DNA from: a virus
Length of the DNA stretch: 64,000 nt
Reading direction: 5' to 3' (one strand)
Virus record (IMG/VR): IMGVR_UViG_3300017735_002163
Location: 1-64,000 of that record
The notes beneath the pieces were generated by a model. The model was given only the letters and a program-made list of their open reading frames with translations, was not told the origin of the DNA and ran no database searches. Shown here piece after piece: positions 1 through 64,000 of the stretch; position 1 is the stretch's first letter; each line of letters begins with the position of its first letter. A program made the position numbers and the translations under genes.

Positions 1-6
1 TAATGG

Positions 7-504
7 TTATTTATTGTACTTAGACTTGCGGAGTCTGGATATGCCTGTTGTGTTGTCAGCGTCTTTGTACTTAGCGGCACCATGTGCTATGCCTTGTTTA
101 AATCCTTGTGGTGTACCTAAAACACCTGTATTTTTAGGAGCAGGGCCGCCTTTGAATGCATTCTGGTTACCTGCTTGGGCACCTCTACTTCTTGTTGGTA
201 GGTCAGTAGTTGGTTCCAGTTCATATGCCTTTCTTGCTTGTGACTTATTAGGTTCGGATTTTTTATCTTTATCTCTGATATTAAACCCTTGTTTTTTAAA
301 TGCCATTCTTATGGCTTTTGCTTGATTTTGTTGGGCAGTACTAAAGTAAAATGTTTGGGCATCAATGGTTGCTCGATTGGCATCTAAACCTAAGTAATCT
401 GGGTGTCTCTGACCGCTATTTGCTATAGTAATATCGTCTTCGATTTCTTTTTGTAAATCGAGGGCTATATTCATACTTTCTGTTATAATTTCATGTATTT
501 TCAT
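7..504 (-). CDS. conserved phage protein, unknown function, possible prohead-processed N-terminus
   Basis: I do not recognise a function. The 165-residue product starts MKIHEIITES; I chose this ATG because it forms an ATGA overlap with the stop of the gene before it, rather than an upstream alternative start. The opening resembles the short amphipathic N-termini (M-K-x-x-E-x-I-x-E-S) seen on two other proteins in this window, and could be a prohead-core targeting or protease-processed segment. The C-terminal half is basic, glycine-, asparagine- and lysine-rich with little predicted globular structure. It is the last gene visible of a minus-strand run of unknown, probably late genes. Confidence 0.7.
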   Translation of the reverse strand: MKIHEIITESMNIALDLQKEIEDDITIANSGQRHPDYLGLDANRATIDAQTFYFSTAQQNQAKAIRMAFKKQGFNIRDKDKKSEPNKSQARKAYELEPTTDLPTRSRGAQAGNQNAFKGGPAPKNTGVLGTPQGFKQGIAHGAAKYKDADNTTGISRLRKSKYNK

Positions 505-1238
505 TTCTTTGTCCTCGAGGCCCAATAATCTGCAATTCTTTTTATGCCGCCTGCACGTTTTTTATCTGGTTGTACACTTGGTGGAGAAACACGTCTGATA
601 ACATCTTTCTTTTCAGCACTGTTAGTATACTTTCTATATTTATACATTTTATTAAACGTTATTAATAACTCGCTGGTTCTACCTGTGCTTTTACCCAGCC
701 TACTCATTTCTTGACCTATTTGATGTAACAGTAATGACTTCTGGATGTCTTTTAAACGTTTCCATTCCAATGCCATTCTACGCCAACGTTTATATCTGCC
801 GTCATTGATATCTAATTGTGCTTCTAATCTAAACAAGTATGATTGTGCTTCACTTGGATCTGCTTTGCCTATAACAATCTTTCTTAAAAATTCAATGTGC
901 TTTCTATCCTGAAATGATAATCTATTTAAAAATGCTTTACTTGGTATTTCATTACGCATTTTTACATAGTCATTGCTTGGATTTTTTATCTGGTATGCTA
1001 ACATGTAAATGTCAGTTGCATGTGTTCTAAATAAGGAATATGTTGAGTACTGTGTTGATGCTCTTGCATAGTCTCTGGCATATCCGGATTGCTTATTGTC
1101 TGAGGAAAATATAAACAGCGATATGGTGTTTAAGTATAATAAGTTTGCTATGTCTTTGCCATCAAGAGTACTAAACTTACGAGTGCCTCTAAACAAACGT
1201 GCTTCGGATAATTCTTGATCTATAAGTTGGAAATCCAT
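501..1238 (-). CDS. conserved phage protein of unknown function
   Basis: The protein is about 245 residues, helical and rich in Arg, Lys, Tyr and Leu. No catalytic motif, signal peptide or membrane segment is visible. I prefer the ATG at 1238, which starts MDFQLIDQEL one base after the stop of the upstream gene, over a TTG further upstream that would overlap it. The basic C-terminus (KKRAGGIKRIADYW) suggests nucleic-acid or capsid-interior contact, but that is only inference. It is tightly coupled to its neighbours on both sides. Confidence 0.7.
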   Translation of the reverse strand: MDFQLIDQELSEARLFRGTRKFSTLDGKDIANLLYLNTISLFIFSSDNKQSGYARDYARASTQYSTYSLFRTHATDIYMLAYQIKNPSNDYVKMRNEIPSKAFLNRLSFQDRKHIEFLRKIVIGKADPSEAQSYLFRLEAQLDINDGRYKRWRRMALEWKRLKDIQKSLLLHQIGQEMSRLGKSTGRTSELLITFNKMYKYRKYTNSAEKKDVIRRVSPPSVQPDKKRAGGIKRIADYWASRTKK

Positions 1239-1239
1239 A

Positions 1240-2511
1240 TTATGCACCAGGCTTTCCTGATCCAAAGTTTAGTCTGCTAAACTCTAACCTATCAACAAGT
1301 TTTAGTGCATTGCCTACTCTGTCGACAGCAACAAAACCTTCTTCACTGGTTACTTCATATCCATCGCCAGTTTCAACAAATGTATCCATTTGACGTATTT
1401 GTTCTAACTTCTTAACAATAATGACTTTAGACTCAATTAACTTCAAGTACAAATCATACACTGCAACAATACCTGGTACATGCTCTTTGATAAATTTAAC
1501 ACCTTGTACAAGTTTTTCTGTCATTTCGTCTTGCTTTGCTTGAGTCTTGTAACCGTCTATTTTCTTTTGCATAAAATTTATGTACTTTTGTACAAAACCT
1601 TTTGCAAACACAGTTGGATTATCAAACGCTCCTGCTCTGATGTTATTGTTCACATGTGCTTTGAGCTGTTGTAAAAATTCTTTACCTATTAGATCGTTGC
1701 CTTTCTCTAACCAAGCAAATGTTTCAGCGTCAATGCTTTTTAAATATGTAGCCGCTTCTTGTATTGAGTTTTTCATAGCAACACTTTCTTCTTTGGTCAT
1801 AGTGACTGTGCCGCTTAAATCTTTTATTAGTGCATCTCTGTGCCACACACTTGGTGTTTGCCCTAACACACTGCTGTCAAAACCAAACTTTGCTGACGTA
1901 TCTGCCAGTGTTGGACCACCTGCATATTCTGTGTGCCACACAATTCCCATTTCAGCACTGCTGATTTGTCCTGCTAACTCTGAGTTTGAAGGTACAGTAT
2001 AAACAATGGTATTTGGTTTGAACGCAATTACTTCATCACCGTCTATGGTTGTTTTCATTAAGTCTTCTTTGGTGAACAACATATCGCCTTGTGCAACTGT
2101 GTTCCATGTTAATTTACTTAAATGTGTTAATGCACTGATTAACTTTTGCTGTAAGCCTTCTGCAGGGTGATTTTCTTTGATATCTGCTACTGTGAAATTC
2201 ATTTTAGGCTTACGTGCAAACACACCTTTGGTGCCTACAAAGAATTTACCACTTTGCGGATCTCTGCCTGCTATAATGGCAGGAGCACCGTCCCACTTGG
2301 TTGTCATACTTACTGGTGCTTTTGTGTTGCCTTCAAGCATTTCATGTAAACTGTACAAGTAGTCTACTGCTTCCTTGGCGCCTTTATAGCCTTTGTTAAA
2401 AATATTATCTTCGAGATGTTCGAGGTGAGTGTTTTTACCTTCTGCTTCTTGTAGTGCAGACTCTGTGAGTATGCCTGTAACAAGTGGTTTAGAAAGTTCT
2501 ACAAATTTCAT
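1240..2511 (-). CDS. DUF6267-like phage protein with nucleotidyltransferase/ligase-like motifs
   Basis: This 423-residue protein resembles the DUF6267 family of marine T4-like phages, as far as I can recall it. Around residues 70-77 it carries T-K-W-D-G-A-P-A, which looks like motif I (K-x-D-G) of covalent nucleotidyltransferases such as DNA and RNA ligases. Further along are G-T-K-G-V-F-A-R, Q-G-D-M-L-F (motif III-like) and A-E-M-G-I-V-W (motif IV-like) in the right order. That would make the lysine of K-W-D-G a candidate AMP acceptor. The N-terminus (MKFVELSKP...GILTES) has the short E-S ending seen on other head-associated proteins here. The start overlaps the previous stop by one base (TAATG). 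Ligase activity is inference; the family is formally of unknown function. Confidence 0.6.
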   Translation of the reverse strand: MKFVELSKPLVTGILTESALQEAEGKNTHLEHLEDNIFNKGYKGAKEAVDYLYSLHEMLEGNTKAPVSMTTKWDGAPAIIAGRDPQSGKFFVGTKGVFARKPKMNFTVADIKENHPAEGLQQKLISALTHLSKLTWNTVAQGDMLFTKEDLMKTTIDGDEVIAFKPNTIVYTVPSNSELAGQISSAEMGIVWHTEYAGGPTLADTSAKFGFDSSVLGQTPSVWHRDALIKDLSGTVTMTKEESVAMKNSIQEAATYLKSIDAETFAWLEKGNDLIGKEFLQQLKAHVNNNIRAGAFDNPTVFAKGFVQKYINFMQKKIDGYKTQAKQDEMTEKLVQGVKFIKEHVPGIVAVYDLYLKLIESKVIIVKKLEQIRQMDTFVETGDGYEVTSEEGFVAVDRVGNALKLVDRLEFSRLNFGSGKPGA

Positions 2512-3116
2512 TACTTAATACCTGCTAACAGTTTTAGTTCTTCTAATTCTTTGCTTTGCATTAAGTTACTTTTGCCTGTGGCTAACCAAGCAACTACTAA
2601 CTGTTTTACATCAAAGCCTTGGTCGCGATATTTCATTATGCTTCTTCCTGCAAGTGCATACTGATCTTTGTTTAGTTTTCCAGCCTTAATAGCCTGTTGT
2701 ATTTTAGCAGTTTTATCAGCCGGTAATACGTTAGTTGCAGGAGTTTGACTTTGTTGTCTCAAACGTCCTTTAAGCATACCAATTTGCTTGTCAAGTTCTG
2801 GTTTCTGTGATTGGTCGTATTTTTTATCTGGTGTTGGTGCTACTTTATCAGCAACCCAATCCACTGCGTCTGAGCCGCCTTTCTTTAATTTATTGAGTCT
2901 ATCTGCTGTACTGCTAACTGATTTCTTTATGCGATCAGTTACACTGGCTTTAGGTTCACCTACTTTTCTATCTTTACCGAGAATGGCTTGACCAATTTTT
3001 GATTTAAAATCAAATCGCTCATCGTCCATACCTTTACGAGCATACCCTGATTTGAAGGTATCCCAGGCTTGTCTACGTAGAGTCTGTTGTGTTTTAGGTT
3101 TCTTTGTTTTGGCCAT
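2511..3116 (-). CDS. basic phage protein of unknown function
   Basis: The 201-residue product is lysine-rich at the N-terminus (MAKTKKPKTQQTLRRQ), has a charged low-complexity middle with many K, S and D residues, and a more ordered leucine-rich C-terminal 60 residues. There is no recognisable domain. It overlaps the end of the upstream 92-residue gene by 23 bases and touches the next gene at TAATG, so the three are translated as a coupled set. Confidence 0.65.
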   Translation of the reverse strand: MAKTKKPKTQQTLRRQAWDTFKSGYARKGMDDERFDFKSKIGQAILGKDRKVGEPKASVTDRIKKSVSSTADRLNKLKKGGSDAVDWVADKVAPTPDKKYDQSQKPELDKQIGMLKGRLRQQSQTPATNVLPADKTAKIQQAIKAGKLNKDQYALAGRSIMKYRDQGFDVKQLVVAWLATGKSNLMQSKELEELKLLAGIK

Positions 3117-3372
3117 CAGTTTTCCCTTGTGATTCTTTAATCACTTTCTTTATACCTCGGGAGAACTTATTAGCATCTTTACCACGTATGCTGTTAATTA
3201 ATCTATTTGTTAGATCTTTAGCAATTTTTTCATCGTAGTTTTTTTCTATCTGCTCAATAAGATTGATTGCACTGTTAATAACATGCTCGCCTCTATTCTC
3301 AACCACAAAATCTTTATTCCTGTCTACAGAAATGCTGTTGAGTTCCTCTAAAATGCTACGTGACCTACGCAT
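3094..3372 (-). CDS. small conserved phage protein
   Basis: The product is 92 residues, mostly charged and helical (MRRSRSILEELNS...), ending in a lysine-rich tail. No function can be assigned. It is the first gene of the leftmost late-type operon: a GATAAATA late-promoter octamer at 3403-3410 lies 30 nt upstream of the ATG, overlapping the last codon of the helicase gene. Confidence 0.65.
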   Translation of the reverse strand: MRRSRSILEELNSISVDRNKDFVVENRGEHVINSAINLIEQIEKNYDEKIAKDLTNRLINSIRGKDANKFSRGIKKVIKESQGKTDGQNKET

Positions 3373-3402
3373 ATCAATTCCCTTATTATATAGTACTACG
3401 AG

Positions 3403-3410
3403 TATTTATC
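3403..3410 (-). promoter_or_regulatory. late promoter upstream of the 92-aa gene
   Basis: GATAAATA, 30 nt from the ATG at 3372, overlapping the helicase stop. Confidence 0.55.
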
Positions 3411-4788
3411 ACTTTTTGTTCTTTAAGAAGTCCATCAACTGCAAACTATCAGACACTGTGCCTTGTGCATCATCTGTTTCTGCTTTTATACTGCTTGAAC
3501 GTTTCAGTGAATCCATTAAACTGTTTGTTGTTACTGTCATTGCATCTTCGTCATCTTCGCTGAGATCTTCAATACGCAATGTATCTGGGTCAAATTTTAA
3601 ATCTACTTTACTTCCTACACCACTACTTGAACGTGTTTTCATAAACTGTATTTGATATCTACCACGTTCACGCATAGCATTACTTGTAAAGATACCAACA
3701 ACATTATCTGCTGTATTAATCTTACTAATACCACCTGCAATGTGACTGTGGTCAAATTCTATTTCTTCTACAGCACTTCTGCCTAACTGAGAAGCAGTTA
3801 CTAACAACATATTACGTTCCATTGCAAGGTTACGTAATTCTTCTGATATGTATTTGTCTTTAACAAACAAGTTTTCTGCAGATATCTTTGCACTAATAGG
3901 CATCATTAAGTCCAAGTAATCAACTAACAATGCATCTACCTTTACACCTGATTGTATTTCATACTCTCGTAAAAACGCTCTTATATCATTACAATTAACA
4001 CCACTTGGCATTTGTTTTACTCTAAACTTACCTGCGCCTTTACCTTTCATAACTACTTTTAAATGCACATCATCCATGTTACGCATGATTTCTTTAGCGG
4101 CGTACCCGCTAACCATACCATCGAGCCTCATACTAATAAGTTGTTCACTGAGTTCTAAACTGATGTAAACAACATTAAGTCCTGCTAAACTCCAGTTTAC
4201 ACCAAAGTTTTGTAAGAATAAACTTTTACCTGCTCCTGAGCCTCCTGCGAAAATTGTTATTTCGCCTCTGTTCAGTCCACCGTAAAGTTTCTGATCTATT
4301 CCTTTCCAGCCTGTGCTTACGGCGCCTGCCTGTGCTTTTATCCATTCTAATCGCTCTTTTGGGTTATCAAAGTAATCTAAACCTAAATCTTTTACTAAGC
4401 CTGTCTGTACAGCATCTTTGATCTTTTGTTCTACTGTGCCATAATCTTTTGCTTCAAGCAAATCAGTACTTTCGATGATTGCTTTTTCAAGTGCTTTATG
4501 CCTACAAAAAGTTTCAAACTCATCCATAAACCAATTATGATGATCTGGTGTTACATTTTCGATCAGTTCAAACTTAACTGGACTAATAGCATTAACTTGT
4601 TCTAATGTAGGAACAGCATTATGATTAGTTGCATGACTAATCATTAATTCTACTGCCGCTTTATACTTTAAATTAAAGTGATCAGGGTGTACAATGTTTT
4701 GACATCTTGCAAACAAATCTCCATCGCTTAATAAAAACTTAATAAAAAGTTCTTGTACATCATCTGTATATTGTTTAATGTCTGTCAT
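3409..4788 (-). CDS. 41: replicative DNA helicase, T4 gp41-like (DnaB family)
   Basis: This is the hexameric 5'-3' replicative helicase that loads at the phage fork and works with the gp61 primase. In the 459 residues, an N-terminal helical domain precedes a RecA-type core. Walker A is GGSGAGKS at residues 182-189, the Walker B region is VDYLDL at about 289-294, and TASQLGR at 331-337 matches the conserved H3-type motif of DnaB helicases. The length matches T4 gp41 (475 residues). It starts in an ATGA overlap with the 285-residue gene upstream, which follows the primase, so primase, unknown protein and helicase form one operon driven by the sigma70-like promoter at 6644-6672. Confidence 0.95.
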   Translation of the reverse strand: MTDIKQYTDDVQELFIKFLLSDGDLFARCQNIVHPDHFNLKYKAAVELMISHATNHNAVPTLEQVNAISPVKFELIENVTPDHHNWFMDEFETFCRHKALEKAIIESTDLLEAKDYGTVEQKIKDAVQTGLVKDLGLDYFDNPKERLEWIKAQAGAVSTGWKGIDQKLYGGLNRGEITIFAGGSGAGKSLFLQNFGVNWSLAGLNVVYISLELSEQLISMRLDGMVSGYAAKEIMRNMDDVHLKVVMKGKGAGKFRVKQMPSGVNCNDIRAFLREYEIQSGVKVDALLVDYLDLMMPISAKISAENLFVKDKYISEELRNLAMERNMLLVTASQLGRSAVEEIEFDHSHIAGGISKINTADNVVGIFTSNAMRERGRYQIQFMKTRSSSGVGSKVDLKFDPDTLRIEDLSEDDEDAMTVTTNSLMDSLKRSSSIKAETDDAQGTVSDSLQLMDFLKNKK

Positions 4789-5642
4789 TCTACTGGTGCC
4801 TCTGCTCGTTCATTAATTAAATTTACCCAATTACGTCTCAGTATAATGTTTTTTTCGATCTCATCAGCAAATAATTGCTGTGCTTCTGCTGTATAACTCA
4901 TACCTAAATCAGTTTTAGTAATGTAGTCTAAAATCTCTACAATGTGATAACGTGTTTTAATTAACCCTTCAAAAGTTTTATTATGGCAAGATTCTCTGCC
5001 AACAATCTTATTTGCATCATCGAGCCCACGCAACAACGGATCGCCTGTTAATGTAGCAGTCTTTGATGCTGACAAGAAACAAAAATTATCTAAGTAGCCT
5101 GATCTATATCTCAATGTGTGTTCAAGCAAAATAATATTTTTTAAGAACTCCTGATATACAGTACTTGGAGTATAGAGAGTTTCTCTTAATACGTCTATGT
5201 TTTTTACTTTATCAGTAATAAGTTTTTGGACATCTTTTGATAAGTCCTTGATAGAAATAACCTCACCATCTTTGCATAGTATAATACTGTTATCAGGTTG
5301 TACAAAAATCACAATACCATACGTTTCTTCGTGTAGTTCGATAACATGTGGATCTGGTAATTCAATTAAAAAATACCAACTTAGTCTTTCTTCATGTTGA
5401 TACTCTGGTGAGTTTACTAAGAAGTTTAACACATCTCTGAACACTTGTTGTATACTACAACCAGGAATACTCATGTTCCTAATTCTGCCATTTTTTGTTT
5501 TGCCAATTTTAATCAATTGTGGCCAGGCATACGGACATAGTTTTCTTTTTTCGTTTGTGTGCTTATCTCTGATTGTTGCAAAGTCCTGATTGCCTGATGT
5601 GGCGCTCGAACCATGAACATAAAATTTTATTTGTGGGTCCAT
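4785..5642 (-). CDS. conserved phage protein between primase and helicase
   Basis: The product is 285 residues and soluble, with no motif I can name. Its fixed place between primase and helicase genes, with TAATG and ATGA overlaps on either side, implies a replication-related role such as helicase loading or primosome assembly. That is inference from position only. Two Cys-containing stretches (residues 35-40 and 205-210 region) do not form a clear zinc motif. Confidence 0.7.
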   Translation of the reverse strand: MDPQIKFYVHGSSATSGNQDFATIRDKHTNEKRKLCPYAWPQLIKIGKTKNGRIRNMSIPGCSIQQVFRDVLNFLVNSPEYQHEERLSWYFLIELPDPHVIELHEETYGIVIFVQPDNSIILCKDGEVISIKDLSKDVQKLITDKVKNIDVLRETLYTPSTVYQEFLKNIILLEHTLRYRSGYLDNFCFLSASKTATLTGDPLLRGLDDANKIVGRESCHNKTFEGLIKTRYHIVEILDYITKTDLGMSYTAEAQQLFADEIEKNIILRRNWVNLINERAEAPVE

Positions 5643-6637
5643 TATATTTTTCCTGTGTCTGTATTTATAAGTTTGGCTTTTACCTGAGCTTTTATTTTGT
5701 TTCCTGTTGCACTGTGCATGATGCTGTATACTGTGGCAAGACGACCATATTTACTAACTGCGTCAGCGGCGTCTTTACAATCTACATGCCATTGCGGAAA
5801 ACTTACTTCCCAACCAAGTGCTAATGCTTGATCAATTAATTCTATGCCTGCTTTGTCTCTATCAGGGCATACTATTACCCTAAGTCCTAATTTATCTATA
5901 AGATGTGCCTGCTCTGGTGTAATAGTGTTACCCATAATGCTAACACCATCTACTAATATTGCATCAATTACACCCTCTGTGATAATCACTATGTCTCTGT
6001 CTGTGTCTACAAATTTGTCTATATTAAACACATACCCTGGTTGTAATTTTTGTAGATACTTTGGAGTTTCTTTATTAGGTGGTGCTACGTGCCTTCCTGT
6101 CCAGCCCACTAATTTATTATCGTACAAGAAAGGTATCATTACTCTTTTTCTGTTTGCAAAGTCTTTGAAATGCATTAACGGATATAAATCTAAAATACCT
6201 CTACTGATTGCATATTGTTTTAGTTCGTTTACATCACTTAAATTTTCTATTAGTTCAGTGCCTTCCGGTAACTCATACTCTTCAAATTTTGCAATATTGT
6301 AAACATAATTATTTAGATCTACATCCTCGAAGTCATCACTGAACTTCATTAGTTCAATTTGAGTATCATGTATTGCTTTTCTATCAGCACCTAATTTTTC
6401 TGCAAGTTCTTTATACTTTTTACCTAAGTAAGGACTCGGACTCCAGCCTGTAGTAAAGTTGCAATTAAAACAATGGAAACTTATCTTAGAACCGTTGGTG
6501 TTTAAACCACCACGTTTACGTTTATCACTACACATAGGACAATCCATGGTAATCCAACCACTTGGAGTCTTTGTAGTTTTTAACGGTAAATGGTCGAGTA
6601 ATAAACTATGTACTGAGCCAACAACTGTTTCTAACAT
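5642..6637 (-). CDS. 61: DNA primase, T4 gp61-like
   Basis: This enzyme makes the RNA primers for lagging-strand synthesis. The 331 residues contain an N-terminal zinc-binding domain with Cys33, Cys36, Cys56 and Cys59 (CPMC...CFNC) and a Toprim domain with Glu221 (ITEGVIDA) and Asp259/Asp261 (PDRDKAG). The length is close to T4 gp61 (342 residues). It is the first gene of an operon with the helicase and has a canonical TTGACA-17-TATAAT promoter directly upstream, indicating early or middle expression by host sigma70 polymerase. Confidence 0.93.
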   Translation of the reverse strand: MLETVVGSVHSLLLDHLPLKTTKTPSGWITMDCPMCSDKRKRGGLNTNGSKISFHCFNCNFTTGWSPSPYLGKKYKELAEKLGADRKAIHDTQIELMKFSDDFEDVDLNNYVYNIAKFEEYELPEGTELIENLSDVNELKQYAISRGILDLYPLMHFKDFANRKRVMIPFLYDNKLVGWTGRHVAPPNKETPKYLQKLQPGYVFNIDKFVDTDRDIVIITEGVIDAILVDGVSIMGNTITPEQAHLIDKLGLRVIVCPDRDKAGIELIDQALALGWEVSFPQWHVDCKDAADAVSKYGRLATVYSIMHSATGNKIKAQVKAKLINTDTGKI

Positions 6638-6643
6638 CTATAT

Positions 6644-6672
6644 ATTATACACTATCCTTTTACAAGTGTCAA
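6644..6672 (-). promoter_or_regulatory. sigma70-like promoter of the primase-helicase operon
   Basis: On the minus strand TTGACA (6672-6667) and TATAAT (6649-6644) are separated by 17 bp. The primase ATG lies 6 nt beyond the -10 box. Confidence 0.8.
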
Positions 6673-6678
6673 GTATAA

Positions 6679-7833
6679 TTAGTTTCTCAGTTGTATTTTT
6701 TCTAAGGTTCCTGAAGTAGGCTTAGATACTAATCTTACCCAGTTGCAGTTAGTTTGGAAAGTTTCTGTGACCACGTTTGCATCAGGCTTTTTATATGTGT
6801 CTGCGCCTAACCCTAACTTGGTTACACTGTCGCCGGAAATACCAAAATGCATTCCTGCAAGTTGCAATTGATATGTTTTGGTGTTTGCTATTTCGGACTC
6901 AGTGCTTATAACACTTGCTACAACATTTGCATTTGTGTTAGCACCGTTGTTTATTAAATTTGCAACGTCTAATAATGTGGTTGCACCTACAAAAGATATC
7001 GTTTCTGTTCTATTGTCTGTGTCAATCTTTTCATAGTCAACAATGGTCATAGATGTTAATCCTAACGAAGTAACTCTGCCTGTGCTGGTTTGTATGTTGC
7101 TGTCAGTAACAATAACATTGCCCTTTACCAAATACTTGTCACTGATGTCTATTGTTTTAACTGTGTACCAATCAAAACTATCATCTTCTGTTGAAGGTGT
7201 AGCAGTTAAACTACTTGCTTGTAATTGAACTTGACCAGTGTACTGCTGAGGATATATTGCCACTGTGTGTTGTGCATTGGTAAAGTTTCTGTCTAAGTTA
7301 CCATACATAGCACTTGATACAAAAACATTTGATGCATCACCAGTAGATGTATTCTGCGTTTGGAAAAATGTTTTATCTTCCTGAGTAGGCACAGGTTGTA
7401 CACCAACTTGGTCTGTGACTTCAATGTCAAAACGTAAAGAATTATTTTGGTCTGTGTACACAGGTCTGTCAGTTAACTCATCAACCGAACGTGTGATGAA
7501 TACTTGATATAAACCTGGATCTATTTGAGCAAGATCTCCTTCACTAAGGACCAACTTAACCTTTCCAACTTCACTGGTGTCTTCGAGGATTCGTGTAATC
7601 AATCTCTTCTTGGTAGAAGGATTTACTAAGTATGCTCTCAGTGTTTCAGAAAATACATTTTGTAATTTTCTATCTCTATTTCTTATCTGGAAATAAATAT
7701 CATTAGTTACGCCCTTGTGGGCTTTTAAGTTTCTATTGTTCATTGGTCTGTTATCCACATATAAATCTCCTGCCATTATGACAAGATCTACTACATTTTC
7801 GTACAAATAAAGTCTATTGTCGCCGTTACTCAT
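6679..7833 (-). CDS. virion structural protein, BppU-like N-terminus
   Basis: The product is 384 residues from the ATG at 7833 (MSNGDNRLYLYENVV); a TTG further upstream would collide with the divergent gene. The N-terminal 130 residues (VDLVIMAGDLY..., then alternating beta strands ending GLYQVFITRS) look like the beta-sandwich found at the N-terminus of BppU-type baseplate proteins. The rest is Thr/Ser/Asn-rich beta structure typical of virion proteins. A late-promoter octamer GATAAATA ends 5 nt before the ATG, consistent with a structural gene. The exact place in the virion is unknown. Confidence 0.65.
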   Translation of the reverse strand: MSNGDNRLYLYENVVDLVIMAGDLYVDNRPMNNRNLKAHKGVTNDIYFQIRNRDRKLQNVFSETLRAYLVNPSTKKRLITRILEDTSEVGKVKLVLSEGDLAQIDPGLYQVFITRSVDELTDRPVYTDQNNSLRFDIEVTDQVGVQPVPTQEDKTFFQTQNTSTGDASNVFVSSAMYGNLDRNFTNAQHTVAIYPQQYTGQVQLQASSLTATPSTEDDSFDWYTVKTIDISDKYLVKGNVIVTDSNIQTSTGRVTSLGLTSMTIVDYEKIDTDNRTETISFVGATTLLDVANLINNGANTNANVVASVISTESEIANTKTYQLQLAGMHFGISGDSVTKLGLGADTYKKPDANVVTETFQTNCNWVRLVSKPTSGTLEKIQLRN

Positions 7834-7838
7834 ACATG

Positions 7839-7846
7839 TATTTATC
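7839..7846 (-). promoter_or_regulatory. T4-type late promoter, 5 nt from ATG
   Basis: GATAAATA on the minus strand, 5 nt before the ATG at 7833. With the mirror-image copy at 7855-7862 it forms a divergent pair. Confidence 0.65.
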
Positions 7847-7854
7847 AGTCGAGT

Positions 7855-7862
7855 GATAAATA
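7855..7862 (+). promoter_or_regulatory. T4-type late promoter, 6 nt from ATG
   Basis: GATAAATA on the plus strand, 6 nt before the ATG at 7869, head-to-head with the copy at 7839-7846. Confidence 0.65.
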
Positions 7863-7868
7863 TCTTAG

Positions 7869-8234
7869 ATGGTAGAAGCAAATGAATACTCCAACTTTGA
7901 GTTCCTAACTGGTATAACGTACGGTGGCAGAGAATATGTCGGCATAGTAGTTAATCAAGATGGTCAAATCCTCACATTTTACGATGTAGAGCAGATTCCA
8001 ACACCAGAAATAAAGAGAAATTTTTTAGAACTTGGCGAAATATGGTGGTGGGAAAGTAATAGACAATTACCAATTGATGTATTCTTACATTACGAAATGA
8101 AAGCATTCATGCCTTATCTAAGAACATTTGTAATGAAGGACGTGGAAATATTATTTGGTCCTGTGACCAGTTTGCAAAATTTACTAAAGAAAAGAATTAA
8201 ACGAAGAACAATTCAACTTATCAAGAAGACTTAG
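7869..8234 (+). CDS. small conserved phage protein on the plus strand
   Basis: The 121-residue protein (MVEANEYSNFEFLTGITYGG...) is unusual here for lying on the plus strand. It is rich in aromatic residues (GEIWWWES) in the middle and ends in a very basic tail (KKRIKRRTIQLIKKT). I recall similar small proteins in cyanophages but know no function. It has its own late promoter, and its last 14 bases overlap the end of the convergent minus-strand gene. Confidence 0.75.
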   Translation: MVEANEYSNFEFLTGITYGGREYVGIVVNQDGQILTFYDVEQIPTPEIKRNFLELGEIWWWESNRQLPIDVFLHYEMKAFMPYLRTFVMKDVEILFGPVTSLQNLLKKRIKRRTIQLIKKT

Positions 8235-8802
8235 CAGTCTCAACAATCAAATTCAACTGTACCGCAATAGTTAATGCATAAGCAATAGCATGACTCTTCT
8301 TAAAGAAGTATGTATCATCAGTTGGTCTCAACCATACATCCGATTCAATCTCTGCCCAACTCTTACCAACCAAATGTTTCTTACCTGGTCTAATAATTGC
8401 AAGTATCATTGCTAATTGCTCTACTGATTGCGGCTTATATTCTGCTACTAATTTTGCATAGTTATTAATATGGAATAGTTGCTCTACTATATCGCTATGT
8501 AGCAATAATTCCCACATAGGTTCTTTGCTGAGTAGTTGATTTAAGTGTGCTTCAGATTTAATATCTGTATACACACTATTGTTCAGTACATCAAGTTTAA
8601 ACCAACCATCTTCTTCTGCTGTTTTGTGATCTATGTTGCTGAAGTTTTCAATTGGTTTGAATGGAATATTTTGTAAGTAGACGCCAGTGTTGTGCTTAGT
8701 AAATTTACCATCTTTAACAATACTTGCAGGTATATGCTTGATAAACTTTAACAGTTCATCACGATTAGGCATATCAATGTCTACATCAAAATCAATCTTC
8801 AT
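8221..8802 (-). CDS. phage protein with a DNA polymerase III alpha-like motif
   Basis: The protein is 193 residues. The segment S-V-E-Q-L-A-M-I-L-A-I-I-R-P-G, about residues 125-139, resembles the (A)-L-x-R-P-G region of bacterial DnaE polymerases, where it precedes a helical domain. No polymerase catalytic aspartates are visible, so this would be only a fragment-like domain and not an active polymerase. A TTGACA-16-TATAAT promoter immediately upstream puts it in the early or middle class. Function is unknown; the DnaE likeness is weak. Confidence 0.6.
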   Translation of the reverse strand: MKIDFDVDIDMPNRDELLKFIKHIPASIVKDGKFTKHNTGVYLQNIPFKPIENFSNIDHKTAEEDGWFKLDVLNNSVYTDIKSEAHLNQLLSKEPMWELLLHSDIVEQLFHINNYAKLVAEYKPQSVEQLAMILAIIRPGKKHLVGKSWAEIESDVWLRPTDDTYFFKKSHAIAYALTIAVQLNLIVETAKSS

Positions 8803-8809
8803 AATGATT

Positions 8810-8837
8810 ATTATAACACCTATTCATTTAATGTCAA
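8810..8837 (-). promoter_or_regulatory. sigma70-like promoter
   Basis: TTGACA (8837-8832), 16 bp spacer, TATAAT (8815-8810), just upstream of the gene starting at 8802 and inside the 3' end of the lipoprotein gene. Confidence 0.75.
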
Positions 8838-10328
8838 GTAATCAGTAGTGGTGTATATTTCTATATTACCATCTGTTGCAGTTGTTTCGCCAAACACAAC
8901 AACATCAACATAACCATCGCTGTTCATATCGTGTAGATAACCTTGTGCATTGTCCTGTACACCACTGTGACCCGGCATTGGCTCTTCAGCGTTTTCATAC
9001 ATTACAAACTTACTGCCGTTGTTTAAATACACCATTGGCTTACCACCAAATTGTCGCTCACCTCTACTGAACTCTGATATAACCACATCACTTAATCCGT
9101 CGTTGTTAATATCTCCGCATTCAAAGAAGTTTGCATTGTATTGATTAATTTCATTTACAAATGCATCTTCACGTTGTACTAATTTATTATCTACAATATC
9201 AAACACTAATAAGAATCTATGGTCGTCCATATCGTCAACATCATACGTTCCGCCTTCGTACACTTCTACTGTAGGCTTCCATCCATCAAACATAGCAATA
9301 ACAGAAGAGTCGTCCATAACACACATCTGGCTGGCCGCAATACCTAAATACTGCTCGCCATTAACCAACATCACATCCATTGGACCAACATCACCATTCC
9401 AATTGGTAACTGTGATAATAAACTCTGCTGGTGTTAAATAACTATCATCCATTGCCCAGTCTTCGTATTCTGTAAACAAACCAATACCACATGCTGGTGG
9501 TGTGTCATTACTTGTGAAAATACAAGTTGTACCAACAATCGAATCTGTACCAACAGTTTGAAAATCTGTTGACCAATGACTTGCTGGTTGATTTATTCCC
9601 ACAGGATATTCTTGTGTAGTAGATACCCATTCATTGTTTACTAATCTGTATGCCTGAAATTGGTCGCCACAATAGCCTCCAAACAATGCATCATCATATC
9701 CTTGATCGTTTGGCCTCGATTGTACTGCATGTCCCCAACAAGGTTGTCCAAACACACTGATGTCATATGTGTAATTTGCATTACTTAATAACACTGTTGG
9801 TTGAGCATCATACACTGACTCATTGTTTCTACCATCTTCCCAATTGGTTGCAAATGCATAATCATCTACACCATCGTTATTAAAGTCACCTACAGCATAT
9901 TTTCTACTTGCACCACTGATGCTTGGGTAACTCTCACCAAACACATCATAGTTCTCTACAGTAAATCCGCCAATGCCGTCACTAACCTGTGCAACAAGTA
10001 TATTAGGTGTAGCAGTAGTCTTCTCTGAATTAGTTGCTAAGTCGCACCAATAGACAACAATAAAGTCTGTGTACTCGTCATCATTTAACTTTGTGGGTAT
10101 TGCAAACTGTATGCTTGGCTCTAACGTTGTATCAGCAGTACACACATTGCTGTAATATGTATCTGGATCATATGCTACAAGTGGTTCAGCATTGTATAAT
10201 GGTGTTGGAGTTGAGGGTGGTGTAGGTGGTGTGAGTGGTTGTAACCCAACTGCTGGAGATGTCCCACTACCGCCACATGCGGTCAAGAACAATAAACTAA
10301 TACCTACACTGACTTTGCTAAAATTCAT
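8820..10328 (-). CDS. secreted lipoprotein with FG-GAP/VCBS-type repeats
   Basis: The 502-residue product has a lipoprotein signal peptide (hydrophobic stretch, lipobox L-T-A-C at about residues 15-18) followed by a Gly-Ser and Pro-Thr-rich linker. The body carries several D-x-N-x-D-G-x-x-D calcium-binding loops typical of FG-GAP/VCBS beta-propellers, for example GDFNNDGVDDY, GDINNDGLSDV and DMNSDGYVDV. It should be anchored on the host outer membrane, facing outward or the periplasm. It has its own strong sigma70-like promoter and RBS, so it behaves as an early moron-like gene that alters the host surface. Candidate roles are superinfection exclusion, adhesion or polysaccharide binding. The ligand cannot be read from sequence. 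Confidence 0.8.
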   Translation of the reverse strand: MNFSKVSVGISLLFLTACGGSGTSPAVGLQPLTPPTPPSTPTPLYNAEPLVAYDPDTYYSNVCTADTTLEPSIQFAIPTKLNDDEYTDFIVVYWCDLATNSEKTTATPNILVAQVSDGIGGFTVENYDVFGESYPSISGASRKYAVGDFNNDGVDDYAFATNWEDGRNNESVYDAQPTVLLSNANYTYDISVFGQPCWGHAVQSRPNDQGYDDALFGGYCGDQFQAYRLVNNEWVSTTQEYPVGINQPASHWSTDFQTVGTDSIVGTTCIFTSNDTPPACGIGLFTEYEDWAMDDSYLTPAEFIITVTNWNGDVGPMDVMLVNGEQYLGIAASQMCVMDDSSVIAMFDGWKPTVEVYEGGTYDVDDMDDHRFLLVFDIVDNKLVQREDAFVNEINQYNANFFECGDINNDGLSDVVISEFSRGERQFGGKPMVYLNNGSKFVMYENAEEPMPGHSGVQDNAQGYLHDMNSDGYVDVVVFGETTATDGNIEIYTTTDYLTLNE

Positions 10329-10361
10329 GAATATCCTACCTTTCGTAAATTATTAGTGTAT

Positions 10362-10389
10362 ATTATAGCAAATTGTGTGTGTTTGTCAA
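10362..10389 (-). promoter_or_regulatory. sigma70-like promoter of the FG-GAP lipoprotein
   Basis: TTGACA (10389-10384), 16 bp spacer, TATAAT (10367-10362). A purine-rich RBS (AGGTAGGAT) sits before the ATG at 10328. Confidence 0.8.
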
Positions 10390-10398
10390 CCTGTTTTA

Positions 10399-11151
10399 CT
10401 AATCAACTATGCCGCCTTTACTGCTGTAAAGAGCTTCATATATGGAAATAGATAATTCATAGTGTCCACGTTTTGTGAGTATAGATGTAGGTGTTATTAT
10501 TTTATCTCGATCTTCGGGCTCGAAATCGTCAATCCATCTATTAATGTTCAAACCGTTGTGATCTGTTTCAGCCATTAGCTCGTTGTCATCTAAAGGACAT
10601 ATATGTGCTGATGCAATTATAAACAATGCAGGTACGCCTACTGATTGCAACATCCTAACACATTGAAAATGTCTATTATAAAAAGTGCTGTTGAAATTCC
10701 ACAAGCAATCTCGATTATCCCAAACTGCATTTTCATATGCTTGATGTAATTCTTGGTCTATAACATGATGTTGTTGGTCAGCATGTTCAGGTCTCCATTT
10801 TGTAAACACTGCCATCTTAGAATCATTAAGTATGCCGAGCTCTTCCTTAAAGTCAAAGTTCTTTTGTTCTTTAACACTTAATTCGTTATAGTCGTTTGAT
10901 CTCTCTATGCTGTAAAAATGCTTATGCCACATATTACCATATTGCACAATAACCATATCAGACTTTTCTATTTGGTGTGTTCGAACTTCTTGGGCAATGG
11001 TATCCCAAATATATTCATTTGAAGTGCTATCTGTAACTCTGTTGTCTAAATTTTTGCTCACAGAGGTTGCTAATAGCTCTGGCCAAGATGTTTCATCCTC
11101 GTTGTGGGCACGTGAGAATTCGGAACCAAATGCAATAAGTTTATTTGGCAT
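10399..11151 (-). CDS. SGNH/GDSL-hydrolase-like phage protein
   Basis: The product is 250 residues. The N-terminus (LIAFGSEFSRAHNEDETSWPELLA) resembles block I of SGNH hydrolases, where a hydrophobic strand leads to G-x-S. A central VIVQYGN could be the block III region, and a C-terminal K-R-G-H-Y-E supplies a possible block V histidine. The usual catalytic GDS is changed to G-S-E, so activity is uncertain. It overlaps thyX by one base (TAATG). A second SGNH-like gene lies at 27769-28623. Confidence 0.55.
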   Translation of the reverse strand: MPNKLIAFGSEFSRAHNEDETSWPELLATSVSKNLDNRVTDSTSNEYIWDTIAQEVRTHQIEKSDMVIVQYGNMWHKHFYSIERSNDYNELSVKEQKNFDFKEELGILNDSKMAVFTKWRPEHADQQHHVIDQELHQAYENAVWDNRDCLWNFNSTFYNRHFQCVRMLQSVGVPALFIIASAHICPLDDNELMAETDHNGLNINRWIDDFEPEDRDKIITPTSILTKRGHYELSISIYEALYSSKGGIVD

Positions 11152-11810
11152 TAAATTTCTTTCCCTTTGAACTCTTCTGCTAATGGAAATATCTCTGCTA
11201 TAACATCTGCTACAGCATGAGCAATATCCATATGCTCTTGTTGTGTGCCATTAGCACCACGTAATTCAATATAATGAATCCAACTACGCAACGTACCGTT
11301 AACGTACAGCCTGCTTAACGTGTTTCCTTCTGGTAGTACTGCTCTTGCCTGCTCTTTGGCAATACCGTTGCTTACAGCGAAGTTATAAGCGTCTGTGGCG
11401 GCTTTAATAACATCTCTTTGTCTGTCTTCCCACTGAGCTTGTAGTATTGTATCATCAGTAGTAATACTGTTCTGTCTGTTCTTAGGATCTTGTAAACGTG
11501 CTTCACGTATTTCAAAGTCCAAGTCCTTTGTCGGGTCAGCATAACGTTGACTAAACTCTTGGAAACTAAAACTTCTATGACGTAACAGTTGCCTTGCTAT
11601 GTCTCTGGTTGTTTCTACTTCTAAACAAACGCTCACCATTTCGAGCGGCGACCAATGTTTGTGTTTCATCAAATACTTCACAAGTTTTTCATTTGTTTCT
11701 GTATTGTTTTGATTACTTGGGTTACTTACTCTGGCACAATATGCCACTAAGTCTAATGCTGACTCTTCGTACATAGGTGCTTGTGAGTGACTAATTAGTT
11801 TTACTTTCAT
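11151..11810 (-). CDS. thyX: flavin-dependent thymidylate synthase ThyX
   Basis: ThyX converts dUMP to dTMP using methylene-tetrahydrofolate, NAD(P)H and FAD, supplying thymidylate for phage DNA. The 219-residue product carries the diagnostic motif R-H-R-x5-x3-S-x-R at residues 77-89 (RHRSFSFQEFSQR). The length is typical. A late-type octamer AATAAATA lies 24 nt upstream with an AAGGAT ribosome-binding site in between, which is unexpected for a nucleotide-metabolism gene. Confidence 0.95.
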   Translation of the reverse strand: MKVKLISHSQAPMYEESALDLVAYCARVSNPSNQNNTETNEKLVKYLMKHKHWSPLEMVSVCLEVETTRDIARQLLRHRSFSFQEFSQRYADPTKDLDFEIREARLQDPKNRQNSITTDDTILQAQWEDRQRDVIKAATDAYNFAVSNGIAKEQARAVLPEGNTLSRLYVNGTLRSWIHYIELRGANGTQQEHMDIAHAVADVIAEIFPLAEEFKGKEI

Positions 11811-11834
11811 TACAATCCTTAATTTAGTTGCTAC

Positions 11835-11842
11835 TATTTATT
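11835..11842 (-). promoter_or_regulatory. late-promoter octamer upstream of thyX
   Basis: AATAAATA on the minus strand, 24 nt from the thyX ATG, leaving room for an AAGGAT RBS. Confidence 0.5.
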
Positions 11843-12555
11843 TAAATTTGTGCTGTTTCACATGCATTGCGGATTTCAGTAACCTCTGCAGGATTCTTTG
11901 TAAACACTTTAAGCCAAAACTGAGAATCGATAATGTGTTGTATCATTTTAATTTGCTCATCGCTTAATCGTGTTAACACTTCGGAGCCAGTCTCACTAAG
12001 ATACAATACCCAAGGACTTACTTTGCCTGATCTAATATCATATACAAATCTTGCAGGACTAACTACAGTAAAATATTCTTGCCAATCGCATTCATGTTCT
12101 TCAGACCATTTAGCAAAATGTATAATACTTCTTTCTAACCCTTTCATACCGGGCTCTTTTTTAACATACTCTAATAGCCAATCATCATATACAGCATCCT
12201 TACTCCAGTCCGCTAACTTCTTACCATTCTTAATTAGCCACTCCGCAAATGTTTCAGGCGACAAGTATTCATTGCGAATACAACTTCTACCAAACTTGGT
12301 AAAGCCTTCATAGTATTGACTGCGAATAAAGTCTTCTTGACTTTTTGGTTTGCTGGTTGCAGTATTGATTTCATAGAACATCTGGAATACACGGTATCCT
12401 AATCTAACATGTGTCATATCTTTGTCTGCCCAACGCCTTTTGCGTGGACACATATGAGCGGCTAAAGTTCTATCACTACGAAAACTTTTGTCGCACCATT
12501 TACAAACTTGATCACTTACCGAAGATGTCTTTGATTGTTTTGTCATCGTACCCAT
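11842..12555 (-). CDS. zinc-finger-containing conserved phage protein
   Basis: The protein is 237 residues. Near the N-terminus C-K-W-C-D-K-S-F-x6-L-A-A-H-M-C matches a C2H2/C2HC zinc finger with a basic tail (PRKRRW), suggesting nucleic-acid binding. The rest is a conserved soluble domain that I recall from cyanophages without a function. Two in-frame ATGs (12555 and 12546) are possible, and either one overlaps the previous gene. It is the last gene of the UvsW operon. Confidence 0.7.
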   Translation of the reverse strand: MGTMTKQSKTSSVSDQVCKWCDKSFRSDRTLAAHMCPRKRRWADKDMTHVRLGYRVFQMFYEINTATSKPKSQEDFIRSQYYEGFTKFGRSCIRNEYLSPETFAEWLIKNGKKLADWSKDAVYDDWLLEYVKKEPGMKGLERSIIHFAKWSEEHECDWQEYFTVVSPARFVYDIRSGKVSPWVLYLSETGSEVLTRLSDEQIKMIQHIIDSQFWLKVFTKNPAEVTEIRNACETAQI

Positions 12556-12979
12556 AATCTTTTGCTAAGTCTTTTAATTCTTGTTTTGTGTTCATACTCA
12601 ATACCATTTCTATTTCATCTGCTTTTAGATGTGGTAATAAGTCTGCTATAAATTGCTGAGACTTGTTTTTCTTTTTCTTTTGTGTAGGTGGTTTAATATA
12701 CGGATGGAATTCTACTTTGCCTGAACCACATGCACTTAATAACAGCCATTGTAATTCTGGATGTTTGTTAATTGAATAAAAGTCTTGGTTAAACAACTCA
12801 TTGACCATAAAGATATACTGTGGTGCATTCTTACCTTGCACACTACTCGCATATCTCAACATCATCCACAGTCCTAAAGACTTACGTTGTTCAATTGTTA
12901 AGTTGTTATAAAAATTCTTGTCTCTTTTATCAATTGCATGTAGTACTGTTTTAAGTGGTAGTTTAGGCTCCTTTGCCAT
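12512..12979 (-). CDS. 62: clamp-loader small subunit, T4 gp62-like (tentative)
   Basis: The 155-residue product is helical, with W-M-M-L-R-Y-A-S-S-V (residues 38-47) and H-P-E-L-Q-W-L-L-L-S-A-C-G-S-G-K, then a conserved F-H-P-x-I. I associate these with gp62 of marine T4-like phages. gp62 joins gp44 to load the gp45 sliding clamp. The usual neighbours gp44 and gp45 are not adjacent here, and no homology search was possible, so the name is provisional. Start and upstream stop share a base (TAATG). Confidence 0.5.
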   Translation of the reverse strand: MAKEPKLPLKTVLHAIDKRDKNFYNNLTIEQRKSLGLWMMLRYASSVQGKNAPQYIFMVNELFNQDFYSINKHPELQWLLLSACGSGKVEFHPYIKPPTQKKKKNKSQQFIADLLPHLKADEIEMVLSMNTKQELKDLAKDYGYDDKTIKDIFGK

Positions 12980-13476
12980 TACATTAAATCTCCAACCTCA
13001 ATATTACAAATTTTGTTTTGCTCTTTTACAAAGTATGCACACCGTGGCTTGTCTTTGCTTTCTAAAGGAACAGCCAACATGTGGCCATGCTTTAGTTTAG
13101 GAAAAAACCATTTTACGTCTTGATAGATATTTGTAATAGTAATATCATAACAGTCTGGTATTTTAGTACTTAGTGGATTGGTTGCTAATGCTTTAAATCC
13201 TCTATTGTTTAAACTTGTTAATGGAATAACTTCTACTCCACCATAGTCATCGTCACAGATTAATATACTCCAATCCATTGGCATCTGTATAGATGAATTT
13301 CCTATTTGCAAACATATTGCAGGAGCATGGAAACTCTCTAAAAATATCAATGGCAGGAAGTAAAAGTCTATCTCGTCTTTGTCTGATGCATCAAGTACAC
13401 AATATCGCATGTCCTCAACTTCATCAGGAACCGTATTGAGATCAAATGGCTCGTTTTCTATCGTTAATATTTTCAT
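12979..13476 (-). CDS. conserved phage protein next to UvsW
   Basis: The 165-residue soluble protein has a conserved middle (MDWSILICDDDYGGVEVIPL) and C-terminus (KHGHMLAVPLE...CAYFVKEQNK). Similar proteins sit beside UvsW in cyanophages as I remember, but no function is known. A good RBS (AAGGAAAAC) precedes the ATG. It is co-transcribed with uvsW and the gp62-like gene. Confidence 0.7.
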   Translation of the reverse strand: MKILTIENEPFDLNTVPDEVEDMRYCVLDASDKDEIDFYFLPLIFLESFHAPAICLQIGNSSIQMPMDWSILICDDDYGGVEVIPLTSLNNRGFKALATNPLSTKIPDCYDITITNIYQDVKWFFPKLKHGHMLAVPLESKDKPRCAYFVKEQNKICNIEVGDLM

Positions 13477-13484
13477 AGTTTTCC

Positions 13485-14942
13485 TTATTTGTATTCAACT
13501 TTCGTCATAGTGTGTCTGAATTCTTTTTCTTTGTAAAACACTTTACGTTTAGTTAAATGTCTTTTACTATACTTTAGATTGCTTGATATGTCAATCACAT
13601 TTACGTAATCTTTGTCCTCTGCCTTACGAATACCTCTACCGATACTCTGTATGACACGAACAAAACTTTTTCCTGGTTCCAACATAATCAAATTAAATAT
13701 TCGAGGTATGTTGATACCTACTGCCGCTACACCGTATGTAGCAACAATGACCTTGTTATCCATTTCTGATATTTCATCATACTCGGATTGTCTGTCTTTG
13801 ACTTTCATACCACCACTAACAAATGCCCATTCAGGATTCATCTCTGAAAATATATTTCCTGTGGCAATTCTATCTATGAGAACAAGTGTGTTACCTTGTT
13901 GTGCCATTTGGTTAATTATCTGCGATAGATGTTTTAGTCTTGTTTCGTCTGTGGTAAGCCATTTAAGTTCTTGTGCATATCCATTGAACCCAAGTGGACC
14001 ATCTTGCATCTGCAAAATACTAATGTCCAAGTCAGCCAATACACCCATGTCTTGTAACTCTTTACTGCTTAGGCTACCTGTAACAGGTCCTAATGCACAG
14101 GTACATGCTACTGCTTCGTGTTCGTCTTGCGGTATAGTACCTGTTAGTCCCCAACGTATAGGAACATTTTTAAACATACCACTCAACTGGTCACGCAATA
14201 CATCTGCTTTTGCTTTGTGTACTTCGTCAACCATTACACACACAACTTGATCGAGGAATACATCTAAGTCAACTTCGGCTTCGCCTGCCTTTGTTTTCTT
14301 TTCCAGTACTGCAAGACTTTGCCATGTGCATATAGTATGAGTCTTGTCATATTCTTTTCTGTCGCCATAAAGAACACCAACGTCCATACCTAAATTTTTG
14401 TAATCTTTTTCTGTCTGCACAACAAGATCTTTGTTTGGCACAATTACTATAGTCCTGCCAAAGTCCTCACAACGATGACTGAGCACTGCTGTGATAAGTG
14501 TTTTACCGGCTCCTGTTGCCACTTCCTGTAAACACTGAGGATTATCAAGGAATCGATTAATAACTTCTACTTGATAGTCTCTTAAAATAATAGGTAACCC
14601 TGCGGCAGGATGTCTGGGAGGCCATGCAGTATCTTCATAACTGTTTGCCTCAACAGGGTTAAATTTGAAATCCCATGTTTGCCTTTGATCATCAACCTCT
14701 ACATCATAACCTGCCGCGGTTACAATTGGTAGTAGAGTGTCGAGTAAATTCAAATAGGATCGGCCGCCAATGTCGCAAAATCTAACGCAACCATCCCAGC
14801 GGCCTAATTTGTATGCTGGCATATGGTATGCATAAGGTAAAAAGAATTTTACCGAATCAGAAATCTTACGCCTTGTCTTTACATCGAGTCCAACGAACTT
14901 GATGTTTACTTCGTCTCTAATTTCTAAAACTGTTTTATGCAT
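13485..14942 (-). CDS. uvsW: UvsW-like SF2 helicase
   Basis: UvsW is the T4 RecG-like branch-migration and R-loop-unwinding helicase that controls the switch to recombination-dependent replication. The 485 residues have motif I TGAGKT at 143-148, motif II DEVH at 239-242, an L-T-G-T motif III near 267, and motif VI QSIGRGIRK at 432-440. A TTGACA -35 box lies upstream with a TATATA-like -10 very close to the ATG. It heads an operon of four genes. Confidence 0.9.
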   Translation of the reverse strand: MHKTVLEIRDEVNIKFVGLDVKTRRKISDSVKFFLPYAYHMPAYKLGRWDGCVRFCDIGGRSYLNLLDTLLPIVTAAGYDVEVDDQRQTWDFKFNPVEANSYEDTAWPPRHPAAGLPIILRDYQVEVINRFLDNPQCLQEVATGAGKTLITAVLSHRCEDFGRTIVIVPNKDLVVQTEKDYKNLGMDVGVLYGDRKEYDKTHTICTWQSLAVLEKKTKAGEAEVDLDVFLDQVVCVMVDEVHKAKADVLRDQLSGMFKNVPIRWGLTGTIPQDEHEAVACTCALGPVTGSLSSKELQDMGVLADLDISILQMQDGPLGFNGYAQELKWLTTDETRLKHLSQIINQMAQQGNTLVLIDRIATGNIFSEMNPEWAFVSGGMKVKDRQSEYDEISEMDNKVIVATYGVAAVGINIPRIFNLIMLEPGKSFVRVIQSIGRGIRKAEDKDYVNVIDISSNLKYSKRHLTKRKVFYKEKEFRHTMTKVEYK

Positions 14943-14947
14943 ACTAA

Positions 14948-14976
14948 TATATACCTTAGTTTGATGAGATTGTCAA
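14948..14976 (-). promoter_or_regulatory. sigma70-like promoter of uvsW operon
   Basis: TTGACA (14976-14971) with TATATA (14953-14948) at 17 bp; the -10 is imperfect and only 5 nt from the ATG. Confidence 0.55.
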
Positions 14977-16554
14977 GAAGTATTTTCTACCACCAGCACC
15001 ATAGCCTGGTGTTACTTCAAACTCATTATCAAATACATCGCGAACAGTAAACGATACTGTGGCTTTTGCAAACTGTCTGCTGAACACAAAATCAAGTGTG
15101 CTTAGGTCATCCAGGCTTGCTCCATCGTAAGGTCCAGGTGCTCTGTCAAACATACCACTATAAATAGTTTTGAATTTTACATCACCAAAACTTGCATAGT
15201 AGCTCAACTGAGTTTTTAACTCTGGTACACGTGGTTGATCACTGTCTGTGTATCCAACCATTACATTAAGACTGCCATACGGTACAGCATAAGCATCTAC
15301 AAATCTAATGCCCTGTGTTTTGTATTCGCCTGAGTTAATGTATGTTGCACTGTTATACACACCTGCATCATCCGTGTAGCCTGATTGGTATTGTATACCT
15401 TGTTCAAATTCATACCTGTACAATGTTATAGCACCAAATGTAACTTCAGCACCCATAGACTCTTCTGCTTCTAAGTCTGCATTGCCTTGTACCCATACGT
15501 CACCATTTTGTTGATACAATGTAGGGTTACGATAACTGGTAGCAAAATTTATAGAAAGCAGTTCTTTGCTGTATCCTACTCTGTAAACAAATGCATCTTC
15601 GTTTACTCTTACGCCGACACCAAATTGGTTTTCAAAGTTAATAGATGCATAACCACTGACATCAGTCTGATCGTTATCCATATATGTTTCTTGATCACCG
15701 GTGATACCCACAATAAGTTCTGCGGCTGGTGTGCCAAGTAGATATTTGGTTTTAGCATCTAAGTAAAGTCTTTCTGCTTCGCTGTCATACGTTAAGTCAT
15801 CTCCAGTAAAATAATCTGCATTATTTTTGTTATAACCTAATGTGATGTTATCATTACGAACACTCACAGCAACTTTATTACCAGTCTGAGTACAATCGTT
15901 TGACTGTGAAAAACTTGCAGTATAGCAGTTGTCATAGTCATAATCGTAATCAGTGTAATTTACATTGATGTCAAATCCACCAACTGTTTGATCAAGCCTT
16001 GCTGTTTTGTTTACATAATTATCTGTTTCATCGTTGTCAGTTCTCACTGAGCCGTTTGATACATCAAAATATGTAACACCAAATCCGCTTTGACTTACAT
16101 CAACAAGTGTATGGTCTGACCCAAGCCTGGATACAAAACCGTCTTGTAGGTCGTCTGTGATAAACACTGAACCACCCAAACTGCCTGAACCATATAGCAC
16201 ACTGTTAGGACCACTAACAATTTTTAATGCTTCTTGTCCAGTAACAATGTCGTGACCAAAGTCATACCATCCTGAGCCTGCATCGTTAACAGGTACACCA
16301 TTCCTAAAAATAGTTGTGTGTTCTGTTTGTGCTCCACGCTCATTATAGCCACTAAAGCCACCAAAGCCTCCGGCTGTGTATGCCATTGCAGGCATTACTG
16401 TTTCTACTAACCCAAAGTCTTCGTTAACGTTTGGAGTAGTTTCAACAATTGTTGCACCGACTACAACAATTTCTTCTATCAAGTCATCTGCATACACGTT
16501 AATGTTTAATAAACATGCAACGGCAAGTAATGACGCTATCTTTCTATTCTTCAT
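14956..16554 (-). CDS. TonB-dependent outer-membrane receptor (BtuB/CirA-like)
   Basis: The 532-residue product has a Sec signal peptide (residues 1-22, ending N-V-Y-A), a TonB-box-like segment E-E-I-V-V-V-G-A, and a plug domain with R-G (NERGAQTEHTTIFRNGVPV) and the SGPNSVLYGSGSLGG signature. After about residue 140 comes a beta-barrel of alternating strands with Asp/Tyr/Asn-rich loops. It should insert in the host outer membrane and import a TonB-powered ligand. It is short for the family (600-800 residues), and the last strand ends F-L-T-I-S-S-N, lacking the usual terminal aromatic BAM signal. It lies behind a terminator, downstream of an AAA ATPase gene, with an RBS AAGGAAAAT. Phage copies of such receptors are very unusual. 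Confidence 0.85.
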   Translation of the reverse strand: MKNRKIASLLAVACLLNINVYADDLIEEIVVVGATIVETTPNVNEDFGLVETVMPAMAYTAGGFGGFSGYNERGAQTEHTTIFRNGVPVNDAGSGWYDFGHDIVTGQEALKIVSGPNSVLYGSGSLGGSVFITDDLQDGFVSRLGSDHTLVDVSQSGFGVTYFDVSNGSVRTDNDETDNYVNKTARLDQTVGGFDINVNYTDYDYDYDNCYTASFSQSNDCTQTGNKVAVSVRNDNITLGYNKNNADYFTGDDLTYDSEAERLYLDAKTKYLLGTPAAELIVGITGDQETYMDNDQTDVSGYASINFENQFGVGVRVNEDAFVYRVGYSKELLSINFATSYRNPTLYQQNGDVWVQGNADLEAEESMGAEVTFGAITLYRYEFEQGIQYQSGYTDDAGVYNSATYINSGEYKTQGIRFVDAYAVPYGSLNVMVGYTDSDQPRVPELKTQLSYYASFGDVKFKTIYSGMFDRAPGPYDGASLDDLSTLDFVFSRQFAKATVSFTVRDVFDNEFEVTPGYGAGGRKYFLTISSN

Positions 16555-16583
16555 TATTTTCCTTAATGTTAAAGTTAAAATAA

Positions 16584-16607
16584 CTCTACCCGGAAATCCG
16601 GGTAGAG
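16584..16607 (-). terminator. rho-independent terminator
   Basis: Perfect 10-bp stem (CTCTACCCGG / CCGGGTAGAG) with a 4-nt loop, followed on the minus strand by TTATTTTAAC. It ends transcription from the AAA ATPase gene or attenuates read-through into the receptor gene. Confidence 0.8.
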
Positions 16608-16638
16608 CGTTGTGTTACAAACAAGTTGTGGGAGAATG

Positions 16639-17667
16639 TTATGCAACACGTTTCATACAGGTTGACTCCGCAAGTTCTTGCCAAGTGTCCGGAGACATCT
16701 GTTTAAGGTCTGCTACCTTAAGAACCATCCTGAGTGAAATTTCACGCAACCTGTTAGCCTTCAAAACCATAAAGTCCACTACTTCCTGGTCTCCTTCTTT
16801 ACCGAAGTTATACTCGTCTAACATACCGTCACGTACAATTTGGTTAATACGTAAGAACCTATCGCTAACACTATTCATCTCAAGGTCAATGTAATGACAT
16901 CTGGACATAAGTGCTGATAAGTGATCCTTGATCTTCTTAGAACGAACGTTTTCAAAGTCAACGTTAGTAATAAAGATACAACCACCTTTGAACTCAAATC
17001 TATCAGGAATACCTTCTCTACGAAGAGCCTGCGATTCTGACTTCCAACTAATAGTTCTTTTCTTGCCTGAGTCAAGTACTGCCTTCAACATGTTCAAGCA
17101 TACTTCATCAAACAATACACTGTCGCAGTCATCAAACACAAGGATGTCACCTTTCTGCGAATTGTTGTATAGTGTCTGATACAGACCAATTGGTGTCATT
17201 GAACCCTTGACTACTTCTGTTCTTGGCGGCTTACTGCTAAGTTTAGCCATAACATCGTATTCGTCAAGTATCTTCTCAACACCAAAACTCTTACCAACAC
17301 CTGGAGGGCCACTTACGATAAGACCTCTAACAACACCGTTTGCCACAGCATCAGTCATCTCATCAAGGATATTAAATCTACGTTTGATTCTATCCATGGC
17401 CTGCTCTTCAGTTTCTTTTACTGCTTTTGCAGGTGCAGTTTCAGTAGACTCAACTTCAGTTGCTGGTCCGTCAACGTATTCTATATCGTTTGGATTTTCA
17501 AGCAATACACGTATTGCTTTCTTGTCTGGACCTAACACCTTGCTGGCGTCTACAGTAATAAATAAACCTTTCTTACCGAAAGTGCTTGGTTTTACTAACG
17601 GAAACACTGTATCAGTGATAGGTGCGTTTCTGTAAGTACCTTGTATAATGCGAACTTGCTTTTCCAT
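16639..17667 (-). CDS. AAA+ ATPase
   Basis: The 342-residue product has an N-terminal region of about 90 residues with an Ala/Glu-rich linker, then a AAA+ core: Walker A GPPGVGKS (120-127), Walker B ILVFDDCDS (around 174-182), and sensor-1 like FITNVDF. I recall similar ATPases in cyanophages, annotated only as ATPase. It is not clearly gp44. The ATG at 17667 is preceded by a strong RBS (GGGAGGCA, 7-nt spacing), and a sigma70-like promoter lies upstream. Confidence 0.8.
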   Translation of the reverse strand: MEKQVRIIQGTYRNAPITDTVFPLVKPSTFGKKGLFITVDASKVLGPDKKAIRVLLENPNDIEYVDGPATEVESTETAPAKAVKETEEQAMDRIKRRFNILDEMTDAVANGVVRGLIVSGPPGVGKSFGVEKILDEYDVMAKLSSKPPRTEVVKGSMTPIGLYQTLYNNSQKGDILVFDDCDSVLFDEVCLNMLKAVLDSGKKRTISWKSESQALRREGIPDRFEFKGGCIFITNVDFENVRSKKIKDHLSALMSRCHYIDLEMNSVSDRFLRINQIVRDGMLDEYNFGKEGDQEVVDFMVLKANRLREISLRMVLKVADLKQMSPDTWQELAESTCMKRVA

Positions 17668-17706
17668 AATATTGCCTCCCACAGCAATTAATTAATTTAT
17701 GTACAT

Positions 17707-17734
17707 ATTATAGCAGTTTTTAATGATCTGTCAA
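17707..17734 (-). promoter_or_regulatory. sigma70-like promoter of the AAA ATPase
   Basis: TTGACA (17734-17729), 16 bp, TATAAT (17712-17707). Confidence 0.8.
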
Positions 17735-17754
17735 CCGTTTTGGTATGCTGTAAC

Positions 17755-18348
17755 CTATTGATTTGTAACAAGATTGTAAATTTCTTCCCAATTCTTTACT
17801 ACAATACCCTTAGGTTCTACCATATTATGCCCGTGTTCTACCAAAATTCCCTTCAATCCTGCATTGATTCCTGCTTGTACATTCTCAGGCTTATCCTCAA
17901 TCCAGTAATTATCAGTGTACTTGGCACCGTATTCTGCAAGTATTTCATCCTTATCAGCACCAGTATCTAAACAAACAACGTCAATGAATGCATCACCAAA
18001 CAACTTGTTTAAATTACGAGTCCTCAATTCCTTGGCATAAGGATCTAAAGACAGAGATGTTATGGCTATAAACTTATACCCATGTTGCTCAGATAACTTT
18101 TTAACAAAGTACTGTGCATCTCTGAGGGGAGGGAGAAAGCCTATTGCGGCACTCTCGTTAAATACTTTAACAAGTTTATGTCCGTTGTTTCTGGACATGC
18201 CATAGCGATCACCGATGGAATACATAAACTGATATCCATCAACTTTGCTATGACCGTGATGCTCCATCCAGACAGAGAAGCCTTCTTCCCAATCAAGAAC
18301 TACACCATCTACGTCTGTTAAAATTATTTTGTTTTTTCTAATACCCAT
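17755..18348 (-). CDS. HAD-superfamily phosphatase, 5'-nucleotidase-like
   Basis: The 197-residue product begins MGIRKNKIILTDVDGVVLDW, with the HAD motif I D-x-D at residues 12 and 14, a motif II-like ITSLS in the middle, and motif IV W-I-E-D-K-P-E-N. The layout fits small HAD nucleotidases or polynucleotide-kinase phosphatase domains that act on nucleoside monophosphates or DNA ends. Substrate is not predictable. It follows tRNA-Arg and probably shares its promoter. A longer reading into the tRNA is rejected. Confidence 0.75.
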   Translation of the reverse strand: MGIRKNKIILTDVDGVVLDWEEGFSVWMEHHGHSKVDGYQFMYSIGDRYGMSRNNGHKLVKVFNESAAIGFLPPLRDAQYFVKKLSEQHGYKFIAITSLSLDPYAKELRTRNLNKLFGDAFIDVVCLDTGADKDEILAEYGAKYTDNYWIEDKPENVQAGINAGLKGILVEHGHNMVEPKGIVVKNWEEIYNLVTNQ

Positions 18349-18379
18349 CTTATTAATAATATATACTCCTCTAACTTGT

Positions 18380-18456
18380 TGGCGCGGCTGGAGAGATTCG
18401 AACTCCCGACCCTGTGGTTCGTAGCCACATACTCTATCCAACTGAGCTACAGCCGC
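18380..18456 (-). tRNA. tRNA-Arg (anticodon ACG)
   Basis: Complete cloverleaf: acceptor GCGGCTG pairs with CAGCCGC, anticodon loop CTACGAA gives ACG, T-arm contains GTTCGAATC, and the 3' CCA is encoded. A sigma70-like promoter lies directly upstream. Confidence 0.93.
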
Positions 18457-18470
18457 CTACCTATGAAATA

Positions 18471-18498
18471 AGTATAGCATCTTTTAGGTATTTGTCAA
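18471..18498 (-). promoter_or_regulatory. sigma70-like promoter for tRNA-Arg and HAD gene
   Basis: TTGACA (18498-18493), 16 bp, TATACT (18476-18471), 15 nt before the tRNA 5' end. Confidence 0.75.
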
Positions 18499-18499
18499 C

Positions 18500-18754
18500 C
18501 TACATTTCTATTGTTTTAAATTTAGTGAATCCGAGGTCCTCATCGAATGTGAGGATGAATTGTGCAAGTTCTGGATCTGATTGGAACGATAGGTGCAGTT
18601 CGTACCCTACTGTTTTAAAAGAAACTTCTATGCCGTAATTTTTAGCCCATTTGTTAACTGCATTAGATATTCTGCCTCTGTGCATTTGAGCTGGCATACC
18701 GCCACCACCTGAGGGTAAGTTAAATCTGATATATCTACGTTTTGTCCTATCCAT
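18500..18754 (-). CDS. small conserved phage protein
   Basis: The 84-residue product starts at MDRTKRRYIRF (ATG at 18754), overlapping the stop of the PP-loop gene by 8 bases. It contains a glycine run (SGGGGMP) and alternating beta strands (SFKTVGYELHLSF). It is unrecognised. Translational coupling to the QueC-like gene suggests a partner role, which is inference. Confidence 0.65.
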   Translation of the reverse strand: MDRTKRRYIRFNLPSGGGGMPAQMHRGRISNAVNKWAKNYGIEVSFKTVGYELHLSFQSDPELAQFILTFDEDLGFTKFKTIEM

Positions 18755-19400
18755 TCCCTGTGTCAACTTTATCCATAGACTCAAATGCCCATGCACGTTC
18801 TTTGCAATGATAACATTTACCACATTTACCAGTCATTGTTTCTGTACAACTATGTGATAGGTTTGATATTTCTTCTACACCTAACTGAAACATAATATCA
18901 ATGGTGTGGCTCTTTTGAGTATGGTTAAAAGGAAAAATCAATGTGCCCGGCATTGGGCCTTCTATCTTTTCGCTTCTGGTGGGAAGTGTAGTATCTAAGT
19001 CTGGATTAGAACGTTGGTCGCCCATGTAAATTTGATCTACATCGTAGTTCTCTAAAGTATGCAATATAGACTCCCAAACTTTTTGTCCATGGAAACGTTG
19101 ATGTAATTGTGTTATCCTAACACGAGTTGTTGACGGTAATTCTATATCAAACTTTTTCTCAACAAACTCTATAAGTGCAGGTGGATATAATTCAGCACCA
19201 TCGGTCTTGGGTATGTTAAACAAATATTTAATAACATCTTTAGGTTGTTTACCCTGTGCAATTATATCCTTACACATACAAGACAACAATACAGAACTGT
19301 CTATACCACCACTTAAAAAGAGACCAATCTTTTTTGTAGTGTCTATGTCTATTGTTACTATTTCTCTATGGTCTTCAGGACCACATTCAAGTTTAAGCAT
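18747..19400 (-). CDS. QueC-like PP-loop ATPase
   Basis: The 217-residue product has the N-type PP-loop SGGIDSS at residues 30-36, and near the C-terminus four cysteines at 185, 193, 196 and 199 (GKCGKCYHCKERAWAF), which match the zinc site of QueC. QueC makes 7-cyano-7-deazaguanine (preQ0), used for tRNA queuosine or for 7-deazaguanine DNA modification. No QueD, QueE, FolE or DpdA is visible in this window, so it may use host preQ0 precursors, or have a different amidation or sulfur-transfer role. It starts 5 nt after a perfect TATAAATA late octamer. Confidence 0.75.
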   Translation of the reverse strand: MLKLECGPEDHREIVTIDIDTTKKIGLFLSGGIDSSVLLSCMCKDIIAQGKQPKDVIKYLFNIPKTDGAELYPPALIEFVEKKFDIELPSTTRVRITQLHQRFHGQKVWESILHTLENYDVDQIYMGDQRSNPDLDTTLPTRSEKIEGPMPGTLIFPFNHTQKSHTIDIMFQLGVEEISNLSHSCTETMTGKCGKCYHCKERAWAFESMDKVDTGNG

Positions 19401-19405
19401 ATCTG

Positions 19406-19413
19406 TATTTATA
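19406..19413 (-). promoter_or_regulatory. T4 late promoter, exact TATAAATA, 5 nt from ATG
   Basis: Perfect T4 late consensus TATAAATA, 5 nt before the ATG of the QueC-like gene at 19400. Confidence 0.7.
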
Positions 19414-19422
19414 ATTTAATAG

Positions 19423-19497
19423 TGGCGGTCCGACGGGGAATCGAACCCCGAACACCGCCGTGACAGGGCGGAATTATAACCGTTTAACTACCGGACC
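19423..19497 (-). tRNA. tRNA-Asp (anticodon GTC)
   Basis: Acceptor GGTCCGG/TCGGACC, anticodon stem CCGCC/GGCGG with loop CTGTCAC (GTC), T-arm GGGGTTCGATTCCCC, and encoded CCA. Confidence 0.93.
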
Positions 19498-19510
19498 GGT
19501 TATGTACAAA

Positions 19511-19587
19511 TGGTGGGTGATGACAGGTTCGAACTGCCGACCCTCTCGGTGTAAACGAGATGCTCTACCAAACTGAGCTAATCACCC
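19511..19587 (-). tRNA. tRNA-Val (anticodon TAC)
   Basis: Acceptor GGGTGAT/ATCACCC, anticodon loop TTTACAC (TAC), T-loop GTTCGAAC, and encoded CCA. Confidence 0.93.
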
Positions 19588-19712
19588 ACATTGCTTTCTA
19601 CTCTGGCTCTATTTAGTTTATGTAGGTCCAAGAGCTGTTGACCTGCCATTTGTTTTTGTTGTTTAAAGTCTGTACAAAACGAGCGTCAATACGCAAAAAT
19701 CAGACTATAGTA

Positions 19713-19787
19713 TGGTACTCCGTAGGAGGATCGAACTCCTATTGCTGAGATGAAAACCCAGTGTCCTAACCATTAGACGAACGGAGC
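19713..19787 (-). tRNA. tRNA-Glu (anticodon TTC)
   Basis: Acceptor GCTCCGT/ACGGAGT with one G-U pair, anticodon loop TTTTCAT (TTC), T-arm GGAGTTCGATCCTCC, and encoded CCA. Confidence 0.92.
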
Positions 19788-19799
19788 AAAGATAAATTG

Positions 19800-19864
19800 G
19801 AGGGATGGATTACTGTCGTTACTCTGTCGTAAACGAATTGTGGACTGGTAATCACTTGTAATCC
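19800..19864. other. imperfect long inverted repeat, possible structured RNA
   Basis: AGGGA-t-GGATTAC at the left pairs with GTAATCC-tg-TCCCT at the right, giving a 12-bp interrupted stem around a loop of about 44 nt that itself holds a small CGTTAC/GTAAACG hairpin. It lies in the tRNA array but lacks a T-loop and anticodon arm, so it is not a normal tRNA. It could be a decayed tRNA, a processing element or a small RNA. Confidence 0.35.
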
Positions 19865-19893
19865 TGTCCCTTACCCGAGTCTCTCGACCCCTA

Positions 19894-20031
19894 TTAAACT
19901 CCACTGGTCATGTGTTCGTATGCTTCATTACATTCTGTAATTTGCTCGCCACATGCACAGGTTTGCTCTTCTTCAAGAGTTGGCGCACCAACTAATGATC
20001 TTATTTGTTCTTCTGTATAATTTTGTTCCAT
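19894..20031 (-). CDS. small acidic Cys-containing protein (45 aa)
   Basis: This ORF is short but has its own TTGACA-16-TATAAT promoter, which places the ATG at 20031 about 7 nt from the -10 box. The product starts MEQNYTEEQIRSLVG, is acidic, and has C-A-C plus a third Cys about ten residues later (TCACGEQITEC), perhaps a metal site or half of one. No function is known. It heads the transcription unit that reads into tRNA-Glu. Confidence 0.55.
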   Translation of the reverse strand: MEQNYTEEQIRSLVGAPTLEEEQTCACGEQITECNEAYEHMTSGV

Positions 20032-20037
20032 GCTACT

Positions 20038-20065
20038 ATTATAGCAAATTAGAAAAGTTTGTCAA
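20038..20065 (-). promoter_or_regulatory. sigma70-like promoter for the 45-aa gene and tRNA array
   Basis: TTGACA (20065-20060), 16 bp, TATAAT (20043-20038). Confidence 0.75.
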
Positions 20066-20070
20066 CCTGT

Positions 20071-20532
20071 TTATTGAATTACAATATCTTCCATTCCAGC
20101 AGTTCTAAGTTTTGTGATGTGTCCTATTTGCCATTGCTTGACATCTAAGCCTTTCATAATACCTAAGTACCTGTTTCTCAATAGACTGAATTGGTTACAT
20201 AGATGCGTTAGGTCAATAACACTATCTTCACCGTCAACATACTTTTCAGCATCTCTGCTGGACAGTTGTCTATTGTATGTTTCCAAATACTTGCGGAATG
20301 TTTTAGAACGTTCTTTGCGAAGTTCTATGTTTAAGTGTTCGAGGATTGCTTCAATCTCTTGTAACTGATTAAAGCGATGTTCTGTGATGCCGGGTAAGGC
20401 AGAACTGGATTTCTCCAGACTGCCTCTTATCCCAACTTCATACTTGGCTTCCTCAAGTTCGTTTTCAAAGTAATTTACTGAATCAACGATCTCACCTAAA
20501 TTACCAACTACTTTATTATACCAAGTACTCAT
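20071..20532 (-). CDS. conserved T4-like phage protein downstream of UvsX
   Basis: The 153-residue product is helical (MSTWYNKVVGNLGEIVDS...), with a conserved Arg/Lys-rich centre (LNIELRKERSKTFRKYLE) and C-terminus (LDVKQWQIGHITKLR). I remember close relatives next to uvsX in cyanophages, labelled hypothetical. A recombination or replication role is implied by the gene order only. It might be a UvsY-type mediator, but its length and motifs do not match well enough to name it. Confidence 0.7.
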   Translation of the reverse strand: MSTWYNKVVGNLGEIVDSVNYFENELEEAKYEVGIRGSLEKSSSALPGITEHRFNQLQEIEAILEHLNIELRKERSKTFRKYLETYNRQLSSRDAEKYVDGEDSVIDLTHLCNQFSLLRNRYLGIMKGLDVKQWQIGHITKLRTAGMEDIVIQ

Positions 20533-20534
20533 TT

Positions 20535-20771
20535 TTAATACTCGTACTCGTCGTCTTCATCCTCGTCATCAATGCCTTCGTCAAAATAAGTGACAATGGC
20601 AGTTTTCATGACTTTGTCGAATTCGTTCATGTAAACATTAATATCCTGGATATCAATATTTTCTTCAAACAATCTCAACATGGATTCTGCTACGTGTAAA
20701 CGATCTTTAGCATTGACATGGGTTTTTACAAGTTCCCATGTCTCACTAAGTAATGCTATCTCAGGACTCAT
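20535..20771 (-). CDS. small acidic phage protein
   Basis: The 78-residue product has a helical body and a strongly acidic tail of Asp and Glu (DDEDEDDEYEY). It overlaps the uvsX stop by 11 bases. Acidic tails of this type often bind ssDNA-binding proteins or mimic DNA, but here that is speculation. It is part of the uvsX operon. Confidence 0.7.
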   Translation of the reverse strand: MSPEIALLSETWELVKTHVNAKDRLHVAESMLRLFEENIDIQDINVYMNEFDKVMKTAIVTYFDEGIDDEDEDDEYEY

Positions 20772-21876
20772 CCATCAACTCCTCTATGTTATCAAGTTCA
20801 TCTGGGTCAACATCGCCAAGATCAAGATCTTCTTCAAACCCTGTTGCTTTTGGATTTTGACTCCATTCATCTATAATTACCTGAAGTTTATCTCCAGACC
20901 AACCTTTTCTGAACTCTTTGATTTCTTCACCTGTTACTGGTGAAACATAAGAGAGTTTGTTACCAACTTTATCAACGATGCCACGTGTTTCAAGCATTTC
21001 TAATAGGCCACTATAAGGATCCATGCCTGTTTCATATGGAATCTTGATTTGCACACCTTCAAACGGTTTGCTGTAACGAGACTTAACTACCTTACATGCC
21101 GCTCTAATACCTTGCACTGTAGATACTTTGTTACCATCGAGATCTTCTTTTAATTTAAGTTTTCTCATAGCAACAACAATACTACTTGCATATATAAAGC
21201 CTTGTCCTCCACTTATTTTATCATCTGGATCAAACATGTCCTGTGATGCATAAGTGTGGTTAGTAGCAATTAAGGCAATCGGAAAAGGTGCAATCTGGTT
21301 AACAGTGTTTCTAACCAAGGCTGTTAATGCCTTAGGCTTTCTACCCATGTCACCTTTCATGTCACCTTTTTCAAATTGTGCTACGTCAGTAGGCGTTAAT
21401 AACATACCCAAACTATCAATAACAAATGCTAACTTAGGCATTTCTTCATAGGGGAGATCGCTGTAGTTTGCTTTGTAGTCTTTAACAAATTCACTAATTG
21501 CTTTCGCAACATCGTCAATCATGCTAACACTGATCTTTAATAGTTTCTCTGGTGATGTATCAACGTCAAGTGCTTGTAGCCAATCTTCGTCGAGTGCGTT
21601 CTCTGAATCAAACAACACTACTTGACAGCCCATTTCTTGAGCGTTCTTTACAATGTTGCCTGAACATATAAACGATTTACCAGAACCGGATTCACCTGCA
21701 AATACACTAACCTTTCCTAACGGAATTCCTTTGTTAAAGTCACTACTGATTAAGTAGTTTAGTGTGTAGTTGCCTGTGCTAATCCAATCCTGTGGATCGT
21801 GGAATCCTGCACTAATACCACTAATACTTTTAGTGATACCAGTACGGAACTTACTTAGGTCAAAAGGTTTTTGCAT
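20761..21876 (-). CDS. uvsX: UvsX, RecA-like recombinase
   Basis: UvsX forms filaments on ssDNA and drives strand exchange in recombination-dependent replication and repair. The 371-residue product has Walker A GESGSGKS at 61-68, Walker B-like F-V-I-D-S-L-G (151-157), and an N-T-(Y)-like L2 region (ATNHTYASQDM). The length fits T4 UvsX (391). The ATG has a strong RBS (AAGGAGATAC). It lies 11 nt downstream of gene 32 and is followed by two small partner genes. Confidence 0.94.
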   Translation of the reverse strand: MQKPFDLSKFRTGITKSISGISAGFHDPQDWISTGNYTLNYLISSDFNKGIPLGKVSVFAGESGSGKSFICSGNIVKNAQEMGCQVVLFDSENALDEDWLQALDVDTSPEKLLKISVSMIDDVAKAISEFVKDYKANYSDLPYEEMPKLAFVIDSLGMLLTPTDVAQFEKGDMKGDMGRKPKALTALVRNTVNQIAPFPIALIATNHTYASQDMFDPDDKISGGQGFIYASSIVVAMRKLKLKEDLDGNKVSTVQGIRAACKVVKSRYSKPFEGVQIKIPYETGMDPYSGLLEMLETRGIVDKVGNKLSYVSPVTGEEIKEFRKGWSGDKLQVIIDEWSQNPKATGFEEDLDLGDVDPDELDNIEELMDES

Positions 21877-21887
21877 GATGTATCTCC

Positions 21888-22904
21888 TTACCCGTTGCTT
21901 CTGTTACGAATCATCTGTAAGATGTCATCTGCTGATTGCTTTCCTTTATCTACTTCAGGTGCAGGAGCAGGTGCTACTGGAGCCGCTGTTTCTACTGCTG
22001 GTGCAGGTGCTACTGGAGCCGCTTCTGCTACTGCTGGTGCAGGTGCAGGTGCCGCCGTTGGTGCTACTGGAGCCGCCGCTTGTGCTGGAGCACTTGTGGC
22101 TGGTGTCGCTGTGCTTGGAACTTCTACGCCATATGGCTTGTAAAAGTTACCCCAACGCTCTGGATCATACAACTCACCATCTACTGATGCCGCAAACATT
22201 TCTGTAATTGCTTGGTATCCTTCTGCAGTTGGCTTTGCAGGCAAAAAGTCTGCTAAGTTGTGTAAACCATTTGTGTCTACTGCCGCAAGTTGTACTTCAT
22301 CTAATGCACTCTCTTTACGAGCCCATTTTGATGTACTGTAGTCTGCGTATTGACCTTTGGTTGTTTTTGTGACTCTAAAGTCAGTACCTGCAACATAATC
22401 AGTTGGAATGTTTTCCATATCTGGATCCATAAGTGCTGATTTAATAATGTTGAAGATTTGTGGTGAAATCACAAAACGTCTAATTGGGTTTTCTGGTGAT
22501 TCCTCGTTGAGAGGATTCTCAGTTACAAATCCTTGGAAAATGTATGAACGTTTTTTCCAATACTTTCTGCCCATATCTTCTAAAGATGCGTCTTTGAACC
22601 AAGGACGTACTTCAGTTAGTACTGGACACGAATCGCCGTACATTTCACCGCAAGGTACTTGTACTGTAACTGGTTTGTTTTCTCCACCTTTCACACCTGG
22701 GAAAGTCAAACGAATCATTTGACGTTCTACCCAAAAGAATGTGTTATCTGGATCTGAGTCTGGTAAGAATCTCAATACTGCTGAGGTACCTTCGTCAATA
22801 TTCCAGTGTGGATAAATTGCGTTGTCGCTTTGTGAGTTATTTTTGGAACCGGGTTTGGTTTCCATTGATGAGAGCTTCGCTCTGATTTCTGCTAATGAGG
22901 CCAT
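21888..22904 (-). CDS. 32: single-stranded DNA-binding protein, gp32-like
   Basis: gp32 coats ssDNA at the fork and organises replication and recombination proteins. The 338 residues start with a basic cooperativity-like segment (AEIRAKLSSMETK), then an OB-fold core with F-L-P-D-S-D (about 46-51) and a Cys/His-containing loop (CGEMYGDSCP) that may be a degenerate zinc site. After residue 240 comes an unusual linker of about 70 residues made almost only of Ala, Pro, Val and Thr, then a short conserved tail (DDILQMIRNRSNG). A sigma70-like promoter and a palindromic leader precede it, hinting at autoregulation as in T4. Confidence 0.9.
   Translation of the reverse strand: MASLAEIRAKLSSMETKPGSKNNSQSDNAIYPHWNIDEGTSAVLRFLPDSDPDNTFFWVERQMIRLTFPGVKGGENKPVTVQVPCGEMYGDSCPVLTEVRPWFKDASLEDMGRKYWKKRSYIFQGFVTENPLNEESPENPIRRFVISPQIFNIIKSALMDPDMENIPTDYVAGTDFRVTKTTKGQYADYSTSKWARKESALDEVQLAAVDTNGLHNLADFLPAKPTAEGYQAITEMFAASVDGELYDPERWGNFYKPYGVEVPSTATPATSAPAQAAAPVAPTAAPAPAPAVAEAAPVAPAPAVETAAPVAPAPAPEVDKGKQSADDILQMIRNRSNG
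21955..22110. repeat. Ala-Pro-rich tandem coding repeat in gene 32
   Basis: Repeats of the type GGTGCAGGTGCTACTGG, separated by GCCGC, code for the APAPxxAxAAPVAP linker of gp32. The repeat probably evolves by slippage; a flexible spacer between the core and the protein-binding tail is the likely role. Confidence 0.7.
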
Positions 22905-22940
22905 GATGTTTCTCCTGTAATTGCCATGTTTGCCATAGTC

Positions 22941-22956
22941 GTAATCATATGATTAC
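22941..22956 (-). promoter_or_regulatory. 16-bp perfect palindrome in gene 32 leader
   Basis: GTAATCATATGATTAC begins about 7 nt downstream of the -10 box, at or near the predicted transcript 5' end. In RNA it forms an 8-bp hairpin with little loop; as DNA it could be an operator. Either could control gene 32. Confidence 0.55.
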
Positions 22957-22962
22957 TGGTTT

Positions 22963-22991
22963 ATTATAATTGCCAAGATAGAATTTGTCAA
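22963..22991 (-). promoter_or_regulatory. sigma70-like promoter of gene 32
   Basis: TTGACA (22991-22986), 17 bp, TATAAT (22968-22963). Confidence 0.8.
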
Positions 22992-23053
22992 CCGTTTTTT
23001 TACATTGTTTCAAAAAAAACTTTGTTTGTGGAGTTAACTCCTTCTAACAGTTT

Positions 23054-23061
23054 TATTTATC
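23054..23061 (-). promoter_or_regulatory. late-promoter octamer just after a terminator
   Basis: GATAAATA directly follows the U-run of the terminator at 23064-23086. It would give gene 32 a second, late start site about 150 nt upstream of its ATG. Confidence 0.4.
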
Positions 23062-23063
23062 AA

Positions 23064-23086
23064 AAAACCCGCATATAGCGGGTTTT
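23064..23086 (-). terminator. rho-independent terminator
   Basis: AAAACCCGC / GCGGGTTTT stem with a 5-nt loop and a T-run on the minus strand, downstream of the gene ending at 23115. Confidence 0.85.
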
Positions 23087-23114
23087 ATTTGGTTAGTTCT
23101 TTTAAAACAGTAAC

Positions 23115-24371
23115 TTACAGGATATCTAATGATTCCATGAATGCTTCAAACTTAGCACTGTGATCTTCTGCTACTGCTTTAATTTGTGGTTGATTAGCAC
23201 TTAGTAAACAACTCTTAATAGTTGCATACTCATGTTGATTAAGTCCTGCTCCACCACCAATCTTTTTACTGATGCCGTTCAAGTAAGTACCTAACATTGG
23301 ATTAGTAGATGATTGACTCATTTGTGATACTTGGTGACTAAGTTTTGCCGCTGGTGAAATAAATTCAACACCGTCATCTTCTGACAACAAGTTCTTGAGG
23401 TTATCAAACTTTTCATTCTGTACTGCTAATGTAATACTTTCTTCAAACTGTGATCTTCTTGACATAGCACTTTTGATACTTGACATAGCATTTGCTACTC
23501 TGTCATCAAAATGTGTTTCTGTGAATTTTGCTTCTAAGTCAATATCATCTTCAAGTACTTCTATTTGACTTCTACCAATAACGCTCTCAGATGTATTTGC
23601 ATAAGTTTTAGCACCTGCAAGTTTCTGTAATGTGTCATTGATACTGTTAATATTTTCAACAGCAATATTTACATACTCTTCGTTGGTTTCATTTACCAAC
23701 CCGCCCTTCTTAACATAACGAACAAACTCTTTTAATGTTCTATGTTCAGCGGCCATTTCAGTAATGCTCTCACCTACTGTGTCATGCATTTCTCCGCCTT
23801 TCTGTATATGGCGTGCCATTGCTCTTGCGGCTTTCAAATTGTTTTCAGCCATTTTAAATCTTTCGTCACCACGTTGTATAAAGATGCTGTGGATATTTCT
23901 GCTTCTTGCTCCACGTACTTCTTCGTTAACTGCTTTCTTGTGTCTCACAACGATTTTGACATTATCAAGTCCTTGGTAACTGGTTTTAGTACTGCCAGTC
24001 ATTGCACCAAATCCTTCTAATACATCTGCCATGTCTTTCTCCTGCTTTTGTGCGATATCAATCATCTCTGATTTAGGTTCTAATCTTCTATCAAACACTT
24101 TAAAGTCAAAGTTTTGTAAATTGTCAGTTGCTAAATCTTTTAACATAGTACGTAATTGCTCTGATTCTTCTGCTGTACTTGTAGCAAACTGAATTGTTTG
24201 ATTAGGCTTGTCATAACGCACAATCATGTTAGGATCCGCTACTACAAATCGTGTTGCGTCCTGTGGATCAATTGTAATCTTGCCTTCGGCACTAAAACTT
24301 TTAACCTCAAGACCGAAGCCTTTCATAAGGTTAAAGATTTTTTCTCCTACTGCATCTGCGTTAACTGCCAT
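23115..24371 (-). CDS. conserved late phage protein, probably structural
   Basis: The 418-residue product (MAVNADAVGEKIFNLMKGFG...) has a mixed N-terminal domain with a conserved V-R-G-A-R-S-R-N-I segment (about 155-163), then long helices and a Ser/Gln-rich C-terminus. I recall homologues in cyanophages with no assigned function. It is expressed from a late octamer with a proper AAAGGAGAT ribosome-binding site and sits next to terminase, so a head or virion role is likely. Confidence 0.7.
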   Translation of the reverse strand: MAVNADAVGEKIFNLMKGFGLEVKSFSAEGKITIDPQDATRFVVADPNMIVRYDKPNQTIQFATSTAEESEQLRTMLKDLATDNLQNFDFKVFDRRLEPKSEMIDIAQKQEKDMADVLEGFGAMTGSTKTSYQGLDNVKIVVRHKKAVNEEVRGARSRNIHSIFIQRGDERFKMAENNLKAARAMARHIQKGGEMHDTVGESITEMAAEHRTLKEFVRYVKKGGLVNETNEEYVNIAVENINSINDTLQKLAGAKTYANTSESVIGRSQIEVLEDDIDLEAKFTETHFDDRVANAMSSIKSAMSRRSQFEESITLAVQNEKFDNLKNLLSEDDGVEFISPAAKLSHQVSQMSQSSTNPMLGTYLNGISKKIGGGAGLNQHEYATIKSCLLSANQPQIKAVAEDHSAKFEAFMESLDIL

Positions 24372-24395
24372 TGCTGTTATCTCCTTTAGTACAAC

Positions 24396-24403
24396 TATTT
24401 ATC
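24396..24403 (-). promoter_or_regulatory. late promoter with a leader and RBS
   Basis: GATAAATA, 24 nt from the ATG at 24371, with AAAGGAGAT in the leader. Confidence 0.65.
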
Positions 24404-24405
24404 AC

Positions 24406-25998
24406 TTATAGAAGATCTATTGGCATTGGTCCGTCCCATTCATCTTCATCGCTGTACTCTGATAGCACATCATTGGTGAGATTAGAGTTTACTCGTTCAT
24501 ACACTTCATCTTCAAATGTTGCTATATAATCAATCATACGTACTGCTAATACAAGACTCATTACAAGGTCATCGTGTTCGCCTACTTTAGCGGCAAAACT
24601 GTTACCTTTTGCAACAAAGTTTTTTAACTCTGACATTAGAGGTTTACTTTGAAGTGTAATTTTATCATGTTCAACTAAACGTTTTAGTGATAAACATGAT
24701 TCTACTTTAGACTTGTGACTGGTATAAAAACCACGTCTGCCTTTCTTTCCTGATACTTTCTTTGGTTCGTGTAGCATTTCACCTGGGAAGTTTTCCTCAC
24801 CTGTGTCTCTGATAACAACCAGTGCCGCTTCACCAACTGCATTGCTTTCAACACTCCAGTATATTTGTGCTACTTGTAATTCTTTTAGGTACTGTAGTAT
24901 ATCCATCATAGTACGCATTTGGCCTTCTACAGGTGTTTTATTATGTTGCCATTCTGCTACCTGTGTTAATGTTGGTAACTCTACAACTTGTATTCCAGCG
25001 GCATCGCCGCCTGTGCCTGTGCTTGGATCTAAACTAACTACATAAGTGCAATTAGGATGTGGATGTTTATACCAACGTACTTGACCCATTTGTCTTATAG
25101 GATCTTGTCCACGCAAATTAACAAGTTTTAACGGAGCAATCAGTGTTTCATCATATATAACAAACTCACATTGGTGTTCTCGTCTAAAACGTTCTTCACC
25201 AATACTTGCCCTTTCTTGTGCCGCCCATGCTTCATCTCTGTCTGGGTGTTGATCCCACACAGCCAAATATGGTTTAAAACCATTTACACCAAGGTGCGAA
25301 TCATTACCATATTCATCAAATGTGTTGTTTGCACCAGCCCAAATCATTGCAAACTGATCGTCATCATTGTTTGGTGTGCTTGTTACAATTGCTTTACCAC
25401 CTGTTGCAAGTGTAGGAGATAATGAAGTCCAAAACTCTTTAGCAATGGTATTACGCACAAACGCAAACTCATCACAGTAAACAAGTGTTAAGGACATACC
25501 ACGTCCAGTTGTTTCAGTGGTTGTACTACTTAAAATACGACTACCATTATCAAAAGTTATACTGCCTTTGTTGTACTCGCTTACTCCTGCTCTGATGTGA
25601 TCTGGTACATTCTCATACGCATATCTGATACGTTGCATAATTTCACTTGCACCTGCCGCCTTGTGAGCCGCAACAAGTATTGTACTGTCTGGTTGAAACA
25701 TTGCATACCACAACAAGTAACCTGCGGCTACAGTGGTTTTACCCATCTGTCTGCCCAGCATGTTAATACTATAACGATAGTCGTTGTAATTTTTTATTAG
25801 TTCTAACTGGTAATCAAATGGTATAAACTTTATACCACCTCTGGTAGGATGCTGTATTTTCATAAACTCTGTCATGAAAAATAATGCACCAGATGACAAA
25901 TCGCAACACTTCTGGAATTCTCTTAATTCATCAGGAGTGTAGTCAACTTTAGAATGTGCTGGTTTAACCAGACTGGAATCTGCTGTACCTCTTGCCAT
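24406..25998 (-). CDS. 17: terminase large subunit gp17
   Basis: gp17 is the DNA-packaging motor ATPase and headful nuclease. The 530 residues have Walker A G-R-Q-M-G-K-T-T (82-89), Walker B V-Y-C-D-E-F (173-178), and a C-terminal RNase H-like nuclease with D324 (V-S-L-D-P-S-T-G), E384 (S-V-E-S-N) and a late H-D-D-L acidic pair. The length fits T4 gp17 (610) without some terminal extension. It has a TATAAATA octamer 6 nt before the ATG, so it may be leaderless. Confidence 0.95.
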   Translation of the reverse strand: MARGTADSSLVKPAHSKVDYTPDELREFQKCCDLSSGALFFMTEFMKIQHPTRGGIKFIPFDYQLELIKNYNDYRYSINMLGRQMGKTTVAAGYLLWYAMFQPDSTILVAAHKAAGASEIMQRIRYAYENVPDHIRAGVSEYNKGSITFDNGSRILSSTTTETTGRGMSLTLVYCDEFAFVRNTIAKEFWTSLSPTLATGGKAIVTSTPNNDDDQFAMIWAGANNTFDEYGNDSHLGVNGFKPYLAVWDQHPDRDEAWAAQERASIGEERFRREHQCEFVIYDETLIAPLKLVNLRGQDPIRQMGQVRWYKHPHPNCTYVVSLDPSTGTGGDAAGIQVVELPTLTQVAEWQHNKTPVEGQMRTMMDILQYLKELQVAQIYWSVESNAVGEAALVVIRDTGEENFPGEMLHEPKKVSGKKGRRGFYTSHKSKVESCLSLKRLVEHDKITLQSKPLMSELKNFVAKGNSFAAKVGEHDDLVMSLVLAVRMIDYIATFEDEVYERVNSNLTNDVLSEYSDEDEWDGPMPIDLL

Positions 25999-26004
25999 AT
26001 TAGT

Positions 26005-26012
26005 TATTTATA
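26005..26012 (-). promoter_or_regulatory. T4 late promoter, exact TATAAATA, 6 nt from ATG
   Basis: TATAAATA, 6 nt before the terminase ATG at 25998. Confidence 0.7.
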
Positions 26013-26023
26013 GGATTTGAGAC

Positions 26024-26494
26024 TTAGGAAAGAATGTTTTGGAGTTTAGCTCTTAGTGATTTAACAAGTTCTTCTTTGTCTGTGCTGTAAGAAACATCTT
26101 CATATTCCTTTGTACCACCAAAATAGCCGTCATCTTCTTCGCACTCTTCGTCACTGCATTCAGGGTCATCACAACGTGGACAATCTTCTTCTGCAACTTC
26201 GCTGTCTGCAACAACTTCAGGCTCTTCTTCCTTTTCAGGTTGAATTGGGTCTTGATCTGCATTCATACCACTTGGTAATGTTAATCCTGCAAGTTTTAAT
26301 ACTTTTGCAAGTTCTTGCATATCGTCTGCACTTGCTTCTATGCTTACTGAACCTTTATCAGTGTTCTTGTGCTGTTTGAATTCTACTGAACCTGTTACTT
26401 CTGGTTCTGCTGATACTTGTGGCATGCCAAAACTGTTGAAAGAAACTCCTTCCATAATGTTTAATAATTTTTTGTTAAGATCTCTTTCGTTCAT
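26024..26494 (-). CDS. acidic late phage protein with clustered cysteines
   Basis: The 156-residue product is very acidic (EKEEEPEVVAD, EECEEDD) and has a cysteine cluster C-P-R-C-x4-C-x4-C near residue 105 that could bind a metal. It follows its neighbour by one base and lies beside terminase. Function is unknown; acidic proteins in this position could be prohead-core components or terminase partners. Confidence 0.65.
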   Translation of the reverse strand: MNERDLNKKLLNIMEGVSFNSFGMPQVSAEPEVTGSVEFKQHKNTDKGSVSIEASADDMQELAKVLKLAGLTLPSGMNADQDPIQPEKEEEPEVVADSEVAEEDCPRCDDPECSDEECEEDDGYFGGTKEYEDVSYSTDKEELVKSLRAKLQNILS

Positions 26495-26495
26495 C

Positions 26496-27185
26496 TTAGT
26501 TCCTTTTACTGCTCTGAGATATTACATCAACATGCTTTGACTGTTCTGCACCTTGTCCCATATTAGGAGTGTTCATTATAGTATCAAACATAGGTCTTAA
26601 ATTATCGCCCATGATTTCATCTTTTGAAGGGTAACAACGGAAATAGTCTGCACCTTTCTCACTTTTAATTTTCTGTAACTCGTCTAAGAATTTTTTGTTA
26701 AAGTCTTCACCGAAGCCGTAATCTTTGAGATCGTCTTGCTGTGCTTCGTAATGCTCCATGCTCTCATCATTGAGTAAAGCATCTTCTTCTGATACTTGTC
26801 TATCCTCGTCTGCTTCAAGTCTTTCTGATTGCATATCTGCTTCAAGTCTACGTGGTTCGTTAACACCGTAGCATAATACACGTTCATGATCTAAGCCTAA
26901 GTTAATTGCTAACCATACTTCTAATATACGTGGATTGACAGGATACTTAAGAACTATGTCTGTTGCACAAACTTCTGTTACAAGTTTAATACCTTTAGCA
27001 CGGACAAATTCCATTGGGTTTTCTTCGATTGGAGATCTTTTAAAAGGGGCCGCACTAACAAGATTATACTTTGACAAACACTGTTCAAGTGTAGTCATGT
27101 GCTCACTGCCACAGTCTGCCGCAAGTTTTACCCTGTAAGCATATTCTTTGTTAAAACTTTCTGATATAAATTCTTTAAATTGCAT
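26496..27185 (-). CDS. conserved late phage protein with short prohead-type N-terminus
   Basis: The 229-residue product opens MQFKEFISESFNKEYAYRVKLA, a segment shared in style with two other proteins here, and then a mixed fold with a V-N-E-P-R-R turn and acidic C-terminal half. I recall related proteins in cyanophages near terminase. It has a late octamer 22 nt upstream and an RBS CAGGAGAT. A head-associated role is likely but unproven. Confidence 0.7.
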   Translation of the reverse strand: MQFKEFISESFNKEYAYRVKLAADCGSEHMTTLEQCLSKYNLVSAAPFKRSPIEENPMEFVRAKGIKLVTEVCATDIVLKYPVNPRILEVWLAINLGLDHERVLCYGVNEPRRLEADMQSERLEADEDRQVSEEDALLNDESMEHYEAQQDDLKDYGFGEDFNKKFLDELQKIKSEKGADYFRCYPSKDEIMGDNLRPMFDTIMNTPNMGQGAEQSKHVDVISQSSKRN

Positions 27186-27206
27186 TGCAAAAATCTCCTG
27201 TTACAA

Positions 27207-27707
27207 CTATTTATCTTTTTTATCAGATTTTCCTTCGCCTAAGATTTTTAATAGTTCGTTACGGTCAAAAACATTAGCCTGCGTAGGTATACCACCGGGT
27301 TCTTCACCTTTTGCCGCGGCTCTTTGATCTAAATTTGCCTTCTTAAGCATGAGATCAACTTGTTTTAACTTACGTGTTACCTTACTATCTTTGGCTTCAA
27401 GTGCAATTTTAAGCATGTTAGCGGCATTATTGAACACAGGGCCTGCGGCCATATCCGTCATATTCATGCCTAAACTCATTAATTGTTCATAACTTTCGAT
27501 GGCTTGCTTTGCAATAGTGTCCATTTCGCTATCGTGTGCTTCCATACCTCTAACTTGCTGTAATGCACCATTAATCTTTTCTGATATGCTTAATGCTTCT
27601 TCCACAGATTGTATTGGTAACGAATCCTCAGTAGTTGCAGGAATATTATCGTTATCCATTTCATCCATGTGGGGTAGGTTAAATTCTTCTTCGAGTTTAC
27701 GTGTCAT
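27207..27707 (-). CDS. 16: terminase small subunit gp16
   Basis: The 166-residue product matches gp16 in position and style: M-T-R-K-L-E-E-E-F-N-L-P at the N-terminus, a helical hairpin core (A-I-E-S-Y-E-Q-L-M...) and a charged C-terminal tail. gp16 recognises DNA and stimulates gp17. The length equals T4 gp16 (164). Its ATG is 5 nt after a CATAAATA late octamer. Confidence 0.8.
   Translation of the reverse strand: MTRKLEEEFNLPHMDEMDNDNIPATTEDSLPIQSVEEALSISEKINGALQQVRGMEAHDSEMDTIAKQAIESYEQLMSLGMNMTDMAAGPVFNNAANMLKIALEAKDSKVTRKLKQVDLMLKKANLDQRAAAKGEEPGGIPTQANVFDRNELLKILGEGKSDKKDK
27208..27215 (-). promoter_or_regulatory. late promoter with leader and RBS
   Basis: GATAAATA, 22 nt from the ATG at 27185, with CAGGAGAT between. 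It lies inside the last codons of gene 16. Confidence 0.6.
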
Positions 27708-27712
27708 AATAC

Positions 27713-27720
27713 TATTTATG
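27713..27720 (-). promoter_or_regulatory. late promoter, 5 nt from ATG
   Basis: CATAAATA, 5 nt before the gene 16 ATG at 27707. Confidence 0.6.
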
Positions 27721-27768
27721 CATACTTAACTGCTGGTAAATGAATATATGATCTTAAAAGATCCTAAT

Positions 27769-28623
27769 TTATTTTTGCCAATGTGGGAATAGTTTTAAGA
27801 AATAAAGAGCTAATGCTTGATGCTCGTTTTCATAAAAATGAGAATATTGCTGACCCCTTGCTTCATCCCAATCATTAATTTTCATATTGTTATCAGATAA
27901 GCATTGTAACGTATCAAAATAATCAAATGTACCAAATTGTGAAAGCGATGATACATAATCTGATGAAAAATTATTTACAAGACATAATTTTATGTTGTTA
28001 GTATTACAATAAGCAATAAGGCTAATAAGATAATTTATCCGGTCACTGAAAAAATTGTGATCCATGCTGGAATGCAAGGCTTGTTTGACACGTTGGTACT
28101 TGTCGTTAGATAAACCATACGTGTGTGGTTCTTTAAATATGTGGCTGATCCAATCACTGCCAATATGCACTAAATGTCTATTGTCCATATCCTGGTTATC
28201 TGTCTCCGATACAACATCAACAAGAATATCTAATTCTTTATGGTAGTGTTCTAAATAATTTGTTGGAACTTTTGGACCTTCTGTTGTGTATGCATGACTG
28301 TTTAATCTATTATACAATGTAGCAACATCATGGTCAGATTTATCAACACCCCACATCAACACTCTATTCCATTCAGTAACGTGGAACATGCAATGTGTAA
28401 TATCTTTATGTTGTTGTAACTTTGCTAATGTGGCAAACACTGTGGTTTTTAAATCGTACCCTGGCATGCCAATACAATAACTATTTGCATTATGTTTATC
28501 TGCAATTAATCTGCTCCAATGAACAAAATCTGGGTCGGGTTTGTTGTAATCGTCCGGTTGTTGAAGAGAATAAAATTCAGTACCAACTTGTGCAAAACTG
28601 TCGCCTGCTATAAGGAATGTCAT
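27769..28623 (-). CDS. SGNH-hydrolase-like protein
   Basis: The 284-residue product starts MTFLIAGDSFAQVG, where G-D-S-F matches block I of SGNH/GDSL hydrolases. A conserved Gly (Y-C-I-G-M-P-G) fits block II, and N-E-H-Q-A near the C-terminus supplies a possible block V His. Such enzymes deacylate polysaccharides, lipids or esters. The late promoter 5 nt upstream and its position among head-tail genes suggest a virion-associated or lysis role. It could be a receptor or capsule deacetylase; that is inference. Confidence 0.6.
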   Translation of the reverse strand: MTFLIAGDSFAQVGTEFYSLQQPDDYNKPDPDFVHWSRLIADKHNANSYCIGMPGYDLKTTVFATLAKLQQHKDITHCMFHVTEWNRVLMWGVDKSDHDVATLYNRLNSHAYTTEGPKVPTNYLEHYHKELDILVDVVSETDNQDMDNRHLVHIGSDWISHIFKEPHTYGLSNDKYQRVKQALHSSMDHNFFSDRINYLISLIAYCNTNNIKLCLVNNFSSDYVSSLSQFGTFDYFDTLQCLSDNNMKINDWDEARGQQYSHFYENEHQALALYFLKLFPHWQK

Positions 28624-28628
28624 AGCAG

Positions 28629-28636
28629 TATTTATT
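28629..28636 (-). promoter_or_regulatory. late promoter, 5 nt from ATG
   Basis: AATAAATA, 5 nt before the ATG at 28623. Confidence 0.6.
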
Positions 28637-29102
28637 ATTTACGTTTTTTAGAAATACGTTTCTTTGAGTTACGTTTTTTGTTGGTTTGAAATATTTGATC
28701 TTCGTTAACTACTTTGAATCTTATACCTTTACGTTGACACCATTCCTGTGCGGCTGTCCATTTAGCGGCATTCTGTGCTACTGCTAATTGTTGACCTCTG
28801 CCTTTGGCGTTTTCCATTGTAGTTTGATTAGAAGGTTTTATTTCTATGAGTTCTACATTAGTACTGCCGTTTCTATCGGTGTACTGTATCATAAAATCAG
28901 GTACATAATTTGCATACCTGTTTGTTAGTGGGTTCATGTAAGGAATTTTTACGTTTTCGCTGGCCCATTTGTGTATGTTAGGATGGCTATCACACATACG
29001 CATGAATGCTAACTCCCAACTGCTACGATAATAAGGTTTTTTGTTACCTACGTACTTAGTAGGGTTTTCTACAGTGTATTCACCTTGTGCGAATCTACTC
29101 AT
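28635..29102 (-). CDS. 4: head completion protein gp4, nuclease-like fold
   Basis: The 155-residue product carries Y-R-S-S-W-E (residues 25-30), V-P-D-F with D69, and E-I-K-P with E87 and K89, the arrangement of a PD-(D/E)xK fold. This matches gp4 (gp50), which is needed for head completion in T4; the length is about the same (150). The C-terminal 20 residues are lysine-rich. It starts in an ATGA overlap. Confidence 0.8.
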   Translation of the reverse strand: MSRFAQGEYTVENPTKYVGNKKPYYRSSWELAFMRMCDSHPNIHKWASENVKIPYMNPLTNRYANYVPDFMIQYTDRNGSTNVELIEIKPSNQTTMENAKGRGQQLAVAQNAAKWTAAQEWCQRKGIRFKVVNEDQIFQTNKKRNSKKRISKKRK

Positions 29103-29530
29103 TTTTGTATTTGTGACTTAAATCTACTTTTGCTGTTAACAACAGGTGAAACTAATCCTATTTTGTTTCCTGCTGGTCGAAGTGTATTCATGACTTCATA
29201 TGTATCAACTGTGAGTTTTAGTGCTTCATCACCAGTAGAAAAATAATCATGAGGACTAACACCTTCTGCTTGTGAAACTTGTATTAGTATTGATGCCATA
29301 GTTTTTGCTTTTGCATCAGCAAAACCTATCTTTTGTAGTCGTGTTGTGATTGTATCAAGTTCTACAGGATTAATGTGTCTTGTATCAGCAAGATTTTCTA
29401 ATATATCAACACTTGCCTCAGGCAAAGGAAACTTAATAGTAGCATTTTCTAAATAAGCAACCAACGTGCCTTGGGTAACTTGATACTTTACTTCGTTACC
29501 AAATGTTGTGTATAAACTTGTGCTTGGCAC
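29099..29530 (-). CDS. virion-associated protein, unknown (position of gp53/gp3)
   Basis: The 143-residue product begins with GTG in a TAGTG overlap with the tube-like gene. It is a mix of helix and strand (VTQGTLVAYLENATIKF...). No motif identifies it. Lying between the gp4-like gene and the tube-initiator-like gene suggests a baseplate or tail completion protein, by position only. Confidence 0.6.
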   Translation of the reverse strand: MPSTSLYTTFGNEVKYQVTQGTLVAYLENATIKFPLPEASVDILENLADTRHINPVELDTITTRLQKIGFADAKAKTMASILIQVSQAEGVSPHDYFSTGDEALKLTVDTYEVMNTLRPAGNKIGLVSPVVNSKSRFKSQIQK

Positions 29531-30792
29531 TATTCACCACCTCCGTCGCTGTCGTTGAATCTTGTACCACGTTCTTGAACTGTTGCGTTTATAACTCTAT
29601 TTTGTACTACTCTAAGTGTATTTTCTTTTACGTTACCGCCACTTATCAAAGAAGTTAATGCTGTATCAAGTATTTCTCCAAATATTCCGCCCGGAGAATC
29701 ATCTTCTGCTAAATCTGCCGCGGATGGCATAAGTGCGGCACTGCCGTATGTAGCCAACAAATTAGGATCATCTCTGTTTAATGCAGTACTAACTACTTCG
29801 GCTGGAGGTGCTTCAGCGGCCTCTTGGCCTGTGCCATCATCAGACTCTGTCTCTGAGCCTTCTTCTTCTACTACTGGCGTACCAGCGTTTGCTTGTACAA
29901 ATGCTGACCTCGGTCTACCTGATAATATAGGATCAAGATCTGTATTGCCTAACTGTGCAAATATTGTGTCTTTGGATTCTGCTTGTTTTTCAAACAACTC
30001 GCCTTTTAGTTGTATTCCTGTTTTGTCAAATCTTTCTAAATCTTGAGGTGACATGTCTTCATTGAATTTACTATATGTTGTAAATCGTTCGTAATCAAAT
30101 GCTAAATCAAATCCCATTGCTTCACTTGATGCATAATCAATTGAGCTTGGTTTAAAACTTGATAACTTAGGATTATGTAAACTGTATTGTACTAATTTTT
30201 GTCCGTGATATAAAACAATATCTATTCTTTCAAAAAAGTGAGGATCAATTTGTGCATTTATGCCTGCTCTATTACTGTCCCATAAACTACCAGCACCAAA
30301 ACCATCGTCATTTACTTCAAATCCTCCACGTCGATCCACACTGCCTTCTATATCTCTGCTTGTACCATCCTGTTTATTTCTCGGATCCATGAAATGATAT
30401 GCAAAGTATTTCATTAGTACAGTGAGCCATTCGTTGCCTATTGTATCAAACACAGTCATGCTAACAGGATTATAAGTTACACCTGTTTGTATAATTTTTT
30501 TCCTGTTGTATGAATTTTTTATTTCTGTTTGAAAGTCAACACTGGGTAGTTCTGCTGTTCTAACAAGACTACTAATGGTAGTACCAAACGCTTTATCTCC
30601 GCCTGGTCCTCCAGAGGGATCATCGATTAAGTTATTGAAAAGAGAACGGTTAAGAATAAAGTTTACATAGCCGTTGAATTGCTGACGAGGGGGGTTTACA
30701 TCAGGCCTAAATCTGTATGCATTTTTAAAGTCTCTTAAAAAATAAGACCCGCCACCGTTATCAAATCCTAATAAGTCTAATATGCCTGACAT
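29530..30792 (-). CDS. tail-tube-fold protein, possibly baseplate tube initiator (gp54/gp48-like)
   Basis: The 420-residue product has a tube-like N-terminal half, with F-N-G-Y-V-N-F-I-L-N near residue 40, T-A-E-L-P-S-V (about 80-86), and V-T-Y-N-P-V-S-M-T-V-F-D. These resemble the tail-tube family, followed by an I-V-L-Y-H-G strand. The C-terminal 150 residues are an acidic Glu/Ala/Pro-rich extension not found in gp19. T4 gp48 and gp54 are baseplate proteins with tube folds, so that is the best guess. It precedes gp4 and follows gp19 with a late octamer overlapping a terminator. Confidence 0.6.
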   Translation of the reverse strand: MSGILDLLGFDNGGGSYFLRDFKNAYRFRPDVNPPRQQFNGYVNFILNRSLFNNLIDDPSGGPGGDKAFGTTISSLVRTAELPSVDFQTEIKNSYNRKKIIQTGVTYNPVSMTVFDTIGNEWLTVLMKYFAYHFMDPRNKQDGTSRDIEGSVDRRGGFEVNDDGFGAGSLWDSNRAGINAQIDPHFFERIDIVLYHGQKLVQYSLHNPKLSSFKPSSIDYASSEAMGFDLAFDYERFTTYSKFNEDMSPQDLERFDKTGIQLKGELFEKQAESKDTIFAQLGNTDLDPILSGRPRSAFVQANAGTPVVEEEGSETESDDGTGQEAAEAPPAEVVSTALNRDDPNLLATYGSAALMPSAADLAEDDSPGGIFGEILDTALTSLISGGNVKENTLRVVQNRVINATVQERGTRFNDSDGGGE

Positions 30793-30811
30793 GTATTGTA
30801 AACCTTAAAAA

Positions 30812-30839
30812 AATATTGAGGGCATTGACCCTCAATATT
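30812..30839 (-). terminator. rho-independent terminator between gp19 and the tube-like gene
   Basis: Perfect 11-bp stem AATATTGAGGG / CCCTCAATATT, 6-nt loop, then seven Ts on the minus strand. Confidence 0.88.
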
Positions 30840-30846
30840 ATTTATG
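30839..30846 (-). promoter_or_regulatory. late promoter overlapping a terminator stem
   Basis: CATAAATA whose last base is the first base of the terminator stem; predicted start inside the stem, so its own transcript cannot form the hairpin. It is 46 nt from the ATG at 30792. Confidence 0.5.
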
Positions 30847-30853
30847 CGTTATA

Positions 30854-31495
30854 TTATGCGCCGGTACCAGTTGTGATTTCTGGAGTAGACTGAGGCATTG
30901 GGTTGCCGCCTTCTGTTCTACCGTTGATTGAGTTGTCACCATTATAATGTGTTGCATTATCGTAACGAATCTGCATAGTAATAGTAACTGGGTCTGTAGC
31001 CGCATAGTCACTTTCACTGTAATCAACGTTTGTTAAGAAACAGCCTTCCAAGAACCAAACTTCAGTTGCGCCGACATTCACACCATCAAGTATTTCGATA
31101 TGCATATCGAACTTATAGTCTCCGCCTGCGGCTGGAGTTGTTTGTTGGTAGTGATTTAATTGTCGTTGTATCTGAGCACCTACTATGTTTGTTGTTTGGT
31201 TAGTGATATCATCACGTACCATCAACGTAACCTGTTCCCAACTGTGCTTACCTTGAATGTAAGAACGTGAGTTGTAACTATCAAGTATCACTTCTTCATA
31301 AGTAATCTTTGGACGTCCAACGCTCATTACATTTTGGGTCAATACAGTGGATTGTGGTTTACCTGCAAATCCGCCTAACATAGTTACACGGAATCGATAT
31401 TTTAATTTAGGCATTAAAATACCGGAACCAGATGCACTGTTTCCTATAGGCACACCAAATTTGCTTTTGGTTTCAATTGTTTGTATATTTGCCAT
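30854..31495 (-). CDS. 19: tail tube protein gp19
   Basis: gp19 stacks into the tail tube through which DNA passes. The 213-residue product has the family features R-F-R-V-T-M-L-G-G-F near residue 35, W-E-Q-V-T-L-M-V-R-D-D near 86, and a Y-K-F-D-M-H-I-E-I-L-D-G strand; T4 gp19 has 163 residues, and the marine versions are longer. A long untranslated leader (55 nt) with RBS GTAGGAGAAC lies after a late octamer. The own terminator follows, giving gp19 a monocistronic high-output unit. Confidence 0.9.
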   Translation of the reverse strand: MANIQTIETKSKFGVPIGNSASGSGILMPKLKYRFRVTMLGGFAGKPQSTVLTQNVMSVGRPKITYEEVILDSYNSRSYIQGKHSWEQVTLMVRDDITNQTTNIVGAQIQRQLNHYQQTTPAAGGDYKFDMHIEILDGVNVGATEVWFLEGCFLTNVDYSESDYAATDPVTITMQIRYDNATHYNGDNSINGRTEGGNPMPQSTPEITTGTGA

Positions 31496-31550
31496 TGTTG
31501 TTCTCCTACGAACGTTTTAAAATAATAATACTAATTGTATCTTATGCTTT

Positions 31551-31558
31551 TATTTATC
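31551..31558 (-). promoter_or_regulatory. late promoter of the gp19 unit
   Basis: GATAAATA, 55 nt from the gp19 ATG. Confidence 0.6.
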
Positions 31559-31604
31559 TGTTTTTGTGAATTTTAATTAACAACTATTATAATACAGCCA
31601 TAAA

Positions 31605-31628
31605 AAAGGGCGATAAAAACCGCCCTTT
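31605..31628 (-). terminator. rho-independent terminator after the sheath gene
   Basis: AAAGGGCG / CGCCCTTT stem, 8-nt loop, T-run on the minus strand, 23 nt after the gp18 stop. Confidence 0.82.
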
Positions 31629-31650
31629 AAAGTTATAACTGACTGTTATA

Positions 31651-34464
31651 TTAACCAGTTTGACCCAATGTGTTTTGTACACGAATCGGAATGTAGATAA
31701 ATTCAACTGATTTGACAGGCTGTATAGCAATGTCAACGTGCAATTCGTTTCTATCTATTCTTGCTGGTGTATTGTTTGATGTATCACAAACTGTTAAGAA
31801 GTCAAATAGACCTCGTTGTGTTACAAGGTTTCCAAGGAAACGATCAACTAATACTTTAGCATTCTGACGTGTTACTTCATCATTTGGTTCAAATAAGAAT
31901 GGCTTAACGATATCGTCAAGTCTTTCTCTAATGTACACAACTAAACGTGCAACATTAACTCTGTCCAACGCACTTGCTGTTGGGTTAAGAGTCTTTTGAC
32001 CAAATACTGCAAGGCCTCTTCCTGGGAAGTTGCCAATTGGGTTAATTTTGTTACTGTAAAGACTGTCTCTTTGACCTTCACTTAAACTAACTGCTGTCCA
32101 CTTACCTGTTGTTGCATCAATGTAACCAACGCCGGAAGCATTTGAAACAAGACCTCTTTGGAAGCCTGCTGGTGCAAACCAAGGGAATGATACCTGGTCG
32201 TTATATGCAATAGTTCTTAAAGCAATATGTGAACCTGGTACTGCAACACTTGAACCGTCTAAGTTAGAAGCAAGACCATGTGGATAGTAAACACCCATGT
32301 AAGGTGAACTTGATAAAAGTCCCTCTTCGCCGTTTTCAAGAGCAACATTACTGTTGTTTGCCCACGCCGCTGTGCTGGATGAATCTGCCGCTAATCTAAA
32401 TGGTGCGTCTGCAACAATAAATGCTGTTTCTTTACGATCTACATTTAAAGCAATCATTTCGTCTGCTAATTCAGGATAACCTGGAGAAGCAATTAGATTG
32501 AAACGATTTGTTTCATTTCTGATTTCTGTGTTAGTGCTGATAGCCGATTGTAAACCTTGTACAACTGCTCTTCTCTGTGCTTTACGCAACATATATGGAG
32601 AACCGTCTGCTTTTTGTCCACTGTAGTCTACCCATCTGTCACCAATAAGTGTTCCGCCTACTGTGTAAGCCACGTTCCACTGCTTAACGTTACCGCCACT
32701 TGCTCTCTTATTCCATGCTAAAATATTAGTTGGATATAAGTCGGCGTTTAGTGCGTCTCCGTCAATTGATGATGATGCTGATGCTCTAAAGTCACCAAAC
32801 ACAATACCTGCGTCACTTACTTGATCAGTGTTGTCAATTGCTACCCATAAAGCAGATGCTCTTTTGTACATCTTAGGATAGTTTTCTAAGTCACTGCTGT
32901 CAACCCAAATGTCGCCGTCTACTAATGCACTTGCGCCATCTGATTGTACTGTTGGCTCACTTGCCGCAACGTTAACATCATATGCCCAAGTAGCCCATGT
33001 GCCACCGTTGTTATATAAAATGTCAATGCTGTCATCTGATACAACACTGTCATACCATAATGTACCGTCAGTTAGTGTACCTGTGATTGCTGTTGCACTT
33101 GCTTCAAAACTTAAGGCTTCCCAGTTACTGTAAGGAGTATCTGCAACAAGATTTAAATCTGTTGGATCAAATCCACCTACATCACCTGCTTTAAGTTCAA
33201 GATCGTAACCTGCACTACTTGTGATAGTGATTTTACCTGCAACGTTAGCCACTGCAACTTTATCAGAGAATGTATCTGCCGCTACTGCTGTGCTTAATGC
33301 TGAGTTAAATCCTGCAACCATTTCGTCAACACTTAGGAATCCGTCTGTGTCTACGTCAAAGTTATGGAATGTTACTGCAATTTCACCTGAAGCACCATTA
33401 ACGTCATCTCTGTCGTTAACAATTAACTTGACTGCTGTAGTACCGTTAGTATGAGCTGTAGCCGATGTTGCTGTATCACTTAATGCCGCTGTTGATTGAG
33501 CAGTAAGAGTTTGTGCGCCGTTGTGTCTTTTAATTGACACTGTAGCATCTGCACTTGAATAATCTACCCAAATGTCACCAGTTGATAATACTGGATAAGC
33601 CGCAAATGCTTGGTAAGAATGTTCTTTACCTTCGACTGTTTCTAACACCCACTGTCCTGTTGAACTGTTGTAAACTTTAACTACAACGTCTGTTCCACTG
33701 TTTGGCTTGTTAGTTTGTAAATATAAATCACCACTTGCTAATGCACCACCACCTGATTTAGTAGTAGGTACTGATGTATGAGGAGCAACTTGGAAATCTT
33801 TTGATCCACTTGCTGTGTCCCATGCTGTGGAACCAATGTGGTACCATGTGCCTGATAATTTATTATATAGTTTGATATCTGCAAGTGAGGCGCCTGCCGC
33901 ATCTTGATAGACAACACAGTAATCGCCGTCAACACCAAATGCCGCTTTAGGCTCTGAGCCTGCTGTTACATCTGCTGGTGCAGGTTGCTTAACTGTTTGC
34001 TTGACCCATGCACTACCGTTGAACTGCTTTAGTCCCCAAACTGTTGATGCTGTGTCTAACCAATACGCTCCATTGTTAGGACGTGATGTAGGTGCTGAAG
34101 ATCTTGCTTCTAATTCACCTAAGTCTACGTCTGCTCTTAAAACGTATGCTCTGTTGGCTAAGCCTAAGAAACTATAAGCGGCCATTAAACCATATTCGTT
34201 TAGTTCATGTCCGTGTAATTGAGTTCCACTGCTTGCCTTGAATGTTGGATTACCATAGTTAGTTAATAGTTCTCTCTGCGAAGTGATAAGTTTTACGTTA
34301 CCTGCTTCTGCCGATGCCGTGAATGCCGCTGTACTACCTGCTGGAGCACTTTTATCTTGTGCTGTAGCGATAATAATAAGTGGAACTGTACCTGTTCCAG
34401 CCGCCGCATAAAAGGATTCGTCAGTGACACTAATGCTAACACCTGGTGATGTTAATTCTGCCAT
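31651..34464 (-). CDS. 18: tail sheath protein gp18, with large inserted repeats
   Basis: The sheath contracts to drive the tube through the envelope. The start M-A-E-L-T-S-P-G-V-S-I is the typical gp18 N-terminus, and the C-terminal 350 residues carry sheath features (G-R-G-L-A-V-F-G-Q-K, R-V-N-V-A-R-L, and Q-R-G-L-F-D-F). At 937 residues it exceeds T4 gp18 (659) by roughly 280. The excess, about residues 120-560, contains at least five copies of a module of type G-D-x-W-x-D-x...Y-N-x-x-W, probably surface domains decorating the tail. Late promoter and RBS upstream, terminator downstream. Confidence 0.9.
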   Translation of the reverse strand: MAELTSPGVSISVTDESFYAAAGTGTVPLIIIATAQDKSAPAGSTAAFTASAEAGNVKLITSQRELLTNYGNPTFKASSGTQLHGHELNEYGLMAAYSFLGLANRAYVLRADVDLGELEARSSAPTSRPNNGAYWLDTASTVWGLKQFNGSAWVKQTVKQPAPADVTAGSEPKAAFGVDGDYCVVYQDAAGASLADIKLYNKLSGTWYHIGSTAWDTASGSKDFQVAPHTSVPTTKSGGGALASGDLYLQTNKPNSGTDVVVKVYNSSTGQWVLETVEGKEHSYQAFAAYPVLSTGDIWVDYSSADATVSIKRHNGAQTLTAQSTAALSDTATSATAHTNGTTAVKLIVNDRDDVNGASGEIAVTFHNFDVDTDGFLSVDEMVAGFNSALSTAVAADTFSDKVAVANVAGKITITSSAGYDLELKAGDVGGFDPTDLNLVADTPYSNWEALSFEASATAITGTLTDGTLWYDSVVSDDSIDILYNNGGTWATWAYDVNVAASEPTVQSDGASALVDGDIWVDSSDLENYPKMYKRASALWVAIDNTDQVSDAGIVFGDFRASASSSIDGDALNADLYPTNILAWNKRASGGNVKQWNVAYTVGGTLIGDRWVDYSGQKADGSPYMLRKAQRRAVVQGLQSAISTNTEIRNETNRFNLIASPGYPELADEMIALNVDRKETAFIVADAPFRLAADSSSTAAWANNSNVALENGEEGLLSSSPYMGVYYPHGLASNLDGSSVAVPGSHIALRTIAYNDQVSFPWFAPAGFQRGLVSNASGVGYIDATTGKWTAVSLSEGQRDSLYSNKINPIGNFPGRGLAVFGQKTLNPTASALDRVNVARLVVYIRERLDDIVKPFLFEPNDEVTRQNAKVLVDRFLGNLVTQRGLFDFLTVCDTSNNTPARIDRNELHVDIAIQPVKSVEFIYIPIRVQNTLGQTG

Positions 34465-34523
34465 TTTATTTCTCCCATTTTAAATTTAAAATATATGGAC
34501 AAGTATCTCTACTTGGCTACATG

Positions 34524-34531
34524 TATTTATG
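34524..34531 (-). promoter_or_regulatory. late promoter of the sheath gene
   Basis: CATAAATA, 59 nt before the gp18 ATG, with a small AAGTA/TACTT hairpin in the leader. Confidence 0.6.
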
Positions 34532-34626
34532 ACATTTAGAAGATTTTATGGCGTTTTGAAAGGTATTGACTGATATTAGACGGTATTAGGTAGTATTATT
34601 TTTAGCAATATAACTAAATACAACGA

Positions 34627-35286
34627 TTAAATAACTTTAAGTTCTCTGAACTCTCCAGTGTCCCAATTCCTTATATTATCCACTTGATGCTGTAAGTCTT
34701 GTAATGTACCATTGTTGTTTATGACATAATCACAAGGATAACCAGCCCAATTCCATTCACTTTCGTGAACATCTTTATAAGTAGTTTCCATTATACGTCT
34801 GCTAACAACGTTAGTTGCTGACGTAGATGCTGTTTCAAACCAGTCTGGTAATTCACCTCGTTGCACCCAAATAATTTTTCCACCCATATTTTTAATAAGA
34901 TCTAACTCATTTGTAAAACGTGCATCACTTATCACAACACAAGGTGCATCAGCACGTTGTTTCATTATGCGATATTCGAGACTGCTTAACCATATGTCTT
35001 CATTGAAATGATTACGCATTACTTCTGTGCCCATTAACTGTAATGCAAGACGTGGAGTAAAATTAGATATACCTAATTTTTTTGTCCAATACATATCTGG
35101 CGTTTCTCTGAAGTCTCTGCTTTCAATAGTATCGCCTGTGAGTAACGATCTTTCCCAACCAAATATTGCTGAACATACATCTTTAAGTGGGGCGGCAAAA
35201 CTGTCTTGCTGACAGCCTTTTTCTACAAACATTTTTGCTACGGTGTCTTTTCCTGATCCTATAAATCCGACTAAGCCTATTAGCAT
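34627..35286 (-). CDS. 1: deoxynucleoside monophosphate kinase gp1
   Basis: The 219-residue product opens M-L-I-G-L-V-G-F-I-G-S-G-K-D-T with a P-loop (residues 7-14) and has a D-A-R-F-T-N-E-L substrate-loop motif near 150, as in T4 gp1. gp1 phosphorylates dTMP, dGMP and hmdCMP to diphosphates. The length is near T4 gp1 (241). It follows the neck-like gene by 5 nt, so it is probably a late-read gene. Confidence 0.87.
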   Translation of the reverse strand: MLIGLVGFIGSGKDTVAKMFVEKGCQQDSFAAPLKDVCSAIFGWERSLLTGDTIESRDFRETPDMYWTKKLGISNFTPRLALQLMGTEVMRNHFNEDIWLSSLEYRIMKQRADAPCVVISDARFTNELDLIKNMGGKIIWVQRGELPDWFETASTSATNVVSRRIMETTYKDVHESEWNWAGYPCDYVINNNGTLQDLQHQVDNIRNWDTGEFRELKVI

Positions 35287-35291
35287 AAATT

Positions 35292-36053
35292 TTATCCTAT
35301 AATAAATCCAAGCGGTAAATTACCTTCTTCCATATTGTGTACTGATTGAATCAGCGACTCTATTTCAGCCTGTGCTTCACCTTTGAGTGTTTCACCGTTA
35401 AGTTGTATTGCGCCGCCGGCTCCTGGTAGTCCTGAAGCATACTTGCTTCTTGCTTCACCTAACATCTGTTTAGCAGATGCTAATGTCCAGTCTGCTAACC
35501 ACTTGCCTGCATACACATCATTTAACAGCATGTGTTCTGGTATGAAATTATACACACCAACTGCTACTTCCTCATCGACTGCTACGTTGCGTAGAATCTT
35601 TAACACCTTAGTGTTCCTGTTCCAGAGGAAATTATATTCGCTACCAAAGATACGACCAATTGTTTCTTTGTATTGTGAGAATGCATCAAAAGTTGCTAAG
35701 CCTCCAATCTGGCCTGCGTTTAGTAGATACATGTTATTGAATGCTACATCAAATGGATCAAAATTACTACCGGATCCACTGTTAGTTCCAACACCTCGTC
35801 GATATAATCTGCGTACTTCCATTACCTCATTAGGTAAGGTATACTCAGTTGTGTTAGGTTGCGTTTGAATAAAGATAACACTCTCTTCTACAGCACCTGA
35901 ACTTAACTGTCTATATTTTTTTAATGCTTGATCAATCGCAACATCGTAATGTTCACGATCTAATTCCACATCAACAACGCCATCAGCAAGACGTAATTGC
36001 GTCTCTTTGATAAGCTCTTCTCTGTTGTTATATCCTATTTGGTCTTTTGGCAT
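35292..36053 (-). CDS. 13: neck protein, gp13-like
   Basis: I take the ATG at 36053 (MPKDQIGYNN); a longer GTG start would translate the late promoter itself. The 253 residues contain V-E-L-D-x-E-H-Y-D-x-A-I-D-x-A-L near 35-50 and T-E-Y-T-L-P-N-E-V-x-E-V-R-R-L-Y-R-R near 85-100, both of which I associate with the gp13 neck protein of marine T4-like phages. gp13 seals the packaged head. It has a GATAAATA octamer 5 nt upstream. Confidence 0.65.
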   Translation of the reverse strand: MPKDQIGYNNREELIKETQLRLADGVVDVELDREHYDVAIDQALKKYRQLSSGAVEESVIFIQTQPNTTEYTLPNEVMEVRRLYRRGVGTNSGSGSNFDPFDVAFNNMYLLNAGQIGGLATFDAFSQYKETIGRIFGSEYNFLWNRNTKVLKILRNVAVDEEVAVGVYNFIPEHMLLNDVYAGKWLADWTLASAKQMLGEARSKYASGLPGAGGAIQLNGETLKGEAQAEIESLIQSVHNMEEGNLPLGFIIG

Positions 36054-36058
36054 AACAC

Positions 36059-36066
36059 TATTTATC
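36059..36066 (-). promoter_or_regulatory. late promoter, 5 nt from ATG
   Basis: GATAAATA-GTGTT-ATG; identical through the start codon to the plus-strand site at 42609-42624. Confidence 0.7.
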
Positions 36067-36076
36067 ACTTATTTGA

Positions 36077-37210
36077 CTAAAAGGTCTTAAGAATGATTGT
36101 GTTTTCGTTAAATCTGCCATTTAATACAGTATCTGTGGTTTTGATGTCGTCGAATGCTTTTTGATACTTTGTTTTAGCATTACCCTTAAACAACTTTAGT
36201 TGCTCTGCTGGTTTACGTAATGTTTTTTGTCTACTTTTAAGAGCATCAAATTCTTGTAAGGTAGTGCCTTTAACACTGATGCCTGTTTTTAATGCTTCAA
36301 CATAGTAAATACCAATCTTTCTTGTTTTAGTATTATAGACCCAAACTTCAGTAGAATCAATTATTTCTGTTGGATTAACACTTGCAATACCTAAGTCACT
36401 GTCGTTAATTTGGTACTTTAATTTGCTGACTATCTTGTCTCTGCTTACTGCTTTTGGCTTACGAGGCTTACGACTTGCTTTACCTGTAGCAATAAATGTA
36501 TCACATGCAGTGTTTATTTTTTCATAGAACTCTAAAAATGCTTTACGTAATTTAGGTGAAAAATTGCTGTATGCTTCTTTGATTTCTTCGTCTTTCCATT
36601 CAGCAACTATCATTGCTTCTGCATATTCATTCTCATACATGTCTTTGATAATCTTTGCATGGTTGGGTTTGATTACACCACCTGCGTATGCTCTCATATC
36701 ATTGTATGGATCAAATTCTTTTAATGTTTTATTACCGTCAATTAAGTCATCTAATAAACCGTCCCATTCCCCACATAAATTTGCAACTTGCTCACGCATA
36801 CGTTCTTGTATGCTGATAACTACTTTTGGTTTCTCTTTTTCCTTTTCTTCTTTTTCTTCGAGAATTGTTAGACCACGTTCATACCATTCAACTTTACGTT
36901 TTTCAATATATGCTCTCATAACCTCTGGCATGAATCCTAACTTAGATTCTAAGTAGACTGCCGTTGCTGATGTGCTCCATGCCCAATCAGGATTTCGCAG
37001 GATAACATCAACCTCTGCCTTTTCCCAACCTGACGATTCTTTCATCCACTTGCGGAAGATTGTATTTTTTAATTTGTCAGAAATTTCAGTACGAGCAAAG
37101 TAGTCGCAATCACGGAATACCTTCTCATGCTTTTCTGGTGGGGTGTCTTTAAAATTTTTCCAGACAGGTTCTGGTGTCAAATAAATATTCTTTGCTTTTC
37201 TTTTTGCCAT
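36077..37210 (-). CDS. large conserved phage protein, unknown function
   Basis: The 377-residue product is charged and helical, with a Lys/Glu coiled-coil (EEKEEKEKEKPK, about residues 117-128) and a basic region (ASRKPRKPKAVSRDK). No recognised domain. A TTGACA-16-TATACT promoter overlaps the end of the radical SAM gene upstream, so it is likely an early or middle gene placed among late ones. It might be a nucleic-acid-binding protein judging from its charge; that is inference. Confidence 0.65.
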   Translation of the reverse strand: MAKRKAKNIYLTPEPVWKNFKDTPPEKHEKVFRDCDYFARTEISDKLKNTIFRKWMKESSGWEKAEVDVILRNPDWAWSTSATAVYLESKLGFMPEVMRAYIEKRKVEWYERGLTILEEKEEKEKEKPKVVISIQERMREQVANLCGEWDGLLDDLIDGNKTLKEFDPYNDMRAYAGGVIKPNHAKIIKDMYENEYAEAMIVAEWKDEEIKEAYSNFSPKLRKAFLEFYEKINTACDTFIATGKASRKPRKPKAVSRDKIVSKLKYQINDSDLGIASVNPTEIIDSTEVWVYNTKTRKIGIYYVEALKTGISVKGTTLQEFDALKSRQKTLRKPAEQLKLFKGNAKTKYQKAFDDIKTTDTVLNGRFNENTIILKTF

Positions 37211-37241
37211 ATCCTTTACTACTCTTACAATAAACTGCGTT

Positions 37242-37269
37242 AGTATAACACATCATTATGCTTTGTCAA
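37242..37269 (-). promoter_or_regulatory. sigma70-like promoter
   Basis: TTGACA (37269-37264), 16 bp, TATACT (37247-37242), upstream of the ATG at 37210. Confidence 0.7.
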
Positions 37270-39139
37270 TGATGTTACTTAAATAACCTCTTCTGCGTCT
37301 AAACAAAAGATTGTCCACATGTTCTTTCATGTTTTCCGGGAACATATTTGTTCTGTCACTTACTATATAAGTCGACGGGGTCATGTCAAGTTCAATTTTT
37401 TGGTCTTGTACGTAATCCCAGAGGTTAGTAAAGGTATTTATAGATTCTGAGTTAAAACGTGTGTTTTTGAATTGTTTTATACGTTTTATAGTTATATTTC
37501 TATAATCTGCAAGGATTTGCTCGGGGGTGTCAGGATATTGTTGTTGTGTGTAATCGCTAACACATTGTATAGCATATTCTAATAAGTCTTCGTTTTGCAA
37601 TGTAGACATCAAACTGATAATAATTTGCCAACTGTCAAATTTGTAGTCTTTGCTTTTGAGTGAAAAGTATCCGGTTCTGTGCCATTTGTGTATGCCGTCT
37701 CTGATTCTATCTTCCAGTTGGATAAACACAGGGTTGCGTTTGAACTCTAAAAACAATCCTTCATAAAATTCTTTGTAAGTGGTATTACCCTGTTTAACCA
37801 ATGCTCTCGATATTATATCGGATATACCTTGTGTGTGCAAACCTGTTATGTACCATGCTGTGATAAATGCTTCTATGATATCTGATTCAGACATAGTGCT
37901 GGTACTTTTTATAATAGGCACGTCTTCGTCAGGCACCTTTGAGTTGAAGTCATTGGTTTCGTAAAACATGTCATGTGCAATAAATGTTTCCAATTGATAC
38001 TTTTCAATATCCTGTTGCATTGGTGCATTTTCTAACATGTTTAACAGGAACACGTCGAGCCCACTGTGTAGTCCTGCATCAAGCACATCATAATAAACAT
38101 TCTTAATGGTGTCAAGTGTTTCGGTTGGTAATCCAACAATTATTTCTGTGAGAATAGAGATTTGATTTTTTATTCCTAAGTCTGTGATGTCTCGTATATC
38201 ATTAATACCCATGTTGGTACGTTTAATTGCTTCTAATACGTTTGGGGTAGTTGTTTGTAAACTTAAAGTAAATCCACTTCCTACTCCTGCTTCTTGAAAC
38301 TTTCTAATGATGCCAAACACATCTGCATTACTGTTTTTAGCATAACTCACACTGAGACCTGTTGGAACTGAATACAGTTTTTTAGACTCTACTATTTTAT
38401 CTGCTATGAGATTATCTCTTTCTCTGAACACACCGTAGTTTGCATTTGTGAGATTAATGAAAGGTAGACCGTTTTTGGCAAACCATTCTATTTCAGCAAA
38501 CACTCGATCTAATTTAAATTTAATAATTTTACTGTTAGTTGCACTACCCCAATCACAAAATGTACATCTATAAGGACAACCTCTGTCTGTCTCTAAAGTA
38601 GGCACCCATTCTATATCTGGGTAATCTGTGAGGAAGTGATCGAACACACCATCCAGATAAGGACTGGGTGTTTCTAATTTTTTAAGACGTTCAACAGTGT
38701 GTGTTCGTGGTAGTTCTTTACCGTCTAAAATCATTAATAGCAATTCTTGTACACATACTTCACCCTCACCAATACAAATGGTGTCTATGTAAGGGTGTTC
38801 TATAAAGTAACTTGGACTTGTATGTGCAACTTCGGGGCCACCAATTAAACTTATAACAGCAGGATTAATTTCTTTGACACGTTTTGCTAATTCATAAGTG
38901 TAGTTTTTATTCCACACATATAAACTGTACAACACTACATCACACTTGGCTAACTGCTGTGCTGTTTCTTCAACTGGGTCTCGTCTAAATGCCCAAACGT
39001 CTGCTGAAAAATGTTCTCTTATTTCTTCATTTTGTCTTGCATAGGCCCATAGCACACCAGAAGTGTAGGGCAAGTAGAAAGAATTTAGTATCTTGGGACC
39101 AGTTTGAAAATTTATTTGTGCTAACCCAAGAGAGAACAC
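37256..39139 (-). CDS. B12-binding-domain radical SAM enzyme
   Basis: The 627-residue product has an N-terminal B12-binding-like Rossmann domain (LIGGPEVAHTSP near 98-109, I-G-E-G-E near 123-127) and a radical SAM core with C188-x3-C192-x2-C195 (GCPYRCTFCDW) ligating the iron-sulfur cluster. Such enzymes methylate or rearrange sugars, lipids and natural products. GTG start in a TAGTG overlap with the epimerase. It is the last gene of the five-gene metabolic cassette. Confidence 0.85.
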   Translation of the reverse strand: MFSLGLAQINFQTGPKILNSFYLPYTSGVLWAYARQNEEIREHFSADVWAFRRDPVEETAQQLAKCDVVLYSLYVWNKNYTYELAKRVKEINPAVISLIGGPEVAHTSPSYFIEHPYIDTICIGEGEVCVQELLLMILDGKELPRTHTVERLKKLETPSPYLDGVFDHFLTDYPDIEWVPTLETDRGCPYRCTFCDWGSATNSKIIKFKLDRVFAEIEWFAKNGLPFINLTNANYGVFRERDNLIADKIVESKKLYSVPTGLSVSYAKNSNADVFGIIRKFQEAGVGSGFTLSLQTTTPNVLEAIKRTNMGINDIRDITDLGIKNQISILTEIIVGLPTETLDTIKNVYYDVLDAGLHSGLDVFLLNMLENAPMQQDIEKYQLETFIAHDMFYETNDFNSKVPDEDVPIIKSTSTMSESDIIEAFITAWYITGLHTQGISDIISRALVKQGNTTYKEFYEGLFLEFKRNPVFIQLEDRIRDGIHKWHRTGYFSLKSKDYKFDSWQIIISLMSTLQNEDLLEYAIQCVSDYTQQQYPDTPEQILADYRNITIKRIKQFKNTRFNSESINTFTNLWDYVQDQKIELDMTPSTYIVSDRTNMFPENMKEHVDNLLFRRRRGYLSNIIDKA

Positions 39140-40095
39140 TACTTTTGCCTGTTATGTCTTGTATCGTCCTTGAATGGCAAGTTATTTTCTACAATGTTTT
39201 TCCAATCAGCAATAGTCTGATCGAGGCCATCACTAAGGGCAACTTTGGGTTTCCACCCTGTCATCTTGGTTAACTTATCATTTGAACTGTTTAACAGATA
39301 TATTTCGCCTGGACGATCTGGCTTTGTGTGCCAAAACACTTCGCCTGTCCAACCAATCTTATCTGCAATTGTTTGTACATAATCTCTGATGCGTACTGCA
39401 TTGTTAGGACCAAGACAGAAGATTTCGTTAATGCATTTTTCTGGGTTTGCAATTACTGTTTCCCATGCATCAAGTAAATCATCAATGTAAATAAAGTTTC
39501 TGTAAGGTTCGCCGTATCCTAAATTAATCTCATTTGGATTTTTCAACATTTGATAAATGATTTGCTCTGTTACAAAGAAGTTATTGTCCTTTCTACCATA
39601 TGCATTTGTTTGCCTAATTATAGTATAAGGCATTTCATAACAACGTCCTGCATACTCGAGATATTTTTCACATCCGTATTTTGCAACGGCATATGGTGCA
39701 TTTGGATTTGGTTGTGTTTGTTCATCATACGCAGGAATTGTTCCATCGAAGCCCTGCTTGATAACATCACTGATAGGTTGCCAACCGTATACTTCCATTG
39801 TACTTGCAAACACAAAGTTTTTAAAATCTGGTAAGTCTCTGCAACTCTCAATTAAGTTTACTGTGCCAACATAGTTAATTTCACTAAAAGTAGTTTGTTC
39901 GTAAAAACTTTGCTCTACTTCTGTTCTTGCGGCAAGATGGACAACTATTTCAGGATTTGCTTCCTTTACTTGTCTCTTAACCTCATCGTGATCTCTGAGA
40001 TCTGCACGAAGAAAAGTTAGTTCATGATTTGGTGATAGTCTTTCGACCATGTGTTGTCCAATGAAGCCATCGGAGCCTGTAATAAAGATTCTCAT
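39139..40095 (-). CDS. NAD-dependent sugar-nucleotide epimerase/dehydratase (extended SDR)
   Basis: The 318-residue product shows the Rossmann motif G-S-D-G-F-I-G (7-13), the catalytic S-T-x-E-V-Y-G (about 98-104), and Y135-x3-K139 (YAVAK). It is typical of GDP- or UDP-sugar epimerases and dehydratases, which build sugars for surface polysaccharide or glycosylation. ATGA overlap with the oxygenase gene. The substrate is unknown. Confidence 0.88.
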   Translation of the reverse strand: MRIFITGSDGFIGQHMVERLSPNHELTFLRADLRDHDEVKRQVKEANPEIVVHLAARTEVEQSFYEQTTFSEINYVGTVNLIESCRDLPDFKNFVFASTMEVYGWQPISDVIKQGFDGTIPAYDEQTQPNPNAPYAVAKYGCEKYLEYAGRCYEMPYTIIRQTNAYGRKDNNFFVTEQIIYQMLKNPNEINLGYGEPYRNFIYIDDLLDAWETVIANPEKCINEIFCLGPNNAVRIRDYVQTIADKIGWTGEVFWHTKPDRPGEIYLLNSSNDKLTKMTGWKPKVALSDGLDQTIADWKNIVENNLPFKDDTRHNRQK

Positions 40096-40634
40096 ATTTT
40101 TAACCTATAATCTATTAGTCCTGTTATTTGCATTGTATACCTTGGTATATAACCTAAGTTTGCAACCGTGTGTATTACGCCAGGGAAAATAAAAGTATAA
40201 TCCCCTTTGTTATAGTTATCAAAAGACTCGTCATCTATATTTAACCAATGTCCGAGTTGATGATCTTGCAAGAATATATTTATTCTAACAAGTTCTAAAT
40301 TTTCTAAAGTATCTTGATTATCTTTCAAGTATTGCTTTAGTCTATACATCGAATCCACATGTGGTGGAATAAATGTTCCTGTTGTTAATTTGTTTAAAGT
40401 AATTTGTTTGTGTTGTACCCAATCAAACTTATTACAAACATCCATAGCCCACTGTGGGCAGTCTTCTCCAAAGCACTGATATAAATGTGCAGAACCTATT
40501 GGATATGTTGGTTCAGGTACATCTAAAGTTTTCCATAAACCGTTTGCTTCATCGGTGTCTGTGCTTTCAGGGAAAACAGTATTGTTAAGCATTTCGTCGG
40601 TGACAAAATCAATATTAACATTACCTTTAATCAC
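40092..40634 (-). CDS. 2OG-Fe(II)-oxygenase-like (cupin fold) protein
   Basis: The 180-residue product has H92-x-D94 (PPHVD), a distal His155 (P-G-V-I-H-T) and Arg165, the facial triad and 2-oxoglutarate salt-bridge pattern of non-haem iron dioxygenases such as aspartyl/asparaginyl hydroxylase-like proteins. It probably hydroxylates a small molecule or side chain. GTG start, overlapping the amidinotransferase end by 8 bases. Confidence 0.65.
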   Translation of the reverse strand: MIKGNVNIDFVTDEMLNNTVFPESTDTDEANGLWKTLDVPEPTYPIGSAHLYQCFGEDCPQWAMDVCNKFDWVQHKQITLNKLTTGTFIPPHVDSMYRLKQYLKDNQDTLENLELVRINIFLQDHQLGHWLNIDDESFDNYNKGDYTFIFPGVIHTVANLGYIPRYTMQITGLIDYRLKI

Positions 40635-41679
40635 AATAACTCTCTAAGCCTCCTCTTCTTCGAAGGTCGAGTGTAGCACAATGTATGCCTCCACTTAAAG
40701 TCATTGCATGTCTAAATTGAACTGGAACACAATCAATATTATGTTTTTCAAGTTCTCTCATTAATGGCTCTTGCCCTGAATCACATATAACTGTGTTAGG
40801 ATCAACACTCAATATGTTCATGCCAATATATGGTGAACAAGGATCTGGATAACCTTTAATTGCATTACCTCTGGTAACACAATCATCAAAGTATATCTTA
40901 TCCCATGACTTAAACATTTCAGGACAGTTGTCAGGTGTTACCCTTGCACTGTTTAATAAAACCAAGCCTGGTCTTAGTGGTATAATAGTGCTGTCAAAAT
41001 GTGCAAAACTATATAGTTCACTGTAATGTAATTTATATCCCATTGGTTCAAGAAAACGTTTTAACCACTTATAGCCTTTCATGTTACCTGAATTACTTAC
41101 TTGGTATAATAAATCTTTGCCTACTCTAACTATGTTAGGTGCATCAAATATGATTTCGTGATCTAATAATGTAGGTTTGCCAATTATATCTTCAAATTGA
41201 TACAAGTCATCATGTAACTTAGGTCTCGGTGCTTGTAACCACATGGCACCATCTTCGAATGCTTCATACATGATGTCTTCGTATAACCTGTTTTCAAAAT
41301 ATCTTGCTCGAACAGGACTTGGTGTTTCAATCAACATGTCACCTAACGGCAATATGCAATCACGTGGACACCAACTATACCAGCCTTTGCTTTTCCAACC
41401 TTGGCCTATGTCGTATTCTACGTTTTCCCAGTCGATAATTTTAGGTCTATGCACTTTAACACCCATTTTTGTGAGTGTGTTTGCAAGACCATCTGCGTCT
41501 TCATTGGCTTCGTCTATTACCCATTGTGGGTAAGGACCTGCCGGAGGTAATTCTTCGGGAGTTAATGTTGCATATCCAAAACTATTAGCACTTCTGTCTG
41601 TTGCTATTCTGCTGTGATGGGCATGTCCAACAATAATTTCTTCTAACGGGTCCCAGTCATTGTGTGTGTTAACTATCAT
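40627..41679 (-). CDS. amidinotransferase (AGAT/StrB-like)
   Basis: The 350-residue product has the full catalytic set of glycine or inosamine-phosphate amidinotransferases: D179 (F-D-A-P-N), H227 in A-H-F-D-S, and the nucleophile C334 in G-G-I-H-C-A-T-L. It moves an amidino group from arginine to an amine acceptor. In a cassette with an aminotransferase-like and sugar enzyme, the acceptor could be an aminocyclitol or amino sugar, as in StrB. It has a late octamer 5 nt from its ATG. Related genes are known in cyanophages. Confidence 0.85.
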   Translation of the reverse strand: MIVNTHNDWDPLEEIIVGHAHHSRIATDRSANSFGYATLTPEELPPAGPYPQWVIDEANEDADGLANTLTKMGVKVHRPKIIDWENVEYDIGQGWKSKGWYSWCPRDCILPLGDMLIETPSPVRARYFENRLYEDIMYEAFEDGAMWLQAPRPKLHDDLYQFEDIIGKPTLLDHEIIFDAPNIVRVGKDLLYQVSNSGNMKGYKWLKRFLEPMGYKLHYSELYSFAHFDSTIIPLRPGLVLLNSARVTPDNCPEMFKSWDKIYFDDCVTRGNAIKGYPDPCSPYIGMNILSVDPNTVICDSGQEPLMRELEKHNIDCVPVQFRHAMTLSGGIHCATLDLRRRGGLESYCD

Positions 41680-41684
41680 GCTAC

Positions 41685-41692
41685 TATTTATT
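41685..41692 (-). promoter_or_regulatory. late promoter, 5 nt from ATG
   Basis: AATAAATA, 5 nt before the amidinotransferase ATG at 41679. Confidence 0.65.
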
Positions 41693-42567
41693 TAACAATC
41701 GCTCATAAAGTCTGAAATACAGACTCTAAAATTACCAGGAACGCCTCTGGAATACATGTAATGTCTTTCTTCGTCACCTAAACCAAATAACAGGGTATCG
41801 GTGTATACTAAATTTTCTGCTTCACACACTCTTTCATATTCTTTGCCGTGTTTATTCCAATTCCAATCAGGATCAAAGTGTTTCATAAAGTGTACACCTA
41901 AGTTCATGCTTGTTTTATTTTGGTAACCAACATCGTTGATCATTGTAACACCGTCATCAGTTGGTTTTCTTGAGAATCGAATACCAACTCTGTGTGTTTC
42001 AAGAGGGAAAAAAGGCTTGCTAAGACTGAATACAACTTCTTCTATGCATGGATATTTGTCTAAGTCTATGTGTATGTTCTTACATATACCCCAATATGCT
42101 AAGTCTAAGCACACAGGTATATCTAATGTACAACATATACGCATCATGCGTTCAAATTCAGGGTGCATACAACCAAAGTCACTAAATGGTGCTGATATAA
42201 TTAATGCATTCAGTCCTCTACCGACAAATCTGTCAGAGTTTACATCATCTATGTAAGCAAAATCTACATGTTTACCTTGGCATGCATGATATTGGAAGTC
42301 GCCAAGTAATGCATTTATTTGTCTTGTTTTACAATGGCGCAAAATAAAATTATCAAAGGCCTGACTTGTGCCTTGTGTATAATGTGCTGTGGGAAAGTTA
42401 TCAAGACCTTCTATAGATTTCATGTCAGTGTAATTAATCCACTCTCTCCATGTGTCTTCATATTCAGACATTGTTACTTCTGCAGGGGTAGTGTTCTCAT
42501 AAAAATCTAAAAGTTCTTTACTGCGTACCGGCCTTGCGCCTTTTTGGTATAACTTGTGTTGCATCAT
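41692..42567 (-). CDS. PLP-dependent aminotransferase-like protein (short)
   Basis: The 291-residue product looks like a compact fold-type I PLP enzyme: D155 (V-C-L-D-L-A-Y-W-G) for the pyridine nitrogen, K184 in F-S-L-S-K-P as the Schiff-base lysine, and R193 (H-R-V-G-I-R-F). Typical members are 350-450 residues, so the small domain may be reduced. It would supply the amine that the adjacent amidinotransferase modifies, which is inference. GATAAATA lies 5 nt upstream of the first of two ATGs. Confidence 0.65.
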   Translation of the reverse strand: MMQHKLYQKGARPVRSKELLDFYENTTPAEVTMSEYEDTWREWINYTDMKSIEGLDNFPTAHYTQGTSQAFDNFILRHCKTRQINALLGDFQYHACQGKHVDFAYIDDVNSDRFVGRGLNALIISAPFSDFGCMHPEFERMMRICCTLDIPVCLDLAYWGICKNIHIDLDKYPCIEEVVFSLSKPFFPLETHRVGIRFSRKPTDDGVTMINDVGYQNKTSMNLGVHFMKHFDPDWNWNKHGKEYERVCEAENLVYTDTLLFGLGDEERHYMYSRGVPGNFRVCISDFMSDC

Positions 42568-42572
42568 ACCAA

Positions 42573-42580
42573 TATTTATC
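42573..42580 (-). promoter_or_regulatory. late promoter, 5 nt from ATG (divergent pair, left arm)
   Basis: GATAAATA-TTGGT-ATG for the PLP-like gene; opposed to the plus-strand octamer at 42609-42616. Confidence 0.65.
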
Positions 42581-42608
42581 AGTACTATTTTTGCATGGCG
42601 AAAGTTCT

Positions 42609-42616
42609 GATAAATA
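42609..42616 (+). promoter_or_regulatory. late promoter of the plus-strand island
   Basis: GATAAATA-GTGTT-ATG, driving the run 42622-46832. Confidence 0.7.
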
Positions 42617-42621
42617 GTGTT

Positions 42622-43680
42622 ATGCCTAAATTAAGTTTATGGAATCCGGTTAAAACACATGACTTCAACTTTATCGATAGAATAGTTGGAGAGCATATCT
42701 ATGCCGGAGGAACAGGTGTCCACATACACAAATATATGGGGATTACCGATAGCGATACAACAAATGACCCGACCAGACCAGGTGGAGTAAACACCAATGA
42801 ATTGTTTATACAAGATTTGTTATTTTTGGAAAACAGAGATAGAAAATACAGTAAAGACATTTTTGAACTGCGTGGGCAATATAACTTAGGCGATAATGAT
42901 GCATTTGATCTAACACAGTTTGGTGCCTTTCTTGCAAACGATACACTGTTTATGAATTTTCATACAGAAAGTATGGTAGATGCAATAGGAAGAAAACTAA
43001 TGCCGGGTGATGTTTTAGAATTACCACATTTACGTGATGATTTATTACTGGGCAGTGACGAAGCAATAAATAGATTTTATGTAGTGCAAGAAGGTTCAAG
43101 ACCTGCAGAAGGATATGATCCACGTTGGTGGTCACACTTGTGGAGAGTAAAACTTGGTCCTATAACAGACAGTCAAGAATACAGAGATATACTTGGCACT
43201 GGCGAAGAAGAAGGCGACTTGCGTAACTTAATGAGTAAGTATGCAGATGAAATTATCATCAATGATGCAATACTTACCCAAGCAGAAAGCGATGTGCCAA
43301 GCGATCCGCAGGTTAGAGATACTTCTCATTTATATTATGATGAAGCATCAGGTAAACCTCGTATCGATTTACAATTTGGGGCGGACGGTAATACTCCACC
43401 CAATGGAGCCACTCTGGTAGGCAGTGGCGAAACATTCCCAGTTACAAATATTGCTAACGGTTCATACTTTTTACGTACAGACTTTACACCTAACAGGTTG
43501 TTTAGAAAAGACGGAACAAGATGGATTAAAATTAGTGACGATAATCAACGCTCGTGGGCGGCGGCAAATAGAGCATTAACATCATTTATAAATAACGATT
43601 CAAGTTTTGTTGAAGATGGCGAAATAAGAAACGAAAAAACAAATTTAAGTAAGGTTATTAAACCACGAACAGACGATTAG
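42622..43680 (+). CDS. virion protein, possibly neck protein gp14-like
   Basis: I chose the ATG at 42622 (MPKLSLWNPVKTHDF) because the octamer lies 5 nt upstream; earlier in-frame starts would translate the promoter. The 352 residues carry M-P-G-D-V-L-E-L-P-H-L-R-D-D and W-W-S-H-L-W-R-V-K, patterns I link with a conserved neck or connector protein of marine myoviruses, followed by a low-complexity tail with a Y-F-L-R-T-D...R-W-I-K-I module. Position before lysozyme and gp15-like genes supports a virion role. Confidence 0.6.
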   Translation: MPKLSLWNPVKTHDFNFIDRIVGEHIYAGGTGVHIHKYMGITDSDTTNDPTRPGGVNTNELFIQDLLFLENRDRKYSKDIFELRGQYNLGDNDAFDLTQFGAFLANDTLFMNFHTESMVDAIGRKLMPGDVLELPHLRDDLLLGSDEAINRFYVVQEGSRPAEGYDPRWWSHLWRVKLGPITDSQEYRDILGTGEEEGDLRNLMSKYADEIIINDAILTQAESDVPSDPQVRDTSHLYYDEASGKPRIDLQFGADGNTPPNGATLVGSGETFPVTNIANGSYFLRTDFTPNRLFRKDGTRWIKISDDNQRSWAAANRALTSFINNDSSFVEDGEIRNEKTNLSKVIKPRTDD

Positions 43681-43688
43681 GAGAAAAA

Positions 43689-44159
43689 ATGTTTTTTGGA
43701 AAAGATACAAAATTAGATAGGGAGGCTGTTTTCGAACAGTTAAAAATAGACGAAGGAGTAGTAAATGAAATTTACCACGATCATCTCGGATATCCGACTT
43801 TTGGTGTGGGTCACTTGGTATTGGAGTCAGATCCTGAGCACGGAGCAGAAATTGGCACTCCGGTTTCAGAAGAAAGAGTACGAGAGTGCTTTGAAAAAGA
43901 CCTCGACACCGCAATTAGCGAGTGTGAATTGCTATACGAAGCAGGGGTATTTGGAGATTTACCAGACGAAGTCCAGCAGATCCTGGTCAATATGATGTTT
44001 AATATGGGCAGGACAAGACTAAGTAAGTTTAAGAAAATGCATGCCGGAATACTTGAAGGGGATTGGAAGGAAGCGGCCAAGGAAGGCAGAGATTCAAGAT
44101 GGCATAAACAAGTTACTAATCGTGCTGAAAGATTAATGGAAAGATTAGAGAACGTATAA
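43689..44159 (+). CDS. T4-type lysozyme (GH24 endolysin)
   Basis: The 156-residue enzyme cuts peptidoglycan glycan strands. Catalytic residues E22, D31 and T37 have exactly the spacing of T4 lysozyme (E11, D20, T26) within K-I-D-E-G-V-V and Y-P-T-F-G-V-G-H. The N-M-M-F-N-M-G and A-K-E-G-R-D-S-R-W regions in the C-terminal half also match. No signal peptide, so it needs a holin. RBS AGGAGAAAAA before the ATG. Confidence 0.92.
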   Translation: MFFGKDTKLDREAVFEQLKIDEGVVNEIYHDHLGYPTFGVGHLVLESDPEHGAEIGTPVSEERVRECFEKDLDTAISECELLYEAGVFGDLPDEVQQILVNMMFNMGRTRLSKFKKMHAGILEGDWKEAAKEGRDSRWHKQVTNRAERLMERLENV

Positions 44160-44342
44160 ATGAGGAGAGGGTCAAAAGTTCGTGACCCAATCGAATATAT
44201 CAACGTAAGAATTGATATGCTTGTTAAAGAACGAACTAAAAACGATAACGAAACTGCACACATGGTAATAGATAAATGTGTAGGTGAGTTAAGTTATGTG
44301 TTAGAACTGTTAGAGAGAAATAAATGTCAGACATCAGAGTAA
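44160..44342 (+). CDS. small phage protein (60 aa)
   Basis: ATG immediately after the lysozyme stop. The product (MRRGSKVRDPIEYINVRID...) is helical and charged with one late Cys. It has no recognisable function. Its 3' end overlaps the following 40-residue ORF. Confidence 0.55.
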   Translation: MRRGSKVRDPIEYINVRIDMLVKERTKNDNETAHMVIDKCVGELSYVLELLERNKCQTSE

Positions 44343-44446
44343 AAGAACCTCAATTTCCAGAAGAGGGCGAGTATACTTTAGATACGTCTGGCAATCTTGT
44401 ACAGTATGTTAACGGACAATGGATAAAAGCAGACAATGGCAGGTAA
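44324..44446 (+). CDS. tiny phage protein (40 aa) with a W-x-W-type beta module
   Basis: This short ORF (MSDIRVKEPQFPEEGEY...) fills the gap between the 60-residue gene and the gp15-like gene and overlaps both. Its Y-V-N-G-Q-W-I-K ending repeats the Y-x-N/G-x-W module seen in the sheath and fibre proteins. Overlap on both sides supports real translation. Confidence 0.5.
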   Translation: MSDIRVKEPQFPEEGEYTLDTSGNLVQYVNGQWIKADNGR

Positions 44447-45779
44447 AAATTTAGATTACTGGTACGATGAACAGATAAAACGTTATCTAATTCAACTTGT
44501 CAGAGTATTCTCAAACTTTCAAGTAAAAGAAAATACCGAAAATGGTGTTCACTACAATAGAGTTCCTGCACGTTATGGTGACATGAGTAGAATGGTTGCA
44601 CAAATATTGCGTAACAATTCTGAGAATGCAATTAATAATGCACCTCAAATTACTATAGGAATACAAAGCATACAGCCAGCAAGAGATAGAACTGCTGAAC
44701 CGTATCATGTAGACACCACGCAAGTTGCTGAACGTGACTGGAACAAAGAAGACAAACGTTATACAAGTGATCAAGGTAACTTGTACACTACACAACGTTA
44801 TATGCCAGTACCGTATAACTTAAATATACAAGTTGATATATGGACCACTAACACTGATACAAAATTACAAATTTTAGAACAAGTATTTGTATTATTTAAC
44901 CCAAGTATACAACTGCAATCAAATGATAATCCTCTTGACTGGACCAGTGTGTTTGAAGTTGAGATGACTGACATACAGTGGAGCAGTAGAGGTATACCTG
45001 CAGGCGTAGATGAGCAATTAGACATAGCAACATTAACATTTGCTGTGCCAATTTGGATATCACCACCTGCAAAAGTACAAAGACAAAAAATTATACAACG
45101 AATAGTAAATGATATTTACAAAACAACAGACATATCAAACTTAGGGTACAGCGAAGACTATCATGACTTCTTTAGTCAAGTACCAGATGATGCTGTTGTG
45201 GTTGTTGCCCCTGGGGATTACCAAATTCAAATAGCATCTGGTAGTGCAACATTGATAAACTCAGCAGGTGTAGGTCAAAAATGGGCAGACATCATTGAAA
45301 TGCAAGGTGAGTTATCTAATACCAGTAGGATAGAATTAAATTTAGAAGACAATATACAGGACAGAACCAAATTAGTTATAGGTAGCATTTCTAAAAATCC
45401 AATAGCAGAAGACACATTGATATTTAATTTAGATGCAGACACGTTGCCCACTGACACTATTGCTAATGTAGATAAAATTATAGACCCAAGAGCAAGTAGA
45501 CCCGGTGATGTACTGTTAGGTTCAGCACTTGGGCAAAGATATTTACTGTCAGAAGATGTCAGTATCGATTATGTTGAATGGGGCATAGAAGCAAAAGCAA
45601 ACGACATAGTAGAATACGACGGTGCAAAATGGATTGTTGCATTTGACAGTTCAGCAGTTGACAGCGAAGCATTTGTTACTAATGCATACACAAATGCACA
45701 ATTCAAATGGACTGGTACACAATGGATTAGCAGTTGGCAAGGAACATATAATCCAGGGTACTGGAGGTTGATACTTTGA
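44436..45779 (+). CDS. 15: tail terminator/sheath stabiliser gp15-like
   Basis: The 447-residue product starts M-A-G-K-N-L-D-Y-W-Y and aligns by eye with gp15: W-Y-D-E-Q-I-K-R-Y, F-S-N-F-Q-V, R-V-P-A-R-Y. It also has the conserved W-T-T-N-T-D-T-K-L-Q-I-L-E-Q-V and F-N-P-S stretch of the marine homologues. gp15 caps the tail at the head end. The last 200 residues extend beyond T4 gp15 (272) and carry two beta modules (IVEYDGAKW, FKWTGTQW). Confidence 0.75.
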   Translation: MAGKNLDYWYDEQIKRYLIQLVRVFSNFQVKENTENGVHYNRVPARYGDMSRMVAQILRNNSENAINNAPQITIGIQSIQPARDRTAEPYHVDTTQVAERDWNKEDKRYTSDQGNLYTTQRYMPVPYNLNIQVDIWTTNTDTKLQILEQVFVLFNPSIQLQSNDNPLDWTSVFEVEMTDIQWSSRGIPAGVDEQLDIATLTFAVPIWISPPAKVQRQKIIQRIVNDIYKTTDISNLGYSEDYHDFFSQVPDDAVVVVAPGDYQIQIASGSATLINSAGVGQKWADIIEMQGELSNTSRIELNLEDNIQDRTKLVIGSISKNPIAEDTLIFNLDADTLPTDTIANVDKIIDPRASRPGDVLLGSALGQRYLLSEDVSIDYVEWGIEAKANDIVEYDGAKWIVAFDSSAVDSEAFVTNAYTNAQFKWTGTQWISSWQGTYNPGYWRLIL

Positions 45780-46198
45780 CAGTAGCCGCCGGTGTTGTTT
45801 TTCTTGCTAAAGATACGGGAAGATGTATGTTGCAATTACGCGAAGGCAACAAACGTTTCAATCACACATGGGGTTTTTGGGGAGGCATGATTGAAGATAA
45901 AGAATCTCCGTACGAATGCATCCAACGAGAACTAACAGAAGAAATAGGCTTTATTCCAGAACTTAAAAAACTAAATCCTATCGATGTTTACCAAAGCAAA
46001 GACAAGAACTTTTACTATTACAGTTTTGTTTATGTAGTAGAAGAGGAATTTTCGCCAGTATTAAATGGAGAAAGTGCCGGGTATGCTTGGGTAGATGTTG
46101 GGGTATGGCCGAGACCATTACACCAAGGCGCACATATTACACTGAACAAGAACAGAGGCACGGACAAAATACACACTATATTGAACATTAATAGGTAA
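45776..46198 (+). CDS. Nudix hydrolase
   Basis: The 140-residue product has the complete Nudix box G37-x5-E43-x7-R51-E52-L53-x-E55-E56-x-G58. Nudix enzymes remove nucleoside diphosphates linked to another moiety, cleaning nucleotides or hydrolysing NAD-like metabolites or capped RNA. It uses a TTG start that overlaps the gp15-like stop (TTGA), supported by a strong GGAGG at 7 nt. Confidence 0.85.
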   Translation: MTVAAGVVFLAKDTGRCMLQLREGNKRFNHTWGFWGGMIEDKESPYECIQRELTEEIGFIPELKKLNPIDVYQSKDKNFYYYSFVYVVEEEFSPVLNGESAGYAWVDVGVWPRPLHQGAHITLNKNRGTDKIHTILNINR

Positions 46199-46205
46199 GA
46201 GTATT

Positions 46206-46832
46206 GTGTCTAAAATAGTTAATTTTACTTGTCTACGTATTCAAGCAGAGTTAGACAAATATAGCAGAACAAAAACCATTCCACATGATTTATTAGATGG
46301 ACTTTGGACCATTGACGATATAGAGTCCTGTTTAGAACATATGCCAAAACGTTATCAGCGTTGGGGTAAAAAATTAATAAAAGAATATACAGAATTTTTA
46401 GACAGTAATGTTGACGAATTAAAAAAAGCATTACGCAAAGAATACACTGCTGGTATGAAAGCGGCACGAACACGTGATAAACATTTTAGTTTCCCAAGAG
46501 TTCTTAATAGATATCGCCCAGATATAAATCCTATACGTGCATTATATTACGAAGCACGTAATTTAACAAGAGCATACGATTCAGAAGATGAATATCATCA
46601 ATGGCTTGCAGAATTAGTAACTGATAAATCATTTAATAATGCTATGCTTGATGCAATGTCACATGATATAAAACGTTTAGAACGTGTGATACAACGTTAC
46701 TACTGGCCTATGTTAAAATTAGAAGAAGAACAGATACCGCTTGAATTATTTCATGCAAGACAATTGATAAAAGATGCAAGACATTATTACAACTTCTTTC
46801 TTAATTTACAAAACTGGCGACCGGACGAATAA
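46206..46832 (+). CDS. unknown helical phage protein
   Basis: The 208-residue product is basic and helical, rich in Arg, Tyr and Leu, with no recognisable motif. It starts with GTG 8 nt after the Nudix stop. It is the last gene of the plus-strand island, and its stop abuts the stop of the convergent cyclase gene with no space or terminator between. Confidence 0.6.
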   Translation: MSKIVNFTCLRIQAELDKYSRTKTIPHDLLDGLWTIDDIESCLEHMPKRYQRWGKKLIKEYTEFLDSNVDELKKALRKEYTAGMKAARTRDKHFSFPRVLNRYRPDINPIRALYYEARNLTRAYDSEDEYHQWLAELVTDKSFNNAMLDAMSHDIKRLERVIQRYYWPMLKLEEEQIPLELFHARQLIKDARHYYNFFLNLQNWRPDE

Positions 46833-48890
46833 TTATTTACTTGTAGCAATAAATATTCCATCCCAATCTTTTGGAAGTGTTTGAGTCTTTTGAAATTCGC
46901 AACGCTCAATCCACATATCATAATAACCTTTCATCTTGCCATCAAAATGCGTCTCTAATAATTTACACAATTTAATTGCTCTATCAAACTCTTGGTTTCT
47001 ATAATGTGTATGCATTGCATTATGCATCTCTTTAGACTTAGCATGTTTATCTGCTTTATAATCAAGCACAGTGTATATTTCAATGCCTATTGTTTTACCT
47101 TTAACTGCCAAGTCATCAACTTTTAAATAAAAGAATTCGTTTTTAGTTTTGTGATATGTACTACCACCGACTAATAGTAAGCACCCGTATTCCTTACACT
47201 TAGACTCAATTCGTGCGGCAGTTGATACAGCATCTCCAAGTACATCATAACTATGTCTGCTTGTAGAGCCCATCTCACCGAGATAACCAACGCCAGTGTT
47301 AATGCCAGCCCCCATACCAATTGGAGGTCTTCCTTCTGCTGTGATCTTATCATTAAATTTCTCCACTGCTCTCAGCATATCCAAACCTGTTTGCACTGCT
47401 GAGTGTTCATGCTTTGCATCATCGTTTGGTGCATTGTGTATATGCATACTTGCATCACCTATGTACTTGATAATCATACCGTCTGCATCAAGTACAGGTT
47501 GTGTGATAGCATCCATATAACCATTCATTAGTTTTGTGAGTCCTTGTACATCATCTCCAAAACTTTCACCTAATGGTGTGAAGCCACGCAAGTCTGAGAA
47601 GCATATTGATATCTCTCGCTTCATGCCTTCTTTGATCAATGCAGGATTTTCTTGTAACATACGCACAACTGTGGGTGAACAATATCCTGCAAATTGCTTT
47701 TCTATTTCTTGTCTTAATTTAAACTGTATCCAGAAGTTGTTAAAACTTGCCTGTGTAAATATTAAAAATGTTGCTATTGCAGGATATGTAGCATCAAATA
47801 AAACTAAGTTTGCTGTATAAGAATGTATAGTATAATAAGCAATAGACCCTATAATGCTTATTATACTAAACAATCCTGCCCATACAGGCAACTTGTATAT
47901 TGCTAAAGCAACTAATACCATGCTCAACAACGCACACACAAGCTCTGTAAGCGACGATAATTCTGATCTGGTAATGTTACTCCCATCTATAAAATTCTGT
48001 AGCATGTGTGCTTGTATATGCTGTGGATATATGTTGCCTATCGGAGTGGGCACCGGATTGGCAACACCTTCTGCACTCACACCCACTATGACGAACTTGC
48101 CGCCCATATTCGGTAAACTGTCTGCACCAGTGTATTCTATTTCTTCGAATGTATTATTAAAACGTATGTATGCTGTTCCATCGCCTTGTGTTACTACAGG
48201 AACAAATGGTGGTATAGCAAATTCTTGTATTCCTATCTCACTTGTTTTAATCATGTAACTGGGTTGACCAGTTTGCACTCTTAACATTTCAATTGCAAAC
48301 GAAGGATATATTTTATCCGCTACTGTGATTGCAAGTGGGTATGTTCTTGTTTGATTATCTGGTTGTGGTGCTGATGCATTAATACCAATACCAGATGCTA
48401 CTGTTTCCAACTCTGCTATATTTGTTACCAGATTTTTCCAAGTCAATAAGTGTTGCTGAGCCGGGCTCGGGCCTATTGTACCAGTCCCTATATGCGGGCC
48501 GGAACTCCTCACCCCTTTGGAACTTGGGGTCTGGGATAAAACTATTCCGTTTCCTTTTATCCATGATGCAAAGACTTCGTCTCCTCCAAAACGATCTACT
48601 TCAGGGAACATTAATGTAAAACCTACTATCCCTTGATTTTTTTGTCTTATGTCGTATATCATTTGTGCATAAGACTGCCTGGGAAATGGATACTGGCCTA
48701 AAGCATCTAAACTTTTTTCACCGAGATTAATTATAACTACTTCGTTACTTTGTTTTGTTTCGTCAAGTTGTTGGTAATAATCAAATGTCTGCGAACGCAA
48801 ACTTTGTAGTGGTGTAGGATCTGATATTCTCAAACCAAGTAATAAGCATATTGTTACTGCTACTGCCCAGCCGCTGTATAACCATTTCAT
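46833..48890 (-). CDS. CHASE2-domain class III adenylate cyclase
   Basis: The 685-residue membrane enzyme has an N-terminal TM helix (5-20), an extracellular CHASE2-like sensor (about 25-310), three TM helices (about 315-385) and a class III cyclase domain (about 425-600). Metal-binding D433 (F-S-D-L-R-G-F) and D479 (K-Y-I-G-D) are present, and K475, D549 and R560 fit ATP selection and catalysis, so cAMP is the expected product. The usual transition-state Asn before A-A-R is Ser556, which may reduce activity. It uses a phage late octamer 5 nt before its ATG. Confidence 0.85.
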   Translation of the reverse strand: MKWLYSGWAVAVTICLLLGLRISDPTPLQSLRSQTFDYYQQLDETKQSNEVVIINLGEKSLDALGQYPFPRQSYAQMIYDIRQKNQGIVGFTLMFPEVDRFGGDEVFASWIKGNGIVLSQTPSSKGVRSSGPHIGTGTIGPSPAQQHLLTWKNLVTNIAELETVASGIGINASAPQPDNQTRTYPLAITVADKIYPSFAIEMLRVQTGQPSYMIKTSEIGIQEFAIPPFVPVVTQGDGTAYIRFNNTFEEIEYTGADSLPNMGGKFVIVGVSAEGVANPVPTPIGNIYPQHIQAHMLQNFIDGSNITRSELSSLTELVCALLSMVLVALAIYKLPVWAGLFSIISIIGSIAYYTIHSYTANLVLFDATYPAIATFLIFTQASFNNFWIQFKLRQEIEKQFAGYCSPTVVRMLQENPALIKEGMKREISICFSDLRGFTPLGESFGDDVQGLTKLMNGYMDAITQPVLDADGMIIKYIGDASMHIHNAPNDDAKHEHSAVQTGLDMLRAVEKFNDKITAEGRPPIGMGAGINTGVGYLGEMGSTSRHSYDVLGDAVSTAARIESKCKEYGCLLLVGGSTYHKTKNEFFYLKVDDLAVKGKTIGIEIYTVLDYKADKHAKSKEMHNAMHTHYRNQEFDRAIKLCKLLETHFDGKMKGYYDMWIERCEFQKTQTLPKDWDGIFIATSK

Positions 48891-48895
48891 AGTTA

Positions 48896-48903
48896 TATTT
48901 ATC
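48896..48903 (-). promoter_or_regulatory. late promoter of the cyclase gene, 5 nt from ATG
   Basis: GATAAATA-TAACT-ATG. Confidence 0.68.
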
Positions 48904-48910
48904 GTAAATA

Positions 48911-49627
48911 TCAGTCAGCAAATGCTCGTTCGAGCATGAAGTCGCCCATTTCGCCAGTGTTTCCTTCTTCCCAATTTAAATATGAAAAACGCTCTCTGCA
49001 TTCTTTATTAAGTGAGGGAGAACCGCAAACCATAACAGCATCAGTTTCTTTGGTTAAAGGTGAACCGAGAACTGGTTCAATGTGATTCCAAAACCTGCCT
49101 TGCCTAAAATAGTTTTCTCTGGTTACAGAAGGAATGTATAAAAATGGCATCATACCTGATATATCTTCCATGCTGTCCTTGTATGTAAGTTCTGCTACTT
49201 CTCTTACAGTGTGGAACAAATAGACGTTGTCGAACCTATCGTATGTTGCAGGGTCTTTAGCAATGCTTACAAACGGTGCTATGCCTGTTCCTGTTGCTAA
49301 CATTACTAAATTCTTTTTGGGTAATAAGTAATCACAAACTAAACTACCTGTAGTTTTTGGACCTACTAATATATCGTCACCTATTTTAATATTTTGCAAT
49401 TTACTTGTGAGAGGGCCATCTTGAACTTTAATACTGAGGAACTCTAAGTGGTCATCATAATTAGTGCTTACAATACTGTATGCTCTCATTATTTTTTTAG
49501 GTTCGAGCTCTAATCCTATCATAGCAAACTCTCCGTTTTTAAAACGGAAGGTTTTATCTCTTGTAGTTTTAAAAGAAAATAAGCGATCGCTGTAGTGTGT
49601 GATTTCAGTAACTTGCTCTTTATTCAT
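48911..49627 (-). CDS. ferredoxin-NADP+ reductase (Fpr type)
   Basis: The 238-residue flavoprotein starts MNKEQVTEITHYSD at the ATG that lies 5 nt from a late octamer. It has R-A-Y-S (48-51) for FAD, A-T-G-T-G-I-A-P-F (111-119) for NADP, a C-G-S-P-S motif near 208, and a C-terminal E-R-A-F-A-D similar to proteobacterial Fpr. It exchanges electrons between NADPH and ferredoxin or flavodoxin. It could supply electrons for the radical SAM enzyme or for ribonucleotide reduction. Confidence 0.85.
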   Translation of the reverse strand: MNKEQVTEITHYSDRLFSFKTTRDKTFRFKNGEFAMIGLELEPKKIMRAYSIVSTNYDDHLEFLSIKVQDGPLTSKLQNIKIGDDILVGPKTTGSLVCDYLLPKKNLVMLATGTGIAPFVSIAKDPATYDRFDNVYLFHTVREVAELTYKDSMEDISGMMPFLYIPSVTRENYFRQGRFWNHIEPVLGSPLTKETDAVMVCGSPSLNKECRERFSYLNWEEGNTGEMGDFMLERAFAD

Positions 49628-49632
49628 GTAGA

Positions 49633-49640
49633 TATTTATT
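49633..49640 (-). promoter_or_regulatory. late promoter of the reductase gene, 5 nt from ATG
   Basis: AATAAATA-TCTAC-ATG. Confidence 0.65.
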
Positions 49641-49641
49641 A

Positions 49642-50160
49642 CTATCTGTTCTTGGAGCATTCTTTTCTGGCACGACTCCAGACATGAAAATTGTTTGCCA
49701 CAATAGCGGCCATAAAATAATTTGCACCAGCGAAATCCTCGTCTGTTAAAACAGTTCGTTTGGTACCGATAAACATAGCCGGTATTATAACTACTGATTT
49801 TAAAAATACTATTTCATGTAACTCAGGCTTTTTATCCAGTAGCGGATTTGCTTCCTCAATACAATCATACTTTACTGCTTCAACTGTGTTGTATATATCT
49901 AACAACTGAAATGCTGTAAACATTGCCCAGGATAATGGCGAAGCAGGTTCTTTCAGTGGTGGTAGATCTAAAGTGATGGCTGGCGGGTATTCGTATTCGA
50001 ATGTTGCTTGTCGAACTTCCGCTAAAACTTCTTTGCTATAGCAACACCCATGGCCATTGTTTATAAAAAATATTTGCTCAGGAGAAAGATTTGCTGGGAG
50101 ATCTGTTGCGTAACAGTTAAGAGAAAGTAGCGACAACATAATCATTGCCGCTAATTTCAT
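49642..50160 (-). CDS. exported protein of unknown function
   Basis: The 172-residue product starts MKLAAMIMLSLLSLNCYA with a Sec signal peptide (possible lipobox L-N-C at about 16), then a periplasmic part with a C-C pair (N-G-H-G-C-C) and Q-L-L-D-I-Y-N-T-V-E-A, followed by one hydrophobic segment (SVVIIPAMFIG). The D-x-x-x-T-V-E-A...E-x-N-P arrangement resembles DUF5658-type membrane proteins. RBS AAGGAG precedes the ATG. Possibly a periplasmic accessory of the neighbouring secretion locus. Confidence 0.6.
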   Translation of the reverse strand: MKLAAMIMLSLLSLNCYATDLPANLSPEQIFFINNGHGCCYSKEVLAEVRQATFEYEYPPAITLDLPPLKEPASPLSWAMFTAFQLLDIYNTVEAVKYDCIEEANPLLDKKPELHEIVFLKSVVIIPAMFIGTKRTVLTDEDFAGANYFMAAIVANNFHVWSRARKECSKNR

Positions 50161-50266
50161 TATTCGCACTCCTTAGGATTACTCGAACAATAGTCTTTAA
50201 TTTGTTTTATTAACATTTTAATATCATCCTCATTGTCCTGCTTATCTTTGCGATTAGATAACAGGC

Positions 50267-50551
50267 TTAATCCTTTTTTGGTGCTTCTGGTTCTTTTTGT
50301 AGTTCGTCAGTTTGTTTGTCAACTTCGGTTGCGACAGTTTCTACAACACCTTGTGCAGTGTTAATAGTTACGTCTGCAATTGCTTTTGCATCGTTAGTTA
50401 CTGCAACTGCCATTGTGGCGGCTCCGCCAACAACGCTGTCCACAGTACCTGTGACAATCTCTGTTCCTGCATTCCAGGCCCCTCCAACTGAGGCGCACCC
50501 TACAGTGCCTAAACAAAGTACCGCTACGAAGAACTTAATATGTGTATTCAT
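50267..50551 (-). CDS. small lipoprotein
   Basis: The 94-residue product starts MNTHIKFFVAVLCLGTVGCAS, a lipoprotein signal with lipobox V-G-C. The mature part is a repetitive amphipathic V-T/A-x-A-V pattern (TGTVDSVVGG, ATMAVAV) and a Lys/Glu-rich tail. It ends with CCA-AAA-AAG-GAT-TAA, containing the A-AAA-AAG slippery heptamer. RBS GGAGAT; GATAAATA lies 46 nt upstream. Confidence 0.7.
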   Translation of the reverse strand: MNTHIKFFVAVLCLGTVGCASVGGAWNAGTEIVTGTVDSVVGGAATMAVAVTNDAKAIADVTINTAQGVVETVATEVDKQTDELQKEPEAPKKD

Positions 50552-50597
50552 ATTATCTCCATGGTTAAATAGCATGCCAACTGCAATGCTACACTAT

Positions 50598-50605
50598 TAT
50601 TTATC
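50598..50605 (-). promoter_or_regulatory. late promoter of the small lipoprotein
   Basis: GATAAATA, 46 nt from the ATG at 50551. Confidence 0.5.
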
Positions 50606-50611
50606 TGAAAG

Positions 50612-50920
50612 TTAGATGCCGTGGCTGTTAAAAGGACGATCTCCTGCTAAACTGTGTTGATCGTGTAGGTGTAATTCGTAGGCCAAGATATCTTTGGTAT
50701 TTTGGCAGTCGGTAGTGTGCAGTAGTTTTAATATTTCCATTCTGTTTGCTTCTTCTATTTGATGTACTACGTCACACCACATATAAAATACTGCAAATAT
50801 ACTTGGCACAATGATAATATAAAATACTAACCATGGGAAAAAGAAAGTGATAATTAAAACGTGTACGCCTATGACTGATAGTGAATATATCTTGAGACTA
50901 TTGAGCCATTTACTTAGCAT
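50612..50920 (-). CDS. small integral-membrane protein
   Basis: The 102-residue product has a basic N-terminus, two adjacent hydrophobic segments (about 12-45: LSVIGVHVLIITFFFPWLVFY...) and a hydrophilic C-terminal half with several His. It could be a holin-like or envelope peptide. It is co-transcribed with the gene upstream from a sigma70-like promoter. Confidence 0.6.
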   Translation of the reverse strand: MLSKWLNSLKIYSLSVIGVHVLIITFFFPWLVFYIIIVPSIFAVFYMWCDVVHQIEEANRMEILKLLHTTDCQNTKDILAYELHLHDQHSLAGDRPFNSHGI

Positions 50921-51077
50921 CGACCTTCAGGTTTAGTTGTTCTATGTATGCATTGCTGTGCCAATAAGTATCTAACACAATGTCAGCCACAAGAGCAATT
51001 AACACCAATGTTAGTATTACAGAAAGGTATAGGTTTATACCCGCAGATATTTTTAACCACTTAATCATATGCTTCAT
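50910..51077 (-). CDS. small single-TM protein
   Basis: About 55 residues from the ATG at 51077, or 52 residues from a second ATG at 51068. There is one TM helix (LYLSVILTLVLIALVADIVLD). It overlaps the 102-residue gene by 11 bases. The two look like an envelope peptide pair, expressed early. Confidence 0.55.
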   Translation of the reverse strand: MKHMIKWLKISAGINLYLSVILTLVLIALVADIVLDTYWHSNAYIEQLNLKVDAK

Positions 51078-51084
51078 AGGATAT

Positions 51085-51113
51085 ATTATAGTTGATATTG
51101 TAGGACTTGTCAA
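51085..51113 (-). promoter_or_regulatory. sigma70-like promoter of the small membrane genes
   Basis: TTGACA (51113-51108), 17 bp, TATAAT (51090-51085), 7 nt from the stop of the curlin-repeat gene. Confidence 0.8.
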
Positions 51114-51119
51114 CCGGTT

Positions 51120-52007
51120 TTAATTGCTACCGTTTACTGTTACTGAACATCCTGCTGTGTTATAACATACACCTGTTATACTGTAACTGCCGGCCGATGA
51201 TGTCATGTTTTGATCTAAGTCAAGTGTGTAAGCACCAGTACCGTATGTTAAATCAATTGCCGCTGTTGCGTTATTGCCACCACGTTGATTAACATCAACA
51301 CTATGCCCGTCACCATCTAACACAATGTCTGCCCATTTAACACCACCGTTGCCTCGTTGATATAACACCACATCATTGTAATCACCTGTTATCTCTATAA
51401 AGCCATCGTGTCCTGATTTGCCTAACTGCCTGTGGTCTACATCATTGTAGTCACCTGTTATAATGTTTGCCAAATGATGAGGACCTGCGTTAGTACCGCC
51501 TGACGATCTGTTAGTATCTGTTTGGCTACTTGCTAAAGTATTGTTGGAGCCATCTATGGTCCAATATGCTTCGTGGCCGCCTTCTTCGTCTATGTCAAGA
51601 TTGCCTGTTAAATGTTTACCTTGCCACACTTTGAGATCATTATTACTACCAGTTGCATCTACTTTTGCAAAGTTATCGTTGCCGCCATTGCCTTGAAATA
51701 AATCAAACGTGTTGTTACTGCCATTTAAGTTACCTTCAAATAAATGACTGTAGCCTTGCTGATAAAATGTTAAGTTATTAGACGCACCAAGTAATTGACT
51801 ATTGATGTCTATGCCTTGGATTACATTGTCGTATCCATCTTGTGTTACCGTTAGAGTAAGATTGTCACCTGCTTGGTCAATGAGAATAATGTTGTCTGCA
51901 TTTGCTGTCATAGGCATTAATAAAAACATGCCCAGTATAATATATCCCAATACTAAAAGAGGGGTATCTTTTGGTTTCATTTCGTTTAGTTTTTTATCTA
52001 TGTTCAT
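51120..52007 (-). CDS. curlin-repeat (CsgA/B-like) secreted protein 1
   Basis: The 295-residue product has an N-terminal membrane segment or signal (LLVLGYIILGMFLLMPMTANA) and then repeated beta motifs with N-x-x-x-x-x-Q-x-G spacing (D-N-L-T-L-T-V-T-Q-D-G, S-N-N-T-F-D-L-F-Q-G-N-G, Y-N-D-V-V-L-Y-Q-R-G). That is the amyloid repeat of CsgA and CsgB. It would be exported via CsgG and polymerise on the cell surface. The mature start D-N-I-I-L-I-D-Q-A-G-D matches the second curlin gene. A TATAAATA octamer is embedded at the end of the FecR gene upstream. Confidence 0.82.
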   Translation of the reverse strand: MNIDKKLNEMKPKDTPLLVLGYIILGMFLLMPMTANADNIILIDQAGDNLTLTVTQDGYDNVIQGIDINSQLLGASNNLTFYQQGYSHLFEGNLNGSNNTFDLFQGNGGNDNFAKVDATGSNNDLKVWQGKHLTGNLDIDEEGGHEAYWTIDGSNNTLASSQTDTNRSSGGTNAGPHHLANIITGDYNDVDHRQLGKSGHDGFIEITGDYNDVVLYQRGNGGVKWADIVLDGDGHSVDVNQRGGNNATAAIDLTYGTGAYTLDLDQNMTSSAGSYSITGVCYNTAGCSVTVNGSN

Positions 52008-52008
52008 A

Positions 52009-53196
52009 TTAACCTTGTGTTTGTCTTATGTATATATTTATACCTGAACAATCATTTACACATATAACGTTAGTTCTATTCTCTATGTCTGTTTCAAGTC
52101 TTGCATTACTGCCAACTGGCACTTTAACACTGATAGTACCATTAACTTCTCTGTAGAACCATATAAATCCAGAACGATCTATTATGGTATTAAATTGTGT
52201 TTTTGGATCAAACCCTGATGCTAATGTACCTGTTATTATATCAACGCCTTGTTGTCCTTCTGTTTTTTCTGACAACACTGCAAGTTTATCTGCTTCGTCT
52301 AATATTTCTAATAAATCCTGTAAAAAATCAACACCTAATATGTCAACATCTAATTCACTGAATTCTAAGTCTATGCTATCTTCATTTTGATCGTCGAGCA
52401 AATTTTCTTCTAAGAAATCTATATCGAGATCACTGAATGCTAAGTAGTCAATGCCCTTTCTTGCTTCTATTTGTTGTTCTTCTGCTTCTGTGATTTCTGC
52501 TGGTTCACTTACAATAAACATGTTGTCTATCATATTTAAATTTAAATCTTGTATAACCACTGGCTGAGTTGGCGGTGTTTCAAACGTGCTTACCATTACT
52601 GCTTGATAGGCTTCTTCTAATACAACTGTTCCGCCATCATTAGTAACTGTGATAGCACCGGACGGTCTACACCCTTCTTCTAATTTTACCTTGTCTGTGC
52701 AATTTGCATCTGGCAATAGTATAACTAAACTCCTGCCTAATTCATCTACTGTGGTTGTAAAATCTGTTCCACGCACACCAATTGTTGCTGTGGGAGTTTG
52801 TATGGCTATGTTTTCTTTTGGTACAAGTCCTAATCCGCCTGTGGCAAATCTTGCTGTGCCTGACACAAAATTCATTGCCATTTTACTTTTGCTTGGATCG
52901 GGGTCGTAGACATACTCATTGATTACTATCAACGTATTTTCTGTCAGACTGACCTGTGTTTTATCTACGAATTCAATTTTAAGTCTACCTGCTGTAGTTT
53001 CTACATTGTCCATACTAACAATTGTAGAATCTAAAACTGCAGACAGTTTTTCACCAGATGTTCGTTCTATACTACCCGGATTTCCAGTCTGCTCAAATAC
53101 GCCGCCTATCCTTTCAGCGGCGCTTGAGTTAGACAAAAACGAAAACAGTACAACAAAACTAATCTTTCTGAGTAATGCTAACTGTTGCGTTTTCAC
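52009..53196 (-). CDS. FecR-domain secreted protein
   Basis: The 395-residue product has a signal peptide (VVLFSFLSNSSAAE) and a FecR domain (about 35-170): a G-x-L-K-I-E-F-V-D-K-T-Q-V-S-L segment and the signature A-T-I-G-V-R-G-T-D-F near 137-146. In other bacteria such FecR proteins often sit beside CHASE2 cyclases and curlin-like adhesins. The rest is acidic, with D-L-D-I-D-F-L repeats. GTG start overlapping the second curlin gene by 38 bases. Probably a periplasmic or surface partner of the fibre system, not a sigma regulator. Confidence 0.75.
   Translation of the reverse strand: MKTQQLALLRKISFVVLFSFLSNSSAAERIGGVFEQTGNPGSIERTSGEKLSAVLDSTIVSMDNVETTAGRLKIEFVDKTQVSLTENTLIVINEYVYDPDPSKSKMAMNFVSGTARFATGGLGLVPKENIAIQTPTATIGVRGTDFTTTVDELGRSLVILLPDANCTDKVKLEEGCRPSGAITVTNDGGTVVLEEAYQAVMVSTFETPPTQPVVIQDLNLNMIDNMFIVSEPAEITEAEEQQIEARKGIDYLAFSDLDIDFLEENLLDDQNEDSIDLEFSELDVDILGVDFLQDLLEILDEADKLAVLSEKTEGQQGVDIITGTLASGFDPKTQFNTIIDRSGFIWFYREVNGTISVKVPVGSNARLETDIENRTNVICVNDCSGINIYIRQTQG
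52035..52042 (-). promoter_or_regulatory. late promoter of curlin gene 1
   Basis: TATAAATA within the last codons of the FecR gene, 27 nt from the ATG at 52007. Confidence 0.55.
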
Positions 53197-53881
53197 TGTC
53201 TATATCTAAATCCATATGACCGTAGCATGAAGTTGCACCAGTGGCACATGTACCGGAACTTTGAATTAAATCAATGTCTCCGCCTGAACCGTCGTATACT
53301 ACTTTCATGTACTGATCTGCACCATCAGTTTGGCTGGTTACAATATCGTTATTATCACCAGTTAGGTCAAAATTCCAAGTTGCATCATCGACTTCAATGT
53401 CAATGTCCCATACGTTGCTGTCACCTAAGATTGCTAAGTCGAAATCTAATCTTTCTGCACTTGCGGCTGATCCTAAGTCAAAGTCAAACGTATTTGAATC
53501 ACCTTGAATTGTAGCGAGTATATTGCCTGTATCGGCTGAACCTGTGTCACCAACTTTGATGTCCCAGATATTACTGCTACCAGTAAAAGTCCAATCGTAT
53601 GTACTGCTGTCTGCAGTTATACTACCAAAAAACTCATTACTGTTACCTATTTGGTCTAAATCGATATTCAATGATGAACCAACTATAGTTAGATCACTAC
53701 TTTGATCTGTATCGCCGGCTATCTTGTTACCAAAACCTTGTTGTAAAATAGTTAAATTCAGTGTGTCACCAACTTGATCAATTAAGATTTCATTATCAGT
53801 TGCACCTGCTGAATAAACTGCTCCACTAAAGGTCATTAACCCTACTACCAAACTTAATGCTGATAAAGTTTTATTCAACAT
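53159..53881 (-). CDS. curlin-repeat (CsgA/B-like) secreted protein 2
   Basis: The 240-residue product has a cleavable signal peptide (LSLVVGLMTFSGAVYSAG), a mature start D-N-E-I-L-I-D-Q-V-G-D-T-L-N-L-T-I-L-Q-Q-G-F-G that matches curlin protein 1, then degenerate repeats rich in Asp, Ser and Asn (SLNIDLDQIGNSN) and a terminal T-C-A-T-G-A-T-S-C pair. It overlaps csgG by 11 bases. It is the likely nucleator or co-subunit. Confidence 0.8.
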   Translation of the reverse strand: MLNKTLSALSLVVGLMTFSGAVYSAGATDNEILIDQVGDTLNLTILQQGFGNKIAGDTDQSSDLTIVGSSLNIDLDQIGNSNEFFGSITADSSTYDWTFTGSSNIWDIKVGDTGSADTGNILATIQGDSNTFDFDLGSAASAERLDFDLAILGDSNVWDIDIEVDDATWNFDLTGDNNDIVTSQTDGADQYMKVVYDGSGGDIDLIQSSGTCATGATSCYGHMDLDIDSENATVSITQKD

Positions 53882-54788
53882 TTGTTTCTCCTATGTTTAA
53901 ATTTTCTACAGGTGGGAGACTTTCAGCATCATTGCTGGTAATCGTCCAGTAACCTCTATCGTCACCTTGTTCGATGAGTGCAAGTACTGCCGCTTCCGTG
54001 GCGCTCCTTACTGCCCATGTCACACTTTCGTTAGAAGTAATTCCTGTTTCTAATTCTAATAATTTTGTATCCATGTCAAGAAAACGAAATACATCTCCTC
54101 CCATGCCTACACTAAGTATTGTCTTGTATGTCTGTACGTTAAGTATAACTTCGCCTGTTAAAGTACTAACAGCACGTAGACTAACAATAATGCTGTCTCG
54201 TCTGTATTGAGCACTTCCGCCGATACCTAAATATCTGGCTCCGTTACCTCCTGTTTCTATGTTACTATCGTACCCAACTATACCGCCTTCAAGTAAAATA
54301 CCCGCAAACAACATTGGTTGTAGTTTTTGGCTCTCTTTACCTGCTTTGGCATAATCGTCTCTGGTACTGCGGATAATTTGTCTTTCTCTGACCAGGTTAT
54401 CCAGACCTACTCCTCTTTCAACAACACGGAACCAAGTACCGTTTGCAGTCTCACCTGCGCCTGCCGCCTTAAGAGCATCAATTAACAATGCTTTTGCACC
54501 CTGCGTTACTGCTGTGCTGAACAATGCTATATTGTCTTTTTGTTTTCTTTGACCTGTTAAGTCAGAGAACTGATATACTGCAACCACAGGCATTACTTCT
54601 GCAGGTGGTAACTGTCTTAATCTTTCATATGTTGGTAATTCGACTTGTTTTGGTTCTTCGACACACTCCATTACATTGTCGTAACACCACTCGCCTGTTA
54701 ATGCATTATTAGGCAATGACATTGATGCACACCCCGACATTATCGTGCTAAAAAGTAGTGTAGCAATTAGCGAACTATAACTTTTCAT
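53871..54788 (-). CDS. csgG: CsgG-like curli secretion lipoprotein
   Basis: CsgG is the nonameric outer-membrane channel of the type VIII (curli) secretion system. The 305-residue product has a lipobox (T-I-M-S-G-C-A-S), then V-A-V-Y-Q-F-S-D-L-T-G-Q-R-K near 68-81 and R-V-V-E-R-x-G-L-D-N-L-x-x-E-R-Q-I-I-R near 120-139, both signatures of CsgG, and an L-G-I-G-G-x-A-x-Y-R-R-D beta-hairpin. The length is near E. coli CsgG (277) with an acidic C-terminal addition. Confidence 0.92.
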   Translation of the reverse strand: MKSYSSLIATLLFSTIMSGCASMSLPNNALTGEWCYDNVMECVEEPKQVELPTYERLRQLPPAEVMPVVAVYQFSDLTGQRKQKDNIALFSTAVTQGAKALLIDALKAAGAGETANGTWFRVVERGVGLDNLVRERQIIRSTRDDYAKAGKESQKLQPMLFAGILLEGGIVGYDSNIETGGNGARYLGIGGSAQYRRDSIIVSLRAVSTLTGEVILNVQTYKTILSVGMGGDVFRFLDMDTKLLELETGITSNESVTWAVRSATEAAVLALIEQGDDRGYWTITSNDAESLPPVENLNIGETNVE

Positions 54789-54794
54789 ATTGTC

Positions 54795-55337
54795 TTATCC
54801 GCCGCCGATGGCAACTCCTACAGGTATATCTATTGTAGTCATTGTTCCGTCTGAGCTTACAATGGTTAGCCTAATTATTTCTATGCCGTCATCTCCAACC
54901 ATTCTTTCGTATGTGACTGTATTTCCTTCGATAGTGAACACACCATAGTCTGCTCCGTCTTCGTTACCGAACATACTGTCTACTAACTGTCTACTAATTT
55001 GACTGTAAATTCTACTTTCTAAATTTCTCAAAAATTTATTAAGTGTTGAATTTTCTTCTTCACGCTGAATTCTTAATAGCTCAGCGTCTATTTGATCTTT
55101 AATTTTGTCTTTACGACTTTTTTGTTGATTCTCAATGGTTAGGTAATGGGCGCCTGTTCCTACACCACTGAAACTTGGATTTTTAAATTTATGTACTAAT
55201 TCGTCTGCTAATGCTAACGGACTCATGAATAATAGTCCTAACATTATACCGAATGCAAATGCTTTGAATAAATCACTACCAGACCATATACGTGGTCCTA
55301 CTTGCGATTTAAGTAACTCCCAATCTTTATCTCTCAT
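54795..55337 (-). CDS. csgF: CsgF-like curli assembly factor
   Basis: CsgF plugs the CsgG pore from outside and tethers the nucleator. From the ATG at 55337 the product is 180 residues, with an unusually long 20-residue cytosolic N-terminus before the signal peptide (AFGIMLGLLFMSPLALA). The mature part starts D-E-L-V-H-K-F-K-N-P-S-F-S-G-V-G, matching the F-x-N-P-x-F-G-G signature of CsgF, and then a Q-Q-K-S-R-K-D helix. A beta-rich C-terminal extension goes beyond E. coli CsgF (138). csgG follows after 6 nt. Confidence 0.85.
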   Translation of the reverse strand: MRDKDWELLKSQVGPRIWSGSDLFKAFAFGIMLGLLFMSPLALADELVHKFKNPSFSGVGTGAHYLTIENQQKSRKDKIKDQIDAELLRIQREEENSTLNKFLRNLESRIYSQISRQLVDSMFGNEDGADYGVFTIEGNTVTYERMVGDDGIEIIRLTIVSSDGTMTTIDIPVGVAIGGG

Positions 55338-55644
55338 CTGTCTGTACCTCTGACTGTAGTGTGGCAAGAGCCTCTTTTTGCTTGGCTTCTTTTATTACCT
55401 TCTGTCTTTCTTTGTATTCTAAAACTACATTTACTTTTTGCTGTAGTCGTATCATATCCTGATCAAGCATTCGTGTTTGATCAATTACACGTATTAATGC
55501 CATATGCATTGTTTCTAATTCGGGGTCTATTTTCTCACCTATAAACCACCAAACATAATATATAAAATATCCTAATCCTACACAAAGTACTATTGGAAAG
55601 CCAAATGTGTTAATTGCTTCAGCAATTCCATTCACATCTTCCAT
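55327..55644 (-). CDS. small TM protein with coiled-coil, CsgF upstream partner
   Basis: The 105-residue product has one TM helix (GFPIVLCVGLGYFIYYVWWF, about 14-33) followed by a charged coiled-coil. It overlaps csgF by 11 bases and the next gene by one base (TAATG). It resembles phage holin-like or envelope proteins; a link to the curli locus is from position only. Confidence 0.6.
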   Translation of the reverse strand: MEDVNGIAEAINTFGFPIVLCVGLGYFIYYVWWFIGEKIDPELETMHMALIRVIDQTRMLDQDMIRLQQKVNVVLEYKERQKVIKEAKQKEALATLQSEVQTDER

Positions 55645-55940
55645 TAGTCTCTCCTTGCATCAATTTTGTTATCTTCTACAAAATTTTCTGCTCGTGCTAC
55701 TCTGTCGATGTCAGGGCTTAGTTCAAGAGCACTACTTACAAGCAAGTCAATTTTCATCATCTCATTGCTCATTGTTCTGGCTCGATTTTCTAAACTATTA
55801 CAAAATATAGTTAGAGTTTTTATTTGCCCTACTATGCCTTCAAGTATTTGTTTGATAACAAGGAATATGAAAAAACCCATTACCATACTGCCGGCAATTG
55901 GTGCTCCAACTTCTGCTATTAATCCAAAAATTTCATTCAT
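55644..55940 (-). CDS. small TM protein, first gene of the csgF-csgG operon
   Basis: The 98-residue product has an N-terminal TM segment (VGAPIAGSMVMGFFIFLVIK) and a helical C-terminal half. It is similar in architecture to its downstream neighbour; the pair may form a membrane complex, perhaps a holin set. It is the first gene behind the late octamer at 56048-56055. Confidence 0.6.
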   Translation of the reverse strand: MNEIFGLIAEVGAPIAGSMVMGFFIFLVIKQILEGIVGQIKTLTIFCNSLENRARTMSNEMMKIDLLVSSALELSPDIDRVARAENFVEDNKIDARRD

Positions 55941-56047
55941 ACAATGTGTACCTGTCTTTGTTGTACTCTTTTTTTAGGTGTTTTGTATGTATGTGTGTTC
56001 TATTATACTATCTGTGTTTTAAACTTACCTATCTCTCCTGTACCTAT

Positions 56048-56055
56048 TATTTATC
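56048..56055 (-). promoter_or_regulatory. late promoter of the csgF-csgG operon
   Basis: GATAAATA, 107 nt from the ATG at 55940, just after the fibre-gene terminator. Confidence 0.45.
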
Positions 56056-56083
56056 ACATTTGTAACCAAAAATTGTACCAAAA

Positions 56084-56107
56084 AAAAGCACTCCGAAGAG
56101 TGCTTTT
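56084..56107 (-). terminator. rho-independent terminator with UUCG loop
   Basis: 10-bp stem AAAAGCACTC / GAGTGCTTTT with a stable TTCG tetraloop and a T-run on the minus strand, after the fibre gene ending at 56134. Confidence 0.9.
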
Positions 56108-56133
56108 AAAGTTTCTATAATTGTTGTTATAGT

Positions 56134-59100
56134 TTATTGTAAGTTGATTAATGCTTCAACAACACCGTTACCATCTTCGTTTTCGCTAATTGCTTTACCG
56201 ATGATTGTACCTGACTTAACGTTTTCTGGGTCAGCGCCTTTGGCTCTACCTGGAATACCTGATGTTACAAGTAAGTCACCTTTGCCAATTGGACCAACAA
56301 CTTTAACTGGTACCCTTCCGCATAATGCTACTGGAGTTCCACCTGCTAATTCACTGTTCATCAAGTATGCTGGGTCTGTGGAAACAACACCTGCTACACG
56401 GTAATCTTCATCACCTGCACATTCTGTTATTTCTGCATCGCCACCAAACACAACAACTGTACCTGCATCATACACTGCATCTGCTGAATAGTTCTCAGCC
56501 AAATCCGCATATCTTGCCGTTGTTGCTGTTGCACTAACTACGCCAGCACTAAAGTTACCGGAACCGTCTCTGGCAACCACTGTACTTGCTGTATTGGCTG
56601 ATGTTGCGTTAACATTTAATGTAGCACTACCACTTGATGCGCCACCTGTTAAGTATGAACCTGCCACAACTGCTGTAATATCACCTACGTTGCCTGTTAG
56701 TCCACTTATGCGTCCTGTTACGTGATCGTATACGTCATTACCTGTTGGTATTGATGTGCCGCCGTTTGCAACTGCACCAGTAGAAACACTTAATGTAACA
56801 CTACCACTTGAACCGCCGCCACTTAAATGTGTACCTGCTGTAACACCAGTGATGTCACCAACGTTACTTGTCCAACCGGAGTCATTGTTAAACTGACTTA
56901 GTTTAAATTCACCAATTGCTTTCTTTCTCTCAGCGCCTGAATCAAGTAAAATAAGTTCGTCATTAGCACCGCTAACATCTGCTGTCATATCAGTAAGTTC
57001 TGATAAGTCTAAAGTGATGCTTGGTGTACCTGAAGTACCTCCGCCGTCTAAACCTGTACCTACTGTAATACCTGTTAAGTAACCAGTGTCTGTTAAACTA
57101 ATAACACCTGTTGAGCTGTTATATGTAACACCAGTTCCACCACTAACTAATCCTCTAACATGTGAATCGCTTAGTGCTAAACTAACACTACCACTTGATC
57201 CACCGCCAGTTAAACCGTTACCAGCACTTACGTTTGTTATATCACCAACTGTTGTTGAGTAACCGTATGCTTCAATCTTATCAGCAACTGCTTTTGCTGT
57301 CATTAACACTGTGTCTGAATCACTAAATGCTTCTGAACTTAATTGTATTGCCGCTCCAGCAAAGTCACCAACTGTTAAATCTGGTAGTCTTGCACTTGCA
57401 ATAGTACCTGATGCTATTTGACTTGCACCAATTGATATTGAAACTTCGCCACTTGCAGTTAAACGTCCTTTTGCATCAACTGTAAATGTTGATACTGTGC
57501 CAGCGTCACCAAATGATCCAACTGATGCGGCTGTATCTGCTAATGCTAAACTAACACTACCACTTGAACCACCACCTGTTAAACCTGAGCCTGCACTTAC
57601 GTTTGTTATATCACCAACTGTTGTTGAGTAACCATAACTTAGAATTTTATCTTGTACTGCCGCCGATGTCATTAATGTTGTATCGTTATCTGCAAAACTT
57701 TCTGTGCTTAACTGAATTGTTGCTCCTGCAAATTCACTAATTGTTAAACCACTTACGTTTAATGTTGCTGTACCACTTGTAGCACCGCCACTTAAACCAG
57801 TTCCTGCTACTACACCAGTAATAAAGTTTGGATCTGTTAGACTGATTACACCACTTGATAAAGTAATACCAGCACCACCACTAAAGTGATTTCTAACTTG
57901 TGCCGCACTTGGACCTGTGTAACTAATAACACCTGTTGTGCTGTTGTATGCTAATGCACCATCACCACCGTTATCTGTTACAGAGATAGCACCTCTGGCG
58001 TCTGCGTCTGCATACATTGTAGGCTCACTATAACTTATAACACCTGTTGTGCTGTTATATGCTAAGTCACCACTTGCACTAATTGCCGCTCTTGCTCTTG
58101 CAGTTGTATGGTATTGATTAGTACCTTCTGATAAATTACTTGTGCTGTGATTAGCAATACTGCTAACTGTACCAGTTACATCACCAGTTACATCACCAGT
58201 TACATCACCAGTTACATTACCAACTACTGCGCCTCTAAATGTTGTAGCAACAAAATCTGTTGATACTGCCCATCTGTCGTTTGACTCGTCCCATAGTAAC
58301 TGTACATTTGTAGCATCACCACGTTCAATTTCAATACCTGCATTGGCTGTAGGGGAACCTGATGCATTGTTGTTTAGAACGATGATGTTGTCATCAACTG
58401 TTAAAGTTTCTGTATTAACAGTAGTTTGTGTACCGTTAATTGTTAAGTTACCATTAACTATAATGTTGTCACTAAATGTTTTAGCACCTGCTACTGTTTG
58501 AGTACCACTTGTTCTAACTACAGTATTATCTACTGAGAATGAACCGGAACTAACATCTAAGCCGTCACCTGCTGATACATGTGCTCTAACTTGCGCCGCA
58601 CTTGGACCTGTGTAAGTAATTACACCAGTTGAGCTGTTATAAGCAAGACTTCCGTCTCCGCCTGCGTCAGTAACACTAATTGCACTTCTGGCATCTGCAT
58701 CTGCATACATAGTTGGGGTTGTATAAGACATAACACCTGTTGTGCTGTTATATGCTAAGTTGCCACCTGCACTAATTGAAGCTCTTGCTAATGCATCAGT
58801 ATACTGAGTGATAGTTGTTGCAATAGCACCGTCTGTTACAGTAATACCTGTACCAGCACTAATATGAGCTCTTACTTCTGAAGCACTTGGGCCTGTGTAA
58901 GTAATAACACCTGATGTGCTGTTGTATGCCAATGATCCGTCACCACCTGCATCTGTTACACTAATTAATCCTTTTGCATAGCTCTCATCAAGTGATATTT
59001 CGTCTGCATCAACAGTAATACCGTTGCCTTCACCAATGTTTAATGTAACTGCACCTGCTGTGCCGCCACCTGTTAAACCTGATCCTGCGCCTACGCTTTC

Positions 59101-60417
59101 AATGTCACCTGCGTCATTAGTAAAACTAAATACACCAGTTGAGCTATCGTATGCTAAATCGCCACTTGCACTAAAGTGTGCTCTTGTCTCTGCCGCACTT
59201 GGTCCTGTGTAAGTAATTACACCAGTTGAACTATTGTATGCCGCACTACCATCACCACCTGCATCTGTTACACTAATAAGTGCTCTTGCAGTTGAATCTG
59301 TAAGCATGTTTTGATAAGTTGTACCATCGTTTGTAAATGCCCATGAACCTTCTGACTCGTCCCATTTTAGGAATACGTCTGCACTTGAGGCTCTGTCTAC
59401 TTGGAAACCTGTGTCTAATGCACTACCAGTTCCAGCATTTAATAAAATAATTTCATCTGCAATTTCTAATGCACTACCTGAACTTGTTAGTGTACCAGTA
59501 ATTTCCATATTACCTGAGAATGTTTTGTTACCTGCTAACGTTTGGTTACCAGTTGTTCTCATTACAGTACTGTCAACAGCAATTGTACCAGTACTAATAT
59601 CAATACCTGATCCACCGTTAAAGTGAGCTCTTACCTCTGCGGCACTTGGACCTGTGTAAGTAATTACACCATTGTCTAATGCTAATGAGCCATCGCCGCC
59701 TGCATCAGTAACACTTAAGAAAGTTAATGCATCTACATAACCTTTGCTTGCCGCATCACCATCTGCTACTGGAGTAGAGATATTGTTAATATGGTTGCTG
59801 TCTAAATTAACATTTGAACCAAACTTAACACCACCTGCTGAAGTAATTGATTTGTTTGCTGTTAAAACAACATCTGTTTTCAGTTGGATGTCACCACCTG
59901 ATGTTAATTCAATATCACCTGTTCCTGTTGAAACAATGCTAATATTTTGGTTGGCGTCTGCACTAAACTGAATAGTACCTGAGTTATCAGATAATACTTG
60001 TTGTCCGTTAACGTATAAAGATCCCGGACCAACGTATATGTCTCGCCATTGTTTTGTTTCAGAACCTAAGTCGTATGTAACGTCTGCATTAGGTATAATG
60101 TGTCCTGAGAACGCACCTCCACCTAAGAAACTTTGTACACCGCTTGTAAAAGTTGCTGAAGAAGTATCAAGTGCAATAGTGGCCGATCCTGCGTCTGCTC
60201 CACCACTTAAACCTGAGCCTGCTACAACGGCAGTAATATCACCTGTTGCCGCCGCTACTACTTCTGAATTTTTTGCAAGTCTGTGACCACCTGCTGTTGT
60301 ACCATCATGTACTATGACGGTATTGTTAGTTGTATCGATCGTAATCTCACCCGCTAATCCGGTAAAACTACCGTGTTGCGTCGAGGTACCTCGTCTTCTT
60401 TGAATTGCTGTTGCCAT
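56134..60417 (-). CDS. giant repetitive tail fibre
   Basis: The 1427-residue product starts M-A-T-A-I-Q-R-R-R-G-T-S, with G-E-I-T-I-D-T-T-N-N-T and V-H-D-G-T-T-A-G-G-H, the Mtd/fibre N-terminal domain that attaches to the baseplate. The body has at least ten copies of a module with S-V-T-D-A-G-G-D-G-S-L-A-Y-N-S-T-T-G-V-I-T. The C-terminal 120 residues (A-R-Y-A-D-L-A-E-N-Y...) are closely related to those of the fibre gene at 62933. The protein likely binds the receptor and varies by repeat recombination. Late octamer upstream, terminator downstream. Confidence 0.88.
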   Translation of the reverse strand: MATAIQRRRGTSTQHGSFTGLAGEITIDTTNNTVIVHDGTTAGGHRLAKNSEVVAAATGDITAVVAGSGLSGGADAGSATIALDTSSATFTSGVQSFLGGGAFSGHIIPNADVTYDLGSETKQWRDIYVGPGSLYVNGQQVLSDNSGTIQFSADANQNISIVSTGTGDIELTSGGDIQLKTDVVLTANKSITSAGGVKFGSNVNLDSNHINNISTPVADGDAASKGYVDALTFLSVTDAGGDGSLALDNGVITYTGPSAAEVRAHFNGGSGIDISTGTIAVDSTVMRTTGNQTLAGNKTFSGNMEITGTLTSSGSALEIADEIILLNAGTGSALDTGFQVDRASSADVFLKWDESEGSWAFTNDGTTYQNMLTDSTARALISVTDAGGDGSAAYNSSTGVITYTGPSAAETRAHFSASGDLAYDSSTGVFSFTNDAGDIESVGAGSGLTGGGTAGAVTLNIGEGNGITVDADEISLDESYAKGLISVTDAGGDGSLAYNSTSGVITYTGPSASEVRAHISAGTGITVTDGAIATTITQYTDALARASISAGGNLAYNSTTGVMSYTTPTMYADADARSAISVTDAGGDGSLAYNSSTGVITYTGPSAAQVRAHVSAGDGLDVSSGSFSVDNTVVRTSGTQTVAGAKTFSDNIIVNGNLTINGTQTTVNTETLTVDDNIIVLNNNASGSPTANAGIEIERGDATNVQLLWDESNDRWAVSTDFVATTFRGAVVGNVTGDVTGDVTGDVTGTVSSIANHSTSNLSEGTNQYHTTARARAAISASGDLAYNSTTGVISYSEPTMYADADARGAISVTDNGGDGALAYNSTTGVISYTGPSAAQVRNHFSGGAGITLSSGVISLTDPNFITGVVAGTGLSGGATSGTATLNVSGLTISEFAGATIQLSTESFADNDTTLMTSAAVQDKILSYGYSTTVGDITNVSAGSGLTGGGSSGSVSLALADTAASVGSFGDAGTVSTFTVDAKGRLTASGEVSISIGASQIASGTIASARLPDLTVGDFAGAAIQLSSEAFSDSDTVLMTAKAVADKIEAYGYSTTVGDITNVSAGNGLTGGGSSGSVSLALSDSHVRGLVSGGTGVTYNSSTGVISLTDTGYLTGITVGTGLDGGGTSGTPSITLDLSELTDMTADVSGANDELILLDSGAERKKAIGEFKLSQFNNDSGWTSNVGDITGVTAGTHLSGGGSSGSVTLSVSTGAVANGGTSIPTGNDVYDHVTGRISGLTGNVGDITAVVAGSYLTGGASSGSATLNVNATSANTASTVVARDGSGNFSAGVVSATATTARYADLAENYSADAVYDAGTVVVFGGDAEITECAGDEDYRVAGVVSTDPAYLMNSELAGGTPVALCGRVPVKVVGPIGKGDLLVTSGIPGRAKGADPENVKSGTIIGKAISENEDGNGVVEALINLQ
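58171..58220. repeat. 12-bp tandem repeat in the fibre gene
   Basis: The unit ACCAGTTACATC is repeated about four times and encodes a V-T-G-D repeat. It is coding, in frame and of slippage type. Confidence 0.7.
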
Positions 60418-60452
60418 TACTTTCCCCTAAAAGTATTAGTTTACTATAGATA

Positions 60453-60460
60453 TATTTATC
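60453..60460 (-). promoter_or_regulatory. late promoter of the giant fibre
   Basis: GATAAATA, 35 nt from the ATG at 60417. Confidence 0.6.
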
Positions 60461-60475
60461 TAAATCTAAAATTTT

Positions 60476-61849
60476 TCACCTTATTAAAACCAGTTCCATC
60501 TCATCTGATAAATCTTTGATCTTTATCCAGTTTTTGTTTAAAACTTGTCCTTTAAAAATAGGTATGGTTCCTAAAACACAAACCATTGCCCATCCCTGTC
60601 TGTCTTGTCTGCCTTCGTATTCTTGTGCATATTCATATGCAGAATTCACTAAAGGTCTTTTCATCTCGTTACCATCTTCGTCTGTTTCTATAATACATGC
60701 ATTCTCTGGTAATGCAAATTTAGGATCAAGTCCGTCTTTATAAAAACTTTTCATTGTAGAAGTTTCTGCTTCCATCCATTCTACAATTTCATATGCCTGC
60801 TCAGCTCGTTTGCCATGCAAGTCTTGAAAATATTTATTTCGCCAATGATTCCATTTTGCATTACTGGCTAATGCTGATCTCTCAACTATCACACCAAGTA
60901 TTGCATCACTGTCATCGTCCGCTACTCTAATTTTTCCTTCCTTTGTAACAGTTACCGTAAATCCGTTCCTGTCTTCGCCTCTGGCATTTCCATCTTCCCA
61001 TTCAAAAAATTCTGAATATCCTGATGCATTATTAAATAATGTGCCTCCTGCAAAAACATCACCTTGTCCGTTGACTTTAAATGTTTCTGTCTTAAGATCG
61101 TTTTCACCAACGTTACTATTAACACTGATTGCTTTCCAACCTTTGTTTTCTCCTGGATTAGCATCAATTTTTAATACTGATCCTGTGAAATCTTTTGACG
61201 GTACTTCTATGTTCATCACATCGCCGTCTGCTTGTTTGTGGTACACACTTAATGTTTCGTTGTTGTTCTTTTTAAACTTGTTAATACCAAGAGAACCATC
61301 ACTAAACACATTAAACCCTTGACGATTCATTCTACTAACTGCTCTTAGAGAAAAACTTTTATCGTCATCACCATCACTTTCAATTAATACACCCCTGGTA
61401 ACGCCATCGCCTACACTGGGCAGTATTGCTTCACTGCTGTAGTTTGCACACTTAAAGTGGGCACTACCTCTACCAAAACTTCTTGGAGCTCTGGTACCGG
61501 AACCTAATTGTCCGTTTTTACCAATCATTAAGATCGGATCTCCTTCTTTAGCAAACATTAATCCATCTAAGTTTGCTTCTATTGAAAACTGGTGTTCACT
61601 GGTAAGTGTAATTTTCTCTCTACGTTGCTCACTTGCAGAATTAATCTTGCCTAATGCAACTTGAAGTTTACCTTCTATCTCACCTGAGAACTTATTCATT
61701 TCAGTTACCATATCGGCAACTTGTTCTGTTAATTGTGCTTCTACCTGCTTTGTAATTTTTTCTGTTACTTCGGCAGTGATTTTTTCTATGTCTATTTTAT
61801 CTACTTTTTGTGCTAACGATAATTCTATATTTTGTTTTGCCTTTGGCAT
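60476..61849 (-). CDS. tail fibre/appendage protein with Peptidase_G2-type domain
   Basis: The 457-residue product begins with a coiled-coil (about 1-75, heptads such as ITAEVTEKITKQVEAQL), then beta-structured repeats, and at 278-320 Y-S-E-F-F-E-W-E-D-G-N with E-D-R-N-G and I-L-G-V. This is the motif of the Peptidase_G2 / intramolecular-chaperone domain that cleaves itself after trimer assembly in phage fibres and tailspikes. RBS AGGACAC; 20 nt downstream of its neighbour. Confidence 0.78.
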   Translation of the reverse strand: MPKAKQNIELSLAQKVDKIDIEKITAEVTEKITKQVEAQLTEQVADMVTEMNKFSGEIEGKLQVALGKINSASEQRREKITLTSEHQFSIEANLDGLMFAKEGDPILMIGKNGQLGSGTRAPRSFGRGSAHFKCANYSSEAILPSVGDGVTRGVLIESDGDDDKSFSLRAVSRMNRQGFNVFSDGSLGINKFKKNNNETLSVYHKQADGDVMNIEVPSKDFTGSVLKIDANPGENKGWKAISVNSNVGENDLKTETFKVNGQGDVFAGGTLFNNASGYSEFFEWEDGNARGEDRNGFTVTVTKEGKIRVADDDSDAILGVIVERSALASNAKWNHWRNKYFQDLHGKRAEQAYEIVEWMEAETSTMKSFYKDGLDPKFALPENACIIETDEDGNEMKRPLVNSAYEYAQEYEGRQDRQGWAMVCVLGTIPIFKGQVLNKNWIKIKDLSDEMELVLIR

Positions 61850-61869
61850 GTGTGTGTCCTATTAAAATA

Positions 61870-62820
61870 TTATGAGCTAATAACTGCTCTGTCTGTGATT
61901 CTTCTCCAATCAGTGCCATCGTAAAAAGCCATTGTAGCACCCCCTGTCTCGTTACTTACAAATATCATATCACCTGGATTGATATATGTTAATGCATTTG
62001 CTTCAGCAACTGTGTAACTATCATGAGATGTTGGTTGTCTATCATCGACTGTGACTACACCATAATCAACTACAATGTTTGCCGCTTGTGTAATGCTACC
62101 ATAGTCTTCTACGTGACTAAATGAGCCCATAACATCTAAGTTTGTAACTTGCAAAGTATTTGTACTGTCATCAAATGTAAAATCAGCATCGCCTGATAAT
62201 ACGCCACTCTTATTATATTGTACTTGAGTTGTTGAACCGCCTACGCCGCCTGCATCTGTAAAGGAAAGTGTTCCGCTACCATCTGTTTTAATAACTTGCC
62301 CTGCTGTTCCATCTGCTGTAGGCAAATTGTAAGTATTATTAATAGTGATTGAAGAACCATCTACTTTAAATACCTCAGAGCTATTACTTGCATTGTATAC
62401 TTTAAATATTGGATTGTTGCCGGAGTTGTTATCTACTACTCTGATAACACTGGCTGAGCCGTTGCTGTGTTTTAAATCTAAATAGGCTCCGCTGTATTGT
62501 AAACTTGGGTTGGTACCTAATCTTAAATTACCATTTACAAATAATCTTTCATTTGAACTCGTTGAACCGATGGACACGGTGTCATTGGCTGAGTCAACAC
62601 TTAACGTACCGTTGTCAACTAATAGGGTACTTAAACTTTCTCCTACTGGTTTCCAGCCGCTGTTATATATTTTTAAAGTGCTGTTATCAGAGTCTATCCA
62701 AAGGTCGCCAGCAGATAAATCACTGGATGGTTGTGTGCCTGTAGATATTTTGCTACCACTTGACTTTCCGATCTTAAATTCAGAAGTAGTGGTACCTTTA
62801 AAATTACCAAAAATCGCCAT
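61870..62820 (-). CDS. tail fibre protein
   Basis: The 316-residue product has an N-terminal fibre-like domain containing the G-D-L-W-I-D-S...K-I-Y-N-S-G-W-K module, Asn/Ser-rich beta repeats, and a conserved ending (I-N-P-G-D-M-I-F-V-S-N-E-T-G-G, F-Y-D-G-T-D-W-R-R-I) typical of marine myovirus fibre C-termini. Its leader contains a CAGTATC/GATACTG hairpin and a late octamer. Confidence 0.75.
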   Translation of the reverse strand: MAIFGNFKGTTTSEFKIGKSSGSKISTGTQPSSDLSAGDLWIDSDNSTLKIYNSGWKPVGESLSTLLVDNGTLSVDSANDTVSIGSTSSNERLFVNGNLRLGTNPSLQYSGAYLDLKHSNGSASVIRVVDNNSGNNPIFKVYNASNSSEVFKVDGSSITINNTYNLPTADGTAGQVIKTDGSGTLSFTDAGGVGGSTTQVQYNKSGVLSGDADFTFDDSTNTLQVTNLDVMGSFSHVEDYGSITQAANIVVDYGVVTVDDRQPTSHDSYTVAEANALTYINPGDMIFVSNETGGATMAFYDGTDWRRITDRAVISS

Positions 62821-62855
62821 ATTGTCCTCGGTTAGTTCAATGTCTTAAACATTGT

Positions 62856-62873
62856 CAGTATCACGCGATACTG
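62856..62873 (-). promoter_or_regulatory. hairpin in the 5' leader of the fibre gene
   Basis: 7-bp inverted repeat CAGTATC/GATACTG, 4-nt loop, between the late octamer and the ATG at 62820; no T-run, so not a terminator. Confidence 0.45.
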
Positions 62874-62889
62874 TCTTCGCCGTTACAAG

Positions 62890-62897
62890 TATTTATC
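62890..62897 (-). promoter_or_regulatory. late promoter of the fibre gene
   Basis: GATAAATA, 69 nt from the ATG at 62820. Confidence 0.5.
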
Positions 62898-62932
62898 ACT
62901 ATTAAATGATTGCTGTGGGATAGGGTAGAATT

Positions 62933-64000
62933 TTAAACTAAAACTTCAATAATGCCTGGAGCGGCTTCTGTTTTTGTTTCTAAAGCAATTCCAATGATTT
63001 GTAGAGAACTTAAAGAATGTGCCATTGCGCCTACCATTGCATGTCCTGGTAGATCACTTGTAATTAATACATCACCTTTGTTTACGTTGCCAACAACTTT
63101 ACATGGCACTCTACCACGTAATGCTACTGCTACACCTTGTGATTCGGCATTCATTAAATATGCTGGGTCTGTGGAAACAACACCGGCAACTCTATAACTG
63201 CCTGGATTGTCTGTTACTGTTACTTCTGCTTCGCCACCTACTATAACAACTGTGCCTGGATCATAACTGGCATCTGCTGTGTACATTTCTGCCAAATCCG
63301 CATAACGTGCCGCTGTTGCTGTTGCTGTAATAACACCTGCACTAAAGTTACCGCTTCCATCTCTGGCTACAATTTTATTTGCTGTATTGGCTGATGTGGC
63401 TTGAACGTCTATATCGTCTGCATTAACAGTTATATAATCACCTGCGCCAACTGTTAAAGTAACTGCACCTGATGTGCCTCCGCCTGATAAACCGGCACCG
63501 GCAGTTACACTTGTGATATCACCAACGTTACTTGTCCAACCACCATAGTTACCAAGGTCGTTATTAAAGTCACTTAGTGTAATTTCACCAATTAGTTTTC
63601 TTCTTTCTGCGCCATTGTCAAGTAGGATAAGTTCATCTTGTGTACCAACAACTGCCGCTGTCATATCAGTAAGTTCTGATAAATCTAAAGTAATACTTGG
63701 AGTTGTAGTTGCATTACTTACATCTAAACCTGTGCCAACACTTACACTTGTTACTGTGCCTACTGTGTCGGAGTCTGTGAAACTGAATACACCAGTTGAG
63801 CTGTTATATGAAATGTCGCCACTTGCACTAAACAATCCTTTAATATAAGTATCGTCTGTTGTTATCTCGTCTGCCGCTACAGATATACCATTTCCGCCTG
63901 CAACATTAAGTGTTCTTGTTGTGGTTATATCACCACCGCCTGTTAAACCGGCGCCTGCTGTAATGCTTACCGAACTGTGATCAACGTGTTCATTTGCTAC
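62933..64000 (-). CDS. tail fibre, partial (5' end outside window)
   Basis: The reading frame stays open to the end of the window, so the start lies beyond 64000; 355 residues are visible. Repeats include S-A-S-G-D-I-S-Y-N-S-S-T-G-V-F and the C-terminal domain A-R-Y-A-D-L-A-E-M-Y-T-A-D-A, R-V-A-G-V-V-S-T-D-P-A-Y-L-M-N, which closely matches the end of the giant fibre at 56134. An internal ATG-like start near 63835 lies within repeats and is not the true start. Confidence 0.85.
   Translation of the reverse strand, partial: VANEHVDHSSVSITAGAGLTGGGDITTTRTLNVAGGNGISVAADEITTDDTYIKGLFSASGDISYNSSTGVFSFTDSDTVGTVTSVSVGTGLDVSNATTTPSITLDLSELTDMTAAVVGTQDELILLDNGAERRKLIGEITLSDFNNDLGNYGGWTSNVGDITSVTAGAGLSGGGTSGAVTLTVGAGDYITVNADDIDVQATSANTANKIVARDGSGNFSAGVITATATAARYADLAEMYTADASYDPGTVVIVGGEAEVTVTDNPGSYRVAGVVSTDPAYLMNAESQGVAVALRGRVPCKVVGNVNKGDVLITSDLPGHAMVGAMAHSLSSLQIIGIALETKTEAAPGIIEVLV

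What the first reader, a model, noticed from the sequence alone, without database searches (positions are those of the whole stretch)
14956..16554. TonB-dependent outer-membrane receptor in a phage genome
The product shows signal peptide, TonB-box-like EEIVVVGA, plug signature and beta-barrel of a BtuB/CirA-type receptor, flanked by UvsW and an AAA ATPase of the phage. It is short, and its last residue is Asn, not the aromatic needed for efficient BAM insertion. It may replace a lost receptor, alter uptake of a cofactor (for instance cobalamin for the radical SAM enzyme), or act as a decoy against other phages and colicins.
Basis: partly seen in the sequence, partly recalled or inferred. Interest (0 to 1): 0.83.

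Follow-up and report, generated by a model that had tools for sequence, protein, structure and literature searches.

The report
Vitamin-B12-type outer-membrane transporter in marine phages
A large group of uncultivated, mostly aquatic T4-like phages carries, as a near-constant gene, its own version of BtuB, the bacterial outer-membrane gate for vitamin B12, which suggests that these viruses adjust vitamin uptake by the cell they have infected.

Summary
The 532-aa ORF at 14956-16554 (-) is a complete TonB-dependent receptor (TBDR): signal-like N-terminus, invariant TonB box, plug domain (Pfam 1.2e-8) and a predicted 22-strand barrel (AF2 pLDDT 87.7). Chimerism is excluded: the gene lies between the same AAA ATPase and UvsW genes in dozens of independent viral contigs (68 of 77 informative UvsW loci; 9 natural empty sites), so it is an ancient, near-core gene of an uncultivated T4-like phage lineage. 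It is specifically BtuB-like. The eleven best structural matches are B12 receptors. A phage profile run against 783 bacterial genomes picks out TBDRs that lie beside cobalamin riboswitches (37 of 40, against 3 of 16 control TBDRs). The phage proteins form one clade on the BtuB side of the tree and keep most of the calcium/cobalamin-site residues. Most likely it imports a corrinoid into the infected cell through the host TonB system. In a second gene context it directly follows an MTA/SAH-nucleosidase-like gene, which hints at the methionine/SAM cycle. The radical SAM link is real here (B12-binding enzyme at 37256-39139) but not general (3 of 36 records). Alleles are exchanged between phages, but the loops are conserved, which argues against a decoy. 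Transport is untested.

The parts
14956..16554 (-). Phage BtuB-like TonB-dependent receptor, 532 aa
   Evidence: Plug 1.2e-8; AF2 22-strand barrel + plug, pLDDT 87.7; BtuB the best structural match; BtuB-side phylogeny
16486..16554 (-). Signal-peptide-like N-terminus (residues 1-23, MKNRKIASLLAVACLLNINVYAD)
   Evidence: Read from the sequence; no signal-peptide predictor was available
16456..16479 (-). TonB box (residues 26-33, IEEIVVVG)
   Evidence: E27, E28 and V31 invariant in 25 relatives, E27 in 52
16141..16449 (-). Plug domain (about residues 36-138), with the phage-typical GWYDFGHDI
   Evidence: Pfam Plug residues 54-128; invariant residues
14962..16140 (-). 22-strand beta-barrel (residues 139-531)
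   Evidence: AF2 secondary structure
16021..16044 (-). Extracellular loop 2 acidic motif (residues 171-178, RTDNDETD); E176 and D178 align with BtuB D193 and D195
   Evidence: E176 and D178 invariant in phages, conserved in riboswitch-linked BtuBs
15892..15942 (-). Extracellular loop 3 motif with two conserved cysteines (residues 205-221, YDYDNCYTASFSQSNDC); Y207 and D208 align with BtuB Y229 and D230
   Evidence: the Cys pair is also in the cellular relative L139
16583..16608 (-). G+C-rich stem-loop with T-rich tail between the AAA gene and the TBDR, terminator-like
   Evidence: a similar hairpin in 37 of 57 distinct upstream regions
13485..14942 (-). UvsW-like helicase, 13 nt downstream of the TBDR
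   Evidence: phrog_16 DNA helicase 4.7e-69
16639..17682 (-). AAA ATPase (phrog_1250), upstream neighbour
   Evidence: phrog_1250 1.6e-85
37256..39139 (-). B12-binding radical SAM methyltransferase, KedN5-like; a possible cobalamin user in this phage
   Evidence: NF033712 8.8e-65; PF02310 and PF04055 above cut-off

Best explanation
The gene encodes a BtuB-derived TonB-dependent transporter. After infection it would be exported, inserted in the host outer membrane and powered by the host's TonB-ExbBD, since none of the phage records searched encodes a TonB. It would raise or maintain uptake of cobalamin or a related corrinoid. The cofactor would serve B12-dependent enzymes of the infected cell, most plausibly methionine/SAM recycling (MetH), and in this phage also its own B12-binding radical SAM enzyme. 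Shown here by computation: fold, TonB box, BtuB ancestry, conserved ligand-site positions, conserved synteny and purifying selection. Inferred: cobalamin as the ligand, actual transport, and the enzyme that benefits.
For: Foldseek: the eleven best PDB hits are all E. coli BtuB or a Bacteroides B12 receptor (2gsk TMq 0.79; 3m8d E 5.7e-21). Profile against PDB sequences: BtuB 4.7e-13, next PhuR 0.03 and CirA 0.06. All ten close cellular relatives scanned are best matched by TIGR01779, TonB-B12. Cobalamin riboswitches beside 17/20 and 20/20 of the best cellular relatives, against 3/16 control TBDRs of the same genomes (Fisher 1.4e-7). Phage clade at 100, placed with riboswitch-linked BtuBs by a branch at 97. 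BtuB calcium/ligand-region positions D193/D195/Y229/D230/R497/Y579 appear as E176/D178/Y207/D208/R442/Y518, invariant in the 25 phages. Extracellular loops more conserved than strands (p 0.004). omega 0.10. In six loci the TBDR starts 1-2 nt after an MTA/SAH-nucleosidase-like gene. B12-binding radical SAM gene in the same genome.
Against: TIGR01779 scores 56.6 bits, far below its 599.7 cut-off. BtuB D179 and D241 are not kept. No cobalamin riboswitch was found in the window or three phage loci. Five related records carry a ribonucleotide reductase gene; the one classified, L116, is class Ia NrdA/NrdB, B12-independent, so the phages do not obviously need B12 for dNTPs. The B12 radical SAM gene passes the cut-off in only 3 of 36 related records, many of them fragments. 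Nine phage loci lack the TBDR. A fast lytic infection may gain little from vitamin uptake. The ligand could have changed since capture.
Confidence: 0.62

Rival explanations
1. Surface remodelling or superinfection control: the phage replaces or supplements host BtuB with a version that competing phages or bacteriocins cannot use, or that titrates them. Whole alleles are swapped between phages because of that arms race.
For: BtuB-type proteins are phage and colicin receptors (1ujw among the hits). The TBDR allele is exchanged between otherwise similar phages: dS 0.85 against 0.10-0.38 in the 12 other genes compared, with the identity drop matching the gene borders; L014/L016 are 95% alike in TBDR and 79% in UvsW, while L016/L037 are 93% in UvsW and 51% in TBDR. 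TBDR-directed superinfection exclusion is known for phage T5 (PMC9586334).
Against: Extracellular loops are more conserved, not more variable, than strands. TonB box, plug and ligand-site positions are invariant, which a passive decoy would not need. T5 excludes with a small lipoprotein, not with a receptor of its own.
Confidence: 0.17
2. It is a working TBDR of BtuB descent but with a different ligand (heme, siderophore, nucleoside or another micronutrient).
For: Weaker hits to heme and siderophore receptor models. Plug-apex residues differ from BtuB, and an invariant tryptophan (W96) stands where BtuB has S93. Two aspartates of the cage are absent. Long branch to the phage clade.
Against: The closest match by sequence, structure, phylogeny and riboswitch linkage is BtuB, and the best-conserved loop residues include those of the BtuB calcium/ligand region.
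Confidence: 0.17
3. Assembly chimera, decaying host gene or captured passenger without function.
For: A TBDR between replication genes is unexpected; there is no cultured phage relative; nine loci lack it.
Against: Same junctions in dozens of independent contigs; omega 0.10; all key motifs intact; base composition like its neighbours.
Confidence: 0.02

Closest known systems
E. coli BtuB (TIGR01779, PDB 2gsk / 1nqh / 3m8d), outer-membrane cobalamin transporter
   Same: 22-strand barrel plus plug, TonB box, acidic motifs in loops 2 and 3, R497 and Y579 equivalents, nearest fold and nearest sequence family
   Different: About 18% identity in structural alignment; 82 residues shorter than the E. 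coli precursor; two of the five cage aspartates not kept; two conserved cysteines in loop 3; far below the TIGR01779 cut-off; encoded by phages, with no cobalamin riboswitch found in the phage loci scanned
Riboswitch-linked cellular BtuB L139 (unnamed Pseudomonadota genome G411)
   Same: Best cellular profile hit (3.4e-21); shares YDFGH, acidic loop 2 and YDNC..NDC loop 3; cobalamin riboswitch just upstream
   Different: Cellular; in the quick tree it does not come out as the direct sister of the phage clade
SusC-like TBDR of marine megaphage Mar_Mega_1 (PMC9723777) and BFVD A0A8D9FQQ5
   Same: A TBDR encoded by a marine phage and, in Mar_Mega_1, proposed as an auxiliary metabolic gene
   Different: SusC type; the BFVD protein is a weak structural match (TMq 0.48); not the BtuB lineage
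TBDR-annotated gene of pelagiphage Skadi-1 (PMC10504331)
   Same: A phage gene annotated as TonB-dependent receptor
   Different: Lies among tail tube and capsid genes and was read by its authors as pointing to the adsorption receptor; nothing in the phage collection was found by tblastn with the window protein
T5 Llp / T1 Cor lipoproteins (PMC9586334)
   Same: Phage proteins that act on TBDR function
   Different: Small lipoproteins that act on the host TBDR, not receptors themselves

Membership tests
TonB-dependent receptor (TBDR) | N-terminal plug domain | tested here: met
   Pfam PF07715 1.2e-8 above cut-off in the window protein; 25 of 25 relatives
TonB-dependent receptor (TBDR) | 22-strand beta-barrel | tested here: met
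   AF2 model, pLDDT 87.7, TMq 0.79 to BtuB 2gsk; predicted, not solved
TonB-dependent receptor (TBDR) | TonB box after a signal peptide | tested here: met
   IEEIVVVG conserved at residues 26-33; signal peptide judged by eye only
TonB-dependent receptor (TBDR) | Barrel family PF00593 match | tested here: not met
   No hit for the window protein; 1 of 25 relatives. This is a sequence-model criterion; the predicted fold and the profile match to BtuB cover the gap
TonB-dependent receptor (TBDR) | TonB- and pmf-dependent ligand transport | not testable with these tools
   Needs an experiment
BtuB (TIGR01779 equivalog) | Score over the curated cut-off | tested here: not met
   56.6 bits against 599.7; the ten cellular relatives scanned, most of them with a cobalamin riboswitch nearby, also fall below it
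BtuB lineage | Placed with riboswitch-linked BtuBs rather than other TBDRs in a tree | tested here: met
   Branch support 97, phage clade 100; quick method, long branches
BtuB lineage | Five-aspartate calcium cage and cobalamin-site residues | tested here: inconclusive
   D195 and D230 kept, D193 replaced by invariant E, Y229, R497 and Y579 kept; D179 and D241 not kept
BtuB lineage | Cobalamin riboswitch control | tested here: not met
   None found in the window or three phage loci; a phage gene need not keep it
Auxiliary metabolic gene (phage cargo) | Within a bona fide phage genome, not host contamination | tested here: met
   Flanked by UvsW, AAA, UvsX, gp32 and TerL in many contigs

The most novel reading that the evidence does not exclude
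A whole lineage of T4-like aquatic phages keeps a dedicated cobalamin gate as a near-core gene, in some lineages paired in one operon with an MTA/SAH-nucleosidase-like enzyme, so that the infected cell imports B12 to drive methionine/SAM recycling for phage methylation. This would be a vitamin-uptake auxiliary gene acting at the outer membrane, kept since the ancestor of the group and traded as alleles between phages.
Probability: 0.35. Interest if true: 0.86.

Novelty: new variant of a known kind. Interest (0 to 1): 0.74.

Why it matters
Cobalamin limits or shapes many marine communities, and B12 traffic between microbes is an active field. A phage lineage that carries its own B12-type receptor would put viruses directly into that traffic. 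In the literature found here, phage TBDRs are mentioned only singly (SusC-type in a megaphage, one pelagiphage gene); here is a monophyletic, syntenic, near-core family with a testable ligand, natural empty sites for comparison and visible allele swapping.

Tried and rejected
Assembly chimerism: rejected by synteny in independent contigs. Loss of function through the Asn terminus: rejected (omega 0.10; other non-aromatic termini in the family). A phage riboswitch upstream: none found. B12-dependent ribonucleotide reductase as the beneficiary: the RNR that was classified is class Ia. Radical SAM enzyme as the general partner: 3 of 36 records and one close viral relative only. Phage TonB: none. 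Relatives in sequenced phages: none by tblastn. Relatives through the genome contigs pattern scan: none; the genome search was needed. An NrdA scan for the host gave only one Holosporaceae MAG at 52%, so the host stays unknown. A first AF2 run with 25 sequences had a poor plug (pLDDT 70.9) and was replaced. Literature searches found no description of a phage BtuB in the held library.

Full report
WHAT IS THERE. ORF 14956-16554 on the minus strand encodes 532 aa between a UvsW-like helicase (13485-14942) and an AAA ATPase of phrog_1250 (16639-17682), all on one strand. The window is part of an 83,376-base virus record with T4-like genes: TerL, UvsX, gp32 and tail sheath. The protein has a signal-like N-terminus, the TonB-box-like IEEIVVVG and a Pfam Plug domain at 1.2e-8. 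The single sequence finds no barrel family and no PDB relative, but relatives settle it.

REAL PHAGE GENE, NOT A CHIMERA. A scan of IMG/VR with the single protein gave 47 loci and with its profile 227. Nearly all of the loci examined that are long enough have the same order gp32-UvsX-AAA-TBDR-UvsW. Starting from UvsW instead, 68 of 77 informative loci have the TBDR directly upstream; nine have AAA followed by UvsW with about 100 nt between them and no TBDR. More distant phages (UvsW about 55% identical) also have it there, so presence looks ancestral and the nine look like losses. Each of 17 records tested has exactly one Plug protein. No sequenced phage in the INPHARED set matches. In the eight empty sites printed, the AAA terminator hairpin is followed by a TTGACA-containing, promoter-like stretch before UvsW (motif read by eye from the printed sequences).

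STRUCTURE. AF2 with 52 phage sequences gives pLDDT 87.7 and pTM 0.86, a plug and 22 barrel strands. The eleven best PDB matches are all B12 receptors: E. coli BtuB (2gsk, the BtuB-TonB complex, TMq 0.79; 3m8d, with calcium and cyanocobalamin, 5.7e-21) and one Bacteroides BtuB, ahead of PirA, CirA, PfeA and heme receptors. In the viral fold library only one SusC-like marine phage protein is significant.

WHICH TBDR. The phage profile finds BtuB in PDB at 4.7e-13, the next hit being 0.03; among E. coli receptors it scores BtuB 51 bits, CirA 17, FepA 10 and FhuA 0. Against 398 Pseudomonadota genomes and 385 genomes of one class the best cellular relatives are TBDRs whose best NCBIfam model is TonB-B12 (10 of 10 scanned). 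Cobalamin riboswitches lie beside 17 of 20 and 20 of 20 of them. As a control, 16 other TBDRs of the same genomes (15 genomes with 294 Plug hits) have them in 3 cases (Fisher p 1.4e-7); two of those three also score well with the phage profile. This control set was taken from the strongest Plug matches, not at random. In a tree of 85 proteins the phage sequences are one clade (support 100) on the side of the riboswitch-linked BtuBs and E. coli BtuB (97), apart from FhuA, FepA, CirA and 13 control TBDRs. The tree is a quick one with long branches; the exact cellular sister is not resolved.

LIGAND SITE. BtuB binds cobalamin with the help of calcium held in an aspartate cage, with loops 2 to 5 important for binding (PMC7360065; the residue numbers used here are from my own knowledge of the BtuB structures). 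By alignment D195, Y229, D230, R497 and Y579 are kept and D193 is replaced by Glu, all invariant in the 25 phage sequences; D179 and D241 are not kept. Loop 3 carries two conserved cysteines, also present in the best cellular relative L139. Extracellular loops are more conserved than strands (Mann-Whitney p 0.004; 22% against 9% invariant). That fits a kept binding site and does not fit a diversifying decoy.

EVOLUTION. Against L002 the TBDR has dS 0.85 while the 12 other genes compared have 0.10-0.38; dN/dS is 0.10. Nucleotide identity falls at the gene borders. L014, L016 and L037 show the same by discordant UvsW and TBDR similarity. So alleles are exchanged between phages while the protein stays under purifying selection.

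CONTEXTS. In six loci (L013, L020, L029, L106, L107, L109) the TBDR lies elsewhere, among genes that resemble a block of large genes in the 250-kb relative, and starts 1-2 nt after a 183-aa gene that matches PNP_UDP_1 above its Pfam cut-off and MTA/SAH nucleosidase models below their equivalog cut-offs. SAH recycling leads to homocysteine and, in many bacteria, to B12-dependent MetH (established knowledge); the link to B12 is therefore suggestive only. The window itself encodes a KedN5-like B12-binding radical SAM enzyme, but such genes pass the cut-off in only 3 of 36 related records, many of them fragments. A ribonucleotide reductase gene is present in five records; the one classified is class Ia. 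No phage TonB was found, so energy must come from the host.

MECHANISM. Most likely (0.62): a phage-encoded BtuB that is exported, inserted and energised by host machinery to import a corrinoid during infection. Rivals: surface remodelling or superinfection control (0.17), another ligand (0.17), artefact or passenger (0.02). Fold, ancestry, synteny and selection are shown by computation; ligand, transport and benefit are inferred.

EXPRESSION. A G+C-rich hairpin with a T-rich tail lies between the AAA gene and the TBDR in 37 of 57 distinct upstream regions; in the window it ends about 29 nt before the start codon, and UvsW follows 13 nt after the TBDR. Whether the TBDR is made by read-through or from its own promoter is open.

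LIMITS. No signal-peptide predictor, no expression data, host unknown, habitat of the source samples not looked up, and most relatives are metagenomic fragments. The literature library held no description of a phage BtuB, but it lacks most subscription papers.

Noticed in passing
window 37256-40095 (-): B12-binding radical SAM methyltransferase (KedN5-like) beside a nucleotide-sugar epimerase/dehydratase; possibly a sugar-modifying cassette, rare in viral contigs.
   Followed up: partly
L013, L020, L029, L106, L107, L109: Phage MTA/SAH-nucleosidase-like gene (183 aa) placed 1-2 nt before a BtuB-like TBDR, followed in several by a conserved 91-92-aa gene of unknown function.
   Followed up: partly
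window 52009-53196 (-): FecR domain (PF04773, 6.2e-12) in a 395-aa protein; FecR partners TBDRs in bacteria, but here it may be a structural protein.
   Followed up: no
window 56134-60417 (-): 1427-aa tail protein with Mtd_N and BppL_N domains, a candidate receptor-binding protein.
   Followed up: no
L005, L009, L014, L017, L029, L034 and others, N-termini: Several phage TBDRs have long signal-like N-termini of shared type (M.KFDKNFH.NFSPLY... or ME.FLYDNIVKI...), apparently swapped between otherwise similar proteins.
   Followed up: no
L034, L037, L043, L044: TBDR variants of 655-676 aa with long inserted stretches, one insert bearing an extra Cys pair.
   Followed up: no
L030:7586-9070: The shortest family member (494 aa) in a different phage context, next to a pyrimidine-dimer-glycosylase-like gene.
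   Followed up: no
window 18380-19787 (-): Cluster of four tRNA genes (Arg, Asp, Val, Glu) around a QueC-like gene.
   Followed up: no
L064:8850-9971 and equivalents in L056, L080, L100: In a diverged phage group a gene of about 350-370 aa without family match lies between the AAA gene and the TBDR.
   Followed up: no
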